Below, one piece after another: positions 1-64,000 of a DNA stretch of 64,000 nt (positions are counted from its first letter, which is position 1; each line of letters begins with the position of its first letter). Below the pieces are notes generated by a model that was not told the origin of the DNA, did no database searches, and worked only from the letters and a program-made list of their open reading frames with translations. Where the stretch lies: positions 1-64,000 of the forward strand of contig CALGMT010000055.1 of assembly GCA_937958885.1 (NCBI GenBank), given 5' to 3'. Position numbers and translations under genes: made by a program. Origin of the DNA: an uncultured bacterium (GTDB lineage: Bacteria; Verrucomicrobiota; Kiritimatiellia; CAIVKH01).

Positions 1-28
1 AAAGATCTGCCGGCTAGTCGACGGCCGC

Positions 29-409
29 ATTCACCGGCGGGGCAAGCCCGCCGGGGTCTTGAATAACGCGCCCGTGGTGGGTTGTCACGCCCCCGTCCGG
101 CTTGCCCGGACGGAGCGAAAGTTCTGTCCGCTATCCCGACGGCCGCATTCAAATGTCGAATGTCGAGATGTGACCCCAATCGGGCCGGGTGTTCGGCGGA
201 ATAGGCGGTGCGGAGGGGAGATTGACGGTGTGCGGGTAGTCGGCGGACTCATTCACCGGCGGGGCAAGCCCGCCGGGGTCTTGAATAACGCGCCCGTGGT
301 GGGTTGTCACGCCCCCGTCCGGCTTGCCCGGACGGAGCGAAAGATCTGCCAGCTAGCCAGCGGCCGCATTCACCAGCGTGGCGAGCCCGCCGGGGTCTTG
401 GGCAACGCG
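29..409. repeat. Tandem hairpin repeats (two perfect 93-bp copies plus a partial third)
   Basis: Positions 29-121 and 251-343 are identical over 93 bp (offset 222), and 368-409 is a diverged partial third copy. Each full copy holds two strong hairpins with 8-bp stems: CCGGCGGG/CCCGCCGG around a GCAAG loop (34-54 and 256-276), and CCGTCCGG/CCGGACGG around a CTTGC loop (93-113 and 315-335). The two loops are reverse complements of each other. I see no convincing gene in 1-497; the open frame across the repeats has no recognisable domain. This looks like a GC-rich REP-type intergenic repeat. Its function is unknown. Confidence 0.75.
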
Positions 410-497
410 CGCCCGCCGGGGTCTATGCCAGCGCATCTAAACCGAGAGTGAATCGCGCTCGACACGGGTGGCGAATCGCCTGAAGCTTAACCGCAAT

Positions 498-2150
498 ATG
501 CCGACAGATCAAAAATCCGCGCCCTCGCGGGGGCTCTGGGTGTTGGTGGGCTGCACGCTTGTGATCGGGTTTTTGTTGACCGCTTGGGCATCGCTGGCGA
601 GCGGGGATCGCGAGGCGCGCCGCATCGAATCCGAATTCCATTTCGAGGCGCAAACCCTCGCGCGCGCGGTCGATCGGGAGATGGGCCTGTTTGCGAGTGT
701 GCTCGCCTCGCTCGGCGAGTTGCATACGCTTTCCGACGCGGTCAGCGAGGAGGCCTTCGCCGAATTTGTCGGAAAGGGCCTGCTCCACCAGAAATCAATC
801 CTCGGGCCGTTCGGCTTCGCGCAACGGATTCCATTCGACGTGCGCGCGGCAATCGAGTTCGCGGGCGAGGCGGGGACGGGGCGTTTCCGGATTGTGGATT
901 GGACGCCGCAGGGATTGATGCCGGCCGACGAGCGCGACGAGTATTATCCCCTGACCTACCAGTCGCCGGAGAACGGGCTGGGCTTGCCGCTCGGCGTTGA
1001 TCTCGGCGCGTTGCCGGGCCAGCGCGAGGCCATCGAGCGGATGCGCGCGGGCGGCGGCCCGTCGTTGGGGGCGCCGATCCAGGCGCCGGACCCGTCCGCG
1101 CCATCCGGTTTCCTTATCCTTGCGCCGATTTCGGCGGGCGGCGAGTTTCGCGGCTTCACAGTGGCGCGTCTCTGGCCTCAGCTATTGCTTGAACGCGCGC
1201 TGCGCCAGGCCCGGTTGCAACAAGTGCAGGTGACGTTCTACGATCCGGCGTACGGCGTGCCGCCCGCCGCCGACACCGCCCTGTATGTCGCCGAATTTTC
1301 CGTGGCGCTCGCCGATCAGGAGTGGGTGCTGCGGTGCGAGGCGGGGGAGGAGTATCGCGCGGTCCGGGGCGCGGGCGTTGCGCGGTGGATCATGGCGGGC
1401 GGGGTGGCCGGCACGCTGTTGCTCGCGGCGACGCTCGGCCAGCTCGCGGGCCGCGCCCGCGCGATTGAGCGCACCGTGCGCGAGCGGACGGAGGAGCTGC
1501 GCGAAGCCAACCGGCAGTTGGCGGAGGAGATGGACGAGCGCGCGCGTCTGGAGGAGGCCATGCACACCGCGGCGCTCCGCGAGCAACAGCGCATCGGCCA
1601 GGATTTGCACGATTCGCTCGGCCAGAAGTTGACCGGCGCGGTCTTCCTCGCGCGCGCGCTCGCTTCCGCCCCGGAGTCCGCGCGCGCCGAGTCGCTCGAA
1701 AAATTGATCGACTTGCTGAAAGATGCGATCGCGCAGGTGCGGCGCACCGCGCGCGGCCTCGCGCCGCTCGAGGTCGGCGAGGATGGCCTTGCTCCCGGCC
1801 TACGCCGTCTCGCGGAGGAAACGTGCGACGTGTTCAACATCGCGTGTTCGTTCAAAGAGACCGGGGCGCCGCCGGCGCTGGCGCCGGAGGCCGCCGCGCA
1901 TGTCTATCACATCGCGCAGGAGGCCGTGACCAACGCCGTGCGGCACGGCAAGGCGACGGAGATCCGGATCACGCTTTCGCCCGACGCGCTGCGCGTGGAG
2001 GATAACGGGCTCGGTTTCGACGCCGGCGCGACTGCGAGGGGCGCGGGGTTGCGCATCATGCGGCATCGCGCCGCGCGCGCGGGCGCGGCGTTCGAGATCC
2101 GTTCGGCGCCCGGCCGCACGGAGGTCGCTGTTTTGTTTCGATCGGCGTGA
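498..2150 (+). CDS. CHASE-domain sensor histidine kinase (HisKA_3/NarL-type)
   Basis: A membrane sensor kinase of about 550 residues. A transmembrane segment lies near residues 12-34. An extracytoplasmic CHASE-like region (about 45-265) binds an unknown ligand. A second transmembrane helix (about 295-315) leads into a short coiled coil. The dimerisation/phosphoacceptor motif REQQRIGQDLHDSLGQ (about 360-376) carries the His, as in HisKA_3 kinases that pair with LuxR-type regulators. The HATPase region (about 455-550) has an N-box (AQEAVTNAVRHG) and a G-box (DNGLGFD). I chose ATG 498; an in-frame GTG at 468 would add ten residues with no better ribosome site. No response regulator is adjacent, so it is an orphan here. 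It converges on the ClC gene with about 20 bp between the stops. Confidence 0.85.
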   Translation: MPTDQKSAPSRGLWVLVGCTLVIGFLLTAWASLASGDREARRIESEFHFEAQTLARAVDREMGLFASVLASLGELHTLSDAVSEEAFAEFVGKGLLHQKSILGPFGFAQRIPFDVRAAIEFAGEAGTGRFRIVDWTPQGLMPADERDEYYPLTYQSPENGLGLPLGVDLGALPGQREAIERMRAGGGPSLGAPIQAPDPSAPSGFLILAPISAGGEFRGFTVARLWPQLLLERALRQARLQQVQVTFYDPAYGVPPAADTALYVAEFSVALADQEWVLRCEAGEEYRAVRGAGVARWIMAGGVAGTLLLAATLGQLAGRARAIERTVRERTEELREANRQLAEEMDERARLEEAMHTAALREQQRIGQDLHDSLGQKLTGAVFLARALASAPESARAESLEKLIDLLKDAIAQVRRTARGLAPLEVGEDGLAPGLRRLAEETCDVFNIACSFKETGAPPALAPEAAAHVYHIAQEAVTNAVRHGKATEIRITLSPDALRVEDNGLGFDAGATARGAGLRIMRHRAARAGAAFEIRSAPGRTEVAVLFRSA

Positions 2151-2171
2151 TGCGAGCGCGGCGAGGCTGTT

Positions 2172-4280
2172 TTATCGCCGGGGGAGTCGCTTGAGGTCGT
2201 CATCGCGGCCGCAGAGGATCAGGGCGTCGCGGGGGGCGATGATGTAGTCGCTGCGGGGGATGCGCGGGACGAGGCGTGCCTGCGTATCGTCGGAAGCGCG
2301 CTCTTTGATCAAGACCACGTTCACGCCGAAGCGCTCGGGCAATGCGGCGTCGCGGAGGGTTTTCTTCCAGAACGACGGAGGCGGGCGCCATTCGAGGATC
2401 GAAAAGCCCTCGACGAGAGGCACCGGTTCGCCTGCGGTCAGGTCCTGCACCTGCTGGGCGAGCACGTCGGCCGTGTCGCGTTTGATGATTTCCTGATTGT
2501 ACACGGCGACAACATCGCGGTGCCGCAGCGCGCCGACGAGGCGGCGCGTGTCGGGCGCGTCCACGACCGGCAGCTCAGACAGGCCCGTTGCGCCGAATTG
2601 GGACATGGCGCTGCGAATATCGTCTTCCGGAGTGCACACCGGCATCTGTTCGCGGGCGAGGTCAAGCGCGAGCACCCCGTGACGGAGCGCATCGCGCTTG
2701 AGCATGACCTGTTTCAGATCGGCGAGGTGGATGGCGCCGACAAAACGGCCGTCCGGTTGCGTGACGTACACGCAATCGTGCGCGCCGGTCAGCAGTTGTT
2801 CGAGGACGCGGGCGGCGGGCGTCTCCGGCGCGACGCGCGGCGGATCGGCGCGCATGGCGTCGCGGACGGGCCTCCGCTGGAACACGTCGAGCGAGCGCCC
2901 GCGAAACAGGTCCACGCCTTGCCGGATCAGCCGCCAGGTGTAGATGGATTCGCGATGCAGGCGGCTGGAGATCAGCGTGCTCAAGATGCAGACGGTCATC
3001 AGCGGGAGAATGATGGTGTAGGTGCCGGTTAGCTCGAAGATCATGATCATTGCGGTGATCGGCGCGTGCATAGCGCCGGCGACCAGCCCGCCCATGCCGA
3101 CGAGCGCATAGCTGCCGGGCGATCCGTTCGGCACGCCGGGCAGCCAGTGCGTGAAGTGCCCGACCAGCCCGCCCGCCATCGCGCCGATGAAGAGGGATGG
3201 AGCGAAGACGCCGCCGGATCCGCCGGAACACAGCGTGAATGACGTCGCCGCCATTTTCAACGCGAGCAACAGGGCCAGCAGATACCACGGCAGCGCATCG
3301 ACCAATGCCGCGTTGACCGTGCCGTAGCCGTCGCCATAGATCGTCGGCAGCCACACGCCGATCCCGGCAGTGAGCAGGCCGCCGACCGCGGGTTTCCAGA
3401 GGCCGGGGAGGCGACGCCAGCCGTCGAATTCGTTTTCCATCCGGATCATCAGCCGTTTGAACCAAACGGATATGAACCCGCAAAACACGCCGAGCGCGGC
3501 GTACATCAGCAACTCGTTGCCGCCGGCCAGCTCGTACGCAGGCGCATGAAAGACCGGTTCGTTGCCCCACGCGCCGCGCGCGACGACCGTCGCGACGACA
3601 GCGGCAATCACGATGGGGCTGAACTGCAAAATGCCGAACTCGCCGAGGATCACTTCGACGGCGAATATCGTGCCTGCGATCGGCGCGTTGAAGGTCGCCG
3701 CGATGCCCGCCGCAGCGCCGCAGCCTGCCAGAATGCGCAACTGCCGCGGCGGCATGCGGAGCGCCTGGCCGACGGAAGATGCGATGGCCGCGCCGATTTG
3801 GATGATCGGACCCTCGCGCCCCGCGGAACCGCCGGAGGAAATGGTCAACGCGGAGGCGACGGACTTCACGATCACCAGGCGTTTGCGCATCAATCCGTTT
3901 CGCTCCGCGACCGCGCGGATCACCTCCGGCACGCCGTGTCCGCCGGCCTCCGGCGCGAAAAAGCGCACGATCGGACCCACCGCAAGCCCGCCGAGAATGG
4001 GCATGAGGGCGAGGCGCCATTCGGGCTGGCTCCACAGCGCGGCCGCCGCATCCATCGGCGCGCCCCAGAACAGGAGTTGAAACACATGAATCAGTTTGTG
4101 CAGCGCGATCGCGCCCACGCCGCACAGCAGCCCGACCACAACCGCGACGGCGAGCATGAAGGCATGTTCGTAATACCGCAAGCGATCGAGCCACTGACCG
4201 GCAAGCCGCGCGGCCCAGCGCACCAGTGGAAGCCGGATGCGCCAACTGGCGGATGTCTCGTTCCTAGATGCGCTTCTCAT
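2172..4280 (-). CDS. ClC-family chloride transporter with CBS pair and RCK-C domain
   Basis: An inner-membrane ClC anion channel or Cl-/H+ exchanger of 702 residues. The hydrophobic core (about 35-440) carries the signature GSAGREGP with its gating Glu (near 153) and GSGGVFAPSLFIGA (near 355), which line the anion path. A tandem CBS pair follows (about 455-590), normally a nucleotide-sensing regulatory module. The last 80 residues (WRPPPSFWKKTLRDAALP to GRDDDLKRL) resemble the TrkA-C/RCK-C ligand-binding domain of potassium channels. ClC-CBS-RCK_C is a long architecture compared with the 440-residue E. coli protein. It probably serves chloride or pH homeostasis; channel versus antiporter cannot be decided from sequence alone. 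Confidence 0.9.
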   Translation of the reverse strand: MRSASRNETSASWRIRLPLVRWAARLAGQWLDRLRYYEHAFMLAVAVVVGLLCGVGAIALHKLIHVFQLLFWGAPMDAAAALWSQPEWRLALMPILGGLAVGPIVRFFAPEAGGHGVPEVIRAVAERNGLMRKRLVIVKSVASALTISSGGSAGREGPIIQIGAAIASSVGQALRMPPRQLRILAGCGAAAGIAATFNAPIAGTIFAVEVILGEFGILQFSPIVIAAVVATVVARGAWGNEPVFHAPAYELAGGNELLMYAALGVFCGFISVWFKRLMIRMENEFDGWRRLPGLWKPAVGGLLTAGIGVWLPTIYGDGYGTVNAALVDALPWYLLALLLALKMAATSFTLCSGGSGGVFAPSLFIGAMAGGLVGHFTHWLPGVPNGSPGSYALVGMGGLVAGAMHAPITAMIMIFELTGTYTIILPLMTVCILSTLISSRLHRESIYTWRLIRQGVDLFRGRSLDVFQRRPVRDAMRADPPRVAPETPAARVLEQLLTGAHDCVYVTQPDGRFVGAIHLADLKQVMLKRDALRHGVLALDLAREQMPVCTPEDDIRSAMSQFGATGLSELPVVDAPDTRRLVGALRHRDVVAVYNQEIIKRDTADVLAQQVQDLTAGEPVPLVEGFSILEWRPPPSFWKKTLRDAALPERFGVNVVLIKERASDDTQARLVPRIPRSDYIIAPRDALILCGRDDDLKRLPRR

Positions 4281-4437
4281 GGCGTAAAAGAACGCAGGCT
4301 ACCCTCTTTTATGGGCGGAATCCCAATCAAATCGGGACAATGGCGAGACGGCAGCGCGCGGTCGGCGGACGCGGAAAACCGCTTGAAACGCGCGCCGCGT
4401 GCATGGCCTACTGCGGGTTTTCGCCTGCGATCCGTCG

Positions 4438-5856
4438 ATGCTGTTCAATAGTTTCCAGTTCATCCTTTTTTTTGTGGCGGTGTTCGGCCTCTACGTTGCG
4501 TTGCCGCGCAAGGCGCAGAACCGGTTGCTGCTGGTCTCGAGCTACATCTTTTACGGCTCGTGGGACTGGCGGTTTCTGTTCCTGCTCGCGTTTTCGACGG
4601 CGGCGGACTTCATGTTCGGGCGCTGGATCGAGGCGTCCCCTGATACGCGCCGCCGCAAACAGCTCGTCGCCGCGAGCGTCGCGGTCAACCTGACCTGCCT
4701 CGGTTTTTTCAAGTACTACAATTTCTTTGTCGAATCGTTCACCGATCTTTGCGCGCTGTTCGGCGTGACGCCGGACCTGCCGACGCTGAAAGTGATCCTG
4801 CCGGTCGGCATCTCATTCTACACCTTCCAGTCGCTGAGCTACACGATTGACGTGTACCGGCGCCGGCTGACCGCGACGAAGAGCCTGGAGGACTTCGCCT
4901 TGTTTGTGGCGTTCTTCCCCCAGCTCGTCGCCGGCCCCATTGAACGCGCGACGAATCTGCTGACGCAGATTGCGTCCGACCGCCGCGTGAGCCACTACGG
5001 TCTGACCCACGGTCTTTACCTCGTGTTGTGGGGCTTCTTCCAAAAAATATTCGTCGCCGACAACCTCGCGATGATCGTGGACCGCATCTTCGCATCCGGC
5101 TACGCCCCATCCGGCGGCGAGGTCGTGCTCGGCGGCTACGCGTTCTTCTTCCAAATCTACTGCGATTTCGCCGGCTACTCGAACATCGCCCGCGGCATCG
5201 CGCTCTGCATGGGCTTCCGCTTCATGCTGAATTTCAACCTGCCGCTGTTCGCCGTGAGTCCGTCGGATTTCTGGGGCCGCTGGCACTTGAGTTTGTCCAC
5301 CTGGCTGCGCGACTACCTCTTCACGCCATTGGGCGGGTTTCGCAAGGGGCCGCTGATGGCGTATCGCAATCTGATGATTACGATGGCGATTTGCGGGTTC
5401 TGGCACGGCGCGGCGTGGCACTTCATCTTCTGGGGCCTCTACGAGGGGGTGTTGCTCGCGGCGCACCGCACGCTGATTGCGTGGGCGCCGCTCGCGCGAT
5501 TCGGCGAATGGCTCACCAGGCGGCCCGTCGCCTACGCCCTGTGCGTCCTGTTTCGTTTCCAGCTCACGGCCTTCGGCGCGATTCTCTTTCGCGCGCAGGA
5601 TATGAAACAGGTGGGCGCGATGGTCCGCGCGCTGGCGGATGGGTGGGGCGAGGCGGAGTGGGGCGCGTGGCTTCGCTATCTCTTTTATGCTGCGCCGCTG
5701 ATTGCGCTCGAGATCGCCCAATTCCGCGCGCGCGACCAGTATGTCGTGCTCAAATGGCCGCTCGTCGCGCGGGTCGCGGTGTATCTCGCGTTGTTCTATG
5801 CGATCGTGATTTTCGGGATGAAAAATGCGCAATCCTTCATCTATTTCCAATTCTGA
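4438..5856 (+). CDS. MBOAT-family membrane O-acyltransferase (AlgI/DltB-like)
   Basis: A 472-residue polytopic membrane protein of the MBOAT family, which moves acyl (usually acetyl) groups across the membrane onto polysaccharides or teichoic acids. The conserved GFWHGAAWHFIFWG motif (near residue 320) holds the active-site His. The family-typical FPQLVAGPI and FWGRWHLSLSTWLRDY motifs are also visible. I chose ATG 4438 (MLFNSFQ...) because it leads directly into the first membrane helix; an upstream ATG at 4399 would add a non-family extension. It overlaps the next gene by 32 bp, so the two are translationally coupled. By analogy with AlgI/AlgJ it supplies acyl groups to the following SGNH protein. 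The acceptor polymer is unknown. Confidence 0.9.
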   Translation: MLFNSFQFILFFVAVFGLYVALPRKAQNRLLLVSSYIFYGSWDWRFLFLLAFSTAADFMFGRWIEASPDTRRRKQLVAASVAVNLTCLGFFKYYNFFVESFTDLCALFGVTPDLPTLKVILPVGISFYTFQSLSYTIDVYRRRLTATKSLEDFALFVAFFPQLVAGPIERATNLLTQIASDRRVSHYGLTHGLYLVLWGFFQKIFVADNLAMIVDRIFASGYAPSGGEVVLGGYAFFFQIYCDFAGYSNIARGIALCMGFRFMLNFNLPLFAVSPSDFWGRWHLSLSTWLRDYLFTPLGGFRKGPLMAYRNLMITMAICGFWHGAAWHFIFWGLYEGVLLAAHRTLIAWAPLARFGEWLTRRPVAYALCVLFRFQLTAFGAILFRAQDMKQVGAMVRALADGWGEAEWGAWLRYLFYAAPLIALEIAQFRARDQYVVLKWPLVARVAVYLALFYAIVIFGMKNAQSFIYFQF

Positions 5857-6829
5857 CGCGCGGCGGCGCCTGCGCTATGCGCGGTGGTCGCGGTCCGGCC
5901 TGCTCTGGACCGTGATCGCGGTCGCGTGCATCGAGTTCGTTCTCTCGCGCACGCTGCCGGGCCATTATTTCCGCCACGAGGTGGACGAACTCCTGCACGA
6001 CGTTCGCACCAAAACCTTTTCCGCGCCCAATGTGTCGCTCGGCAACAGCGTGGGCCGCCAGCTCGACCGCGGCATTAACCGGCTCGAACCCGGCTTCCTC
6101 ACGCCCCTCGCGTCCAACGGCTCGCTCGAAACCACGGGACAGTACCTGTTGTTCCTCCGCTACCTTGACCGCAATCCGATGCCGGAAAATGTGATCCTAT
6201 GGCTCGACAATCCGTTTGCCGGCAATCTGCATCTCATTTACACCGAAAACTATATCCAGCGCTGTTTCCTGCTGTGGCGCGAAATCGCGTTGATCTGCTG
6301 GTGGAAGGGCAGCCCGACCTTCGCCGCGAATATGCTCGCCTACAAGCTCCTCCCTTCCTACCGCTATCGCATGGAAATTCAGGCCGAGTTTCCGGTCCTC
6401 GACACCAAGCGCGTGCACCTCGACATCCAGAATACCGCCTTCATGACCACCGGCCTGTTCAAACCGGAGAGCGCGTTCGTGAAGTGGTGGCAGCGCCGGA
6501 TGCACGGCGACCGCTCCTTGTCCCACGTCGCGTTCGAGCGCCTTCTCCAGCTTTGCCAGGCGAACCAAGTGCGCGTGTATTACATCCCGACCCCGCTACG
6601 CGAGGCCGATGCGCAGGCCCGCGGTCCACGGCAGGGCCGCACGCGGCAAATCGAAATGCTCGAAGACTTGCGCGCGCGCTATCCTGTTCTCCGATTCCTG
6701 CCCGAGGCGCGCGAGTATCCCGAAGACTGGTTCCCCGACAAGGCGCACTTCGCGCCGCGCCTCGTCCCGCGCGTCTCGCGCGAATACCTCGACCTGCTTA
6801 AGGAATGGATGGCCGATGACGCTGGCTGA
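5825..6829 (+). CDS. AlgJ-like SGNH-type acetyltransferase partner of the MBOAT protein
   Basis: A 334-residue protein with one N-terminal membrane anchor (about 22-42) and an extracytoplasmic domain. A block-I-like sequence, SLGNSVGRQ (near residue 70), could carry the nucleophilic Ser. A C-terminal FPDKAHFAP (near 303) matches the Asp-x-x-His pair of SGNH/GDSL enzymes. Position and topology match AlgJ/PatB-type proteins that take acetyl groups from an MBOAT partner and place them on a polymer. The block-I Asp of GDS is Asn here (GNS), which is tolerated in some DUF1574/AlgJ relatives. Assignment rests on these two motifs plus the operon, so it is moderate. Confidence 0.65.
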   Translation: MRNPSSISNSDARRRLRYARWSRSGLLWTVIAVACIEFVLSRTLPGHYFRHEVDELLHDVRTKTFSAPNVSLGNSVGRQLDRGINRLEPGFLTPLASNGSLETTGQYLLFLRYLDRNPMPENVILWLDNPFAGNLHLIYTENYIQRCFLLWREIALICWWKGSPTFAANMLAYKLLPSYRYRMEIQAEFPVLDTKRVHLDIQNTAFMTTGLFKPESAFVKWWQRRMHGDRSLSHVAFERLLQLCQANQVRVYYIPTPLREADAQARGPRQGRTRQIEMLEDLRARYPVLRFLPEAREYPEDWFPDKAHFAPRLVPRVSREYLDLLKEWMADDAG

Positions 6830-7763
6830 CTATGACAAGCGCCACGCTGCGTTGACGGAGGCCTGGCGCGCGCTTCACCGCGCGACCGACACGCCGGAAA
6901 GCTCCGCCGCCGCGCGCGGACTTTACGCCGCTCTGCGTGCGCTCGGCGCCTATGCGCAGCTCGATGCTCCGGCCGACGCCCCGAGCCGCGCCGCGTCCGA
7001 AACCGCCGCCTATGCGCTGCTCGACCGCCTGTGCGCGGAGTCGATTCTGGAGGCGGACGATGTCGCCGCCCTGCGCGCGCTCGCGCCCCACATGAAGGAA
7101 GTCAGTCGCTTCGGTGCGTACTCCGAGGCGCTCGACCGCGCGGGCGTCAACCTCGTCTCGCGCGGCTTGCCCGCTTTGTGGCGTGTCGTCAATGTGCTGC
7201 AGGATGATCTCCGCCGGTCGCGCCCGCGGGCGTTTTATTATCGCCGCGCGCGCCGTTGGGGCGCGGGCGCGCTCGCGGTCTTTGTCGCTTGGATCGCCTG
7301 GCAGACCGCCGTCGTCGCGGCCGGCCTGCTGCGCGACGACGGGTGGCGCGTGACGTACTTCCACAGCATCAGCCTCAAGCGACCGCTCGCGGTGCGCGGC
7401 GAGCGCGAGTTGAGCCGCGATTATGGCCTGCGCGCGCCTGCGTTTCCGATTCGGCGCGACCGCTGGTCCGCGCGGTGGGAGGGGCGCCTTGTCGTGCCCG
7501 AACCCGGCGAATACACCTTTGTCGTGCAAGGGGATGACGGCTATCGCTTTTATCTGAACGGCGAACTGCTGCTCGACCGATGGCGCGATCAGACGTGGCG
7601 CGCCAGCATGGGCAAGGTCGCGATTCGGCTGGAGGCCGGCGAGATTCCCGTGATGGTGGAGCACTATGATCACAAAGGCGAGGCCGCCATTCGCGTACGC
7701 TGGACCGGCGGCCCCATCCCCCGCGACACCCCCCTCGGCGCTCCTCACATCCGGAAGCCCTAA
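6816..7763 (+). CDS. Membrane-anchored PA14-domain protein
   Basis: A 315-residue protein. The N-terminal 145 residues are alpha-helical and of unknown function. A transmembrane helix follows (about 148-170). The outer C-terminal half is a PA14 carbohydrate-binding-type beta domain, with WEGRLVVPEPGEYTF, DDGYRFYLNGELLLD and the closing AAIRVRW strand. The ATG at 6816 overlaps the preceding stop by 14 bp, making this the third gene of a coupled MBOAT-SGNH-PA14 operon. I infer that it binds the polysaccharide being acetylated or holds the complex at the cell surface. No catalytic motif is visible. Confidence 0.75.
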   Translation: MTLADYDKRHAALTEAWRALHRATDTPESSAAARGLYAALRALGAYAQLDAPADAPSRAASETAAYALLDRLCAESILEADDVAALRALAPHMKEVSRFGAYSEALDRAGVNLVSRGLPALWRVVNVLQDDLRRSRPRAFYYRRARRWGAGALAVFVAWIAWQTAVVAAGLLRDDGWRVTYFHSISLKRPLAVRGERELSRDYGLRAPAFPIRRDRWSARWEGRLVVPEPGEYTFVVQGDDGYRFYLNGELLLDRWRDQTWRASMGKVAIRLEAGEIPVMVEHYDHKGEAAIRVRWTGGPIPRDTPLGAPHIRKP

Positions 7764-8162
7764 TGGCGGGAGCGCTGGTCGTTTCCGCCCTGCGCTGATG
7801 CTATTCGGTTCCGCCGTGAGGTTGCTGAAGAGGCCCATATCCATCCTGTAGCCGTCGCGCGATGCCCGCATATCGCGCCTCCCCCTCTCCCGCTTGGTGG
7901 GTGTGGGTTGGGGTGTGGGGGCTGTTGCCCAAGCGGGCCATGGATAAAAAACTCTTTATTCGATCGGAAAACAGCAGTTCGGATCCGGGCCCCCCACGCT
8001 GCGCGGACCGGAGATTGAGGGGGGAGTGGATAACGCAGCCGACATGCCGAAGCCCCTCCGCCGGAGAGGCGCCCGAAGGGCGGGGTGGGTCGGACATGGT
8101 CGGGGCCACAGCCCCGAGGGCATTGATCAAAACCGCCCGCCGCGCCAACCTGCGCGGCGGGT
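7764..8162. repeat. Gene-free stretch with dispersed intergenic repeat sequences
   Basis: No gene is supported here, although several frames are open because of the GC content. About 7878-7925 (read on the minus strand) is a pyrimidine-rich block, CACCCCAACCC... followed by GCGGGAGAGGG, that has a relative at 23804-23848. Positions 8068-8090 share 23 identical bases (GGCGCCCGAAGGGCGGGG then TGGGT) with 50085-50107. Both look like dispersed non-coding repeats. The stretch separates the PA14 operon from the converging end of the secretion operon. Confidence 0.6.
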
Positions 8163-9221
8163 TCACTCCATCGGTTCCTCGCGCCAGAAAACCGGAATGA
8201 TGGATTTATCGGCAACCTGCAGAACCGCCCAAATGCCGGCGCGCACGCCCTGCACCTCGCCAATCGAAACGATGCGCACAAACTTCGTGTCGCGCACGGT
8301 CAGCCATTTCGCGACCTCCGGCTTCATGCCCGCGATCTCGTTCAGATCCTTGATCCCGTCGTCCAGGGTGCCTTCTTTGCCGTCCACGCCAAGGCGCAGT
8401 CGCTTGATGTCTTCGAGAATGATTTCATCCATCTCGCAAATCGCGAGCAGCTCGTCGTCCCCCGCGTCGTTGACGTCGATCTTGCCGTCGCCCCACACAG
8501 TGAGCTTATGCGCGATGCCGCGCATCGGCGGGTCGTCCGGATTGGGGGACGGTCCGCCGTACACGATCGCGTCGGTCCACCCTTTGATCAGGCGCAGCTC
8601 ATCGACCGTCTCCAATGGAGCATTCTTCACCTTGTAGCCGCGCGCCTTGTAAAACGAATCGTCCGACTCCGCCCCATTCATACGATGCAGGTCATCTCCA
8701 TCGATCCAATCGATCAGCGCATCGATCAGTTCATCATATAACTCGGGTGGAATCTCCGCTTGGTCGAGCAACTCCTCCAGAATACAGCGCGCGCTCTCGT
8801 CGGTCGCCGCCTGCATCGCGAGCACGTTGATGTTCCAGCGGCGCGGCTCCGGCAAAATCGACAATTCGAAATGACCCTCGCCAAGTTCTTTGCGTTGACC
8901 GGCGAAGCCCATGCCCAAATGCTGGAACCGATGCGCGAGATGCACCAGTTCCTCGTCGTCCTTCGGTCCGATGGTCAACTCGCCCGTCTCGCCGGTATCG
9001 ACCTGCTTGGTCATCAGCACCTTGGCCCATTCGACGCCGGCCTGCGCGAGATACTGCGCTTTCGTGCGCTTCCGAATGTGGGACGCGATCTCCGCCTCGA
9101 CCCGCATGTCGAACGCCATCGAGGTCACCAGCAGCGCGAGGATCATCAGCGTCCACAGCGCGACGATGAGGACCGAACCCTCGTTGCGTGCGGCGCCGCC
9201 GATCTGTCGCGGAATGCTCAT
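8163..9221 (-). CDS. gspK: Type II secretion minor pseudopilin GspK
   Basis: A 352-residue protein that starts with a type IV pilin-like N-terminus (NEGSVLIVALWTLMILALL) and continues into the GspK fold with a helical insertion (EIPPELYDELIDALIDWIDGDD). GspK normally caps the pseudopilus tip together with GspI and GspJ. The DALIDWIDGD and DVNDAGDDELL stretches match the GspK helix-hairpin-helix region. The processing-site Gly precedes SVLIV; GspK characteristically lacks Glu at +5. I chose the ATG at 9221 because it overlaps the gspJ stop in an ATGA arrangement and keeps the prepilin leader short. It is the last gene of the operon. Confidence 0.88.
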   Translation of the reverse strand: MSIPRQIGGAARNEGSVLIVALWTLMILALLVTSMAFDMRVEAEIASHIRKRTKAQYLAQAGVEWAKVLMTKQVDTGETGELTIGPKDDEELVHLAHRFQHLGMGFAGQRKELGEGHFELSILPEPRRWNINVLAMQAATDESARCILEELLDQAEIPPELYDELIDALIDWIDGDDLHRMNGAESDDSFYKARGYKVKNAPLETVDELRLIKGWTDAIVYGGPSPNPDDPPMRGIAHKLTVWGDGKIDVNDAGDDELLAICEMDEIILEDIKRLRLGVDGKEGTLDDGIKDLNEIAGMKPEVAKWLTVRDTKFVRIVSIGEVQGVRAGIWAVLQVADKSIIPVFWREEPME

Positions 9222-10012
9222 CGGCCGCCCGTGATGGTGGTGCGCTGCCGCTCGGCGCCGCCGGCTTGCTGCCGGCGCTGCTGCTCCTCGCGCTGACGCC
9301 GCGCGGCCGCGCGCGCCTCGTCGGGGCTGCCCTCGACCCCCGGACGGCCGGTGGCGACCGGCGTGGTGCTCGTGGTGGCGGGACCGAGCGGAATCTGCAC
9401 GAGCCGCGCGAGCTTCATCGGCGGGTCGTATTTCGAGAGCGGTTCCATCAATAAGGTAATCTCGACGAGACCGGGAATCTTGTTTGTGTCCTCCCAATCA
9501 TCGTCCCACCGCTTGTCCTCCGGGTTCCAGATCCGGACATCGAGCCCTTTGATGCGCGTGGACAGCGGCCATGCATCAACCTTATTCTTCTCGATTTCTT
9601 CGGCGAGGTGCGGGAATGCGCGCACGGTGAAGGCGTCGACCCCGTCGTCATTCGGCTCGATGCTGACCATGATCCGATGCAGCCCCTGCGCAAGCGGCGA
9701 ATCGGGCGGAATGAACGCCGTGCCGGAGGTCACCCAACTGATTTGATCCCGCGTCCCGCGGTCGTCGAGCCAAAACCCGTACCGCTCTGGCCGCAGCGGA
9801 AAATACGCCGCCGAGCGCAGCGCCGACACGAGCTGATCGATCACGAAATCGCCGTGTCGCACCTGGTCCACGACATCGCCCCCGCGCCGCCACGCCTTCG
9901 TCACCGCCGCGAAGGTTTGCCAAATGACGGTGAACGCCACGGCCGCGACGGCGAGCGCGACGAGCAGCTCCACGAGCGTGAAGGCGCTACTCTTTTTTCG
10001 GCCAATGCACAT
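9218..10012 (-). CDS. gspJ: Type II secretion minor pseudopilin GspJ
   Basis: A 264-residue prepilin-like protein with a short basic leader and the cleavage/methylation motif SSAFTLVELLVALAVAA (about residues 8-24), including the +5 Glu. The C-terminal part is low in complexity (Arg/Gln-rich, EEQQRRQQAGG) and longer than usual. It overlaps gspI by 26 bp upstream and gspK by 4 bp downstream, so the set is tightly coupled. By family knowledge it forms the pseudopilus tip with GspI and GspK in the periplasm. Confidence 0.85.
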   Translation of the reverse strand: MCIGRKKSSAFTLVELLVALAVAAVAFTVIWQTFAAVTKAWRRGGDVVDQVRHGDFVIDQLVSALRSAAYFPLRPERYGFWLDDRGTRDQISWVTSGTAFIPPDSPLAQGLHRIMVSIEPNDDGVDAFTVRAFPHLAEEIEKNKVDAWPLSTRIKGLDVRIWNPEDKRWDDDWEDTNKIPGLVEITLLMEPLSKYDPPMKLARLVQIPLGPATTSTTPVATGRPGVEGSPDEARAAARRQREEQQRRQQAGGAERQRTTITGGR

Positions 10013-10415
10013 ACGTCGCCACGGTCTCCGAATTTTCCTTGCCGCGCTCCGACCACGCGATCGTCGTGGTCACCAGCCACAAGCCGTCCTCCTTCTCGCC
10101 GACCGCCTGCACCTCGCGCCGCCAGCGATATTGACTGTATTCACCGGTGAACGAGCCCTGGCCCGCCGCGTCCTCGATATCCTCCTCCAGCCAGATGGGC
10201 TTTTCCAGTTCCACGCGGCCGAACAGCTCGCGCGTGGTTTCGAGGCTGCGCACCTTGCGCACCACCGCGATGCAGCGCGAGGCGGACGCGATGATCATCA
10301 CCAGCCCCGTGCCGAGAATGACCACCGCCATCAGCACCTCGATCAGGCTCAATCCGGCCTTGGGGCCGGAACGGAATACGGAAAACGGAAGACGAACTAG
10401 GCGCCCGGCGTTCAT
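9987..10415 (-). CDS. gspI: Type II secretion minor pseudopilin GspI
   Basis: A 142-residue pseudopilin with the leader and cleavage motif GPKAGLSLIEVLMAVVILG (about 18-36), including the conserved Glu at +5. The gene overlaps gspJ by 26 bp and gspH by 4 bp. Assignment to GspI rather than GspH or GspJ follows the ...SLIEVLMAVVI sequence, the length and the gene order G-H-I-J-K. It initiates the pseudopilus tip complex. Confidence 0.82.
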   Translation of the reverse strand: MNAGRLVRLPFSVFRSGPKAGLSLIEVLMAVVILGTGLVMIIASASRCIAVVRKVRSLETTRELFGRVELEKPIWLEEDIEDAAGQGSFTGEYSQYRWRREVQAVGEKEDGLWLVTTTIAWSERGKENSETVATYVHWPKKE

Positions 10416-11017
10416 GGAAAGCTCACGGTGGCATCGCCGCTCAAACCGTCCACGCGCACGCGAGCGCGCTTGCCGGCCTTGTCCTCGAGTTCAAGTTCGA
10501 ATCCTTCACTCATTCCGTTCGGGAAAAAGTTCACCCAATACATATCGTCCAGCGAGCGGTCTCCCGCGCGCGTGCTGAACGACACGAGTTTGACATCCGC
10601 CGGCAGCGGCTTCCTCAATTCGCTGCGAATGGCGGGTGCGGCATCGGCCTCCGCCTCCGTCGCCCCGCGCTCGGCCATGAATCGGTTCCGTCCCGCCATC
10701 GCGCGCCGATCGGCGATCGAAACCACCTCGATGGAACCCGCGGCCTTGTCGAAGAGTACCGCCATGTATTGCTGGCGCAAAACGGACATGCTGCGCGTGT
10801 ACTTGGCGGTCATCACCACGTGCCGCGTCGCCGCGCGCAGTTGCGAGCCTTGGAACGAGCGCGCAAACAACGGCACCGCGATCCCCGCCGCGATCAGCGC
10901 GATCGCGACGACCATCAGCAGCTCAATCAGCGTGAAGCCGGCGCGGCGAATGCATCGATCGGAATGCAGAAAACCGGGCGTTCGCTGGTGGAGCTTTCTA
11001 CATTCCTCATCGCGCAT
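10412..11017 (-). CDS. gspH: Type II secretion minor pseudopilin GspH
   Basis: About 201 residues, with the prepilin motif RRAGFTLIELLMVVAIALIAAG (about 25-46) and a GspH/FimT-like C-terminal domain. I chose ATG 11017 (MRDEECRK...), which lies two bases after the gspG stop. Longer upstream starts would give an implausible 80-residue leader that overlaps gspG. The leader of about 28 residues is still long for a prepilin. It probably links the tip complex to the GspG shaft. Confidence 0.8.
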   Translation of the reverse strand: MRDEECRKLHQRTPGFLHSDRCIRRAGFTLIELLMVVAIALIAAGIAVPLFARSFQGSQLRAATRHVVMTAKYTRSMSVLRQQYMAVLFDKAAGSIEVVSIADRRAMAGRNRFMAERGATEAEADAAPAIRSELRKPLPADVKLVSFSTRAGDRSLDDMYWVNFFPNGMSEGFELELEDKAGKRARVRVDGLSGDATVSFP

Positions 11018-11019
11018 TC

Positions 11020-11454
11020 CTATCGCGTCTCCGTGCTCCAGTTCGTGATGTCGTCCCCGCTGTCCACGCCGTCGGGGCCGAGCGATTTGAGATCGAACGA
11101 ACCGGGATTCTGGCTGCCGGGATAGCTGTACACGAAATCGTTGCCCCACGGATCTTTCGGCAGTCCCTTCTCCAAATACGGGCCGCGCCACTGTCCGCCC
11201 GCGCCGCCGGGGTTTTGGACCAGACCGGAGAGCGTGGAGGGGAATTGCCCCATGTCCAGCTCGTAGAGGCGCAGCGCGGTGCTGATGTTCTCGATGCCCG
11301 CGCGCGCGGCGGATATCTGCGACTGGCGCACGCGCCCGCCCAACCGCGGCACCGCGACGCCGACCAGGATGCCGATGATGACCACCACCAGCAGCACTTC
11401 GATCAGGGTGAACCCGCCGCGCGGCGAGCGGCGAAGCAGTTTGCGCATGTTCAT
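11020..11454 (-). CDS. gspG: Type II secretion major pseudopilin GspG
   Basis: The major pseudopilin, 144 residues: short basic leader, cleavage motif RGGFTLIEVLLVVVIIGILVG, and the GspG C-terminal region with the typical calcium-loop area (KDPWGNDFVYSYPGSQN...FDLKSLGPDGVDSGDDITNW). The ATG at 11454 is set by a clear AGGAG ribosome site five bases upstream; longer frames would read into the 31-bp repeat array. Polymerised GspG forms the pseudopilus that pushes substrates through the outer membrane secretin. It has its own 154-bp upstream gap within the operon, which fits a need for higher expression than its neighbours. Confidence 0.95.
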   Translation of the reverse strand: MNMRKLLRRSPRGGFTLIEVLLVVVIIGILVGVAVPRLGGRVRQSQISAARAGIENISTALRLYELDMGQFPSTLSGLVQNPGGAGGQWRGPYLEKGLPKDPWGNDFVYSYPGSQNPGSFDLKSLGPDGVDSGDDITNWSTETR

Positions 11455-11482
11455 GGGGACTCCTTGCATTCGGATAAAATCG

Positions 11483-11562
11483 TTTTTACAGAGCATGGAA
11501 GGCGAAAACAAATTTTTTACAGAGCATGGAACTTTTCAAAAAAGTTTTTACAGACCATGGAA
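11483..11562 (-). repeat. 31-bp-period direct repeat array, three copies (array A)
   Basis: Three copies of an 18-base unit (plus strand TTTTTACAGAGCATGGAA; minus strand TTCCATGCTCTGTAAAAA) start at 11483, 11514 and 11545, exactly 31 bp apart. The third copy has one change (GACC for GAGC). Spacers are A/T-tract rich and partly shared with the array at 53519. Read in the direction of gspG, the units precede its start within the gspF-gspG gap. Related arrays are at 24079 and 53519. The role is unknown; protein binding or curved DNA is possible. Confidence 0.9.
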
Positions 11563-11608
11563 CTTTTTGCCGTCGCCTCGCGACGCTATGGAGAAGGACA
11601 CCCGAACC

Positions 11609-12910
11609 TTATTTGATGTTCAATCCGCTGGTCAGATCGAAGACCGCCAGCAACATGCTGATTGCGACGAACCCGACGAGCACGGCCATCAACACAATCA
11701 TAAGCGGTTCGAGGATCGTCGTGAAGACTTTCACGCTGCGGTCGAGGTCGTCGTCGTACCGGCGCGCGATGTGGCCCAGCGCCCCGGGCATGTCGCCGGA
11801 TTGCTCGCCGACGGCGAGCATGTCGGTCAGCAGCGGAGGGAAAACCTTCCCCGCGGCGAGGGGGCCGGAGATGGTCGAGCCGTCGGTGACCCGCTCGCGC
11901 GCCTCGCGGATTTGCTCGGCGATGATCCGGTTGCCCATGCTTTCCTGCACAATGCCGAGCGCCTGAAGGACGGGGACGCCGTTGTGCAGCAGCGCGCCGA
12001 GCGTGCGCGCGAACTGGGCGTAGGCGTTTGCCGTGACAATGCGCTTGAATACCGGAATCCGGAGCTGCAACGCATGCCACTTGCGCTCGCCTTCCGGCGA
12101 TCGGATGTAGCGGCGGACCGCCCAGGCGATCACGCCGATGAAAATCAAGATCAACCAGCCCCAATTCAGCAGCAGGCGGCTGGTCCCTAGCAGGATGCGC
12201 GTCGGGAGCGGCAGCGTGCTGCCGAGTTCCTCGAAGATGGTCGAAAAACGCGGCACGACGAACACCATCGTGAACACCATTGTGATCAGGCCGACGGAGA
12301 GCACGAAGGCGGGATAGACCAGCGCCATCCCGACCTTCTCTCGCGCAGCCTGTACGCGCTCGTAATGGATGCCGACGCGCTCGAGGGCATCGGCGAGTTT
12401 GCCGCTCGCCTCGCCGGTCCGCACCATGTTGATGTACAGCGAGCTGAACGTCTCCGGCCATTGCGCCAGGGCGTCCGACAGGCTCGCGCCGCGAATGATC
12501 TCGTCGCGCAGCGCGAGCACGATCTTGTCCTGGCCGCCGCCGGTCTCGCGCTGCGAGAGCGTGTGCAGCGCGTTGCCGAGCGTCATGCCGGAGGCGAGCA
12601 GGTCGCTCAATTCGCGGGTGAACATCAGCGTCTCGCGCAGGTTCATCCGCGGCCGCGCGTTGCGGCGAATGACGAGGCGGGGGCGTGCTTTTTTCGGCGT
12701 TTTTGCCGTGTTCGCGCGCTTGTTGTCCTTCTCGCCGCCCCTCGGCGGAGCGGCGGGCGCGGGCGTGGCGCCGGTCGACTCTTTAACGGAGATCGGCGTC
12801 AAGCCCTGCCGTTCAAGTTGGATCAGGGCCGACCGCTTGTCCGCCGCCTCGATTGTGCCGGAGGCGCGTTCGCCATTCAACGAGCGGGCGGTGTAAGAGA
12901 AACGGGGCAT
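11609..12910 (-). CDS. gspF: Type II secretion inner-membrane platform protein GspF
   Basis: A 433-residue polytopic protein with the N-terminal MPRFSYTARSLNGERASGTI domain and two repeated T2SSF domains (about 95-220 and 300-425), each followed by membrane helices. It anchors the GspE ATPase to the inner membrane. A Pro/Ala/Lys-rich insert (about 45-75) between the N-terminal domain and the first T2SSF repeat is longer than in most relatives. I chose ATG 12910 because the family starts at MPRFSY; upstream codons overlap gspE out of family register. Expressed from the gspE side. Confidence 0.93.
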   Translation of the reverse strand: MPRFSYTARSLNGERASGTIEAADKRSALIQLERQGLTPISVKESTGATPAPAAPPRGGEKDNKRANTAKTPKKARPRLVIRRNARPRMNLRETLMFTRELSDLLASGMTLGNALHTLSQRETGGGQDKIVLALRDEIIRGASLSDALAQWPETFSSLYINMVRTGEASGKLADALERVGIHYERVQAAREKVGMALVYPAFVLSVGLITMVFTMVFVVPRFSTIFEELGSTLPLPTRILLGTSRLLLNWGWLILIFIGVIAWAVRRYIRSPEGERKWHALQLRIPVFKRIVTANAYAQFARTLGALLHNGVPVLQALGIVQESMGNRIIAEQIREARERVTDGSTISGPLAAGKVFPPLLTDMLAVGEQSGDMPGALGHIARRYDDDLDRSVKVFTTILEPLMIVLMAVLVGFVAISMLLAVFDLTSGLNIK

Positions 12911-12935
12911 CGGAGAGGGGAGTCGAGGTTCGGCG

Positions 12936-14654
12936 TCACGATTCCGACAGCGCTTCGTCCTCTTCGGAAACGCGCAGCACTTCTTCCAGCGTCGTGACGC
13001 CCTTGAGAACTTTGGTCCAGCCGTCCTCGCGCAAGGTGCGCATGCCGCGTCGGATCGCCTCCTGCTTGATCGCGCTGGACGAGGCGCGGCTGACAATTAG
13101 CGGCCGAATGGCGTCGTTGACGACGAGAATTTCGTAGATACCGGTCCGCCCGCGGAAGCCGGTGCCGCGGCATTCCTCGCAACCGACGGCCTCCATGATG
13201 GTGCCCTCCGCGAGGCGCTCCATCGGGAAATTGATGCTGCGCAGAAATTTTTCGTCGTGATCCCACGGGCGCTTGCACTGGTTGCAGAGGCGGCGCACGA
13301 GGCGCTGGGCGACGAGGCCCTCGACGGAGGACGCGATGAGGAACGGCTCGATGCCCATGTCCGTCAGGCGCGTGACCGCGCCGGCGGAGTCGTTCGTGTG
13401 CAGCGTGCTGAACACAAGGTGGCCGGTGAGCGCGGCGCGGATCGCGATTTCCGCCGTCTCCTTGTCGCGTATTTCACCGACCATGATGACGTCCGGATCC
13501 TGGCGCAGGATGTGGCGAAGACCGACGGCGAAGGTGAGGCCGATCTCGGGTTTGACATGAATTTGGTTCACGCCGGCCATTTCGTATTCGATCGGGTCCT
13601 CGATGGTCAGAATCCGCAGATCGACGGAATTGATCGTGTGGAGCCACGCATAAAGCGAGGTCGATTTGCCGGAGCCGGTCGGACCGGTCACCAGCAGGAT
13701 GCCGTGGGGCTTGTTGATGAGCTTGAGCAGAATCTGCGCGTCGCGATCCTCGAGGCCCAGCTTATCCATGCCGAGCATGCCGCTCGATCGCATCAGCAAT
13801 CGGAGGCTGACGCTCTCGCCGTACACGGTCGGCATGGTGGACACGCGCACGTCGATTTCCTCGCCGTGGATGCGGAGCGAAATGCGGCCGTCCTGCGGGA
13901 GGCGTTTTTCCGCGATGTCCATGTTGCCCATGACCTTGATGCGGGAAATGATCGAGGCTTGGAAGCGCTTGAGCTGCGGCGGCACGGGCGTCTGGTGCAG
14001 CACGCCGTCCACCCGGTAGCGGATGCGGAGGTCCATCTCCTGCGGTTCGAGGTGGATGTCCGTTGCGCGATCCTTGTAGGCCTCCCAGATGATCTGGTTG
14101 ACGAATTTGACGACGGAGGCCTCCTGGTCGAGCTCGCTGAGGTCCTGCTTGGCGATGTCGTCCTCAATGGCGACCTCGATCCGGTTATCGGCCATCATTC
14201 GGTCGAGCGTTTCCGCGCCGACGCCGTATAGTTTTTTCGCCGCCTTGTCGATGTCCGCCGCCGTGCTCAGCGCGAGGCGGATGCGGAATCCGGAGGCGAG
14301 TCGGAGCGCGTCGATCAGGCCGGGCGCGAACGGATCGTGCGTCGCGACGCGCAGCGCGCCGTTTTCCATCGCGACGGGCATCACGTTGTACTGGAAGACC
14401 GCTTTGGTCGGCAGTTTTTCGAGCACGGCCTTATCGATCGCGACATCGCCGGGCCGGAGGTAGGGCAGGTCCATGGCGGCGGCGAGCGCCTTGAGAAACT
14501 GATCCTCGCGCGCGTAGCCGAGTTCGACGACGAGTTCGGTGATCGACTTGTCGCTCTGCTGGCGGCGCGCCAACAAGTCCTCGATCTGGGCGGGCTGGAG
14601 CAGCCCGGTTTTTTCTAGGAGCGCAGCGAGTTTTGTGGGTGCGGCAACGGACAT
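12936..14654 (-). CDS. gspE: Type II secretion ATPase GspE
   Basis: The 572-residue cytoplasmic motor ATPase. The N-terminal GspE_N/MshEN domain (about 1-160) is followed by the hexamerising ATPase, with Walker A GPTGSGKST, an Asp-box (IEDPIEYEM), Walker B DPDVIMVGEIRD and a His-box (LVFSTLHTNDS). A four-Cys zinc module (CNQCKRPW...CEECRG) lies near the C-terminus. ATG 14654 is used; a TTG at 14666 is also open. It is the first gene of a minus-strand gspE-F-G-H-I-J-K operon. The secretin GspD and GspC/L/M are not in the window. Confidence 0.95.
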   Translation of the reverse strand: MSVAAPTKLAALLEKTGLLQPAQIEDLLARRQQSDKSITELVVELGYAREDQFLKALAAAMDLPYLRPGDVAIDKAVLEKLPTKAVFQYNVMPVAMENGALRVATHDPFAPGLIDALRLASGFRIRLALSTAADIDKAAKKLYGVGAETLDRMMADNRIEVAIEDDIAKQDLSELDQEASVVKFVNQIIWEAYKDRATDIHLEPQEMDLRIRYRVDGVLHQTPVPPQLKRFQASIISRIKVMGNMDIAEKRLPQDGRISLRIHGEEIDVRVSTMPTVYGESVSLRLLMRSSGMLGMDKLGLEDRDAQILLKLINKPHGILLVTGPTGSGKSTSLYAWLHTINSVDLRILTIEDPIEYEMAGVNQIHVKPEIGLTFAVGLRHILRQDPDVIMVGEIRDKETAEIAIRAALTGHLVFSTLHTNDSAGAVTRLTDMGIEPFLIASSVEGLVAQRLVRRLCNQCKRPWDHDEKFLRSINFPMERLAEGTIMEAVGCEECRGTGFRGRTGIYEILVVNDAIRPLIVSRASSSAIKQEAIRRGMRTLREDGWTKVLKGVTTLEEVLRVSEEDEALSES

Positions 14655-14767
14655 AAATGTTAGCAAGTGTAAGCTCGCAACCCGAGCCGGTCAAACGCCA
14701 TCCGTCCGGCAGGGAGGGGCGGGGCCTCGGGACCCGCCGGCCCCGGTGGATGAGAGCGTTGACCGCG

Positions 14768-15550
14768 TCAGTCCGCCTCCACGACGCGAAAGAACGAATG
14801 TTCGCTCGCTAGCGGAATATCCACCTGCGTATTCGTGCTGCCGGCCGGAAGCGCGAAATTCAAATTACTCCACGCGAAATCGAGCAGGTTTTGTTTTGTT
14901 TGAACCTGGTAGGTTTTCCCGATTTCCGTTTCAGCGGTCAGGCGCAAATAGCCCGGTCGCTCGAGCGCGGCATGCGCGAGCGGTACCGGCACGGGCCGGG
15001 CACCAGCCCGGATCGGATGATTCGGGCGCGATTCATAGGCCCAATCGATCACGGACCAGCCCTCGAAATAGATCCACCCATAGTGCTCGCCGTCATCGGC
15101 TGAAAAGCGAACGCCCACATACCCTTCGCCCGCTTCACCGATGGGGCCGTAAGCCCCCGACGTGCCGTCGCGCGGACTGTGCCAGAAGAGGTAGAGATGT
15201 ATCGGGGCGGCGGCGGACCACGCCGTATTGGAGAATGGAGTTCCGCCGATCCACTCGCCGGACGGAATGCGATCCGCGTAGCTGCCCTGAACGAGTAAAG
15301 CATTGGATCCCGACATCCCGACATAAGCCGGTTGAGAACAAAAACTGGTTGGAATATCCATGGTGCAGATCGGAACGCCCATCGCGAGAGAAACGTCGGC
15401 GTTGCCATCCTGATTCAAATCGAGATCGACCGGCGGGGTGAACGGCCACGGCAGGGGAATACCCGACGTGTGAGAATACACAATCGTGCTTTGCGCCCGA
15501 GATACTCCCGCGGCGAGGGCAAACAATGCGCAGATGAAAAGCGCCCGCAT
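14768..15550 (-). CDS. Secreted protein of unknown function with dockerin-like calcium loop
   Basis: I do not recognise the family. The 260-residue product begins with a signal peptide (MRALFICALFALAAGVSRAQS). It contains an EF-hand/dockerin-like calcium loop, DLDLNQDGNADVSL (near residue 40), beta-rich segments with many aromatic residues (GYVGVRFSADDGEHYGWIYF), and a C-terminal segment (ETEIGKTYQVQTKQNL ... HSFFRVVE) of the kind that ends many secreted Verrucomicrobia/PVC proteins. It lies just upstream of gspE on the same strand. It could be a substrate of the adjacent type II system, but that is only positional inference. Confidence 0.65.
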   Translation of the reverse strand: MRALFICALFALAAGVSRAQSTIVYSHTSGIPLPWPFTPPVDLDLNQDGNADVSLAMGVPICTMDIPTSFCSQPAYVGMSGSNALLVQGSYADRIPSGEWIGGTPFSNTAWSAAAPIHLYLFWHSPRDGTSGAYGPIGEAGEGYVGVRFSADDGEHYGWIYFEGWSVIDWAYESRPNHPIRAGARPVPVPLAHAALERPGYLRLTAETEIGKTYQVQTKQNLLDFAWSNLNFALPAGSTNTQVDIPLASEHSFFRVVEAD

Positions 15551-15676
15551 AAAATGAAGAATACCCGTCTGCGCGGGCCTGCGGCAGTTTTTTTGGGGGG
15601 GTGGCGTATGTCGACGCGTCCGATCGACGCGTCCGACGGTTGACACTACGGCGCCAGGAGCCTGATACTGCGGCGC

Positions 15677-16135
15677 ATGAGTCTACCGTTGGAAATACAT
15701 GCGCCCGGCGTGGATGTGGCGAAAGTCATGGCGGAAATCGAGGAAACCGTCGCCCGCAAGGCCGCACAGGGCGCTTATGCGGATGCCCGAATTGCGCGGG
15801 CGGAGCGGACCAATCTGCTGAACCTCCGCAACGACGAGGAATTCCTCGCCTTTTACCTGCGCTCACTTCGCGAGGCCGCGTTCGTGGATATCAACGACTT
15901 TGAAATTCGCGAGCGCCGCTCGGCCCTTGCGCCGTTGTTGATCGCGCTCAAGAAGACGATCTGGAAGTTGCTCAAGTTCTACACCTATCGGCTGTGGTCC
16001 CAGCAGAACACGGTGAACGGCCTGCTCGTCACCGGGGTGGAGAGCCTGGAGGAACAGTACCGCGAGCGCATCGCGCGGCTCGAATCCCGCGTCGCCGCCC
16101 TCGAAGAACGCGTTAGGAGCCGCGCCTCTCCATGA
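15677..16135 (+). CDS. Small coiled-coil protein coupled to a glycosyltransferase
   Basis: A hypothetical protein of 152 residues with no recognised domain. It is mostly helical, with a C-terminal coiled coil (ESLEEQYRERIARLESRVAALEERV) and a moderately hydrophobic, aromatic middle (IWKLLKFYTYRLW). Its TGA overlaps the next gene's ATG, so it is co-translated with the glycosyltransferase. Short helical proteins like this often precede glycosyltransferases in PVC surface-polysaccharide loci and may scaffold them. That role is inference. Confidence 0.7.
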   Translation: MSLPLEIHAPGVDVAKVMAEIEETVARKAAQGAYADARIARAERTNLLNLRNDEEFLAFYLRSLREAAFVDINDFEIRERRSALAPLLIALKKTIWKLLKFYTYRLWSQQNTVNGLLVTGVESLEEQYRERIARLESRVAALEERVRSRASP

Positions 16136-17361
16136 GCGCGCCGGGGCGGATTGCGTTTATTGCGCCGCGCTATTCCGAAAAGGGGACCATCGGCGGCGCG
16201 GAGACGCTGCTCAAGGCGCTGGCCGAGCGCTGCGCGGCGGCCGGGCGCGAGGTGCATTTTCTGACCACATGCGCAGTCGATCATTTTTCATGGAAGAACG
16301 AGCGCCCGCCCGGCGAGAAAACGATCAACGGCGTGCGCGTTCATTTCTTTCCCGTCAATGAAGACCGCGACGTCGCGGCCTTTCTCGGCGTGCAGGCTGC
16401 GATCGACAAAGGCGTGCGCGTGAGCCCGGACGAGGAACGCACATGGATCACAAACAGCGTCAACAGCCGCGCGCTGATGGACCATCTCGCCGCGCAGAGC
16501 GAGTCCTACGATCGCCTCGTGGCCGGGCCGTACCTGTTCGGCATCACCTGGTCCGCGGCGTCGCGGTACCCGGATAAAACCCTCCTCGTGCCTTGCCTGC
16601 ACGACGAGGTCTTCGCGTATCTCGGGATCATGAAAAAAATGTTCCAAAGCGTGCGCGGCTTCATGTTCAACACGCATCCGGAGCAGGCGCTCGCGGAGCG
16701 GCTCTACGGGATCGATCCCGCAAAGGCGACAGTCGTCGGAATGGGACTCGACCCGTTCGAAGCCGACCCGCACGCGACGGCTGCAACGTTGGGAATCAAC
16801 GCGCCGTATGTGCTCTACTCCGGCCGGCGCGAGCCGATGAAAGGCACGCCGCTGCTTTGCGAGTACCTGCATGTTTTCCGTGAGCGGACGGGCGTGAACC
16901 TCCACGCGGTCTTCACCGGCAGCGGCCAGATTGACGCGCCGGAGGCGTTGCGTCCGTTCATACACGACCTCGGCTTCGTCTCCGAGCGCGAGAAACACGA
17001 TGCGATGGCCGGCGCGGTTGCGTTCATTCATCCGTCGGTCAACGAAAGCCTCGGCATCGTGCTGCTGGAGGCGTGGCTGGCCGGCACGCCCGGTTTGGTG
17101 CACGCGTGCAGCGCGGTGCTGAAAGACCAGGTCCGCCGGTCGAACGGCGGCCTGTGGTTCAAGAACTATCCGCAATTTGAAGTTGCCTTGTCGAAACTGT
17201 TGGAAGACGAGCCGCTCCGCCGCGCCCTCGCCGAATCCGGGCGGGCCTACGTCCGCCGCGAATACGACTGGTCCGCCGTCGAGCGCCGCCTGTTCGCCGC
17301 CCTCGCCGTCCCCGCAGAAGGGGTCAGTCCTTTATTCTTGACGTCAAGAATAAAGGACTGA
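16132..17361 (+). CDS. GT4-family glycosyltransferase (C-terminus rewritten by a palindromic repeat)
   Basis: A 409-residue group 1 (GT4, GT-B fold) glycosyltransferase. The N-terminal domain has IGGAETLLKALAERCAAAGREV, typical of the acceptor-side Rossmann fold. The C-terminal domain has YSGRREPMKGTPLL and the nucleotide-sugar signature FIHPSVNESLGIVLLEAWLAG, with the E-x7-E pattern. The last 14 or so residues (EGVSPLFLTSRIKD) are encoded by a 50-bp palindrome and are unlikely to be ancestral. The palindrome also supplies the stop. Probably acts in surface-polysaccharide synthesis with the next gene. Confidence 0.88.
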   Translation: MSAPGRIAFIAPRYSEKGTIGGAETLLKALAERCAAAGREVHFLTTCAVDHFSWKNERPPGEKTINGVRVHFFPVNEDRDVAAFLGVQAAIDKGVRVSPDEERTWITNSVNSRALMDHLAAQSESYDRLVAGPYLFGITWSAASRYPDKTLLVPCLHDEVFAYLGIMKKMFQSVRGFMFNTHPEQALAERLYGIDPAKATVVGMGLDPFEADPHATAATLGINAPYVLYSGRREPMKGTPLLCEYLHVFRERTGVNLHAVFTGSGQIDAPEALRPFIHDLGFVSEREKHDAMAGAVAFIHPSVNESLGIVLLEAWLAGTPGLVHACSAVLKDQVRRSNGGLWFKNYPQFEVALSKLLEDEPLRRALAESGRAYVRREYDWSAVERRLFAALAVPAEGVSPLFLTSRIKD

Positions 17362-17367
17362 CCCCTT
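17318..17367. repeat. 50-bp perfect palindrome of the GGGGTCAGTCC family (solo REPIN/MITE-like)
   Basis: A perfect inverted repeat with 25-bp arms centred on GACGTC at 17340-17345. Each arm begins AAGGGGTCAGTCCTTTATTC. The arms match the ends of the transposase element at 20225-21235, so this is best read as a non-autonomous copy: two element ends joined with no gene between. It covers the 3' end of one glycosyltransferase gene and stops 15 bp before the next start. Confidence 0.9.
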
Positions 17368-17382
17368 TTGGGGGTGCCGCCC

Positions 17383-18447
17383 ATGCGTGCGATTCACCAA
17401 TTCACGGCCGGTTATGCGAACGGCGACGCGATCAGCAACGAGGCGCGTGTACTGCGCGCGATGTTCCGCTCATGGGGAGCGGCGTCGGATATCTTCTGCG
17501 AAAAGAAACGCATCCTGCCTGAATTGCGCAAGGATGCGCGCGATCTGGCCGAAGCGGCCGAGGCCATCCGGCCTGGCGATGTCGTCGTGCTCCACCTCTC
17601 CATCGGATCGCCGGCCAATGAGATCTTTGCGCGGCTGAAGTGCCGGAAAGTGATTCTCTATCACAACATCACGCCCCCCGAATTCTTCCGCGGCATCCAA
17701 GCGGAAATCGAGGCGCACCTGAAAACCGGCATCGAGCAAATCCGCGCACTCGCCGGTGTCGCCGATCTGAATCTTGCCGTCAGCGCATTTAACGCGCGCG
17801 AGCTGGCGGCAATGGGCTACCGCGATGTGCGCGTGATGCCGATGCATCTCGATCGAGGCCAGTGGGAGGGGCCGCTCGATCGCCGCGTGCTTGAGGAATT
17901 CGATGACGGCAAAACGAACATCCTCTTCGTCGGGCGCGGCGCACCTAACAAGCGGATCGAGGACTTGCTGTTCACGCTTTACTACGTTCAACGCTACACG
18001 GATCCCGACGCGCGCCTAATTCATGTCGGCTCCTACGCAGGGCTGGAGCGCTACCATGCGCTGCTGCGGACCAAGGCGGTCGAATTGAAGCTGCGCAACG
18101 TCGTGTTCGCGGGTTCGGTCCCGCCGGATGCGCTGCGCGCATACTACAAAGCGGCGACGCTGTTTCTGTGTATGAGCGAACACGAGGGGTTCTGCATACC
18201 GTTGATCGAAGCGATGGCGCACCGCGTGCCCGTGGCGGCCTTTGCGGCAGCCGCGGTGCCGGATACAATGGACGGCGCGGGTGTGCTCGTGCGCGAAAAG
18301 CGCTTCGACGTGCTGGCCGAGCTGGTGGCGCGCATTGCGGGCGACGCCGCGCTGCGCGAGGCGATCATCGCCGCCCAATCCGCCCGCGTGCAGCGCTATC
18401 TCAATCAGGACTTCGAGCAGATGTGGAAGCGCATCTTGCCCGCATGA
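17383..18447 (+). CDS. GT4-family glycosyltransferase
   Basis: A 354-residue GT-B glycosyltransferase. The N-terminal part opens MRAIHQFTAGYANGDAISNE. The sugar-nucleotide domain has NILFVGRGAPNKRIEDLL (about 186-203) and CMSEHEGFCIPLIEAMAHRVPVAA, which carries the E-x7-E motif. ATG 17383 fits the family start; a TTG at 17368 lies in the edge of the palindrome. Its stop overlaps the CPBP protease start (ATGA). It probably adds a sugar in the same surface polymer as the previous transferase; donor and acceptor cannot be read. Confidence 0.88.
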   Translation: MRAIHQFTAGYANGDAISNEARVLRAMFRSWGAASDIFCEKKRILPELRKDARDLAEAAEAIRPGDVVVLHLSIGSPANEIFARLKCRKVILYHNITPPEFFRGIQAEIEAHLKTGIEQIRALAGVADLNLAVSAFNARELAAMGYRDVRVMPMHLDRGQWEGPLDRRVLEEFDDGKTNILFVGRGAPNKRIEDLLFTLYYVQRYTDPDARLIHVGSYAGLERYHALLRTKAVELKLRNVVFAGSVPPDALRAYYKAATLFLCMSEHEGFCIPLIEAMAHRVPVAAFAAAAVPDTMDGAGVLVREKRFDVLAELVARIAGDAALREAIIAAQSARVQRYLNQDFEQMWKRILPA

Positions 18448-19382
18448 GGCGATATCCCCTAACCGCGCTGATCGTGTTTGTCTCCGTGCCGCTCCTGCTC
18501 GGCTGTCTCCTCGCGCCGTGGGTGCAGCAGGTCTTGCAGGGGTGGGAGGGGCATCCGTGGTTCGGACGGCTGGCCGGCGACCGCTTTGAGCGAGTGGCGA
18601 CGCGCTGTGTGCAGGTGATCGCGCTGCTGCTGATCGGGCCCTGCCTCAAGTATTCCGGCACGCTGGAGCGCGTCGGGCCGATGCTGCGCTGGACCCGCGC
18701 GCGCGGCGGGAGCTTTCTGCGCTGGTTCGCCTTGGGTTTTGCTTCGATGCTCACGGTGTATGCGGCGGGATTCTGGGCGGGCATGTATGAGTTCAGCCCG
18801 CACCGCGCAAGCGCTGCGCGGCTTGCGATCAGTCTGACGGATATGCTTATCGGATCCCTGCTGATCGGCCTGCTGGAGGAGTATCTGTTCCGCGGGTTCG
18901 TGTTCGGCGCGCTGCGCAAGCGGTTTTCCATTGCAGTCGCCGCGACGGCATCGAGCGCCTTTTTCTCCATGGTTCATTTTCTTCGCCCCAAGCTACCCGC
19001 GCAGCCGGAGGCGCTCACGTGGACATCCGGTTTTGAACTGATCCCACACATGTTTGCGCGTTTCCGACCCGCGTATGACTGGGACTTCGCGCTTACACTT
19101 TTTTTCATGGGAATGGCGCTCTGCGCGCTCATGGCGCGGCACGGTCAGTTATACGGGATCGCGGGTCTGCACACCGGCTGGGTGTGGGTGCTCCAATCCG
19201 GCAAAGAATTCGTCATTCAGAACCCGCGGCGTCACAATTTCTGGTTCGGCTGGGGCGAGAACCCCGCCCAGGGCGCGCTGGTCACGGTCGTGGCCGCGGT
19301 GTTCGCCCTGACCGCTTGGATCCTGTTGCTTCGATGCGGGGATTGCCATTCCCGCCCCAAATCGGATACCACATCGCCATGA
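18444..19382 (+). CDS. CPBP-family intramembrane metalloprotease
   Basis: A polytopic membrane protein of about 312 residues carrying the CPBP (CAAX protease/Rce1-like) motifs: LLEEYLFRGFVFGAL (near residue 145) with the Glu-Glu-x3-Arg catalytic signature, MVHFL with the second-motif His, and GIAGLHTGWVW with the third-motif His. It overlaps the preceding glycosyltransferase and the following sigma gene by four bases each. Its placement directly before an ECF sigma/anti-sigma pair is suggestive of a stress or envelope signalling unit, but these proteins have many roles. Substrate unknown. Confidence 0.85.
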   Translation: MRRYPLTALIVFVSVPLLLGCLLAPWVQQVLQGWEGHPWFGRLAGDRFERVATRCVQVIALLLIGPCLKYSGTLERVGPMLRWTRARGGSFLRWFALGFASMLTVYAAGFWAGMYEFSPHRASAARLAISLTDMLIGSLLIGLLEEYLFRGFVFGALRKRFSIAVAATASSAFFSMVHFLRPKLPAQPEALTWTSGFELIPHMFARFRPAYDWDFALTLFFMGMALCALMARHGQLYGIAGLHTGWVWVLQSGKEFVIQNPRRHNFWFGWGENPAQGALVTVVAAVFALTAWILLLRCGDCHSRPKSDTTSP

Positions 19383-19963
19383 CTGACGCAGCAACGGACG
19401 GGCTGAACCCCGAACAATGGATCGACGAGCATGCGGATTTTCTCTACCGCTACGCGCTCACTCGCGTCCGCGATCACAGCCTGGCCGAGGACATGGTGCA
19501 GGAGACCTTTCTCGCCGCGATGAAGTCGGCGCCGCGCTTCAAGGAAGGGATGTCCGAGCGGGCGTGGCTGATGGGCATTCTCAAACACAAAGTCGTGGAC
19601 CACATCCGCAAGGCCGTTCGCGAGACCGTTGTGGACCAGACCGAAGTGCTCGAACTGGAGAAGAGCAAGTTGTTCCAGTGGTCCGGCATCCCGACGATGC
19701 GGCCGGAAAAATGGCATGTGAACCCTCGGCGCGCATTCGAACAGAAGGAGTTTTGGGCCGTTTTTCAGGAGTGCCTGATGAAGCTCAAGCCCCGCGAGCA
19801 TACCGCCTTCACCCTTCGCGAACTGGAAGATGAAGACACCGACACCATTTGTAAGGAGCTGAACATCACCCCGAATCATTTGTGGGTGATGCTTCACCGC
19901 GCGCGCAACGCGTTGAAGACCTGCCTTGAATCCAAATGGATCAACCGCACCAGGGCGGCATAA
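19379..19963 (+). CDS. ECF-type RNA polymerase sigma factor
   Basis: A 194-residue sigma-70 family factor. Region 2 (FLYRYALTRVRDHSLAEDMVQETFLAAM, about 19-46) and region 4 (EFWAVFQECLMKLKPREHTAFTLRELE ... LWVMLHRARNALKTCLE) are clear. The linker between them is long and carries conserved Trp and Pro residues. This pattern, including the TICKELNITPNHLWVMLHRAR helix, fits the ECF group whose partner is a small zinc-binding anti-sigma factor. Such a gene follows directly. Regulon unknown. Start fixed by the ATGA overlap with the protease. Confidence 0.88.
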   Translation: MTDAATDGLNPEQWIDEHADFLYRYALTRVRDHSLAEDMVQETFLAAMKSAPRFKEGMSERAWLMGILKHKVVDHIRKAVRETVVDQTEVLELEKSKLFQWSGIPTMRPEKWHVNPRRAFEQKEFWAVFQECLMKLKPREHTAFTLRELEDEDTDTICKELNITPNHLWVMLHRARNALKTCLESKWINRTRAA

Positions 19964-19965
19964 CG

Positions 19966-20226
19966 ATGTGGCGTTGTAAACATGTGGCGAACGCGTTGGC
20001 CAAGCACCACTATTGGGAGCTGCCATGGGCGCGCCGCATCGGCTTGCGACTACACGTTGCGCTCTGCTTCGTGTGCGGCCGATTTCACCGTCAGGTCATG
20101 CTGATGCAAGACGCCGCCAACATCTTCCATAAGCATGAAGAAGAGGATGACCCCGCCCTTCGCATCCCCATGCCCGACGAGTCCAAACGCCGTCTCAAAG
20201 AAAAGCTCCGCGCCTCCGAGGAGTAA
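19966..20226 (+). CDS. Zinc-finger anti-sigma factor-like protein
   Basis: An 86-residue protein with the zinc-binding pattern of zf-HC2 anti-sigma factors: MWRCKHVANALA near the start and LHVALCFVCGRFHRQ (His-x3-Cys-x2-Cys) near residue 40. It has no membrane helix, so it would act in the cytoplasm as a soluble inhibitor of the adjacent sigma factor. It begins two bases after the sigma stop. Its own stop codon (TAA, 20224-20226) overlaps the left end of the transposase element, so insertion occurred exactly at the gene end and may have supplied the stop. Confidence 0.8.
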   Translation: MWRCKHVANALAKHHYWELPWARRIGLRLHVALCFVCGRFHRQVMLMQDAANIFHKHEEEDDPALRIPMPDESKRRLKEKLRASEE

Positions 20227-21235
20227 AAGGGGTCAGTCCTTTATTCTTGACGACAGGGGGGCTTTCTTCTATTCAGCAACGGTATGCCACGTCCATTGCG
20301 TATCGAATTCCCTGGAGCGATCTACCACGTTATGAGCCGGGGAGATCGAAAAGAGGCGATCTTCGAGGATGACGAGGATCGAAAGATGTTCCTTCGCACG
20401 TTGGAAGAAGCGTGCGGAAAAACCGGTTGGCGTATTCACGCGTTCGTGCTGATGCCAAACCACTACCACCTGGTCCTCGAGACCCCCGAGCCCAATCTCG
20501 TAGCGGGCATGCGGTGGCTTCAGGGAACCTACACCACTCGATTCAACCGGCGGCATGGGCTGGTAGGCCATCTTTTCCAAGGCCGTTACAAGGCCATCTC
20601 CATCGATCCCGATTCCGGCTCCTATCTTCAAACCGCGTGTCGTTATGTACATCTGAATCCCGTGCGCGCCGGGCTTATTTCTGCGAAAGAGGTCGCGGAA
20701 TATCCGTGGAGCAGTGCGGCGCTGTATGCGGCGTCGAATCGCCCCGCGTGGATGTGTGTCGAACGCGTCTTGGGTGAACTCGGGCTCGAAGATGATCGCT
20801 CTGGACGACGACGGTATCGAGAACACCTCGAAGCTCTAGGCGCGGAGGAGCGCGTAGACAAACAAAAACACGCTGCCGATTATGCGGGCTTGCGCAGAGG
20901 GTGGGCATTCGGCGCGTCGGATTTTCGCGAGCGGCTTTTGGAACGTCTCACGCCGGGCAAATCGAAGCGGAGATCTCACAGCGGAGGCGCGGCCGAAGCG
21001 CACGACGAAGACGCCGCGCGCCGCCTGATTGCCGCTGAGCTCAAACAGCTGAACATCTCGCTTGACACCTTGCGCAAACTGCGGTGGACCGCTCCGGAAA
21101 AACGCCGGGTGGCCCGTGTAGCGCGCGAGCAGACCACGGTAACGAATGCGTGGATTGCGTCTTACTTGGGCGGCGGCTCAGAGGCGAGCGTAAGTCGAGC
21201 AGCGTCCCGTCATAAATAAAGGACTGACCCCTTTT
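20225..21235 (+). mobile_element. REP-associated tyrosine transposase element with perfect inverted ends
   Basis: An element of about 1.01 kb bounded by perfect 21-bp inverted repeats at 20225-20245 and 21215-21235. The core is GGGGTCAGTCCTTTATT. It carries one transposase gene. The left end abuts the anti-sigma stop; the right end lies 12 bp before the murU-amgK start. A solo version of the ends is at 17318-17367. No target-site duplication is apparent, as expected for a single-strand Y1 transposase. Confidence 0.88.
20284..21219 (+). CDS. REP-associated Y1 transposase (RAYT, IS200-like)
   Basis: A 311-residue transposase of the Y1/HUH superfamily. The N-terminal domain (MPRPLRIEFPGAIYHVMSRG) leads to the metal-binding His-x-His, MPNHYHLVLETP (near residue 60), and the catalytic Tyr region ACRYVHLNPVRAGL (near 123). 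A long C-terminal helical extension (about 190-311) resembles the helix-turn-helix region of RAYTs. Its TAA stop is inside the right inverted repeat. It probably acts on single-stranded hairpin ends such as the palindrome at 17318. It looks intact. Confidence 0.92.
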   Translation: MPRPLRIEFPGAIYHVMSRGDRKEAIFEDDEDRKMFLRTLEEACGKTGWRIHAFVLMPNHYHLVLETPEPNLVAGMRWLQGTYTTRFNRRHGLVGHLFQGRYKAISIDPDSGSYLQTACRYVHLNPVRAGLISAKEVAEYPWSSAALYAASNRPAWMCVERVLGELGLEDDRSGRRRYREHLEALGAEERVDKQKHAADYAGLRRGWAFGASDFRERLLERLTPGKSKRRSHSGGAAEAHDEDAARRLIAAELKQLNISLDTLRKLRWTAPEKRRVARVAREQTTVTNAWIASYLGGGSEASVSRAASRHK

Positions 21236-21247
21236 CCGGGGAGGGCG

Positions 21248-23089
21248 GTGGTCTTGGGGGCGGGGTGGGGGACGCGGCTGCTGCCGCTGACGCGCGAGAT
21301 GCCGAAACCGCTGACGCCAATCCTCCAAGTCCCCAATCTCGATCGCATCTTCGCCATGCTCCGGCAGTGGGGCGTGCGGGATGTGCTGGTGAATCTCCAC
21401 CACCGCGCCGACCGCATGCTGGACCATGTCCGCGCCCGCGCGCCGGACGGCCTGCGGATCGCGCTGTCGTTCGAACCCGAAATCCTCGGCACCGGCGGCG
21501 CGCTGCGGCGCGCGGAATGGTTTTTCGACCGCAAGGAGCCCTTTTGGATACTGAATGGGGACGTTGTGATGCGCCTTGATCCGGCCCCGCTGCTGCGCGC
21601 ATATCGCCCGCAGCATACCATCGCTGCGGTATGGGTGCATCCTGCGTTGGGTCCGCGCACGGTCGACGTACGTCGCGGTCAGATCGCGTCCTTCGAGAGC
21701 AAAACGCCGGGCGCCCCCGGCACGTTTACGTTCTGCGGGGTGCACCTGGTCAATCCACAGCTGCTCGACCGCGAAAAGGCCTACCTCGCCAGAGAACCGC
21801 AGTTCGAATCCATTATCGGAGCCTATCGGCGCGCGCAAGCCGACGGGTGGCTGGTGGCAGCCGTCGAAGCGTCCGGCTCGTTCTGGGCCGATATCGGCAC
21901 GCCGTCGCAATGGCTTGCGTGCACGCGCGCGCTGTGCGGGGGCGGAGACTTTGTCGACGCGCACCCGACGGCGCGCATTCACACGCGCGCCCGCGTGCGC
22001 AACGCGATCGTCGGCGCGGGCGCGGTGCTCGGCGCGCACGCACGCGTGGAGAACGCCATCGTTGCGCCGGGTACGCGCGTGGATACCCGCGTGCCGTTTC
22101 TCGCGCTGCCCGCTCGCGCCGCGTTCGATCCGCCTGTGCTCGACGCCATTCGCGGATTGGGATGGAACCCGGACCAGGTCACCGCGCTGCCGCTCGGTCC
22201 GCGCGGGTCCGCACGAAGCTACACTCGCCTGGCGCTCGGCGGCCAAACGGCCATCCTCGTCCAGTTCGATTCTTCCCGCGTGGAGAACACATACCACGTC
22301 GTCCACACGCGTTTTCTTCGGCGCCTCCGCATACCCGTTCCGCGTGTACGAGCGGATCGGCCGCGCATGTGCGCCGCCATCTTCGAGGACCTCGGCGACG
22401 AGTCGCTGTTGACGTGGCAGCGCGGACGCCCGCCGGCTGATGTCGAGCGGATGTACCGGCGCGTGCTCGACATCATGGCGCGCTTCCATACCCGCGGCGC
22501 GTCCGCCGCGCGCGCCGCGCGCATCCCGCTGATGCCCGCCTTCCGCCCGACGCTCTATGCCTGGGAGCGCAACTACTTCGCCGATGAAATGCTCCGCAAA
22601 CGGGAGCGAATCCCCGAAGCGCGCGTGGCGGCCATGCTCGTCGAACTGGCCGCCGTCGGCCGCGCGCTGAACCGCGCGCCGCGCGTGCTCGTGCACCGCG
22701 ATCTGCAATCGAGCAACATTCTTATCGCGCGCGGTCAGCCCTGGCTGATCGACTATCAAGGGATGCGGTTCGGCCCCGCCGTCTACGATCTCGCCTCGCT
22801 CTTGTACGACCCCTACGTCGAATTGCCGGACGACCTGCAGCGCGCGCTGCTCGAATATTACGCCGAGCGCAGCCCCGATCCGTCGGGCGTTCGAGCGCTG
22901 ATTCATTTCGGCGCGATTCAGCGGCTCGCACAGGCGATGGGGGCCTTTGCGAAGCTCGGCGCGAATCCCGACACGCGCGCGTTTGCCGACTACATCCCCG
23001 CGGCGCGCCGGATGATGCTCCGCGCGCTCGGCGCGGCGGGCAGATTTCCCGCGTTGCGCGTTTGGTGCGCGCGCATGACGGTGGATTAA
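21248..23089 (+). CDS. MurU-AmgK fusion: MurNAc-1-P uridylyltransferase plus MurNAc/GlcNAc kinase
   Basis: A fusion of about 613 residues. The N-terminal half is a MurU-like nucleotidyltransferase: LGAGWGTRLLPLTREMPKPL is the glycine-rich nucleotide loop, and WILNGDVVMRLDP holds the metal-binding Asp. Residues about 240-285 look like a short left-handed beta-helix. The C-terminal half (about 310-613) is an AmgK-like aminoglycoside-phosphotransferase fold with catalytic HRDLQSSNIL and metal-binding LIDYQGMRFGPAVYDLASLL. Together they would turn MurNAc into UDP-MurNAc during cell-wall recycling. GTG 21248 is the only good start: the normal MxAVVL opening is interrupted by the transposon edge, leaving about three residues fewer. 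Substrate specificity is inferred. Confidence 0.82.
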   Translation: MVLGAGWGTRLLPLTREMPKPLTPILQVPNLDRIFAMLRQWGVRDVLVNLHHRADRMLDHVRARAPDGLRIALSFEPEILGTGGALRRAEWFFDRKEPFWILNGDVVMRLDPAPLLRAYRPQHTIAAVWVHPALGPRTVDVRRGQIASFESKTPGAPGTFTFCGVHLVNPQLLDREKAYLAREPQFESIIGAYRRAQADGWLVAAVEASGSFWADIGTPSQWLACTRALCGGGDFVDAHPTARIHTRARVRNAIVGAGAVLGAHARVENAIVAPGTRVDTRVPFLALPARAAFDPPVLDAIRGLGWNPDQVTALPLGPRGSARSYTRLALGGQTAILVQFDSSRVENTYHVVHTRFLRRLRIPVPRVRADRPRMCAAIFEDLGDESLLTWQRGRPPADVERMYRRVLDIMARFHTRGASAARAARIPLMPAFRPTLYAWERNYFADEMLRKRERIPEARVAAMLVELAAVGRALNRAPRVLVHRDLQSSNILIARGQPWLIDYQGMRFGPAVYDLASLLYDPYVELPDDLQRALLEYYAERSPDPSGVRALIHFGAIQRLAQAMGAFAKLGANPDTRAFADYIPAARRMMLRALGAAGRFPALRVWCARMTVD

Positions 23090-23116
23090 CGCGCGCATCT
23101 CGGCTACCCTGCCCAC

Positions 23117-23782
23117 ATGCCGGCACGACCCCAACTTTTCGCCAACAATCGCGCGTGGGCCGCGAAGATGAAGGCCCAGGATCCGCAGTTCTTCATCAAG
23201 CTCACCCGGCAGCAGCATCCGCGGTATTTGTGGATCGGCTGCTCCGACAGCCGGGTGCCGGCGAACGAAATCGTCGGGCTGATGCCAGGGGAGTTGTTTG
23301 TGCACCGCAACGTCGCGAACGTGGTGGTGCATACGGACCTGAACTGCCTGTCCGTGCTGCAATACGCGATCGACGTGCTGAAGGTGGATCGCATCATTGT
23401 CTGCGGACACTACGGGTGCGGCGGCGTTGCAGCGGCGTTGCGCGACGAATCGCTCGGGTTGATCGACAACTGGTTGTTGCACATCCGCGACGTGGCCCGC
23501 AAGCACCAGGGACAGTTGGCCGCGCTGCCGTCAGAGGTTGCGCGCGTCGACCGGCTGGTCGAGTTGAACGTGATCGAGCAGGCGGTGAACGTGTGCGACA
23601 CCACCATCGTGAAAAACGCATGGGCCTCGGGCCGCGACCTTGCGGTGATGGGTTGGGTGTACAGTTTGCACGACGGCTTGCTGCGCGATCTCTCCTTCAG
23701 CGTGCACCGGGCGGACGAAGTGGCCGCCGCGTATCGCGCCGCGATTAGCGCCACGCAGGTCAACGGGAGGCATGGTGCATGA
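23117..23782 (+). CDS. can: Beta-class carbonic anhydrase
   Basis: A 221-residue beta-carbonic anhydrase, which interconverts CO2 and bicarbonate in the cytoplasm. Zinc ligands are visible in WIGCSDSRVPANE (Cys, Asp-Arg dyad) and in VCGHYGCGGV (His and Cys). The length matches the bacterial Can type. It starts 27 bp after the MurU-AmgK stop and could be co-transcribed. No signal peptide. Confidence 0.95.
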   Translation: MPARPQLFANNRAWAAKMKAQDPQFFIKLTRQQHPRYLWIGCSDSRVPANEIVGLMPGELFVHRNVANVVVHTDLNCLSVLQYAIDVLKVDRIIVCGHYGCGGVAAALRDESLGLIDNWLLHIRDVARKHQGQLAALPSEVARVDRLVELNVIEQAVNVCDTTIVKNAWASGRDLAVMGWVYSLHDGLLRDLSFSVHRADEVAAAYRAAISATQVNGRHGA

Positions 23783-24188
23783 ACGAAGGCTTCGCTCCAT
23801 CTTGCCCTCACCCCAACGCTCTCCCTCTTCGCGGGAGAGGGAGAAGCTAACGATGCGCGCGGCGACCGCGTCGAGCTGCGAATCGGCGAGGTTTTGCTTG
23901 CGCTGTAGATTCGCCGCTCCGCCGGCGGAAAGTAAATCTTCCTCTCCGGCGGCGGCGCCGGAGCACCAACACTGGAATGGCGATGGAGAATGGCAGGGCG
24001 GGACCTCCGGACCCGCCGATTCCTTTTCCATGGAGCGGGAGTCCGGCATGGCGTCTCGACAATTTTCCAGTGCGACGAAATTTCCATAGCATGGAAATCG
24101 CAAAAACGTTTTTTACACAGCATGGAAATTTTGGCCGGGAAAGTGCTTGTGCGAGGAATGCGGAGTGCTACTATTGAAGGACTTGTGT
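23783..24188. other. Intergenic stretch before the threonine leader
   Basis: About 400 bp without a gene. It holds a dispersed hairpin repeat at 23804-23848 (CTCTCCC...GGGAGAGG around TTCGC, related to about 7878-7925), then GC-rich filler, then the 31-bp-period array at 24079-24127, and finally the leader-peptide ribosome site AAGGA (24177-24181). The promoter of the hom operon must lie here, but I cannot pick it with confidence. Confidence 0.6.
24079..24127 (-). repeat. 31-bp-period direct repeat array, two copies (array B)
   Basis: A good copy (plus strand TTTTTACACAGCATGGAA) occupies 24110-24127 and a diverged copy ending AGCATGGAA occupies 24079-24096. The offset is exactly 31 bp, as in arrays at 11483 and 53519. 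Here the motif points away from the downstream operon, opposite to the other two arrays relative to the nearest following gene. It lies 62 bp before the leader-peptide start. Confidence 0.78.
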
Positions 24189-24239
24189 ATGAAGGCGCGG
24201 ACGATCCTCATTATGATTACGACGACGGGAGGCTCATGA
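24189..24239 (+). CDS. Thr/Ile-rich leader peptide of the hom operon
   Basis: A 16-codon reading frame, MKARTILIMITTTGGS, with its own ribosome site (AAGGA, seven bases upstream) and a TGA stop. Seven of 16 residues are Thr or Ile (Thr 5, 11-13; Ile 6, 8, 10), with Leu 7 and Met 9. It precedes a terminator and genes for Thr, Met and Ile synthesis. The composition recalls E. coli ThrL, which is also Thr/Ile-rich, although the sequences are not obviously homologous. It would act by ribosome stalling, not as a functional peptide. Confidence 0.85.
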   Translation: MKARTILIMITTTGGS

Positions 24240-24295
24240 GGGGCTCGCGGCGCATTCGGTTTGCACCCACCCCTCGTTTTCACGAGGGGTTTTTT
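24206..24295 (+). promoter_or_regulatory. Threonine/isoleucine attenuator with alternative pairings
   Basis: Four segments can pair in the classical way. Segment 1 (24206-24211, CCTCAT) pairs with segment 2 (24236-24241, ATGAGG), which overlaps the leader stop. Segment 2 (24237-24243, TGAGGGG) can instead pair with segment 3 (24270-24276, CCCCTCG). Segment 3 pairs perfectly with segment 4 (24283-24289, CGAGGGG), which is the terminator. Stalling on early Thr/Ile codons would free segment 2 to block the terminator. Termination would dominate when charged tRNAs are plentiful. The pairings are seen; the mechanism is inferred from known thr, ilv and trp attenuators. Confidence 0.75.
24270..24295 (+). 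terminator. Intrinsic terminator of the hom leader
   Basis: A 7-bp perfect stem CCCCTCG/CGAGGGG with a 6-base loop (TTTTCA), followed directly by six T residues (24290-24295). It lies between the leader peptide and hom, with no other gene to terminate, so it is an attenuator, not an end-of-operon signal. Confidence 0.9.
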
Positions 24296-24339
24296 GTATG
24301 CCGGACCGGCATCGCTGAGCGCGGGTCCGGAGCGCGGAC

Positions 24340-25650
24340 ATGGAAACGACTATGAATGAAATCGGCATCGGCTTGCTAGGATTTGGGACGGTGGGCGCGG
24401 GGGTCGTGGAAGGCCTCCAACGCCATGCGGATCTGATCGCGGCGCGCGTCGGCGCGCGGCCGGTGTTGCGGTGGATCGCGGACCTCGACCTTGAACGCGA
24501 CCGCGGGGTTGCGGTGGACCGCGCGCTGTTGACGCGCGATGCGAAGGCGGTGGTCGAGGATCCGGCGGTCGATGTGGTGATCGAGTTGATCGGCGGCGTC
24601 GGCATCGCGCGCGAGCTGGTGACGCGCGCGCTGGAGCTCGGCAAGCCGGTGGTGACGGCGAACAAGAAATTGCTTGCGGAGCACGGCGAGTCGCTGTTCG
24701 GCCTCGCCGCCGCGCGCGGCGCGGCGCTGGCGTTCGAGGCGAGCGTGGCCGGCGGAATTCCGATCATCAAGGCGCTGCGCGAGGGCCTCGTCGCGAATCA
24801 CATCGATGCGGTCTACGGCATCCTGAACGGGACGTGCAACTACATCCTGACCCGTATGGAGCGGGAGGGGCTGGCGTTTGACGCGGCGCTGAAGGCGGCG
24901 CAGTCCGAGGGGTATGCGGAGGCGGAGCCGAGCCTCGATATCGACGGGTACGACACGGCCCACAAGGCGGCGCTGCTCGCGACGCTCGCCTACGGATGTT
25001 CGGTTCCGATGCAGGCGCTGCATGTGGAGGGCATCCGCGGGATTGCGACGGATGAGATCCGCTACGCCGCCGAACTCGGCTATCGCGTGAAGCTGCTCGC
25101 GATCATCAAGCACGAGGCGTCCGGAATCAGCGCGCGGGTGCATCCGACCCTTGTGCCCGCCCGCCACATGTTGGGGTCGGTGGACGGGGTGTATAATGCG
25201 GTGCTCGTGCGCGGCGATATCGTCGGCGACACGCTGTATTACGGGCGCGGCGCGGGCCGGTTGCCGACCGCGAGCGCGGTGCTGGCGGATGTGGCCGATA
25301 TCGCGTCGCGCCTTGCGCGCGGCGAGAAAACGACGCCACCCGTATTGCCGCCGGGCGGCGCCCGCGCTCGATTGGTGGAGCTGGCGGAGGTGCGCGCCCG
25401 CTACTATTTGCGGTTGTCGTTGCTGGATCGTCCGGGTGTGCTCGCGCGCGTCGCGGCGATTCTCGGCGCGAACGGCATCAGCATCGCCTCGATGATTCAG
25501 AAGGAGCAGCGGCAGGGCGGGCATGTGCCGGTGATTGCCCTGACGCACGACGCGGAGGAACGGTCGTTTCGCGCGGCCCTCGCGGAAATCGACACGCTGG
25601 ACGTAGTCGGCGCGCCGACGGTCGCGCTGCGCATTGAAGATTTCGCATGA
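24340..25650 (+). CDS. hom: Homoserine dehydrogenase
   Basis: A 436-residue homoserine dehydrogenase, which reduces aspartate semialdehyde to homoserine in the Thr/Met branch. The N-terminal NAD(P) fold shows IGLLGFGTVGAGVV, and the catalytic domain shows GILNGTCNYILTRM and AEAEPSLDIDGYDTAHKAALLATLAYG with the catalytic Asp/Lys region. A C-terminal ACT domain (about 352-432, YYLRLSLLDRPGVLARVAAIL) suggests threonine feedback. ATG 24340 has a GGAG site; ATG 24352 is an alternative. It is the first structural gene after the attenuator and overlaps the next gene by four bases. Confidence 0.95.
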   Translation: METTMNEIGIGLLGFGTVGAGVVEGLQRHADLIAARVGARPVLRWIADLDLERDRGVAVDRALLTRDAKAVVEDPAVDVVIELIGGVGIARELVTRALELGKPVVTANKKLLAEHGESLFGLAAARGAALAFEASVAGGIPIIKALREGLVANHIDAVYGILNGTCNYILTRMEREGLAFDAALKAAQSEGYAEAEPSLDIDGYDTAHKAALLATLAYGCSVPMQALHVEGIRGIATDEIRYAAELGYRVKLLAIIKHEASGISARVHPTLVPARHMLGSVDGVYNAVLVRGDIVGDTLYYGRGAGRLPTASAVLADVADIASRLARGEKTTPPVLPPGGARARLVELAEVRARYYLRLSLLDRPGVLARVAAILGANGISIASMIQKEQRQGGHVPVIALTHDAEERSFRAALAEIDTLDVVGAPTVALRIEDFA

Positions 25651-26813
25651 AGTCGCTGGTGGTCATGTTGGAGAATGCTGCGGATCGGCCGCGCGCGGAG
25701 CTGGACGGGCGCACGCCGTTGGCCGTGGCGCGGTGTCCGGCGGCAGCGCGGCTCGCCTCCGAGGGCATGTCCGGCGTGCTCGGCAAGGCGTACGGCCGCG
25801 GACCCAGTTCTCCGGAGGCGCGTTTGGCGGAATTCGGCGGACTGGATGAGGATTCCGTCCGCTTTACTGCGCGCGGACCGCTTGAGGCCGCCTCGATGGA
25901 CGTCGATCTCGATGGATTCACGCATGCCTACCGAGGAGATTTCGTTACGCTGGACAACGGTGTCCTGCGCGATGGCCGGCTTCAGCGGATGACGCTGCAA
26001 GAAACGGCGCAACTGGCCGAGGCGGTGCAGGCGCGTTTCGATCCGACGCGCGTTCGTCTGCATGCGCTGGCGCCGGCTCGGGTGGCGGCGCTGGTGCGCG
26101 CGCCGGGCGAGGATCTGGCGCGCGGGAGTGCCCCGTGGCGGATGGAACGGGAGGAGGTCATCGATCTGCCCGCGCGCGGTTCGGAGATCATGGCGGAGAT
26201 GGTCGAGAAATCGGCGCAGGCGCTGGCGCGCCATCCGATCAACGACGTCCGCGTCGATTTGGGGGAGAATCCGGCGAATGCGATCTGGTTGTGGGGCGGT
26301 GGTCCGCTCGCGCGGCTCGCGCCGCCGCCGCTGCGCCTTCACGTGCTGACGCAGAGCGCAATGGCCGCCGGTTTCGCGCGTCTGCTCGGCGCGGGGGTCG
26401 AACCGCTGCTCGATCCGTGGACCGCCGCACAACCGTCCGACGTGGTGGACGCCGACGCGATGCGACGCCGGCTGGCGGCATGCGATCGGCTTGTGGTCTA
26501 TGTGGAGGCGCCGGACGCCTTCCTCCGCGGCCCGGCCGCGGAAAAGGTTCATCTGCTCGAGCGGATCGATGTGCTGCTGCTGCAGCCGCTAATCGATGTC
26601 TTTCGCCGGGTCAAGCAGCGTCGGTTCCTCCTGCTGTCCGTCGATGCGGCGGGCGCGGATGAGTTGGACCCGGCCATTCCGCAGCCGGTCGCGCTCTGGG
26701 GTTCGCACCTGGAGCCGGACGCGACCGCGCATTGGGATGAAAACGCGTGCCGCGACGGGGCGCTCTCGGGCCTTTCGCGGGAGGCGGTCATGTCGTTACT
26801 GATGGGAGATTGA
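25647..26813 (+). CDS. ApgM/phosphoglycerate-mutase-like protein lacking metal-binding His residues
   Basis: A 388-residue member of the alkaline phosphatase-like/ApgM superfamily. Relatives in threonine operons are annotated as proposed homoserine kinases. Family landmarks remain: RGPLEAASMDVDL, HAYRGDFVTLDNG, EAPDAFLRG, EKVHLLERIDVLL and QPVALWG. The usual metal ligands are largely missing. The opening GDGMAD is LENAAD, the GH after EAPD is LR, the DH pair is DA, and the later His before DPVP is absent. A Ser in the PGSD position may remain (GPSSPEAR). It may therefore be a regulatory or structural pseudoenzyme. Tight coupling to hom and lysC supports a role in this pathway. Confidence 0.75.
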   Translation: MKSLVVMLENAADRPRAELDGRTPLAVARCPAAARLASEGMSGVLGKAYGRGPSSPEARLAEFGGLDEDSVRFTARGPLEAASMDVDLDGFTHAYRGDFVTLDNGVLRDGRLQRMTLQETAQLAEAVQARFDPTRVRLHALAPARVAALVRAPGEDLARGSAPWRMEREEVIDLPARGSEIMAEMVEKSAQALARHPINDVRVDLGENPANAIWLWGGGPLARLAPPPLRLHVLTQSAMAAGFARLLGAGVEPLLDPWTAAQPSDVVDADAMRRRLAACDRLVVYVEAPDAFLRGPAAEKVHLLERIDVLLLQPLIDVFRRVKQRRFLLLSVDAAGADELDPAIPQPVALWGSHLEPDATAHWDENACRDGALSGLSREAVMSLLMGD

Positions 26814-26815
26814 GT

Positions 26816-28036
26816 ATGGCGTTGATTGTTCAAAAATACGGCGGCAGTTCCGTCGCCGATGTCGAGTGCATGCGCCGGGTCGCGAAGCGCATTGTGCAGA
26901 CGCGCGATGCGGGAAATCAGGTCGTGGTCGTGGTCAGCGCCATGGGCGACACGACGGACGAGCTGATTGAGCTGGCGCGCAAGATCAATCCGGAGCCGGA
27001 CGAGCGCGAGATGGACGCGCTGATGGCGACCGGCGAGCAGATTTCGTCCGCCGTGCTCACCATGGCGTTGCATGCGCTCGGCGCGGATGCGGTCTCGATG
27101 ACCGGGCCGCAGGCCGGCATTTACACCGATGATGTCCACACGAAGGCGAAAATCCGCGCGCTCAAGCCGCGGCGTCTGTTGGCGCATCTCAAAAAGGGCC
27201 GTATTGTCGTCGTCGCGGGCTTTCAGGGCCTGAATCCGAACGAGGACATCGCGACGCTCGGACGCGGCGGGTCGGACACCACCGCCGTTGCCCTCGCCGC
27301 GGCGATCAAGGCGGATCGCTGCCAGATCTTGAAAGACGTTGAGGGCGTGTACACCGCGAACCCGCGCATCGTGCCCGATGCGCGGAAGCTGGACGAAATT
27401 GCGTATGATGAAATGCTGGAGCTGGCCAGCATGGGCGCGGAGGTGCTCCAGTCGCGCGCGGTCGAGTTTGCAAAGAACCACGGCGTTACGCTGGAAGTCA
27501 TGTCGAGTTTTGTCGAAAAACCGGGAACATTGGTACGCGAAGAGGTCAAGAATATGGAAGACATTGTCGTGCGGGGTGTGGCGTCGGACAAAAATCAGGC
27601 AAAGGTGACCGTGAAGGGGCTGGCAGACAAGCCGGGCGTCGCGGCCTTGATGTTCACCGAGCTCGCGCGCAAGAACATCAACGTGGACATGATCGTCCAG
27701 AACGTCAGCGAAAAGGGCGAGACGGACATCACGTTCACCGTGCCGCGCGGCGATCTGGCCAAGACCCGGCGCGCAGTCGAGGCGATGCAGGCCGATCTCG
27801 GCGCGAAATCCATTATTGAGGATGAAGACATCGCAAAGGTCAGTATTGTCGGCGTTGGAATGCGGAGTCATTCGGGCGTCGCGGCCCGCATGTTCGATGC
27901 CCTTGCCAAGCATAAGATCAACATCGAGATGATCGCCACGTCGGAAATCAAGATCTCTGTGGTGATCCGAAAGGGCGAGGCCGACAAGGCCGTCCATGCG
28001 CTGCACAAGGCATTCGAACTGGGCAAGAAAAAATAG
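26816..28036 (+). CDS. lysC: Aspartate kinase
   Basis: A 406-residue monofunctional aspartokinase, the first step from aspartate to Lys, Thr and Met. The kinase domain opens with VQKYGGSSVAD and contains MATGEQISSA, GFQGLNPNEDIATLGRGGSD and CQILKDVEGVYTANPRIV. Two ACT-type regulatory domains occupy about 265-400. It starts two bases after the previous stop with a GGGAG site. Allosteric control by Lys/Thr is likely, in addition to the operon attenuator. Confidence 0.96.
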   Translation: MALIVQKYGGSSVADVECMRRVAKRIVQTRDAGNQVVVVVSAMGDTTDELIELARKINPEPDEREMDALMATGEQISSAVLTMALHALGADAVSMTGPQAGIYTDDVHTKAKIRALKPRRLLAHLKKGRIVVVAGFQGLNPNEDIATLGRGGSDTTAVALAAAIKADRCQILKDVEGVYTANPRIVPDARKLDEIAYDEMLELASMGAEVLQSRAVEFAKNHGVTLEVMSSFVEKPGTLVREEVKNMEDIVVRGVASDKNQAKVTVKGLADKPGVAALMFTELARKNINVDMIVQNVSEKGETDITFTVPRGDLAKTRRAVEAMQADLGAKSIIEDEDIAKVSIVGVGMRSHSGVAARMFDALAKHKINIEMIATSEIKISVVIRKGEADKAVHALHKAFELGKKK

Positions 28037-28060
28037 GGCGCCATTCGGCGGAGGTGCATC

Positions 28061-29656
28061 ATGAAAACGCGCGTCGAAATCTACGACACGACCCTGCGCG
28101 ATGGGGCGCAAGGGGAGGGGATCTCGTTTTCCGGGGTCGGAAAGATTCTCGTCGCGAAGCGGCTTGACGAGTTCGGCGTGGACTACATCGAAGGGGGCTA
28201 TGCGGCGTCGAATCCCAAGGACATGGAGTTTTTCCACGCGATCAAGAGGGAAAAATTGCAGCATGCAAAGATCGCCGCCTTCGGCAGCACGCGGCGCGCG
28301 GGTGTGCGGGCGGAGGACGATGCGGGCTGCCGGGCGCTGATCGAGGCCGATACGCCGGTCTGCACGATATTCGGCAAGAGCTGGCGCCTGCACGTCAAAG
28401 AGGTGCTGCGCACGACCGAGGACGAAAACCGCGCGATGATCGCCGACACCGTTCGCTTTTTGAAGGCGCACGGAAAGGAAGTGATCTACGATGCGGAACA
28501 CTTCTTCGACGGCTACCGCGACAGCGCCGAGCACGCGGTCTCCACGCTGCGCGCCGCGCTGGATGCGGGGGCGGACCGCGTCGTCCTGTGTGACACGAAT
28601 GGCGGCTCGCTGCCGGAGCAGGTCGCGGACATCGTCCGGGCGGTGCGCAAGGCGCTGCCCGACGCGCGCCTCGGCATTCACACGCATAACGATTCCGAGC
28701 TCGGCGTCGCCAACTCGCTCGCGGCGGTCGAGGCGGGCGCCCCGCATGTGCAGGGTACGATCAACGGGTTTGGCGAGCGCGTGGGGAACGCGAACCTCGT
28801 GTCGATCATTCCGAATCTGATCCTGAAACTGGGCTATCCGTGCATGACCCCGGCGAGCTTGAAGCAGCTCAAGGCCGTGTCGCAATTCGTCTATGAAATG
28901 GCCAACGTGCGGCCGAACACGAAGCAACCGTTTGTCGGCGACAGCGCGTTCGCGCACAAGGCGGGCATGCATGTGGACGGCGTGCGGAAGCTGGCGTCGA
29001 GTTTCGAACACATCGATCCGGAATCCGTCGGCAACCAGCGCCGCATCTTGATCTCGGAGCTCTCCGGGGCGAGCAACGTATTTCTCAAGGCGGTCGAGAT
29101 GGGCCTGGCGCTGGACAAAAACGCGCCGGAGGTGAAGCAGATTCTCCGCGAACTGGAGAAGCTGGAGAAGAAGGGCTATGCATTCGAGGCGGCGGAAGCC
29201 TCCTTCAAACTGCTGATCCAAAAAGTCCTCAAGCGGCACAAGCCCTTTTTCGAGCAGCTCGGTTACCGCGTGATCGTTGAGAAGCGCGACAAAAGCGAGC
29301 AGAGCCTCGCCGAGGCGACCGTGAAGCTGGCGGTCAACGGCGAGGTCGAATCGACGGTCGGCGAAGGCGACGGCCCGGTGGATGCGCTGAACGAAGCCCT
29401 GCGCAAGGCGTTGACCCGTTTTTATCCCTCGATCCGCGACGTTTCACTGGTGGATTACCAGGTGCGCATCCTCGATCCGGAGGAAGGCACCGGCGCGAAG
29501 ACGAGGGTGTTAATCGAATCGACGGACGGCAAACAGTCGTGGGGCACGGTCGGCGTTTCCGCGAACCTTATTGAGGCGTCTTGGGAAGCCCTCGTGGACA
29601 GCGTTGAGTACAAGCTGTTTCTCGAAGAACAATCCTCTGAAACGCGAAAAAGCTGA
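28061..29656 (+). CDS. cimA: (R)-Citramalate synthase
   Basis: A 531-residue HMGL-like enzyme that condenses pyruvate and acetyl-CoA to citramalate, a threonine-independent route to 2-oxobutyrate for isoleucine. The TIM barrel opens with VEIYDTTLRDGAQGEG and holds metal ligands in GIHTHNDSELGVANS and the NGFGERVGNANL motif. The C-terminal LeuA-type allosteric domain follows (about 375-520). The family is CimA rather than 2-isopropylmalate synthase because of the GISFS opening and the FGSTRR/TIFGKSW segments. A GGAGG ribosome site is present. Its presence in a Thr operon explains Ile codons in the leader. Confidence 0.92.
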   Translation: MKTRVEIYDTTLRDGAQGEGISFSGVGKILVAKRLDEFGVDYIEGGYAASNPKDMEFFHAIKREKLQHAKIAAFGSTRRAGVRAEDDAGCRALIEADTPVCTIFGKSWRLHVKEVLRTTEDENRAMIADTVRFLKAHGKEVIYDAEHFFDGYRDSAEHAVSTLRAALDAGADRVVLCDTNGGSLPEQVADIVRAVRKALPDARLGIHTHNDSELGVANSLAAVEAGAPHVQGTINGFGERVGNANLVSIIPNLILKLGYPCMTPASLKQLKAVSQFVYEMANVRPNTKQPFVGDSAFAHKAGMHVDGVRKLASSFEHIDPESVGNQRRILISELSGASNVFLKAVEMGLALDKNAPEVKQILRELEKLEKKGYAFEAAEASFKLLIQKVLKRHKPFFEQLGYRVIVEKRDKSEQSLAEATVKLAVNGEVESTVGEGDGPVDALNEALRKALTRFYPSIRDVSLVDYQVRILDPEEGTGAKTRVLIESTDGKQSWGTVGVSANLIEASWEALVDSVEYKLFLEEQSSETRKS

Positions 29657-29715
29657 CCGCCCGCTGTTGTGTGCGGGTCCGCGCCGGAGTAGCATCCGCT
29701 CATATGGAGGCATAC

Positions 29716-30171
29716 ATGAAAAAGAACAAAGACATCATCCGGGCATTGGAAGACGCGTATTGGAAGGAATTGGAAACCGTCCAAAACTATATCGCGAACT
29801 CGATCAATCTGGACGGCGTCCGCGCCGAGGAGATCAAGACGGCGTTGGCCGCGGATGTGGCCGCCGAGCTGGGGCATGCGCAGCAGCTCGCGCGCCGGAT
29901 CAAGGTGCTGGGCGGCCGCGTGCCGGGATCGAAGGAGTTCAAGGCGCGTCAAAAGGGGTTGCAGCCGCCGAGCGATTCGACCGATGTGGTTGCGGTGATA
30001 CGCGGCGTGATCGAAGCGGAGGAGGACGCGATCGCGGGCTACAACAAGCTGATCAAGCTCTGCGACGAGGTGGATTATGTCACCCAGGACCTGGCGATCA
30101 CGCTGCTGGCGGACGAGGAAGGCCATCGCGAGCAATTCCACAGCTTTCTCAAGGAATACGCGCGAAAATAG
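29716..30171 (+). CDS. Ferritin-like di-iron protein
   Basis: A 151-residue four-helix ferritin-like protein. Iron ligands appear in the usual order: ELETVQNY (Glu, helix 1), AAELGHAQQL (Glu-x2-His, helix 2), IEAEEDAIAGY (Glu, helix 3) and LADEEGHREQF (Glu-x2-His, helix 4). It is close in length to bacterioferritin, but I see no haem-binding Met clearly placed. ATG 29716 is set by a GGAGG site; upstream starts lack one. It may store or detoxify iron. The adjacent ebo genes follow on the same strand with 48 bp between. Confidence 0.85.
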   Translation: MKKNKDIIRALEDAYWKELETVQNYIANSINLDGVRAEEIKTALAADVAAELGHAQQLARRIKVLGGRVPGSKEFKARQKGLQPPSDSTDVVAVIRGVIEAEEDAIAGYNKLIKLCDEVDYVTQDLAITLLADEEGHREQFHSFLKEYARK

Positions 30172-30219
30172 TCGCGCCATATCGCTCTCGGCTGGTGCAT
30201 CTCGATTACCTGATCGGCC

Positions 30220-31071
30220 ATGACACTGATAATTGAGCCACACATTCACATCTTGTCCCGCACGACGGATGACCTGCAGGCCATGTATGAAAACGGCATC
30301 CGCGTGTGCGTAGAGCCGTCTTTTTGGCTCGGATCGCCGCGGCGCTACGCGGGCACGTTCTGGGATTATTTTCAACATATCCTCGAATTCGAAACGGTTC
30401 GCGCGCGGCGGTTCGGCATCGACCATTATGCGTGCATCGCCGTGAATCCGAAAGAGGCGGACAACCTGCCGCTCGCGGAGGAGACGCTCGCGGGGATCAA
30501 CGCGTATTTCGACCATCCGCGCTGCCTTGCGGTCGGCGAAATCGGCTACAACCTCATCACCGCGAATGAGGAGGAAGTGTTCCAGCGCCAGCTTGAGATG
30601 GCGAAGGCGCGCAACATGTTGATTCTGATCCACACGCCGCACGACACGCCGACGGTCAGCAAGAAAAAGGGCGTCGAGCGCACCATCGCCGTGTGCCGCG
30701 AGCTGAATTACGACTGGGATCGCATCATGATCGACCACAACACGGAGGAGACGATGCAGCTCACGCGCGACTCCGGCGCTTGGGCCGGATTGACGGTCTA
30801 TCCGTATTCCAAACTCAATCCGGAGCGCTGCATCGACATCCTGAAAAAATGGGGGTTGGAACGCACCTGGGTCAACAGCTCCGCCGATTGGGGCTCGTCC
30901 GACCCGTTGAGTCTGGTGAAAGTTGCGGGCCACATGAAGGCAAACGGGTTCGCCGACGCGCAGGTGACGCGCCTGTTGTTCGAAAATCCGTTGGGGTTCT
31001 ACAAACAGAGCGGGCGCTTCGATCCGGACCTGAACATCCCGTTCATCCATCCGCGGGAATATCAGCGGTGA
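30220..31071 (+). CDS. eboB: EboB: TatD-like metal-dependent hydrolase
   Basis: A 283-residue TatD-superfamily hydrolase that matches EboB of the ebo cluster: opening EPHIHILSRTTDDLQAMYENGI, the FWLGSPRRYAGTFWDYF segment, VGEIGYN, LIHTPHD, DHNTEET and NSSADWGSSDPLS. The metal ligands of the TIM barrel (His-x-His, Glu, His, Asp) are all visible. Ebo clusters in cyanobacteria and other bacteria help deliver precursors across the inner membrane. Only eboB and eboC occur here. Exact reaction unknown. Confidence 0.85.
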   Translation: MTLIIEPHIHILSRTTDDLQAMYENGIRVCVEPSFWLGSPRRYAGTFWDYFQHILEFETVRARRFGIDHYACIAVNPKEADNLPLAEETLAGINAYFDHPRCLAVGEIGYNLITANEEEVFQRQLEMAKARNMLILIHTPHDTPTVSKKKGVERTIAVCRELNYDWDRIMIDHNTEETMQLTRDSGAWAGLTVYPYSKLNPERCIDILKKWGLERTWVNSSADWGSSDPLSLVKVAGHMKANGFADAQVTRLLFENPLGFYKQSGRFDPDLNIPFIHPREYQR

Positions 31072-31100
31072 ATCGAACCGGTTCGACGGTTCGATCGCAC

Positions 31101-31979
31101 ATGCTCGATTGGCTCCGGCTGCTGCGCGCGCCGAACCTGCTGACCGTGCCGGGCGATCCAGTCGCAGGATATTTTCTCGCCGCGGGGATAGGGGCGCAGC
31201 CGGATGTACGTCTCGCGTGGGTGGCGTTCGCAAGCCTGCTCTTCTATGCCGGTGGCCTGGTGATGAACGATCTCGTCGATCGGGAGACGGATCGCGTCGA
31301 GCGGCCGCAGCGTCCGCTTGCGTCCGGGCGCGTGTCGGTCTGCGCGGCGCAGGTGATGATGCTGATGTTTCTGCTCGGCGGCGCGCTCAGTTGCGCGGTC
31401 GCGGGGCGGCGCGTGCTGATTGTGGCGGTTCTCCTGTTGGGCGCGATGGTCGGCTACAATCTGCTGCGCCGCAGCGGGCCAGTTGCCGTGGCGTTGATGG
31501 GCGCGTGCCGCGGACTGAATGTGTTGCTCGGCGCGGCGCTGGCGGGCGCGCTCACGCCGCGGGCGGGCATCGGCGTGGGCGCGGTATTCGCGTTTGTCGC
31601 TGCGCTGACCGCGCTGGCGCGGCATGAGATGAGCGCGGTACGGCCCGGATGGCGCGCGTGGATTCCCGCGGGTGTTGTATTGGCGGCGTTTGCCCTGATG
31701 TTGAATGCGGGCAGCTTGCCGCCGGAAACGGAGGTTCGGACGGCGGGCGCATTTTTCTTCGCCTTTTCGCTGGCAGGGCTTGCGGGCTGGCGATGGATGG
31801 AGGGCGGTCGCGCGATGGCGCCGGTTTCCGTCGGCATGCTGATCGGCGCGTTGCTCCCGCTGCAGGCCGCGCTTTGCCTGGCATCCGGCGCAGGCGCTTG
31901 GAGCCTCGCCGCTGCGTTTCTCCTGATGCTGTTGTGGCCGCTCAACCGGCTGCTCGCGCGCTGCTTCGCCCCCAGTTGA
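31101..31979 (+). CDS. eboC: EboC: UbiA-family prenyltransferase
   Basis: A polytopic UbiA-superfamily protein of about 292 residues with the prenyl-diphosphate motif NDLVDRETDRVERPQRPLASG (near residue 58; cited as NDLVDRETDRVERP) and a second Asp-poor loop. It follows eboB, as in ebo clusters, where EboC is the putative membrane prenyltransferase. A GTG at 31068 overlapping the eboB stop (GTGA) is also possible and would add 11 residues. The second UbiA Asp-rich motif is weak (ARHEMSAVRPG), which is common in this subfamily. Confidence 0.82.
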   Translation: MLDWLRLLRAPNLLTVPGDPVAGYFLAAGIGAQPDVRLAWVAFASLLFYAGGLVMNDLVDRETDRVERPQRPLASGRVSVCAAQVMMLMFLLGGALSCAVAGRRVLIVAVLLLGAMVGYNLLRRSGPVAVALMGACRGLNVLLGAALAGALTPRAGIGVGAVFAFVAALTALARHEMSAVRPGWRAWIPAGVVLAAFALMLNAGSLPPETEVRTAGAFFFAFSLAGLAGWRWMEGGRAMAPVSVGMLIGALLPLQAALCLASGAGAWSLAAAFLLMLLWPLNRLLARCFAPS

Positions 31980-31991
31980 GGGCGCGGCCCA

Positions 31992-33257
31992 TTAATCACG
32001 GAGCCGTCCGCGGGCATCCACCCATCGCATGATCTCGGCGGCGGGTCGCTGTGCGCGCAGCAGGTTCGCCATGAGTTTCATGTGCCGGTCGATGTGGGTG
32101 AAAAAGCGTTTATATCCGGCGCAGAGGTAGTTCAGGCCCGGTTCGCCGTCCGGCGTTTTGATGAAGCGGTGCTTCGGACATTCGCCGTGGCACGCGAAGC
32201 GCACCGGGCATTCGCGGCAATACCGCGGCAGGCTGTCCTTCTTGTCCTGTCCGAATTTACGCTGCTGCGCGCTATCGACCATGTCGCCCAGCGAGCGGTT
32301 CATCAGGTTGCCGAGCTTGTATTTTGGATAGACATAATGGTCGCACGAGTAGAGGTCGCCGTTGTGCTCGAGCGCGAGCGCGCGCCCGCAGGTCTCGCTG
32401 AACACGCAGAGCGCGCCGCCGAGGCCCATCCAGTTGCCGAGCGCGACATCGAAGAGTTGGACGAACACCGTACCGACATCTTTTTTTACCCACTCGTCGA
32501 AAATCGCGCACAGGAACTCGCCGTACGTCTCCGCCTCGACACTCCAATGCGTCACCGGCACGTCCGGCGCGTGCTCGCCCGGCTCCGGCGGGACGGCGAG
32601 ATCGAGGGCCAGCGCGCGCGCCGCATCATCGGGCCGCCGCTCGACCAGCGGGATGAACTGGATGAACCCGGATCCGATCTCCTTGAGAAAGGTGTACACC
32701 TCCAGCGGCTGCTTGGAGTTCTTGCGATTCACTACCGTCAGTGTATTGAACGCGACCGCGTGCTTCTTGAGCACGCGCAGGCCGCGCATCACGAGGTCGA
32801 AGGTCGGCTTTTGCCGTTTGTCCACGCGGTAGGCGTCGTGCAGCGCGCGAGGGCCGTCGATGCTCAAGCCGACGAGGAAATCGTGCTGCCTCAAAAATGC
32901 GCCCCACTCGTCGTTCAGTAGAGTTCCGTTGGTCTGGATCGAATTGGAGATTTTCTTTCCGCCGGCGTATTTCGCCTGGAGCTCGACGACGCGCCGGAAG
33001 TAGTCCACGCCCAGCATCGTCGGCTCGCCGCCCTGCCAGGCGAATCCGATTTCCGTCGAGGCCTGCTGTTCGATGTACTGGCGGATATAGGTTTCGAGCA
33101 CATCGTCCGCCATGCGGAATTTTTCCGTGCGGGGGAACAGGTTTTCCTTTTCAAGATAGAAGCAATACTTGCAGTCGAGATTGCAGATCGGCCCCACGGG
33201 CTTGGTCATGATGTGGAACGGCATCCGCGCCCGCGCTGTTGGAGGACTCTCCGTCAT
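31992..33257 (-). CDS. Anaerobic sulfatase-maturating enzyme (radical SAM/SPASM)
   Basis: A 421-residue radical SAM enzyme that oxidises a Cys or Ser of sulfatases to formylglycine. The SAM cluster motif CNLDCKYC (Cys 25, 29, 32) and AWQGGEPTMLG are typical. C-terminal SPASM cysteines lie in CGRALALEHNGDLYSCDHYV, YCRECPVRFACHGECPKH and YLCAGYKRFF. The assignment to anSME over other SPASM enzymes rests on the MTKPVGPICNLDCKYCFY opening and the SIQTNGTLL segment. It implies sulfatases elsewhere in the genome and an oxygen-poor lifestyle. Confidence 0.92.
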   Translation of the reverse strand: MTESPPTARARMPFHIMTKPVGPICNLDCKYCFYLEKENLFPRTEKFRMADDVLETYIRQYIEQQASTEIGFAWQGGEPTMLGVDYFRRVVELQAKYAGGKKISNSIQTNGTLLNDEWGAFLRQHDFLVGLSIDGPRALHDAYRVDKRQKPTFDLVMRGLRVLKKHAVAFNTLTVVNRKNSKQPLEVYTFLKEIGSGFIQFIPLVERRPDDAARALALDLAVPPEPGEHAPDVPVTHWSVEAETYGEFLCAIFDEWVKKDVGTVFVQLFDVALGNWMGLGGALCVFSETCGRALALEHNGDLYSCDHYVYPKYKLGNLMNRSLGDMVDSAQQRKFGQDKKDSLPRYCRECPVRFACHGECPKHRFIKTPDGEPGLNYLCAGYKRFFTHIDRHMKLMANLLRAQRPAAEIMRWVDARGRLRD

Positions 33258-33365
33258 TCCGACACGTTATGGAATGTCGGAGGCGTGCTCCAAATCAAAA
33301 TCCGCGCGAGGTTATTTTTGCTTGAGCAGGTGGCGGGTGTATCGCACTATTACATTTCTTTCGGC

Positions 33366-33442
33366 GGGGGCGTAGCTCAACTGGTTAGAGCGCTGCCCTG
33401 TCACGGCAGAGGTTGCGGGTTCGAGCCCCGTCGCTCCCGCCA
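33366..33442 (+). tRNA. tRNA-Asp (anticodon GTC), CCA encoded
   Basis: A complete cloverleaf. The acceptor stem is GGGGGCG/CGCTCCC with one G-T pair, and the D arm is GCTC/GAGC. The anticodon stem CTGCC/GGCAG surrounds CTGTCAC, giving anticodon GTC. The T arm has the TTCGAGC loop. The genomic CCA ends at 33442. It lies between the divergent anSME gene and the thioesterase gene. Confidence 0.97.
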
Positions 33443-33470
33443 GTTTCTTCCAACCTTCCGCGCGCTATCG

Positions 33471-33926
33471 ATGGCCCGCCAAAAAATTGAGCTGCCGAAC
33501 GAGTGGCTGTTCGCCACCGAGCTGCCGATCCGGATCACCGACCTGAACTATGGGCGCCATGTCGGCAACGATATGATGCTCGCCCTGCTGCAGGAGGCGC
33601 GGGTGCGCTGGTTGCGTGCGCTCGGGTACGAGTCCGAGTTGCTGGCGGAGCCGGTGGGCCTGATCCTCGTGGACCTCGCGGTGCGGTTCAAAGCCGAACT
33701 GTCCTACGGGGATACCGCGCGCATTCGTCTCGCGGTGTCCGAATGGACGCGGCGCGGGTTCGAGCTGGTGTATGCGGTGGCCAAAGCGGCAGATGAATCG
33801 GAAGCCGCGCGCGCCACGACTGGGTTCGTGTTCTTCGACTACGCCGCCCGCAAGCTGGCGGATGCTCCGCCGGAATTTCGCGAGCGAGCCGCGCGCGTCG
33901 TTCAAGACAAATCAAGCGACGTGTAG
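33471..33926 (+). CDS. Hotdog-fold acyl-CoA thioesterase (YbgC/4HBT-like)
   Basis: A 151-residue single hotdog domain. The segment ITDLNYGRHVGNDMMLALLQEARVRWL is the 4HBT signature, with the catalytic-position Asp and the long helix following. The beta strands LILVDLAVRFKAELSYGD and FELVYAVAKAAD complete the fold. It hydrolyses an acyl-CoA thioester of unknown chain. The ATG at 33471 is the family start; it follows the tRNA by 28 bp. Confidence 0.85.
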   Translation: MARQKIELPNEWLFATELPIRITDLNYGRHVGNDMMLALLQEARVRWLRALGYESELLAEPVGLILVDLAVRFKAELSYGDTARIRLAVSEWTRRGFELVYAVAKAADESEAARATTGFVFFDYAARKLADAPPEFRERAARVVQDKSSDV

Positions 33927-34121
33927 CCGTGCGCGGTGAGCGCGGGTTGATTATGCGTGGATGGAATTATTCCCCCTCCATGCGCGGTGCATGCAGGGGG
34001 ACGACGGCTCCCGCCATGCCTTCGCGGGCTTGCACCTCCTGACAGGGGTGTGTCCGAAGCGTTTTGATAGAACTAGCCGCCGGATTTGCACGCCGCGCGT
34101 GTTTTGGTACGTTCGCCCAAT

Positions 34122-34829
34122 ATGACGGATGTTCCCAATCCCGGCGCGCGCGGCGCGATGGGCGGCGCGTTCCGGCGGATGGCCCTCTTTCTCGCCGTAG
34201 CGGCGGCCGGCGTGTGGGCGAGCCACTTCACGCATATCGGCGAGTATTTCAGCGCGTCCTCCATGCAGGAACTGGCCGACCGCATGGGGCCGCAGGGCGT
34301 GGCGCTCATCGTCGGGCTGGGCGTGGTCACACCGCTGATGTTCCTGCCGCGCTGGCCGATCGCCTTTCTCGCGGGTCTGTTGTACGGGATCGGATGGGGC
34401 ACGTTGCTGGCGACCGCCGCTTCCACGGTCGGTGCATGGCTGCATTTTATGTTGTCGCGCACGCTGCTGGCGCCGGCCTCGGAGCGCATCAAAAAGCGGA
34501 TGGGGTGGGAACACCTCCAAATTCCGCGCGATAAACAGTTCATGACGCTGTTTATGCTGCGCGCGTTTCCGCTGTCGAGCTTCGTGGCCACCAACGTGCT
34601 GGCCGGCGCGCTTAAACTTAGCCGCGGGCGCTTTATTGCCGCGACGTTTTTCGGCATGCTGCCTTCCTCATGGATGTACGCCGCATGGGGAAAACTGATG
34701 AAGAAACCCGACCCGCAATTCTACGGTCTCGCCGCGATCTCGCTGGTTCTGATCGTCGCCGGCGCGGTCGCGGCGCAGCGCCGGCTCGCCCCGTGGTTTC
34801 GCCCGGCGCGGGAGGGCGGGGCGGAATAA
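34122..34829 (+). CDS. VTT-domain (TVP38/TMEM64-like) membrane protein
   Basis: A 235-residue inner-membrane protein with about five hydrophobic helices and the VTT/SNARE-associated core: FLPRWPIAFLAGLLYGIGWGTLLATAAST and LRAFPLSSFVATNVLAGALKLSRGRFIAATFFGMLPS. DedA/TVP38 relatives act in lipid flipping or membrane homeostasis, but the substrate here is unknown. ATG 34122 is preferred over 34086 because the earlier codon lies in non-conserved sequence. Confidence 0.83.
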   Translation: MTDVPNPGARGAMGGAFRRMALFLAVAAAGVWASHFTHIGEYFSASSMQELADRMGPQGVALIVGLGVVTPLMFLPRWPIAFLAGLLYGIGWGTLLATAASTVGAWLHFMLSRTLLAPASERIKKRMGWEHLQIPRDKQFMTLFMLRAFPLSSFVATNVLAGALKLSRGRFIAATFFGMLPSSWMYAAWGKLMKKPDPQFYGLAAISLVLIVAGAVAAQRRLAPWFRPAREGGAE

Positions 34830-34882
34830 GTTTATTAATCGGGTCCGCTCGCGTACCCTATCACCGACAGGAGTCGATCCCC

Positions 34883-36355
34883 ATGCGTGACCTCGCGTTG
34901 CCGTACGTTCTCGCCGCCGCCATGCTGTCCGCCGCCGTTGCCCGCGCCGCGCCGCTCGATGCGACGGCCCCGCGGCAAATCTCGCTCCAAATTTACGACA
35001 CCGGCCGCACGCTCGCCGCGGAGTTGCGCCAGATCACGTCGACCGGGGGCGAGGTGGACATTCGCATTCGCCGCCTGCCGGTTCGACTCGATCCGACGAG
35101 CGTCACCGTTGCGCCCGCCGCAGGCGGCGCGCTGATCGAGGTGCTGGAACAGCGCTTCGAATATGATCTGATGGATCCGCTTCGCCTGCTGCGCCGCTAT
35201 CTCAACCGTACCGTGACGGTGGGGTATGGCGCCTCCGCGCAGGAGGGACGTCTAGTCGGCTTGCCGGCCTGGCGCGACGCGCCCTTCCCTTCCGACCCGC
35301 TCGTGTTGGCCAAGGCGGACGGTACACACGTCTCTTTCTTAACGGCGGCCGAAGCGGGGCGCGTCGCATTTCCCGATGCGGGCGCGCTTGCCGTAACGAC
35401 GCCGACGCTGTTCTGGCGCGCTCGGCTCGCCGCGGAAGGCCAACAGAATTTTCGGTTGAGCTACCAGTTCGACGGGCTTTCCTGGCGCGCCGTCTATGAT
35501 GTGATATTGAATCCGGATGCGGGCGTCGCGCGCCTGAACGGGCGGATCGGGTTGGAGAACCGAAGCGGCGGCGCGTTTGACGAGGCCTCGATTGTCCTGA
35601 TCGAAACCGAACGCGGGCGCGCGGCCGGCTCGACCCCGGACCCGGCCGACGCGCCGCCCCAGCGCTACGCGTACGGATTCTTCCAACCGCGCGAGGAACG
35701 CGAAGTGGCCACGCACGCGCCTGTTCAATCGCATGCGCTGGAGCGAAAAGTTAGCCTGGCCGACGGCGAGACCGTCTTTCTCCCGCTCGCCTCGGTCGAG
35801 GAACTCCCGGTACGACGCATTTTCGTGTATGACGGCGTGCGGTTCGACCGGTTCCAACGCAACCGGCGCAACGATTGGAATTATGGCACCGAGTCGCACA
35901 CGACGGTCGACACTCACCTGGAGTTTGACAATACGAAGGCGGCGGGGTTGGGTCTGCCGTTGCCGCCCGGCCGCCTGCGCCTGTATCAACAACGCGCCGA
36001 CGGCTCGATCGAATGGACAGGCGAGGAGACCCTCGCGCCGGTCCTCGGCGGTGCGAGCGGTCAGATCCGACTCGGCCCCGCGCGCGGCCTGCGCGGCGAA
36101 CGCGAGCGCACCGGCTACACCGAGGTCCGTCCGATGCACGAGTACGAGGAATCGTTTGAAATACGCCTGTCGAACGATTCCGATCAAGCGGCTGAAATCC
36201 GCGTTGTCGAGCACCTCTACCGTTGGCCCGAGTTCGAGATCGTGAAATCGTCCGCCGAATATCAATCGATCGGGCCGCAAACCATCGAGTTCCGGTCTGA
36301 GTTGAAGCCCGGCGGACGCCGCTCGATTACCTACACCGTGCGCTATCGCTGGTGA
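34883..36355 (+). CDS. Secreted DUF4139-domain protein (first of two)
   Basis: A 490-residue exported protein with signal peptide MRDLALPYVLAAAMLSAAVARA and a large beta-rich DUF4139 region (about 190-490): LSYQFDGLSWRAVYDVIL, GRIGLENRSGGAFDEASIVLI, VFLPLASVEELPVRRIFVYDG and the closing RRSITYTVRYRW. The function of the family is not established. A GGAG site lies before ATG 34883. A second, diverged member follows immediately, starting 11 bp after this stop (or overlapping by GTGA). Confidence 0.82.
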   Translation: MRDLALPYVLAAAMLSAAVARAAPLDATAPRQISLQIYDTGRTLAAELRQITSTGGEVDIRIRRLPVRLDPTSVTVAPAAGGALIEVLEQRFEYDLMDPLRLLRRYLNRTVTVGYGASAQEGRLVGLPAWRDAPFPSDPLVLAKADGTHVSFLTAAEAGRVAFPDAGALAVTTPTLFWRARLAAEGQQNFRLSYQFDGLSWRAVYDVILNPDAGVARLNGRIGLENRSGGAFDEASIVLIETERGRAAGSTPDPADAPPQRYAYGFFQPREEREVATHAPVQSHALERKVSLADGETVFLPLASVEELPVRRIFVYDGVRFDRFQRNRRNDWNYGTESHTTVDTHLEFDNTKAAGLGLPLPPGRLRLYQQRADGSIEWTGEETLAPVLGGASGQIRLGPARGLRGERERTGYTEVRPMHEYEESFEIRLSNDSDQAAEIRVVEHLYRWPEFEIVKSSAEYQSIGPQTIEFRSELKPGGRRSITYTVRYRW

Positions 36356-36366
36356 GCGGGAGCGCG

Positions 36367-37644
36367 ATGGGCTTCGGCGCCATAACCCGCTGCATCCTGC
36401 TCGCCGGACTGGTCCTGCCGGCCGCGCCCGCGGATGACCTTCGCGCGCCGATCCGCACGCGATTGATGGTGGGCCTCGGATCGTCCGTGATTGTCGAAGA
36501 GCACGAAATCGCGTTTCCCTCGCGCGAGACACGGGTCCGCATGCGCGTGCCCGCGGGCGTCGATCCGGCATCGTTCACCATTATCGACCCTGCCGGCCGC
36601 GCCCGTGTGGTCGAAACCCGCTGGCCCGCGCCGGCGCCACCGACGACGCCCGCGGATGCCGTCGTGTTCGGCCTCCCCGCGCCCGCCGCGCGCGCCGGCG
36701 CGGATCGCGTAGTGGAGGCGCTGATTCGATCGACCGACACCCGCGCGCGCGTGATGGAGGCGATCTACACCACGGATGCGCTCGACTGGCGGGCGCGCTA
36801 TGAACTCACCGTGCGCGGCGACATCGCGAATCATCTGGAGCCCCTCTCCGCGGACCTGGAAGGGCGCTACTTTATCTCCAATGGACTGGCGCGCACCTTT
36901 GCGAACGCGCGCATCCTCGTGCGCGGGCCCGATACCCTCGACACGGCGCGCGAACCCCCGATGGCAGCGCGCGGCTTTCTCGCGCTCGATCCCGACAGTC
37001 CGCTCGCCGATCTGTGGCGGCCGCGCCCGCCGCCCGCGCGCACGCCGCAGTTGTACGCGGTTCCCGACACGGTGACGCTTCCCGGCGGGGACGTCACCGC
37101 CGTCCGCTTCGCGTCCGCGCGGCGCGTTTCCGCGGAACGCTTCTTTGTATTCGACGGCGAGCAGATCGCGACGCCCGCCGCCGGCGCGCCGCGTCCGCTG
37201 CACCAGCACCTGTCGTTGCGCAACGAACGGCGCGTCGGACTCGGCGCGCCCCTGCCGCCCGGATGGGTGACGGTGATCGCCGGTGTCGGGCGCGCCTCCA
37301 TTCGGCAGTTGGCGCAGTTAAACCACACGCCCGCGGGCGGGTTGATTCGCGTGGATCTCGGGCCCGTGCCGGAGGTGGCCGGCGCGCGCCGCTCGCTCGG
37401 GCGGACGCGTGCGAAAACCGGTTTCACGGAGGAGACGATCGAATTGCGGATTGTCAATCTGCTGCCCTCCGCGGTGCGCGTCGAGATTGTCGAGCGTCCG
37501 CCGGCGCCGCTCGCATGGGATGTGGTGCGTTGTTCGCGTCCGTACGAAGTGGTTTCGCGCCGCATCCTCATGGAGCTGAATGTGCCGCCGCGCAGCGAAG
37601 AGCGCATATCATACACCGTTCGGCTCACCGAGCCGGAGGGTTGA
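36367..37644 (+). CDS. Secreted DUF4139-like protein (second of two)
   Basis: A 425-residue paralogue-like neighbour of the previous gene, sharing its layout: hydrophobic export signal, TTDALDWRARYELTV, EGRYFISNGLARTFANARILV, FFVFDG, SLRNERRVGLGAPLPPGWVTVI and RSEERISYTVRLTEPE at the end. Sequence identity looks low. ATG 36367 has a GGGAG site four bases upstream; a GTG at 36352 overlaps the upstream stop. The pair is probably one operon and may work as partners. Confidence 0.75.
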   Translation: MGFGAITRCILLAGLVLPAAPADDLRAPIRTRLMVGLGSSVIVEEHEIAFPSRETRVRMRVPAGVDPASFTIIDPAGRARVVETRWPAPAPPTTPADAVVFGLPAPAARAGADRVVEALIRSTDTRARVMEAIYTTDALDWRARYELTVRGDIANHLEPLSADLEGRYFISNGLARTFANARILVRGPDTLDTAREPPMAARGFLALDPDSPLADLWRPRPPPARTPQLYAVPDTVTLPGGDVTAVRFASARRVSAERFFVFDGEQIATPAAGAPRPLHQHLSLRNERRVGLGAPLPPGWVTVIAGVGRASIRQLAQLNHTPAGGLIRVDLGPVPEVAGARRSLGRTRAKTGFTEETIELRIVNLLPSAVRVEIVERPPAPLAWDVVRCSRPYEVVSRRILMELNVPPRSEERISYTVRLTEPEG

Positions 37645-37645
37645 A

Positions 37646-37879
37646 TCAAGGCGCGGTTTTGAGCAACGCGCGCGGATCGGGCATCGCCGCGCGCTCATTC
37701 TGCGCGGTGAGCCAGCGGGCCTGGAACTGGTATAACAGCATGAATATCGCGAACAGCACCGCGACAAACGCGACGAACTTGAGGTTCTCCTTGAGCGAAC
37801 GCTCGCGGCTCGGATAGTCGATCCGAAACTTGCCGAAGTTGACAATCGGCGGCATCGCGCGTGTGCGGTGCGGCTTCAT
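37646..37879 (-). CDS. Small single-pass membrane protein of unknown function
   Basis: A 77-residue basic protein with one hydrophobic helix (FVAFVAVLFAIFMLLYQF, about 36-53). It is not a recognised family. The start used is ATG 37879; MPPIVNFGKF at 37855 is an alternative that would remove a basic leader. It is divergent from gpmI and convergent with the DUF4139 pair (1 bp between stops). Confidence is limited by its size. Confidence 0.6.
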   Translation of the reverse strand: MKPHRTRAMPPIVNFGKFRIDYPSRERSLKENLKFVAFVAVLFAIFMLLYQFQARWLTAQNERAAMPDPRALLKTAP

Positions 37880-37996
37880 AACGATTCAATATTCTATCGC
37901 GTCCCTCCATGTTCGCAACGCGAATTCGCGCGAAAAACTTGGATTCGTTCCCGATCGCACGTACCATCCTCATCCATTTTACGGAAGGACTGTGAC

Positions 37997-39658
37997 ATGA
38001 CCGTTTTAGCACGCTCCGCATCGTTCGCCGGCCCGCGCGGCCCGGTCGTCCTCGCCATCATGGACGGGACCGGCATCGGGAAATACAAGGAAGGCGATTT
38101 CGTCGCGTCCGCGTTCAAGCCGAACTGGGACTGGCTCAAGCAAAACGCGCTCTACACGGAGTTAAAAGCGCATGGTACTGCCGTCGGCATGCCGAGCGAC
38201 GAGGATATGGGAAATTCCGAGGTCGGCCACAACGCGATCGGCGCGGGCCGCGTCTTTTCGCAGGGCGCGAGCCTCGTCGAGCAAGCGATCAGCAGCCGGG
38301 CGCTCTTCGAAGGCGAGACGTGGAAGGAACTGATCGACAATGTGCTGAAGCACAACACGCAGCTTCATTTCATCGGACTGCTCTCCGACGGCAATGTGCA
38401 CAGCCATATTCGCCACCTCGTCGCCATGCTGAAAGAGGCCCGCGCGGCCGGCGTCCGGAAAGCGCGCTGCCACATCCTGCTCGACGGGCGCGACGTCCCG
38501 CCGCAGTCGGCGCTGACGTATGTGGACGAGCTTGAGGCTGTGCTCAAGGAATTGTCCGCCGACGGCGCGGATTTCGCGATCGCGTCCGGCGGCGGACGGC
38601 AGGTCATCACGATGGACCGCTATGAGGCGGATTGGAACATGGTGAAAAAGGGGTGGGCGATTCACTGGAAGGGCGAAGGCCCGCAGTTCCCCTCCGCGCG
38701 GGCCGCGATCGAACATTATCGCGCCGAAAATCCGGCGGTGATCGACCAGGATTTGCCCCCGTTCGTCGTGGCGCGCGACGGCAAGCCCGTCGGCAAGCTG
38801 CACGAACACGACAGCGTCATCATGATCAATTTCCGCGGCGATCGCGCGCTGGAGACCTGCCGCGCGTTCGAGGAGGAGCACTTCACGAAATTCGACCGCG
38901 GCCCGAAACCGCGCGTGAAATTCGCCGGCATGATGGAATACGACGGCGACACGCACACGCCGAAAAAATATCTCGTTTCGCCGCCCGCGATCGATCGCAC
39001 GATGGGCGAGTATCTCACGGCGTCGGGCGTCAACATCCTCGCGGTGAGCGAGACGCAGAAATACGGGCATGTGACCTATTTCTTCAACGGCAACCGGTCG
39101 GGCAAATTCGACGAGAAACTCGAGGACTATGTCGAGATCAAGTCCGATCGCGTCCCGTTCGAACAGCGGCCGTGGATGAAGGCCGCTGAAATCACGGACG
39201 TCGCGCTGGAATCGATCCGCGCAAACAAGCATCGCTTCATCCGCATCAACTATCCCAACGGCGATATGGTCGGGCATACGGGCCACGTGCAGGCTGTACA
39301 GATCGCCGTGGAGGCTACAGATTTGTCGGTCGGGCGTCTGATGGAGGCGCTTCGCGAGGCGGGCGGCATTCTGGTGTTGACCGCGGATCACGGCAATGCG
39401 GACGAAATGTACGAGCGGAACAAGAAGGGCGAGATCGCGATCGACCCGCGAACCGGGCAGCCGAAAGCGAAAACAAGCCACTCGCTCAATCCTGTTCCGT
39501 GCTTCGTGTGGGACCCGTCCGGCGCGGCGAAAGCGCGGCTCTCCGACGCGGCCAGGAAGGGCGGGCTGGGGATTACCAGCCTGGCGGCCACCTGCATCAA
39601 ACTGCTCGGCTATGAACCGCCTGCGGACTACGATCCGTCGATCATTGACGTGGATTAA
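37997..39658 (+). CDS. gpmI: 2,3-Bisphosphoglycerate-independent phosphoglycerate mutase
   Basis: A 553-residue glycolytic iPGM. Metal and catalytic elements are all visible: LAIMDGTGIG, the phosphoserine MGNSEVGHNAIGAGR (near residue 72), DGNVHSH, LDGRDVPPQSA, INYPNGDMVGHTG, LTADHGNADEM and SHSLNPVP. The opening DGTGIG differs from the usual DGWG. A AAGGA ribosome site precedes ATG 37997. It contrasts with the degenerate ApgM-like protein of the hom operon, which lacks these His residues. Confidence 0.96.
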   Translation: MTVLARSASFAGPRGPVVLAIMDGTGIGKYKEGDFVASAFKPNWDWLKQNALYTELKAHGTAVGMPSDEDMGNSEVGHNAIGAGRVFSQGASLVEQAISSRALFEGETWKELIDNVLKHNTQLHFIGLLSDGNVHSHIRHLVAMLKEARAAGVRKARCHILLDGRDVPPQSALTYVDELEAVLKELSADGADFAIASGGGRQVITMDRYEADWNMVKKGWAIHWKGEGPQFPSARAAIEHYRAENPAVIDQDLPPFVVARDGKPVGKLHEHDSVIMINFRGDRALETCRAFEEEHFTKFDRGPKPRVKFAGMMEYDGDTHTPKKYLVSPPAIDRTMGEYLTASGVNILAVSETQKYGHVTYFFNGNRSGKFDEKLEDYVEIKSDRVPFEQRPWMKAAEITDVALESIRANKHRFIRINYPNGDMVGHTGHVQAVQIAVEATDLSVGRLMEALREAGGILVLTADHGNADEMYERNKKGEIAIDPRTGQPKAKTSHSLNPVPCFVWDPSGAAKARLSDAARKGGLGITSLAATCIKLLGYEPPADYDPSIIDVD

Positions 39659-39706
39659 TCACAAAAAACTAATCTATTTCGTTGCGCATGGGGGTATGGT
39701 CCCACT

Positions 39707-40378
39707 ATGAGCGCCATGCGAGGAGTCTTCACGCTGCTTGTCCTGATGAACACTGCGGCAGCGGCCAATCCGCCCAAACTTTCGGGCGTCGCGCGGATGG
39801 ACCTCGTGGCGCAACCTTCGGTCGGCGCGCTGGCAGGGGGGTGCGGCGACGGCAGGCGGGAGGTGGATCGATTGAATGTCGTGGTGGCCCTCGAGTGATC
39901 AACCGCGGCCGCATGCGTGGCGTCAACGTGCTGCTGAACCCGCCAAATAAACGAGTGCTACTCGAACCCGTCCGAATGGACGAATAAGCCGCATATCATG
40001 AGGAATCAACTCGCGACGCATTACAGCGGTTTCCCCGAGTCGCTGGCGTTTGAAATCCTCAATGAACCGCACCAGAACGCCTCGACTGAATTCATGAATG
40101 GCGTCTATGCCCATCTGCTGCCGCTGTTGCGGCAGACGCATCCGGATCGACCCATCTTCGTGGGGCCCGGACAGTGGAACGGCATCGGCGAACTGCCGAA
40201 CCTGCGCCTGCCCGCGGACGACTCGAACCTCGTGGTGACGGTCCACAGCTATGCGCCGTTTCTCTACAGGCACCAGGGCACAACGCGGGCCGGCACGCTG
40301 CCGTACCCCACGAACGTCGTTTATCCGGGGCCGCCCCACACGGCTTCTTCCGCGTCGTTTGGGAACACCCCTGAATAG
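39707..40378 (+). pseudogene. Decayed GH5-type endoglucanase
   Basis: An N-terminal fragment (39707-39898) resembles a signal peptide plus a short mature start. A later frame (39998-40378, 126 residues) is clearly from glycoside hydrolase family 5: LAFEILNEPHQN holds the acid/base Glu of the NEP motif, and VGPGQWNGIGELPNLRLPADDSNLVVTVHSYAPFLYRHQG matches the family. The region with the nucleophile Glu is missing, and the middle of the barrel is gone or out of frame. It therefore looks like a remnant with deletions and frameshifts, between gpmI and the SulP gene. A recent decay is likely because the GH5 segment is still well conserved. Confidence 0.7.
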
Positions 40379-40394
40379 CCGTCGCGGCGCGAGA

Positions 40395-42059
40395 TTACGT
40401 TTGCTTCTGCGGAATCACGGCCAGCGCGGCCTTGATCGCATCGAGCCGCGTGGGGCAATCCATCACCGGGGCGTCGGGGCCCAGGAGCTGCAGGCGCTCG
40501 AGACGGTCGCGCGCTTTGCCCTTCGCGCCCGCGACCAGCACCTTCGCGCCGCCGGCGAGCGCGTCGCGGATAACGTTCTCGATCGACAGGCCGGCCGTCG
40601 TGCCGAAGATCGTCACATCGCTCAAGTCGAGGATCAGCGCGCAGGCATCGCGCATGGCCGCCTGCTGGCGCGCGATCGCGTCCGCGACGCCGAAAATCAT
40701 CGGGCCGCTCATGTGGAACAGCACCACGCGCCCGTGCGCCAGCTCGAACAGCGTCCGCTCCTCGTCGGTCAGCAGCACGCCCGAATCCGATGAGGGATCG
40801 ATGGTCTTAATCTGCTGCTGTTGCAACTTGGTGAGATTGTCGATCGTGAGGATATTCGCGATGAACATGCCGACGCCGACCGCCACAATCACATCGACCA
40901 GCACGGTCAGCAGCAAAACACCATACATCAAATAGGTCGAGGTCATCGACACCCGGTGCGCGCGCCTCAAGAAGCTCCAGTCGAGAATGCTGATGCCGGC
41001 CTTCACGGTGATGGCCGCAAGAACCGCGAGCGGCACGTTTCGCAACAAGGGGGCGGCGGCGAGCGCAACCGCGAGCAGGAACAGCGCGCGAAATACACCC
41101 GAGCGCGGCGTTTGGGCGCCGGTCTGGATGTTGACGACGGTGCCCATGGTCGCGCCCGCGCCCGGCAAGCCGCCGAAAAGGCCCGACACCATGTTGCCGA
41201 TTCCCTGTCCGATCAATTCGCGGTTCGAGTCGTGCTGCGTGCGGGTGAGGCTGTCCGCGATTTTCGCGGTGAGCAGCGCGTCCACGCAGCCCAGCAAGCC
41301 GAGAATCATGCCGTCCAGCAGGACCAGCATGAACAAATCGGGCGTTAGCACCGGAATTCGAAACGCGGGCAGGCCGGTGGGAATCTCGCCAATGCGGCGA
41401 AGCGACGCGTCGCCCATAAGATATGTGGCGGCCAGTGTGCCGATCAGCAGGGCGGTCAACTTGGGCGGAATGAAGCGCCGCCATGAAGCCGGTTGCAGGA
41501 AAATCAATGCCAGCGCGCCGGCGGCGAGCAGAAACTCCGGCCAGCGGATATCCTGCGCCAGATCCGGCAGGGTCCGCAGAATGCCGATTGCACCGCCGCC
41601 GGGCGCGGCGTGGCCCAGGAAGGCCGGCGCTTGCAGCAGGATCAGCAGCACGCCGATCCCGGACATGAAGCCGGAGACCACGCTGTAGGGCATGAGCGTG
41701 ATGAAGCGTCCGAGCTTCAGCGCGCCGACCGCGATTTGCGTTGCGCCCGCGATTACCACCGCGGTGAAACCCAGCGCGAGGGCGTGGTCCGGATGGCGTG
41801 CGGCGAGGTTGGTCAGCACCGCCGTGAACATCAGCGTCATCGGCCCGGTCGGCTCGGAAATCAGCGTGCGCGACCCGCCGAAGAGCGCGGCAAACAGGCC
41901 TACGAGCACCGCGCCGTACAACCCTGCCTGCGCCCCCGCGCCGGACGCCGCGCCGAAGGCGAGCGCCAGCGGCAGCGATACGATGGCCGTGGTGATTCCG
42001 CCAAACAGATCGCCCTTCAACCCGTCAGGGGACATTATGAGCCGGATGCGCTCGTTCAT
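40395..42059 (-). CDS. SulP-family anion transporter with STAS domain
   Basis: A 554-residue inner-membrane SulP/SLC26 transporter with about a dozen membrane segments: GITTAIVSLPLALAFGAASG at the start, SEPTGPMTLMFTAV, and NRELIGQGIGNMVSGLFGGLPGAGAT, which is the classical SulP signature. A cytoplasmic STAS domain (about 445-550) ends the protein. Substrate could be sulfate, bicarbonate or another anion; a carbonic anhydrase elsewhere in the window is too far to decide. Transcribed alone. Confidence 0.92.
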   Translation of the reverse strand: MNERIRLIMSPDGLKGDLFGGITTAIVSLPLALAFGAASGAGAQAGLYGAVLVGLFAALFGGSRTLISEPTGPMTLMFTAVLTNLAARHPDHALALGFTAVVIAGATQIAVGALKLGRFITLMPYSVVSGFMSGIGVLLILLQAPAFLGHAAPGGGAIGILRTLPDLAQDIRWPEFLLAAGALALIFLQPASWRRFIPPKLTALLIGTLAATYLMGDASLRRIGEIPTGLPAFRIPVLTPDLFMLVLLDGMILGLLGCVDALLTAKIADSLTRTQHDSNRELIGQGIGNMVSGLFGGLPGAGATMGTVVNIQTGAQTPRSGVFRALFLLAVALAAAPLLRNVPLAVLAAITVKAGISILDWSFLRRAHRVSMTSTYLMYGVLLLTVLVDVIVAVGVGMFIANILTIDNLTKLQQQQIKTIDPSSDSGVLLTDEERTLFELAHGRVVLFHMSGPMIFGVADAIARQQAAMRDACALILDLSDVTIFGTTAGLSIENVIRDALAGGAKVLVAGAKGKARDRLERLQLLGPDAPVMDCPTRLDAIKAALAVIPQKQT

Positions 42060-42230
42060 TTGCGCGGGATCCTAACCGAACGCGCTCGCTCGCACAATTC
42101 CGCGCCCATCCGGCCAAACTTCGTTGATGTCCGCCGGCAGCGCGTCGGAACAGCAACGGAGGAGCGAGGTGGCGGCTTAAACCATTGAACAAATTCATGC
42201 CATGCGTAAGGCTGGAACCGGTTGCCCCGA

Positions 42231-42932
42231 ATGCTTGCCGTGATCGCCATTGTTCAAATTCGAGAACTGACGCGGATTTATCAGCAAGGCGACATCAAGG
42301 TTGTCGCGCTGGACAGGGTTTCGCTCGATATCGCGCGCGGCGACTTTGTCGCGCTGATGGGGCCCAGCGGTTCGGGCAAAAGCACGCTGCTGCACATCAT
42401 CGCGGGCATCGATCGCCCCACCGCGGGGTCCTGCAGGGTGGACGGCATTGAAGTGGCGGCGCTGTCGGAAACCGAACTGGCCGGGTGGCGGAACAGCCAC
42501 ATCGGGTTCGTGTTCCAGACGTTCAATTTGATTCCGGTGCTTACGGCGTTCGAAAATGTCGAAATGCCCCTGCTGCTGACGGGGCTGTCCGCCGCCGAGC
42601 GACGCGCGCACGTCGAGGCCGCGTTCGAATTGGTCGGGCTCGCCGATCGGATGGACCATCTCCCGCGCCAATTGTCGGGCGGACAGGAACAGCGCGTGGC
42701 TATCGCGAGGGCGCTGGTCACCGATCCGACCTTGATCGTCGCCGATGAACCGACGGGTAATCTCGACGCGAAATCCGCGTCGGACGTGTTGGGTCTCCTC
42801 GAAGCGTTGAATCGCGATGCGGGCAAAACGATCATCATGGTTACGCACGATCCGAAAGCCGCGGCGCACGCCCGCCGCACGCTGCACCTCGAAAAAGGTG
42901 AGCTGCTGAAGGATGAGGAAGTCCGCCGATGA
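42231..42932 (+). CDS. ABC transporter ATP-binding protein (LolD/MacB-type)
   Basis: A 233-residue ATPase with Walker [11 protein letters not shown]-loop [10 protein letters not shown], signature [15 protein letters not shown], Walker [10 protein letters not shown] and switch His MVTHD. The [18 protein letters not shown] segment is typical of the LolD/MacB group. The signature Gln-Glu variant (GGQEQ) is mild. ATG 42231 is used. It overlaps the next permease by four bases and drives the two FtsX-like permeases. Confidence 0.93.
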
Positions 42933-44071
42933 GCCCCGCGGGTTTCGTCCTCCGCAACGCGATGCGGAACAAGCGCCGCCTCACGCTGACTGTTTTGAGC
43001 GTGGCCTTGAGTCTGTTTCTGTTCACGATGCTGCAAACCGCGCTTCGCGAAATGAGCGCGCCCGTCGAAACGGAGGATTCCGCGTTGCGCGTCATCACGC
43101 GGCACCGCGTCTCGCTCGCCAATGTGCTGCCGGTGCGCTACGAGAACCGCATCCGCCAAGTGCAGGGCGTGGAGGCTGTTTCAAAGTTCACCTGGTTTGG
43201 CGGCATCTATCAGGACGAACGCAATTTCTTTCCGCAGTTCGCCGTGGATCCCGACGTGATCTTCCGCATCTTCACCGAAGCCAACGTCGATCCGCTCCAG
43301 ATGAAAGCCTTCCAAAGCGAGCGCAACGCCGCAGTTGTCGGCATCAAGACCATGGAGCGGTTCGGCTGGAAGCTCGGCGACCGCATCACGTTGAAGGGCA
43401 CGATCTGGGATTGCAACCCGGAGCTGGTGATTCGCGCGGTCTACCGAGGGGGCATCGATGAAACCAACCTGATGTTCCATCATGATTATTTTGACGAGTT
43501 GATGGGACGCCTCGGTCTCGTGGGCACGTTCTGGATCAAGGTGCGCAGTCCGGACGACGTTCAACCGGTGATCGAGGCGATCGATCGCTCGTTCCGAAAC
43601 ACCGAAGCCGAAACGAAGACGGAAACGGAGCGCGCCTTCCAGCTCGGATTCATCTCGATGTTCGGCAATATCCGGATGCTGATCGGATCGATCTCCACCG
43701 TCATTGTCTTCACGATGATCCTGGTCACCGCGAGCACCATGAGCATGGCCATCCGCGAGCGGATGCGCGAAATCGCCGTGCTCAAGGCGATGGGATTCAA
43801 CGGGCTTCATGTCGTTGCGTTGATTCTCGCCGAGTCGTTCGGGCTGGCCCTGACCGGCGGACTGATCGGATGTGTCGGCGCGTGGCTCTTGTTTTCCAAC
43901 GTGGACATTTACAAGCTCTCGCAAGGCTTCTTCATCAAATTTGAAGTGACGCCGCATATGCTGGCGTCGGGCTTGCTGCTCGCCGGCCTGTTGGGCGTCA
44001 TCAGTAGCCTGGCCCCGGCCTGGGCCGCGATCCGCATGCCGGTTGTCACCGGGTTGAAGGAACTGGACTGA
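42929..44071 (+). CDS. FtsX/MacB-type ABC permease
   Basis: A 380-residue permease with one N-terminal helix, a large periplasmic domain (about 45-255) and three C-terminal helices of the FtsX domain: [35 protein letters not shown] is diagnostic. Part of an ATPase-permease-permease-adaptor set resembling MacAB-type exporters. The periplasmic insert binds an unknown substrate or partner. Confidence 0.9.
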
Positions 44072-44072
44072 C

Positions 44073-45236
44073 ATGCCCGCGATTCCCTTGGCCTACAATG
44101 TGCGCAGCTTGCGCGTGCGGTGGCGAACCACCATCGCCACCGTGCTCGGCATCGCACTGGTTGTGGCGGTGTTCGTGATGGTGATGGCCCTCGCGCGGGG
44201 CTTGAAGTCCACCTATATCCAGACCGGCGATCCGATGAACCTGCTCGTGCTGCGGCGCGGCTCCACCGCCGAATCGAGCAGCCAGATCATGCGGGAGGAA
44301 ATGATGCGCAGGAAGTACATGCCCGGCATTGCGCGCGACGAGCAGGGCCGCCCGTTCTTTTCGCCCGAAATCATCGTGCTGATTTACTTGAATCGCATCG
44401 ATGCGGAGGTCGGCGGAAACGTGATCGTGCGCGGCATGGGGGAGATGGGGCTGGCCCTGCGGCCGAACGTGACGATTTCGGAGGGGCGCATGTTCGAGCC
44501 CGGCCGGCGCGAGTGCATCGTCAGCCGCCGCCTGAGCGATCGCTTCGCCAATTGCCGAGTGGGCGATCGATTCCAAGCCGGCAAGGCGGAGTGGACTGTG
44601 GTCGGCATTTTTGAGGCGGGGAAGAGCGCATACGAATCCGAAATCTGGGCCGATGCGGACGAGGTGCGCGCCGCGTTCAGTCGAAACTTTTACGGCTCGA
44701 TGCTGGTTCGGCCCGAAAGCGAAGCCGCCGCAGATGCGATTGTGCGCCGCATCGAATCCGACCGCACGCTGAGCGCGCGCGTGTTGAGAGAAGTCGATTA
44801 TTACAAAGATCAGACCAAGACCGCCGGTCCGATCCAGTTCATGGGCGGGTTCCTCGCGACGATCATGAGCATCGGCGCGGCCTTTTCCGCGATGAACACC
44901 ATGTATGCCGCGGTGGGCGCTCGCACGCGCGAGATCGGCACGCTCCGCGTGCTCGGCTTTCGACGGCGCGCGATTTACGGATCGTTCCTGCTGGAATCGT
45001 TGATCCTGGCGGCCGTTGGCGGACTCGTCGGCTGTCTGATCTCCTTGCCGCTCAACGGTGTCGCAACGGGAACCTTTAGTTGGACCAGCTTTTCGGAGGT
45101 GGCCTTCGAGTTCCGCATCACGCCCGAGCTGCTCGGGAAGGGCATGCTGTTCGCACTCGCGATGGGCGCGCTGGGCGGATTGCTGCCCGCGCGGATGGCG
45201 GCGCAAAAGCCGGTGCTCGCGGCGTTGAAATCGTGA
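44073..45236 (+). CDS. FtsX/MacB-type ABC permease
   Basis: A second permease of 387 residues with the same fold: TTIATVLGIALVVAVFVMVMALARG opens it, a periplasmic domain follows, and AFSAMNTMYAAVGARTREIGTLRVLGFRRRAIYGSFLLES is the FtsX-domain signature. It begins one base after the previous stop. The two permeases probably form a heterodimer with the preceding ATPase. Confidence 0.9.
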   Translation: MPAIPLAYNVRSLRVRWRTTIATVLGIALVVAVFVMVMALARGLKSTYIQTGDPMNLLVLRRGSTAESSSQIMREEMMRRKYMPGIARDEQGRPFFSPEIIVLIYLNRIDAEVGGNVIVRGMGEMGLALRPNVTISEGRMFEPGRRECIVSRRLSDRFANCRVGDRFQAGKAEWTVVGIFEAGKSAYESEIWADADEVRAAFSRNFYGSMLVRPESEAAADAIVRRIESDRTLSARVLREVDYYKDQTKTAGPIQFMGGFLATIMSIGAAFSAMNTMYAAVGARTREIGTLRVLGFRRRAIYGSFLLESLILAAVGGLVGCLISLPLNGVATGTFSWTSFSEVAFEFRITPELLGKGMLFALAMGALGGLLPARMAAQKPVLAALKS

Positions 45237-45249
45237 AAAGGTTGAAGCT

Positions 45250-46194
<945 letters not shown>

Positions 46195-46229
46195 CGGACG
46201 GCCTCTCCGGCGAGCGGGCCGGCCTGCGA

Positions 46230-47900
46230 TCAGCGCGTATCCGCCGACCCGAGTCGGGCGAGAACCTGCATCAGGTGCGGCAGCAATTGCTTCTTGCGGC
46301 TGACGACACCCTCCATCTGATAGAGCCCGTCTTCCTGCTCGGGATAGTCGATCGCATCCTTGATCCGCGGATCGCCCTCGACGAGCAGCATGCTGAAATG
46401 GCGCGTGATGTCGGTGACCATCAGCGCGGCGAAATGGAGGTTCCGATCGACCACCAGCCGCGCGAGCGCGGCTTCCAATCCTTTATGATGATTGGCGAAT
46501 TGCGCCAGATCGAGTTCCTCGATCTGCGCGACCGCGAAGCGCCAACCGTTCTCGGTGTAGTCCTTGCAGTCCATCGACACCGCTTCCTCGGGGGATTTGA
46601 GTTCCAGCACTGAGCCGGCTGCAAATACGCGCTCCGCAAAGTCCGGTACGTTGATATCGCACTGCACCGACAACCAATTGAGAATGCGATGGTCAGACTC
46701 GGTGGTCGTCGGCGACTTCAGCAGCAGCGTGTCCGTGATGATGCCTGCGGCCAGACACAATCCGATCGAGCGGGGCGGGGGCGCATTCCGGTGGTACATA
46801 AACTTGCCGACGATGGTGCTCGTCGAACCGACGGGCTCGTTGATGACCCGGATCGGTTCCCGCGACGCGAGGCCGCCGCCGAGACGATGATGGTCGATGA
46901 CTTCTATGATGTCCGCCTGATCCGCGCCGGTGACGGCCTGGCCGTATTCGTTGTGATCGACGAGGATCAACTTCGGGCGCGGCGGATTGACGAGATCCGA
47001 TTTGGCAAATACGCCGATGAGCCGGTCCTCATCATCCATCACGGGAAACAAATCTTGCGGCAGGGCGGCGACTTCGCGGGCCACCTGTTCGACCCGCGCG
47101 TTTGCCGCGATACGCGTGAACTCGGTCTGGACTGCGGGGCGAATGGATTTGGCGCTGCGGATCAGCAGCGTGGTGGTGGCCGTGTCGTGCGGGCTATACA
47201 GCACGCTGACTCCTTTTTCGCGCGCGTGTTCAATCAGCTCGTCGGCCATGGTGTAGCCGCCGGTGATGATCAGGGCCCTCACGCCGTACTCGATGGCGGG
47301 CATTTGTATTGTGGGACGATCGCCGGTGACGATCAGGCAGCGTTCTGGCGGAAACAAGCGCATCCGCTGCGTGAACCCGCGCGCGCTCATCGCCGCGACC
47401 ATTACGGTGAGCGGCTCGGTCCTCTCCGATTCCACCTCGATCGCAAATGTGCCGCCGAGCACATCGGCGACGCGCTGGAGACTGGTTTCCACCACCCGCG
47501 AGTCCGCGTCGGGCCGGTCTTCGGGCAGGACCAGTTCCATCAAGCGCGCAAAGCTGACCAAGCCGTGCAACCGGCCCTGCGCGTCCAGTACCGGAATCAT
47601 CCGCACATGGCGCTGTTGCATCAGGCGGTAGACCGCATACAGCGGTTCATCGATGCAAGTCGCGACGATGTCTTGCCGCGCGATCTGGCGCACGGTCGGA
47701 CGCACGTCCATCAGCAGGCGCGGCGGCGGCAGGCCGGCCTCCTTCAACACGAACTGCGTGCGCGCGTTTATTTCGCCGCAGCACGCCGCCTCGGCCGCCG
47801 CGCCGTTATGTTCGCGAAGAAACCATGCATATCCCATCGCGGAACAAATGGCGTCCGTGTCGGGATTTTTATGGCCGATGACGTAGATGGGCGCGCTCAT
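46230..47900 (-). CDS. Family II inorganic pyrophosphatase with CBS and DRTGG domains
   Basis: A 556-residue Mn-dependent pyrophosphatase. The DHH catalytic core is split: VIGHKNPDTDAICSA at the N-terminus, then two CBS domains flanking a DRTGG domain (about 65-310), then DHNEYGQAVTGAD, IEVIDHHRLGGGL and the DHHA2 C-terminal domain with SRKKQLLPHL. CBS-PPases are regulated by adenine nucleotides. It hydrolyses PPi to phosphate, which must be balanced with the PPi-using phosphofructokinase encoded 2.3 kb beyond it. Divergent from pulA. Confidence 0.92.
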   Translation of the reverse strand: MSAPIYVIGHKNPDTDAICSAMGYAWFLREHNGAAAEAACCGEINARTQFVLKEAGLPPPRLLMDVRPTVRQIARQDIVATCIDEPLYAVYRLMQQRHVRMIPVLDAQGRLHGLVSFARLMELVLPEDRPDADSRVVETSLQRVADVLGGTFAIEVESERTEPLTVMVAAMSARGFTQRMRLFPPERCLIVTGDRPTIQMPAIEYGVRALIITGGYTMADELIEHAREKGVSVLYSPHDTATTTLLIRSAKSIRPAVQTEFTRIAANARVEQVAREVAALPQDLFPVMDDEDRLIGVFAKSDLVNPPRPKLILVDHNEYGQAVTGADQADIIEVIDHHRLGGGLASREPIRVINEPVGSTSTIVGKFMYHRNAPPPRSIGLCLAAGIITDTLLLKSPTTTESDHRILNWLSVQCDINVPDFAERVFAAGSVLELKSPEEAVSMDCKDYTENGWRFAVAQIEELDLAQFANHHKGLEAALARLVVDRNLHFAALMVTDITRHFSMLLVEGDPRIKDAIDYPEQEDGLYQMEGVVSRKKQLLPHLMQVLARLGSADTR

Positions 47901-48025
47901 GCATGCAGCATATCAAACGCCGGGCCGGCGCGTCGCAAAAATCGCGCCTCAGAAGAGGGATTGTGCCGGCATGCAGGACCGCTTAGAGTCCCGAAAAAGC
48001 TTCATTATCGATACTCGGAGCGATC

Positions 48026-49936
48026 ATGACCTTTGATTCCACTGCCTTTCGCAAGCGGTTCCACTACAGCGGACGCGACCTCGGCCCAACGCGAACGGCG
48101 GCGCGCACGCGTTTTCGCGTGTGGGCGCCGACCGCGGACGAGATTCATCTCGTGCTGTACAAACAAGGACTGGGCGGAACGCCCGTCGGGTTGTGGCGGA
48201 TGCAGAAAAGTGCGCAGGGCACATGGACGCGCGCGATCGAGGGGGATTGGGCGGGCATCTATTACACCTATCGCGTTCGGCGCGGCGCGGAGACGCACGA
48301 GGTCGTGGACCCGTATGCGCCGGCTGTCGGCTCGAACGGCCTGCGCGGCATGGTGGTGGATTTCTCGAAAACGAATCCGCCCGGCTGGGCGCGCGATCGC
48401 CGGCCCGCATTCCGACATCCGACGGAGGCCGTCATCTACGAATTGCACGTGCGCGACGCGACGATCCATCCGTCCGCAGGCGCGAAACACAAAGGGTTGT
48501 TTCTCGGGTTGACCGAGCGCGGATTGCCGAACGGCGCGGGACTGGATCACCTGCGCGAACTGGGTGTCACGCATCTGCATCTGTTGCCCGTCTTCGATTT
48601 CGCAAGCGTGGATGAGACCAAGCCCCACAAGCCGCAATACAACTGGGGCTATGACCCGCTGAACTATAATGCGCCGGAGGGGTCCTACTCGACAAACGCC
48701 GCGGATGGCGCGGTCCGCATTCGCGAGTTCAAGCGACTCGTCCTCGCGCTGCATCGCGCGGGGATCCGCGTCGTGATGGATGTAGTCTACAACCACACCT
48801 ATCACGGGGCCGAATCGCATTTCCACAAACTCGTGCCGGGCTACTACCACCGGCAGAACGCCGACGGGGGCTTTTCGAACGGGTCCGGATGCGGCAACGA
48901 AATCGCTTCCGATCGATCCATGGTGCGCAAAATGATAGTCGATTCACTGGTCCACTGGGCGCGCGAGTATCACATCGACGGATTTCGGTTCGACCTTATG
49001 GGGCTGCACGACCTTGAAACCATGAAGGAAATCCGGCGCGCGCTGGATCGCGTGGACCACTCGATCCTGCTCTACGGCGAAGGCTGGACCGGAGGCGACT
49101 CGCCGCTGCCGTGGAACAAGCGCGCCATGAAGACCAACGTGCGCGCGCTTGATCGGATCGCCGCCTTTAGCGACAACATTCGCGATGCGATTAAAGGCCC
49201 CGTGATGGAGCACGCGAAGGGCGGCTTCGTTCAGGGCGAGCCTGGCATGGAAGAAGCGATCAAGGCCGGCGTGGTCGCACAGGTGGCGCATCCGCAAGTG
49301 GCCTATCCGAAAGGCGACGACTGGCGCGGCCCGTGGGCGGTCGAACCGTGGCGCTGTGTGAGCTACGATTCATGCCACGACAACCACACCCTGTGGGATA
49401 AACTCGCGCTGACCGCGAAAGACCAACCGGAGACCGTGCGGCTCCGCATGAACGCGCTCGCGGCGGCGATCGTGTTGACCTCGCAAGGCATCCCCTTTTT
49501 GCACGCGGGCGAGGAGTTTGCGCGCACGAAGAAGGGGGTGGAGAACAGCTACAACAAACCCGACTCGATCAATGCGATCGACTGGCGTCGAAAGAAGAAA
49601 TTCGCCGAGTTGGTCGCGTATTATCGCGGCCTGATCGCCTTGCGGAGGGCGACGCCGGAGTTTCGCTTGTCCAGCGCCGATGCGATTCGCAAGCGATTGA
49701 CCTTTCTGCCCGGCGCGCCGTCCGGCGTGGTGGCGTTTCTAATCGCGGGTGACCGACGCCATCTGGTCGTCGTGTATAACGCGAACCGCGCGCCCGTGAC
49801 GGTTCACCTCCCGGAAGCGAACTGGTCGGTCTTGGTGGACGACACCCGCGCGGGGGTCCGACCGTTGCGCCGTTTGGTCGGCGGCCCCCTCCCCGTCCCG
49901 CCCATCAGCGCATTCGTTGCGTCTTCATCATCATAA
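48026..49936 (+). CDS. pulA: Type I pullulanase / alpha-1,6-glucan debranching enzyme
   Basis: A 636-residue GH13 enzyme without a signal peptide, so it probably debranches glycogen or alpha-glucan in the cytoplasm. The CBM48-like N-terminus (about 20-110) precedes the barrel. The pullulanase motif YNWGYDP is near residue 206, DVVYNHT near 252, the nucleophile in GFRFDLMG near 322, the acid/base Glu in LYGEGWTGG near 352 and SCHDNHTLWD near 451. Several residues near the C-terminus form the usual beta domain. No linked glycogen genes are in view. Confidence 0.92.
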   Translation: MTFDSTAFRKRFHYSGRDLGPTRTAARTRFRVWAPTADEIHLVLYKQGLGGTPVGLWRMQKSAQGTWTRAIEGDWAGIYYTYRVRRGAETHEVVDPYAPAVGSNGLRGMVVDFSKTNPPGWARDRRPAFRHPTEAVIYELHVRDATIHPSAGAKHKGLFLGLTERGLPNGAGLDHLRELGVTHLHLLPVFDFASVDETKPHKPQYNWGYDPLNYNAPEGSYSTNAADGAVRIREFKRLVLALHRAGIRVVMDVVYNHTYHGAESHFHKLVPGYYHRQNADGGFSNGSGCGNEIASDRSMVRKMIVDSLVHWAREYHIDGFRFDLMGLHDLETMKEIRRALDRVDHSILLYGEGWTGGDSPLPWNKRAMKTNVRALDRIAAFSDNIRDAIKGPVMEHAKGGFVQGEPGMEEAIKAGVVAQVAHPQVAYPKGDDWRGPWAVEPWRCVSYDSCHDNHTLWDKLALTAKDQPETVRLRMNALAAAIVLTSQGIPFLHAGEEFARTKKGVENSYNKPDSINAIDWRRKKKFAELVAYYRGLIALRRATPEFRLSSADAIRKRLTFLPGAPSGVVAFLIAGDRRHLVVVYNANRAPVTVHLPEANWSVLVDDTRAGVRPLRRLVGGPLPVPPISAFVASSSS

Positions 49937-50084
49937 TGGGTGGGAAGCATCAGAATCGGAGGCGAATGCCGGTCGGATGCGTCACGAATCAAGTTTGGCG
50001 AAAGTTGTGGTGATATTGAGGAAAGCCTACCCCTGAACCCCCTCCAGGGAGGGGTTTCAACAGAATCGTCCTCTCCTTCGGAGG

Positions 50085-50107
50085 GGCGCCCGAAGGGCGG
50101 GGTGGGT
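50085..50107 (+). repeat. Dispersed repeat, 23 bases shared with 8068-8090
   Basis: The sequence GGCGCCCGAAGGGCGGGGTGGGT is found here and at 8068-8090, both outside genes and on the same strand. The surrounding pulA-pfp gap (49937-50209) also has CT/GA-rich flanks (CCCCCTCCAGGGAGGGG). It has no coding potential and looks like a dispersed non-coding repeat. Confidence 0.7.
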
Positions 50108-50140
50108 GCTTAACTCGTGCCGCTATCCGCACTCCAGATA

Positions 50141-50172
50141 TAAAAGGAAAGAGGCGCGGCATGTGCCGCGCC
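50141..50172 (-). terminator. Intrinsic terminator of pfp (minus strand)
   Basis: A 9-bp perfect stem GGCGCGGCA/TGCCGCGCC with a 2-base loop at 50153-50172. On the minus strand it is followed by TCTTTCCTTTTA (50152-50141). It lies 37 bp after the pfp stop. Confidence 0.85.
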
Positions 50173-50209
50173 CCTTGGCGCAACCCGCAATTACCCCAAC
50201 GGGCCGCCG

Positions 50210-51433
50210 TTATTTCTTCGCGACTTTGTAGACCTTGAGGCGGCCGATCTTCGGCAGGGGGCCGACGATCGGGGCGACATACGCGATGAAGGCCTTGGTC
50301 ACGTCGTTGCCGGACGGCGCGATCCACTCGTCCGGCATGTGGCGGGTTTCCTTGGCGACGTTTTTCAGTTCGGTGCGCTCGATCCATGTCATGTACTTCT
50401 TGCCCGGCGCGCGCTTGATCGCGGTGGACCCGTTGGCGTATTCGCCGCCGCAGGCGAATTTCACCGCGGCCGCGCCCGCGGCGCGGGCTTCTTTCTGATC
50501 GACCGCAGAGGCCACGCCCGCAAAGGAGCGCTGCAGATAGCCGAACGTGTCCGCGCGGACGCGGCTGATTTGAGCCTTCTCCTTGATCTCCTTGGCGAGC
50601 AGATCGCCCAGCGCGCCGGAGCCGGAAAGCTGCACGTTGCCGTGACTGTCCACTTCCTTGATGAACTTGCTGGCAATCGCCTCGCCGTTCTCGTCGGCAA
50701 TGCCCTCGGAAACCGCGACGACGCAGCGGCCGAGTTTCTGATAGACGCCCTGCACGTCAGCGACAAATTTTTCCATCGAGAAGGGACGTTCGGGCAGGTA
50801 GATCAGGTGTGGACCGTCGTCCGGGTACTGCCGCGCCAGCGCGGACGCGGCGGTCAGAAAACCGGCGTGGCGGCCCATGATGACGTTGATCTTCACACCG
50901 GGCAGCGCGCGATTGTCCAGATTGTCGCCCATGAACGCCTGCGCGACGAATTTTGCCGCGCTGCCGAAGCCGGGCGTGTGGTCGTTTTCGCGCAGATCAT
51001 TGTCGATCGTCTTGCAGATGTGGAAGCACTTCATCTCGTAGCCGGCGGCGATCGCGGCCTCGTTGATGATATGCGTCGTTTCGGCGCTGTCGTTGCCGCC
51101 GATGTAGAAGAAGTAGCGGATATCGTATTTCCGGAGGACCTCGAAGACCTTCTGGCAATCTTCCGGCGTGGGCTTCTTGCGAACCGATCCGAGCGCGGAG
51201 GAGGGCGTTTGCGCGACGAGTTCGAGATTCGCCTTCGATTCCTTTCCGAGATCGCACAAGTTCTCTTCGAGAATGCCCTTCAGCCCGTGAAGCGAACCGT
51301 AAATCTTTTTGATTTCCTTGTGCTTCTTCGCCTCCAGCACCGCGCCGACGAGGCTCTGGTTGATGACGACGGTGGGGCCGCCGCTCTGGGCGATAATCAT
51401 GTTCCCGTTCAGCTTTTGCTTTTTCGCAGCCAT
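50210..51433 (-). CDS. pfp: Pyrophosphate-dependent 6-phosphofructokinase
   Basis: A 407-residue PFK of the PPi-dependent type. The phosphate-donor region IIAQSGGPTVVINQSLVG and YIGGNDSAETTH (near residue 105) precede CKTIDNDL, whose Lys is a mark of PPi specificity. MGRHAGFLTAASALAR and PERPFSMEKF follow. The length and N-terminal INQSL resemble PPi-PFKs of Spirochaetes/PVC bacteria. It phosphorylates fructose 6-phosphate reversibly and would save ATP in glycolysis. ATG 51433 is the family start. Confidence 0.93.
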   Translation of the reverse strand: MAAKKQKLNGNMIIAQSGGPTVVINQSLVGAVLEAKKHKEIKKIYGSLHGLKGILEENLCDLGKESKANLELVAQTPSSALGSVRKKPTPEDCQKVFEVLRKYDIRYFFYIGGNDSAETTHIINEAAIAAGYEMKCFHICKTIDNDLRENDHTPGFGSAAKFVAQAFMGDNLDNRALPGVKINVIMGRHAGFLTAASALARQYPDDGPHLIYLPERPFSMEKFVADVQGVYQKLGRCVVAVSEGIADENGEAIASKFIKEVDSHGNVQLSGSGALGDLLAKEIKEKAQISRVRADTFGYLQRSFAGVASAVDQKEARAAGAAAVKFACGGEYANGSTAIKRAPGKKYMTWIERTELKNVAKETRHMPDEWIAPSGNDVTKAFIAYVAPIVGPLPKIGRLKVYKVAKK

Positions 51434-51530
51434 GATGTTTCTCCGAAGGGGTTTAAATGCGATGCGACTGTAGCGAATCGAGCCTGTCATGCAAGCACGG
51501 GAAGTCGCGCGCAACGCGAGCGCCGCGCGC

Positions 51531-53354
51531 TCAATCCGCTTCGGACGCCCGCTGTTTGGCGCGTTTGCGCTGGGTGGCGTCGAGAATCTTTTTCCGCAGC
51601 CGCAGGCTTTTGGGCGTGGCCTCGACGAATTCGTCCTGCGCGATGTATTCGATCGCGTGTTCGAGCGAAAACACCATCGGCGGCTCGAGCATGATGCCTT
51701 TGCCCTCGCCCTGGCTGCGCATGTTGGTGAGGTGCTTTTCCTTGGTCGGATTGACCGGGATATCCTCGGCGCGCGGGTTCTCGCCGACGATCATGCCCTC
51801 GTAGACCTCGTCGCCGGGCTTGATGAACAGCTTGCCGCGCTCCTGCAGCGTATCCAGCGCGAAGGCGGTGGCGACGCCCCTGTCCATCGAAACGAGCGTG
51901 CCGCTCGATCGACTGGCGACCGGACCGCAGTGCGGCGCGTATTCCTTGAACATGTGGCTCATCACCGCGCGCCCGCTGGTGAGGTTCACCATGTCGGTCT
52001 CGAAGCCGATCAGCCCGCGTGTCGGAATGACCGCCTCGAGGTTCACGCGGTCGCCGTGGTGGTGCATGTTCGTGATTTGCGCCTTGCGCCCGGCGAGGTT
52101 CTGCATGATGTCGCCCAGCTTGTCCTGCGGCGTGTCGATCCAGAGCGTTTCATACGGCTCGAGCTTCTGCCCGCCCTCGCGCTTCATAATCACTTCCGGC
52201 CGCGACACGAGCAGCTCGAAGCCCTCGCGCCGCATCTGTTCGACGAGGATCGCGATCTGCAATTCGCCGCGCGCGCTGACCAGAAAAACATTCGGCGCGT
52301 CGGTGTCTTGCACCTGCAGCGAAATATTTGTGCGCGTCTCCTTGTAGAGGCGCTCCCGGAGCTGGCGCGACGTGAGGTATTTGCCCTCCCGCCCGGCGAG
52401 CGGCCCGTCGTTCACGCAAAACTGCATCTGCAGCGTGGGCGGGTCGATGTCCACGAACGGGATCGGCTCCCGGTCCTCGCGGTCGCACAGTGTTTCGCCG
52501 ATGTCCGCCTCTTCGAAGCCGGAGATGCCGACGATATTCCCGGCCTCGCCGACGACGGCCTCGCCGGTGCGCATGCCGCTGAACTCGAATACTTTCGTGA
52601 CTTTCGCGCGCTCTCGCTTGCCGTCCTTGCGGATGCGCACGATGGAATCGCCGGTTTTCACCGATCCCGCGGTGATGCGGCCGATCGCGATGCGGCCGAC
52701 GAAATCGCTCCAGTCTAGATTGCTGATCAGCATCTGGAATGGCGCGTTGATGTCGCCGGTCGGCGGTGGAATTTTTTCGATAATCGTGTCGAGCAGCGGC
52801 GTCATGCCCGCGCGGGGATCTTCGAGGTTCTTGAGCGCGAAGCCGTCGCGGGCGCTGGCGTAGATGAAGGGGCAGTTGAACTGCTCCTCGTTCGCGTGCA
52901 AATCGAGCAGCAGCTCCAGCACCTGGTCGTGGACGCGGTGCGGGTCGGCGTGTTCGCGGTCGATTTTGTTGATGACGACGATCGGCTTGAGGCCGTGGTG
53001 CAGCGCCTTCTGCAGTACGAAGCGGGTCTGCGCTTGCGGGCCGTCCACGGCGTCCACGAGCAGCAGCACGCCGTCCACCATTTTCATGATGCGCTCGACC
53101 TCGCCGCCGAAGTCCGCGTGGCCGGGCGTGTCCACGATGTTGATCGTGTGGTCTTTCCAGTGGATGGAGGCGTTCTTGGCCTTGATGGTGATGCCCTTTT
53201 CGCGCTCGAGGTCCATCGAATCCATCGCGCGCTCTTCGACCTCCTCGCGCGCGGAAAACGCGCCGCCTTCGCGCAGCATTTTGTCGACGAGGGTGGTTTT
53301 GCCATGGTCGACGTGCGCGATGATGGCGACATTGCGATAGTGGGCGGTGCTCAT
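51531..53354 (-). CDS. typA: Ribosome-associated GTPase TypA/BipA
   Basis: A 607-residue translational GTPase: IIAHVDHGKTTLVDKML (G1), GITIKAKNAS (G2), DTPGHADFGGEV (G3), VINKIDREHA (G4), then EF-G-like domains and the TypA-specific C-terminal domain. It binds ribosomes in 50S assembly and stress or cold growth. ATG 53354 (MSTAHYRN) is the family start; upstream codons lead into the array region. It diverges from rph across 283 bp. Confidence 0.95.
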   Translation of the reverse strand: MSTAHYRNVAIIAHVDHGKTTLVDKMLREGGAFSAREEVEERAMDSMDLEREKGITIKAKNASIHWKDHTINIVDTPGHADFGGEVERIMKMVDGVLLLVDAVDGPQAQTRFVLQKALHHGLKPIVVINKIDREHADPHRVHDQVLELLLDLHANEEQFNCPFIYASARDGFALKNLEDPRAGMTPLLDTIIEKIPPPTGDINAPFQMLISNLDWSDFVGRIAIGRITAGSVKTGDSIVRIRKDGKRERAKVTKVFEFSGMRTGEAVVGEAGNIVGISGFEEADIGETLCDREDREPIPFVDIDPPTLQMQFCVNDGPLAGREGKYLTSRQLRERLYKETRTNISLQVQDTDAPNVFLVSARGELQIAILVEQMRREGFELLVSRPEVIMKREGGQKLEPYETLWIDTPQDKLGDIMQNLAGRKAQITNMHHHGDRVNLEAVIPTRGLIGFETDMVNLTSGRAVMSHMFKEYAPHCGPVASRSSGTLVSMDRGVATAFALDTLQERGKLFIKPGDEVYEGMIVGENPRAEDIPVNPTKEKHLTNMRSQGEGKGIMLEPPMVFSLEHAIEYIAQDEFVEATPKSLRLRKKILDATQRKRAKQRASEAD

Positions 53355-53518
53355 GAAGGGCGCGGAGTGTAGCTGGGGATCAGAATTTGGCAATGAGGCA
53401 ATTAATTAAGCGAAGATGCGGCTGCGGAAAAAAGTTCGGCAAACGCACACCGGACCGGCGGCGCGTCGGGACGCCACGCCCTGTCTGGGGCCGCGATGGG
53501 GCGCGGCGGGGCGAAAAG

Positions 53519-53567
53519 TTCCATGCTCTGTAAAAACTTTTTTTAAAAGTTCCATACTCTGTAAAAA
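53519..53567 (+). repeat. 31-bp-period direct repeat array, two copies (array C)
   Basis: TTCCATGCTCTGTAAAAA at 53519-53536 and TTCCATACTCTGTAAAAA at 53550-53567, offset exactly 31 bp. The spacers (CTTTTTTTAAAAG, then ATTTGTTTCGC) match those of array A at 11483-11562 in the same order, so the arrays are homologous beyond the core motif. The units point toward rph and away from typA, in a 283-bp divergent gap. Confidence 0.9.
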
Positions 53568-53637
53568 ATTTGTTTCGCGTCCGCGGGCCGGCATTTTCGA
53601 CTCGCCATCCTGCGCAAAGGCCGCGCATGCTGGGCGC

Positions 53638-54384
53638 ATGACACACGGAAAACGTATGGCTAGACGGGTCGACGGGCGGAAAGCGAACGAGTTGCGGCCC
53701 GTGGTGTTCGATGTGGATATCGCGCCGAGCGCGACGGGATCGGCGCTGATCTCGATGGGGCGAACGAAGGTGATCTGCGCGGTGTCGATCGAGGACGATG
53801 TGCCGGTTTGGATGAAGCGGCAGAAGGTGAGCGGCGGCTGGTTGACGGCGGAGTACAGCATGCTGCCGTATTCGACGACGGAGCGCAGCCGGCGCGAGGC
53901 GGCGGTGGGAAAAATCAGCGGGCGCACGCAGGAGATTCAGCGGCTGATCGGCCGCGCGCTGCGCGCGGTGACGGATTTGGAGGCGCTGGGTCCGCGCACG
54001 ATGTGGATCGATTGCGATGTGTTGCAGGCGGATGGCGGCACGCGCACGGCGTCGATCACCGGCGCGTGGGTCGCGGCGCGGCGCGCCTGCGATCGGCTGC
54101 TCCGCGCGGGCGCGCTGACGGCGCAGCCGATGCGCGAGGCGGTGGCGGCCGTCAGCGTGGGGCTGGTCGGCGGCGGCGCGCTTCTCGATTTGAACTATGA
54201 AGAGGACGCGGCGGCCGCTGTGGACATGAACGTGGTGATGACCGCGTCGGGCCGCTTCGTGGAGGTGCAGGGCACGGCGGAGGAAGATCCGTTCTCACGC
54301 GCCGATCTGGATGCGCTGACGGCGTTGGCTGCGGGCGGGATTAAGAAGCTGATCGCCGCGCAGCGGGCAGCGATTCGCGTTTAG
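53638..54384 (+). CDS. rph: Ribonuclease PH
   Basis: A 248-residue phosphorolytic 3'-5' exoribonuclease that trims tRNA 3' ends. Family motifs are clear: RVDGRKANELRPVVFDVDIAP, AEYSMLPYSTTERSRRE, GRTQEIQRLIGRALRAV, DCDVLQADGGTRTASITGA, VDMNVVMTASGRFVEVQGTAEE. ATG 53638 (MTHGKRM) is used; ATG 53656 is possible. It is a single gene downstream of the repeat array C. Confidence 0.95.
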   Translation: MTHGKRMARRVDGRKANELRPVVFDVDIAPSATGSALISMGRTKVICAVSIEDDVPVWMKRQKVSGGWLTAEYSMLPYSTTERSRREAAVGKISGRTQEIQRLIGRALRAVTDLEALGPRTMWIDCDVLQADGGTRTASITGAWVAARRACDRLLRAGALTAQPMREAVAAVSVGLVGGGALLDLNYEEDAAAAVDMNVVMTASGRFVEVQGTAEEDPFSRADLDALTALAAGGIKKLIAAQRAAIRV

Positions 54385-54415
54385 AGGCTGACGCGAGGGA
54401 GAGCCGCTCAGACGA

Positions 54416-54433
54416 GCGCCGACACTTCGGCGC
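54416..54433. terminator. Hairpin between convergent rph and trxA
   Basis: A 7-bp perfect stem GCGCCGA/TCGGCGC with a CACT loop in the short gap between two convergent genes. There is no T-run on either side, so it may be only a weak or Rho-assisted terminator. Confidence 0.4.
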
Positions 54434-54436
54434 GGA

Positions 54437-54769
54437 TCAGACGCCGATGATGGCTTCGACTTTGGCCTTTAGTGCGGATTTTGGCATCGCGCCGGACATC
54501 TGGCCCGCGATTTGTCCGCCCTTGATAACGAATAGCGTGGGAATCGCACGAACGTTATAGCGCTGCGCCAGCTCCGGCGCCTCGTCCACATTGACTTTTA
54601 CGATTTTGAGTCTGCCCGCCATCTCTCCGCTCAACTCTTCGAGGACCGGCGCGATGGCGCGGCAGGGGCCGCACCACTCGGCCCAGAAATCGACGAGTAC
54701 GGGTATGGCGGACGCGAGCACTTCGCTGTCCCACGAGGCGCTGTTGACGTTGGCTATGCTACCGGCCAT
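54437..54769 (-). CDS. trxA: Thioredoxin
   Basis: A 110-residue thioredoxin, a cytoplasmic disulfide reductase, with active site FWAEWCGPCRAIAPVLEEL (near residues 25-43), the cis-Pro region AIPTLFVIKGG and the usual length. The AGGAG ribosome site upstream sets ATG 54769. Monocistronic between rph and the repeat-rich protein. Confidence 0.96.
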   Translation of the reverse strand: MAGSIANVNSASWDSEVLASAIPVLVDFWAEWCGPCRAIAPVLEELSGEMAGRLKIVKVNVDEAPELAQRYNVRAIPTLFVIKGGQIAGQMSGAMPKSALKAKVEAIIGV

Positions 54770-54830
54770 GAAATGATCTCCTATGAAATGTCGGTTTGAC
54801 GATCGATACCTTACGGCCGGGGGGGATAAA

Positions 54831-55742
54831 TCAAATCCGGCCGGGGAACGGAAGGTCGGGGGCGAACGTTTGCGCGGCGAGTACGTACAGCAGCACGCAG
54901 GACACAAGCACGGCAACGAGCGCGAGTGCTGAAAACGCGACGCCGACGCTTTCATCTTCGGCGGCCGCGCCGACTGGCGAAACGACGGATGACGCGTCCG
55001 GCCGCGCGATGGTGAGCGCCTTGCGGGCGGAGGTTCCGTCGGGACGTTTGATCCGGATGGTTTTGGGTCGCGTGGCCGGGCGTTCGCCGGCGTCGGCGGG
55101 CAGGTCGATTCTGGCCGTTTCGCTTTTTTTCGCTTCCGCGACGGCGCGCTGTTCCGGGGTGACAGCGGCCGGGGGCGGTTCGGAGGAGGCGGCGACCGGG
55201 CGTTTGACCGCGAGGGTTTTCGGCCGCGCAGCGGGCGTGGGCGGCGGGGTCGGAATGCCGACAGGGATCGTGGAACGCTTGAAAATATCGTCTGAACCGT
55301 CCGTTGCCGGTGCGCGTGGGGCTGATCCGGGTTTTTTCTGGAAGGCCTCGTCGGGAATGTTGATGCGCGTGGTCTCCGACTTGCGCGGCGATGCGACCTC
55401 GACGCGCATGGTTTCGTTCATCGGGCGCGGAGCGAGTTTTTGCGTCTCGTTCTTGACCTTTTGAGTTTCGGCCTTCGCCGCGGTCGGGACGTCGATGCGG
55501 ATCGTGCTGCGTTTCGCGATTTCGGGGGACGGGGCGGGCGCGGCGTCTGCGTGAACGGGCTGGGTGTCGCCGACGGATGCCGCCGCGGGCGGCGGCATGG
55601 CTTGCGAGAGATCGATGCGCGTGGTTTCCGCCTTTTTCTCCGCGGGGCGTATTTGGATTGGCGGGATGGCGCCGGCGGCGAGTTTCAGTTTGATTTTCGG
55701 CGGCGTAGCGTCGCCGGACGGTTTGTCGATTTCATCTGCCAT
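54831..55742 (-). CDS. Tail-anchored repeat protein with TxRI-type motifs
   Basis: A 303-residue protein of unknown family. It is mostly disordered, rich in Ala, Pro, Lys and Thr, with at least eight degenerate repeats of the type (K/R)-x-x-(S/T)-x-R-I-x-(L/I/V)-P: ETTRIDL, STIRIDVP, ETMRVEV, ETTRINIP, STIPVGIP, KTLAVKRP, ETARIDLP, KTIRIKRP. One hydrophobic helix at the C-terminus (about 277-299) suggests a tail anchor with the repeats in the cytoplasm. The conserved Thr/Arg pattern could be a phosphothreonine docking site, but that is speculation. Confidence 0.7.
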   Translation of the reverse strand: MADEIDKPSGDATPPKIKLKLAAGAIPPIQIRPAEKKAETTRIDLSQAMPPPAAASVGDTQPVHADAAPAPSPEIAKRSTIRIDVPTAAKAETQKVKNETQKLAPRPMNETMRVEVASPRKSETTRINIPDEAFQKKPGSAPRAPATDGSDDIFKRSTIPVGIPTPPPTPAARPKTLAVKRPVAASSEPPPAAVTPEQRAVAEAKKSETARIDLPADAGERPATRPKTIRIKRPDGTSARKALTIARPDASSVVSPVGAAAEDESVGVAFSALALVAVLVSCVLLYVLAAQTFAPDLPFPGRI

Positions 55743-55850
55743 GACAGGATTCCTAAAGCGTGTGGATACGGTACGCCAAGCAGCGCGGCGCGGTCAATCC
55801 CGTATCCGATGTCAGATTGCGCCGCGCCTGACAACAGGTACACTGTACGC

Positions 55851-56351
55851 GTGAGTATTTCTTCCACTTGTGGGTGGCGGACGGCGCTGGGCGTTTTCGC
55901 GCTCGTGTGCGCCGCCGGGTGCGGGCCGGCCCAGGACACGGATCGCGCGCTGCGCACGGCGTTGGGTGCGGAGCCGCTGCCCGCGCCGCCGGCGTCGGAG
56001 GTGCCGTTGCAGGAGGTGCTCGCGATGGTGCAAGAACAGCCCGCGCCCGACGGCGAGGGCACGGTGGTTGATTGGATCGAACGCCGCACGCGCTCCACGC
56101 GCGGGCAACCGCTTTTTCCGCGGTGGAGCGTACAGCGGCGCGCGGCGAGCCGCTTCGAGGTTAAGTACACCTACACGTGGGTGAGCCTCGACAACCAGAT
56201 TGAAGGCCGCGGCTTCATCTGGCATGTGGACGCTGCGCTAAACAAGGTGCAGGGTCCGAAGCCGATCGCGCAGAGCGAACTGCCCCGCGCGCGTTCGGTC
56301 GCCGAGCAACAGCAGCGCCGGGCCGAGGATCCGGAGTACAGCCTGCGCTGA
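55851..56351 (+). CDS. Predicted lipoprotein, function unknown
   Basis: A 166-residue protein starting with GTG (VSISSTCGWRTALGVFALV) and a lipobox-like AAGC (near residue 23), so it is probably a lipid-anchored outer or periplasmic protein. The C-terminal part (FEVKYTYTWVSLDNQIEGRGFIWHVDAALNKV) is beta-rich. No known domain is seen. The stop is three bases before the mutY start, suggesting co-transcription. The GTG start is chosen because it gives a signal sequence; other in-frame starts are further upstream. Confidence 0.65.
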   Translation: MSISSTCGWRTALGVFALVCAAGCGPAQDTDRALRTALGAEPLPAPPASEVPLQEVLAMVQEQPAPDGEGTVVDWIERRTRSTRGQPLFPRWSVQRRAASRFEVKYTYTWVSLDNQIEGRGFIWHVDAALNKVQGPKPIAQSELPRARSVAEQQQRRAEDPEYSLR

Positions 56352-56354
56352 GCC

Positions 56355-57455
56355 ATGTCCGCGCATTTTGCACCCGCGCGCCGGCGCGCGCTTCAACAAT
56401 CGCTGCTCGCGTGGTTCGCCCTCCGCGCGCGGGCGCTTCCGTGGCGTCGCCGGCGCACGCCGTATCGCGTGTGGCTGTCCGAAATCATGCTCCAGCAGAC
56501 GCGCGTGGACCAGGCGATCGGCTATTTCGCGCGCTTCTTGAAGCGCTTTCCATCCATCCGCGCGCTCGCGGAGGCGCCGCTCGGCGATGTATTGAAGGCG
56601 TGGGAGGGGCTGGGTTATTACACGCGCGCGCGGCATCTGCACGCGGCGGCGCGGCGGATTATGGCGGAACACGGCGGGCGTTTCCCGCGCGATCCCGCCG
56701 CCATTCGCGCGTTGCCGGGTGTCGGACCCTACACGGCGGCGGCGATCGGCAGTTTGGCGTTCGGCCACGACGCGGCGGCGCTCGATGGAAATGTGATGCG
56801 CGTGCTGGCGCGCCTGACGGCGTTCACGGGCGATATCGCGAAACCCGGGGCGCGGGCCGCCCTTCAAGAATTGGCGGATGCGTTGCTTCCGCGCGGCGCG
56901 GCGGGCGCTTTTAATGAAGGATTGATGGAGCTGGGCGCAACGGTCTGCACGCCGCGCCGCCCCGCGTGCGACGTGTGCCCGTGGTCGCGTTGGTGCGCCG
57001 CACGGGCGGAAGGCGATCCGACGTCGTACCCCCGGAAGTCGCGAAAGCAGCCGGTTCCGCACAAGCACGTCGGCGCGGGCGTGGTCGTCGATGCGCGCGG
57101 GCGGTATCTGATCGCGCAGCGGAAGGAGTCCTCCATGCTCGGCGGGCTCTGGGAGTTTCCCGGCGGTACGCAGGAGGCGGGCGAATCGATCGAGGCCTGT
57201 ATCGCGCGCGAGCTGAGGGAAGAACTCGGCATCGAGGTCGAGGTGGGCGAGCGCCTGGTCACGGTGCCGCACGCGTTCAGCCATTTCACGATGGACCTCC
57301 ACGCCCACCGGTGCCGGTTGCGGCGCGGCCGACCGCGCGCGATCCACTGCGCCGATTGGCGGTGGGCGCGCCTCGACGAAATGGCGCACTTCGCATTCGG
57401 CCGCGCCGACCGCAAAATCATCGAATTCCTGCGCGCCAAAACCCGCGTCAAGTGA
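56355..57455 (+). CDS. mutY: Adenine DNA glycosylase MutY
   Basis: A 366-residue A/G-specific DNA glycosylase that removes adenine opposite 8-oxoguanine. The N-terminal HhH-GPD domain has PWRRRRTPYRVWLSEIMLQQTRVDQ and LPGVGPYTAAAIGSLAFGHDAAALDGN (catalytic Asp). The iron-sulfur loop is CTPRRPACDVCPWSRWC. The C-terminal domain carries a full Nudix box, GGTQEAGESIEACIARELREELGI, the MutT-like 8-oxoG recognition module, somewhat unusual in being complete. Sits with a lipoprotein upstream. Confidence 0.96.
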   Translation: MSAHFAPARRRALQQSLLAWFALRARALPWRRRRTPYRVWLSEIMLQQTRVDQAIGYFARFLKRFPSIRALAEAPLGDVLKAWEGLGYYTRARHLHAAARRIMAEHGGRFPRDPAAIRALPGVGPYTAAAIGSLAFGHDAAALDGNVMRVLARLTAFTGDIAKPGARAALQELADALLPRGAAGAFNEGLMELGATVCTPRRPACDVCPWSRWCAARAEGDPTSYPRKSRKQPVPHKHVGAGVVVDARGRYLIAQRKESSMLGGLWEFPGGTQEAGESIEACIARELREELGIEVEVGERLVTVPHAFSHFTMDLHAHRCRLRRGRPRAIHCADWRWARLDEMAHFAFGRADRKIIEFLRAKTRVK

Positions 57456-57642
57456 GACAAGATGAGTCTTTTAGTGTGACATATTGGCGCTTATGCGGAT
57501 GTCAGTTTTGTGTCCGATAATTATATAAATAGTGCGTAATATATTTATCATCAACATATAATGACGCTTGTTGCCACGACTTGCATCATGCTTGGCATGC
57601 GCATTGCTCATTTATTGAGCAGAACTAAAAAGCGAGGCTTTT
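57456..57642 (+). promoter_or_regulatory. AT-rich promoter region of dnaK with inverted repeat
   Basis: A conspicuously AT-rich gap in a GC-rich region. TATAAT at 57557-57562 is a perfect -10 hexamer, but no strong -35 stands at 16-18 bp. An inverted repeat TGCTCA-TTTAT-TGAGCA occupies 57605-57621, in the probable untranslated leader, just before the GAGG ribosome site and the dnaK ATG. No CIRCE sequence (TTAGCACTC-N9-GAGTGCTAA) is visible. The repeat could be an operator or RNA hairpin controlling the heat-shock genes. Confidence 0.5.
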
Positions 57643-59574
<1,932 letters not shown>

Positions 59575-59690
59575 TCCATGCCTTCATGGCCAAGCGACAG
59601 TGCGGACTTGAGCGCGGGGACATTTTCAGGCGTTTGGCGAGTGCCGGCGCCGACAAATAGGTAGAAAGCAAAACGGAGGAACGAAACGAA

Positions 59691-59981
59691 ATGAAGATCC
59701 AACCACTGGGTGATCGCGTTCTTGTGGAGCCCCTCAAGGAAGGGGAAGTCAACAAGGGCGGCATCATCATTCCAGACACAGCCAAGGAAAAGCCCCAGGA
59801 AGGCAAAGTTATTGCCGTGGGCACTGGCAAGCTCAATGACAAAGGCGAAAAGATCGCCTTCAATGTCAAGAAAGGCGACCGCGTGCTGATGCCGAAATAC
59901 GGCGGCACGGAAGTCAAAATCGACGGCAAGGAATACCAGATCGTGCGCGAGGAAGATATCCTCGGCATTATCGAGGACTGA
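59691..59981 (+). CDS. groES: Co-chaperonin GroES
   Basis: A 96-residue Hsp10: [14 protein letters not shown], the mobile loop [16 protein letters not shown] and the final [14 protein letters not shown]-type site precedes ATG 59691. It caps the GroEL ring encoded next; 28 bp separate the genes. Confidence 0.98.
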
Positions 59982-60009
59982 TCGACTCGCAGCATAAGGA
60001 GAACAACAT

Positions 60010-61632
60010 ATGGCAGCTAAACAATTGAAGTATGATCAGGAGGCGCGTCATGCGATCCTGGCCGGCGTGGAAAAACTGAGCCGCGCCGTCAAGGCCACGC
60101 TCGGGCCTCGCGGACGCAATGTCGTCCTCGACAAAAAGTTCGGATCACCGACGATCACCAAGGACGGCGTCACGGTTGCGAAGGAGATCGAACTCCCCGA
60201 CCCGTTCGAGAACATGGGCGCCCAAATGGTGCGTGAAGTCGCCAGCAAGACGAGCGACATCGCGGGCGACGGCACCACAACGGCGACCGTGCTCGCGGAG
60301 GCCATTTATCGCGAAGGCCTGAAGAACGTCACCGCCGGCGCGAACCCGATGAGCCTCAAGCGCGGTATTGATGCCGCGGTCGCAGCGATCGTGGAAGCGC
60401 TGCAGAAGCAGAGCAAGAAGGTCAAGGACCGCGCCGAAATCGCGCAGGTCGCCACCATCTCCGCCAACGGCGAGAAGGCGATCGGCGAAATTATCGCGGA
60501 CGCGATGGACAAGGTCGGCAAGGACGGCACGATCACGGTCGAAGAGGCCAAGAGCATCGAGACCACGCTCGACGTCGTCGAGGGCATGCAGTTCGACAAG
60601 GGCTATCTCTCGCCGTACTTCGTGACCAACCCGGACACGATGGAAGCGGTCCTTGAAGACGCCTATCTGCTGATCTTCGAGAAGAAGATCTCGAACCTGC
60701 AGGACCTGCTCCCGCTGCTTCAGACCGTGGCGAAGGGCGGCCGTCCGCTCGTTGTCATCGCGGAAGATGTGGAGGGCGAAGCGCTGGCCACTCTCGTGGT
60801 CAACAAGATTCGCGGCACGCTGCAGGTGGCTGCCGTCAAGGCGCCCGGTTTCGGCGATCGCCGCAAGGCCATGATGGAAGACATCGCCATCCTGACCGGC
60901 GGTCGGTTTATCTCTGAAGATCTCGGCATCAAACTCGAGAACATTCAGCTGTCCGACCTCGGCCGCGCGAAGCGCGTCACGATCGACAAGGAAAACACGA
61001 CGATCGTCGAGGGCGCGGGCAAGACCTCCGACATCCAGGCCCGGATCAACCAGATTCGCCGCCAGATCGAGGAGACCACCTCCGACTACGATCGCGAGAA
61101 GCTGCAGGAACGCCTGGCCAAGCTGGCGGGCGGCGTGGCCGTGATCAATGTCGGCGCGGCGACCGAGACGGAGATGAAGGAGAAGAAGGCCCGCGTGGAG
61201 GACGCGTTGCATGCGACCCGCGCTGCGGTCGAAGAGGGTATCGTGGCTGGCGGCGGCGTGGCGCTGTTGCGCGCGCAGGCTGCGCTGGACGACCTCAAGC
61301 TCTCGGGCGACGAAGCGATCGGCGTGGAAATCGTCCGCCGCGCGTGCGAAGCCCCGCTCCGCCAGTTGGTGGACAACGCGGGTCTCGAGGGCGCAGTCGT
61401 GGTGCAGGAGGTCAAGAAGGCCAAGGGCGCCAACGGCTATGACGTGGCGTCGGGCGAATATGTGGACATGATCAAGGCCGGCATCATCGATCCGACCAAG
61501 GTCACCCGCTCCGCCCTGCAGAATGCGTCGAGCATCGCGGGTCTGTTGTTGACGACCGAGTGCATGGTCACCGAGATTCCGGAGAAGAAGGAAGCTCCGG
61601 CCATGCCCCCGGGCGGCGGGATGGACTACTAA
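60010..61632 (+). CDS. groEL: Chaperonin GroEL
   Basis: A 540-residue Hsp60: [40 protein letters not shown] (ATP site), [19 protein letters not shown], and a GGG-M C-terminal tail shorter than the GGM repeats of E. coli. AAGGAG precedes the ATG. A strong terminator follows at 61653. It forms the folding cage with GroES. Confidence 0.98.
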
Positions 61633-61652
61633 ACGGAAGACGGAAAACGGAA

Positions 61653-61685
61653 CGGGCGGCCTCCGGGCCGCCCGTTTTCGCTTTA
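61653..61685. terminator. Intrinsic terminator after groEL (likely bidirectional)
   Basis: A 9-bp perfect stem CGGGCGGCC/GGCCGCCCG with a TCCG loop at 61653-61674, followed on the plus strand by TTTTCGCTTT. On the minus strand the other flank is TTCCGTTTTCC. It can serve both groEL and the convergent DUF1343 gene, whose stop is just beside it. Confidence 0.85.
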
Positions 61686-62798
61686 ACGCCCGTAGAGAAG
61701 ATGGCGCGCGCGCGCGCGGCGGAAGGCGGCAAGGTCCTCATTCTCGCGGGCGATAATCCGCGCGGGCGGGTCGCCGTGCTGAAGCGCGAGGCGCACCGCA
61801 TCCGTTCCCAGCAGCTTGTCAAACCACTCGGGGCGCGCGCCTTTGGACGACCACAGGCGATCGACACCGTACGCGCGCTGCAGCAGCGCGACCAAGTGGA
61901 CCAGCGCAGAAAACGGCTTGAGGCGGTTCGGGTTCGCGACCATCAAACGCAGACCCGGCGTTGGCGTCCAGCAAGGTGCGGCGCGGAGACCGGGCAGGGC
62001 GAGTCGATTGAATGCGCGCGCCGTTTTTTCCGCATCGATCCACTCCGCGCAGATCATCTGAAAGGGTTGTGTTCCACCGCGTCCGCAGTCGAGCGCGGGC
62101 AGGGCTTCAGTGAACACCGTGATGGGATAGGTCCACCCCGTTTCCCAATAACGGATGCCGGGCGAGGGCGATATCCACGCCGGCGGCGCGCACGCCGCAT
62201 CGCGGCGGCGCCAGCCGCGTAACGGGATCACGCGCAGATCGAGCGCGAGGCCGAGCGCGTCGCGAAGCAGGAGCGCCGCCTCGCCGGGCGTCATGCCGTA
62301 CACGAACGGGAAGGGCACGCCCGCGACGAAACTCTCCATGCCGGGCGCGGGAAGGGGGCCATCGACCGCATCGGGCAACGGGATCGGGCGGTCGCAGACG
62401 ACGACGCGGATGCCGCGCTCCGCGCAGGCCTCCATCGCGTAACGCAAAGTGGTGATGAAGGTATAGCAGCGGACGCCGATGTCCTGCAGGTCAACTGCCA
62501 GCGTGTCGATGCCGTCGAGCATTTCCGGCGTCGGTTTCCGGCGGTCGCCGTAGAGCGAATGGATCGGAATGTCCCAGGTCGGATGCCGGGCATCGGCAAT
62601 TTCCTCGCCCGCGCCGCCGCGCCCGTAATACCCGTGTTCTGGTCCGAACAACGCTACGAGCCGGCGACCCATGTTCTCACGGAGGAGAATCGCGACATGG
62701 CGTCCGGCTCGGTCCACGGCGGCGGGGTGGGTCAACAGGGCGACATTTCCCCGCAAAATCGAGGGATTCGCCATCAGCCGCTCGCAGCCCAGTTGCAT
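61683..62798 (-). CDS. DUF1343/NamZ-like exo-beta-N-acetylmuramidase
   Basis: A 371-residue DUF1343 protein. Characterised members (NamZ of Bacillus and Tannerella) release MurNAc from the non-reducing ends of peptidoglycan fragments. Typical segments are the opening QLGCERLMANPSILRGNVALLTHPAAVD, ALFGPEHGYYG, IPIHSLYGDRRKPTPEML, VDLQDIGVRCYTFITTL, VCDRPIPL, PFVYGMTPGEAA and ICAEWIDAE. I see no obvious signal peptide from ATG 62798, so export is unclear. Released MurNAc could be taken up by the AmgK-MurU fusion encoded at 21.2 kb. Confidence 0.85.
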   Translation of the reverse strand: MQLGCERLMANPSILRGNVALLTHPAAVDRAGRHVAILLRENMGRRLVALFGPEHGYYGRGGAGEEIADARHPTWDIPIHSLYGDRRKPTPEMLDGIDTLAVDLQDIGVRCYTFITTLRYAMEACAERGIRVVVCDRPIPLPDAVDGPLPAPGMESFVAGVPFPFVYGMTPGEAALLLRDALGLALDLRVIPLRGWRRRDAACAPPAWISPSPGIRYWETGWTYPITVFTEALPALDCGRGGTQPFQMICAEWIDAEKTARAFNRLALPGLRAAPCWTPTPGLRLMVANPNRLKPFSALVHLVALLQRAYGVDRLWSSKGARPEWFDKLLGTDAVRLALQHGDPPARIIARENEDLAAFRRARARHLLYGR

Positions 62799-62848
62799 CG
62801 CAAGAATCAATAAACGATCGGCGCGAAAACTGCTACATTTAGCCGGTT

Positions 62849-64000
62849 GTGACCCCAACGTTCTATTGGACCGTGGCGTACTGCCTGGCGGCGACGGTGG
62901 CGTCAGCGCTGACGGAGCGCGTGCCGAACAGCACGCTCGCCATGCCCCAGGACGCGCCGACCGCCACGACGAATTCCTACGGCGTGCCCAATGCGTTCGG
63001 GACGTTGACGTTCAGCGGTCCGATGCTGACGGTATTCCCGCCCGGCGAGACCAATCGGTTGTTCGTCGCAGAGCGCGGCGGTACGATCCAGGTCATCACG
63101 AATCTGTCCGCGCCGACGAAGACGGCGTTTCTCAACATTTCCAGCCGCGTCAACACGGCCGGTGAAGGCGGCGTACTCGGCATGGATTTTCATCCGGGCT
63201 ATGCGACCAACCGGCGTTTCTTTGTGTTCTATACCACGACGGCGACGAACGGCAGCGGCACGGGGTTCCACACGCGCGTGTCCGAATTTCAAACGAGCGC
63301 GACGAACGCACATTTCGCCGCCCCGACGTCTGAAATCATCCTCTTCAGCCAGTTCAACGACGCCGCCAATCACAACGCGGGCGACATCGCGTTCGGACCC
63401 GACGGCTATCTCTACATTGCCACGGGCGATGAAGGCGGCGGCAACGACGCCTACAACAACAGCCAGCGCATTGATAAGGATTTCTTTTCGTCGATCCTCC
63501 GAATCGACGTGGACAAAAAACCCGGCAGTCTCGCGCCGAATCCGCACCCCGCAATCAACGCGCCGACGACCAACTACGCGATTCCACCCGACAACCCATT
63601 CATCGGCGCGACCCAGTTCAACGGCAGCGCCGTCAATCCCAACGAGGTTCGCACCGAGTTCTGGGCCGTCGGACTGCGCAATCCGTTTCGCATTTCGTTC
63701 GATGAGGTGACCGGCGACCTCTACGCGGGCGACGTCGGCCAGAACGCGCGCGAGGAAATTGATCTGATCGTGCGCGGCGGCAACTACGGATGGAAATGGC
63801 GCGAGGGCATGATCGCGACGCCCGGCATCGGCACGCCGCCCGCGGGGTTCACGAACTGGATCAATCCCCTGCTCGACTACACGCGCGGCACCGGCACCAA
63901 CCAGGGCACTTCGGTGACAGGCGGCCGCGTGTATCGCGGCGATCGGCTGCCGGAACTCGTCGGCCGGTACATCTTCGCGGACTACAACAGCGGCAACATC
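62849..64000 (+). CDS. Secreted Glucose/Sorbosone dehydrogenase-like protein (partial)
   Basis: An open frame that begins with GTG and continues to the window end (384 codons seen, no stop). The first 25 residues look like a signal peptide (TVAYCLAATVASALTERVP). The mature part is a beta-propeller of the GSDH family: NRLFVAERGGTIQVI, GGVLGMDFHPGY, AGDIAFGPDGYLYIATGDEGGGND, ILRIDVDK, EFWAVGLRNPFRISFD, YAGDVGQNAREEIDLI and GGNYGWKWREG. The family oxidises sugars with PQQ in some members; many PVC copies lie in longer multidomain secreted proteins. C-terminal domains are beyond the window. Confidence 0.88.
   Translation, partial: MTPTFYWTVAYCLAATVASALTERVPNSTLAMPQDAPTATTNSYGVPNAFGTLTFSGPMLTVFPPGETNRLFVAERGGTIQVITNLSAPTKTAFLNISSRVNTAGEGGVLGMDFHPGYATNRRFFVFYTTTATNGSGTGFHTRVSEFQTSATNAHFAAPTSEIILFSQFNDAANHNAGDIAFGPDGYLYIATGDEGGGNDAYNNSQRIDKDFFSSILRIDVDKKPGSLAPNPHPAINAPTTNYAIPPDNPFIGATQFNGSAVNPNEVRTEFWAVGLRNPFRISFDEVTGDLYAGDVGQNAREEIDLIVRGGNYGWKWREGMIATPGIGTPPAGFTNWINPLLDYTRGTGTNQGTSVTGGRVYRGDRLPELVGRYIFADYNSGNI

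Follow-up and report, generated by a model that had tools for sequence, protein, structure and literature searches.

The question raised by this locus is whether a short open reading frame (ORF) and an intrinsic terminator, which lie together in front of the homoserine dehydrogenase gene hom, control the genes downstream by stalling of the ribosome. The locus is part of a 64 kb stretch of DNA, the whole of which was analyzed and is called the window here. The source had been thought to be a PVC bacterium, and it is very probably of the class Kiritimatiellae (Verrucomicrobiota). Judging from the sequence and its conservation in relatives, we think that the element very probably works by ribosome-mediated transcription attenuation, with charged tRNA-Thr and tRNA-Ile as its signals, and controls hom-apgM-lysC-cimA. 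That is, the ribosome-stalling attenuator proposed in the initial annotation is supported by frame-specific codons, a conserved terminator, an antiterminator strand and a promoter motif.

The leader, the terminator and the genes downstream

The features of the locus, except the pairing segments, are as follows.

24147 to 24174, plus strand: predicted promoter (TTGTGC 24147-24152, 16 nt, TACTAT 24169-24174), from motif conservation
24189 to 24239, plus strand: leader ORF, ATG 24189 to TGA 24239, 16 codons and TGA, encoding MKARTILIMITTTGGS followed by the stop
Within 24189 to 24239, plus strand: control codons of the leader, Thr at 5 and 11-13, Ile at 6, 8 and 10
24269 to 24295, plus strand: intrinsic terminator, hairpin 24269-24290 and T run to 24295 (T6 = 24290-24295)
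24340 to 25650, plus strand: hom, homoserine dehydrogenase (NF004976, 525 bits against a cut-off of 205; start ATG 24340 or 24352)
25647 to 26813, plus strand: apgM-like protein, possible homoserine kinase (below the TIGR00306 and TIGR02535 cut-offs)
26816 to 28036, plus strand: lysC, aspartate kinase (NF005155, 594 bits against a cut-off of 346)
28061 to 29656, plus strand: cimA, citramalate synthase (TIGR00977, 749 bits against a cut-off of 450)

When the sequence was read again, the 16-codon leader carried Thr and Ile at exactly the positions first reported, and every coordinate that had been given for the leader, the pairing segments and the terminator was correct. The genes hom, apgM-like, lysC and cimA follow in this order directly 3' of the leader and the terminator, and they make precursors of Thr and Ile. 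Many relatives likewise have an apgM-like gene, lysC or both after hom, and cimA comes later. The initial gene names hold for hom, lysC and cimA, which scored well above their cut-offs, but not securely for apgM, whose product scored under every curated NCBIfam cut-off, including that of TIGR02535, the 'proposed homoserine kinase'. A role as homoserine kinase is therefore plausible from the position of the gene only, and the protein may be a divergent member of the phosphoglycerate mutase type of homoserine kinase.

The terminator claimed between the leader and hom, which is one mark of an attenuator, is indeed present. In a scan of 6 kb it ranked first of 5 sites and had the longest stem, although chance alone would give 4.7 sites if quality is disregarded. 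Folding of the RNA that spans the leader start and the T tract (24189-24300) is better than that of shuffled sequences (z = -3.3).

Conservation of the leader and of its codons

We gathered 24 elements by a covariance model and a survey of 110 hom loci. The leader architecture was found upstream of hom at 24 of these 110 same-class loci, a chosen and not a random sample, in 7 families, and it was absent from the remaining loci. In the family of the window, 7 of 8 genomes possess it. The leader peptides of this family, each given up to its stop, include MKRFVSIITIAITTTGGF, MNSAATIIITITTTGGF, MKTLVTITITVGGT, MKTTTVIAITTTSCA, MKFGTTITITKIADS and MHTTITTVTVIGDS; those of other families include MKILTVIITVAGSS, MVQTKVTTIIVGFS, MKTVVTKIIIVSGGS and MYAMIVITMVRNS. 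An exact pattern that was blind to genes matched 11 of 288 class genomes, once in each and always directly 5' of hom, and the reversed control pattern gave 0 matches. Spread to the rest of the phylum was rejected: in a phylum-wide sample the covariance model found nothing convincing outside the class, and the weak matches there fell in coding sequence or at ordinary terminators, away from any operon gene. Extra copies in one genome of the class (G005, contig C37) were also rejected as simple repeats.

The codon content of the leaders is shown by the following counts. The 24 leaders, 13-19 codons long, contain 74 Thr residues against 14 expected and 55 Ile residues against 18 expected, when the expectation is taken from the composition of the operon's proteins. 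Thr and Ile together make up 37% of the residues in frame, and 5% and 3% when the other two frames are read. Each of the four Thr codons and each of the three Ile codons is used. Val occurs as often as expected, and Leu and Ala are depleted; we therefore rejected Val and Leu as extra signals of the hom leader, since neither is enriched. The leaders were partly recognized by their content, so some ascertainment bias in these statistics is unavoidable. The first reading of the locus had called for Thr and Ile codons to be compared upstream of hom in relatives, and across the 24 elements their enrichment is confined to the leader frame. The leader ORF is thus enriched in codons for the amino acids made by the operon, a further mark of an attenuator.

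These data bear on a simpler explanation, namely that the hairpin merely ends an upstream transcript, or terminates constitutively before hom, and that the Thr/Ile ORF arose by chance or as a simple repeat of the GATTACGA type. Intrinsic terminators are common, repeats like GATTACGA do occur in these genomes, and they gave the false model matches in G005. However, about 490 bp lie between the end of the upstream carbonic anhydrase gene and the hairpin, and this interval holds the promoter motif; the Thr/Ile bias is found in one frame only and extends over all four Thr and three Ile codons; and the arrangement is kept before hom in 7 families. We consider this explanation very improbable.

The promoter motif, TTG-N19/20-TAnnnT, lies ahead of 22 of the 24 leaders, where 0.7 are expected in shuffles. 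In the window, transcription would be expected to start near 24181, as far as the motif indicates, and the leader ORF begins about 15 nt after the predicted -10 box. The predicted -10 box and the start codon are only 8-14 nt apart in G029 and in the majority of the members of the window's family, meaning that the leader mRNA would be almost leaderless there. The leader of Sinorhizobium meliloti trpL, which is leaderless, offers a precedent for such an attenuator (PMC7298713). The ribosome site of its own that had been ascribed to the leader is doubtful. The promoter motif puts the expected transcription start near 24181, so that the Shine-Dalgarno-like AAGGA (24177-24181) is at this position or 5' of it and is probably untranscribed or only partly transcribed; Shine-Dalgarno cores precede only 6 of the 24 leaders.

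The short distance also bears on the idea that a T-box or riboswitch binds tRNA or a small molecule at the terminator, so that translation of the leader would not be needed. Elements of that kind control amino-acid operons in other phyla, but about 15 nt between the predicted -10 box and the leader ORF leave no room for an aptamer, and no Rfam family, T-box and amino-acid riboswitch aptamers included, exceeded its threshold in the leader region. We regard this idea as barely credible.

Alternative pairings and the proposed mechanism

The pairing segments are as follows.

24206 to 24211: segment 1, CCTCAT, pairing with ATGAGG 24236-24241 in the window
24237 to 24243, plus strand: segment 2, antiterminator strand TGAGGGG, overlapping the leader stop codon, from complementarity to the terminator arm
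24270 to 24276, plus strand: segment 3, CCCCTCG, common to the antiterminator (2:3) and the terminator (3:4)
24283 to 24289, plus strand: segment 4, CGAGGGG

The pattern of segments 2, 3 and 4 and a T run was found at one place in the 64 kb window and not at all in 100 shuffles. In the relatives, segment 2 (GAGGGG) abuts or overlaps the leader stop and pairs with the 5' arm of the terminator. Its GGGG core was identified in 22 elements, and in 20 of them it starts no more than two bases from the end of the leader stop; near the stops of G059 and G028, no such core was found. The placing of segment 2 on the leader stop in the initial annotation is thus borne out, the core being at the stop in most elements. 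The complementarity of segment 2 to the terminator arm exceeds that of shuffles with a combined p = 1e-7, in a calculation that ignores common descent.

In family f8 and in several members of family f5, the terminator arm is changed from CCCCTC to CCCCGC, and segment 4 is altered to match. Segment 2 carries a matching change, from A-U to C-G, in four members of two families, namely three of f8 and G011 of f5; in two f8 members the covarying position is mismatched. A count of pairs in an alignment of 10 sequences gave no covariation. MAFFT had misplaced the terminator arm in 4 of 15 sequences, so the covariance model was built from 10 sequences, and in the final pair counts the alignment registers were set by script. 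The GGGG core is nearly invariant, and the covariation therefore rests on few positions; it is nevertheless real for the 2:3 pairing.

The initial annotation had described a full set of mutually exclusive pairings and had suggested that compensatory changes be sought in each of them. Pairings 2:3 and 3:4 are conserved and show the coordinated A-U to C-G change in the four members mentioned above. In contrast, the 1:2 pairing is present in the window but shows no conservation beyond chance (combined p = 0.78). The four-segment model with a conserved protector helix was therefore rejected, and segment 1 is dispensable. A protector helix is found in the best-known attenuators, although the mechanism works without it. 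What is conserved at the leader stop is an antiterminator that excludes the terminator, and by its geometry a ribosome there would mask segment 2.

Based on the anatomy and the conservation, we infer the course of stalling, termination and read-through as follows. Transcription would start just 5' of the leader ORF. With ample Thr and Ile, the leading ribosome would go on to the UGA at 24237-24239 and mask segment 2 (GAGGGG); segments 3 and 4 would then pair, and RNA polymerase would halt near 24295. When Thr or Ile is short, the ribosome would stall on the Thr and Ile codons of the leader, segment 2 would be left free to pair with segment 3, no terminator would form, and hom-apgM-lysC-cimA would be transcribed.

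The positions of the codons suit this scheme. Given the usual footprint of a ribosome, one sitting at the leader stop codon covers segment 2, and the edge of one stalled three codons 5' of the stop falls just short of it. In the window the last Thr or Ile codon lies three codons ahead of the stop, so the front edge of the stalled ribosome should fall short of segment 2. The same distance is found in 10 of the 24 leaders, and it is at most 6 codons in 24 of 24.

The leader ORF might instead act on translation, by coupling or reinitiation at hom or through Rho access, with the hairpin of secondary importance. Leader ORFs near a gene start can boost translation via reinitiation (PMC4833913). However, the leader stop is about 100 nt from hom, compared with a peak at 10-16 bp in that study, and the conserved parts are the T-tract terminator and the antiterminator, with no structure over the hom start. 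We think that an action on translation is very unlikely, and we favor transcription attenuation by the ribosome.

Leucine leaders, known attenuators and minor observations

A leucine-rich leader with a terminator is also found upstream of leuA in the family of the window, for example MNLLALRLALLSLALRAAVG followed by its stop in G002, in which the last codons and the stop (GGCGGTGGGTTGA) complement the terminator arm ACCCACCGCC. Leucine-rich leaders with an intrinsic terminator lie upstream of leuA at L231 (G002), L234 (G001), L235 (G004), L233 (G005), L230 (G007) and L232 (G006), and at L295, L299, L291, L298 and L300. Similar leaders with terminators occur in families f18 (MIRSGLLRRLLLLLLLEG and its stop), f11, f8, f15 and f24. 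In the genome to which the window belongs, Leu is less prominent in the leuA leader, and the T run is short. At ilvB, trpE and hisG in the window's family, no leaders were seen. By their composition and arrangement, the leuA leaders are a second, putatively leucine-sensing attenuator system in the class. The finding of attenuators at two operons suggests that attenuation is a general strategy of amino-acid control in this class.

In Escherichia coli, thrL encodes a short Thr/Ile-rich leader peptide and uses alternative antiterminator and terminator hairpins to control the pathway from aspartate to threonine. The Kiritimatiellae element resembles thrL and its Rfam family RF00506 in the Thr/Ile-rich leader, the alternative hairpins and the pathway controlled, but it differs in having no conserved 1:2 helix, in the gene set of hom, lysC and cimA, and in the antiterminator at the stop. 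At gathering thresholds, Rfam gave one tRNA and nothing else in the 64 kb window; at E <= 10 it gave nothing credible in the leader region, and RF00506 (Thr_leader) was unmatched. RF00506 exceeded its gathering cut-off in 0 of 57 class genomes and in 1 of 14 control genomes. Hence no membership in the gammaproteobacterial family can be detected for the element, in agreement with the non-homology first supposed.

The attenuator RNA of S. meliloti trpL has its 5' end at the leader start codon or very close to it (PMC7298713), a likeness which in Kiritimatiellae is only predicted; trpL senses Trp, and both operon and phylum are different. A leader ORF rich in product codons is likewise found in the leader-peptide attenuators of Actinobacteria and in the bacilli, in their histidine leader; these belong to other phyla and serve other amino acids and genes (PMC1262725, PMC2965389). 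Leader-peptide attenuation has thus been described in Proteobacteria, Actinobacteria and Firmicutes (PMC2965389; PMC1262725); until the bacilli case was added in 2010, such systems were said to be known only in the first two, and their convergent origin has been proposed as possible (PMC2965389). For threonine operons in Actinobacteria, no RNA element was reported (PMC1262725). PMC4833913 refers to one comparative attenuation survey (Mol Biol 2010, 44:128). In the open-licence literature, we found no report of leader-peptide attenuators in Verrucomicrobia, Lentisphaerae or Kiritimatiellae. The mechanism itself is textbook; the lineage is new for it as far as the reports found go, and the architecture is a reduced one.

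Tentatively, and with somewhat more doubt than confidence, we suggest that Kiritimatiellae independently evolved a stripped-down attenuator and use it for Thr/Ile before hom and for Leu before leuA, and thus at several operons, with no protector helix, near-leaderless translation and an antiterminator starting in the stop codon. If this is true, it implies tight coupling of transcription and translation in a lineage of the PVC superphylum. Attenuation of this kind works only if a ribosome closely follows RNA polymerase; a conserved attenuator is therefore evidence for such coupling at the sequence level, and it gives a ready assay for coupling in this lineage.

Some minor observations were also made. 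G003, which belongs to the same family as the window, has lost the hom leader and kept a mismatched terminator (L083); at leuA it has kept the leader, and the terminator is broken (L236). Both attenuators look to be decaying, in what looks like a natural loss of the system. In G005, two near-identical GATTACGA-like repeat units on the minus strand of L168 (contig C37, 67-176 and 5540-5649) match the model; CCCCTCC..GGAGGGG hairpins follow them, and no hom is nearby. At the hom locus of G002 (L111), two overlapping matches lie in different frames, and ilvB of this genome is also split; the split hom is probably due to a frameshift or a sequencing error. Finally, copies of a motif around GTTTTTTACACAGCATGGAAATTTT / TTTCCATAGCATGGAAA are present at 24060-24140 of the window, upstream of hom, and at L264, upstream of trpE in G000; this motif is possibly a dispersed repeat or an operator.
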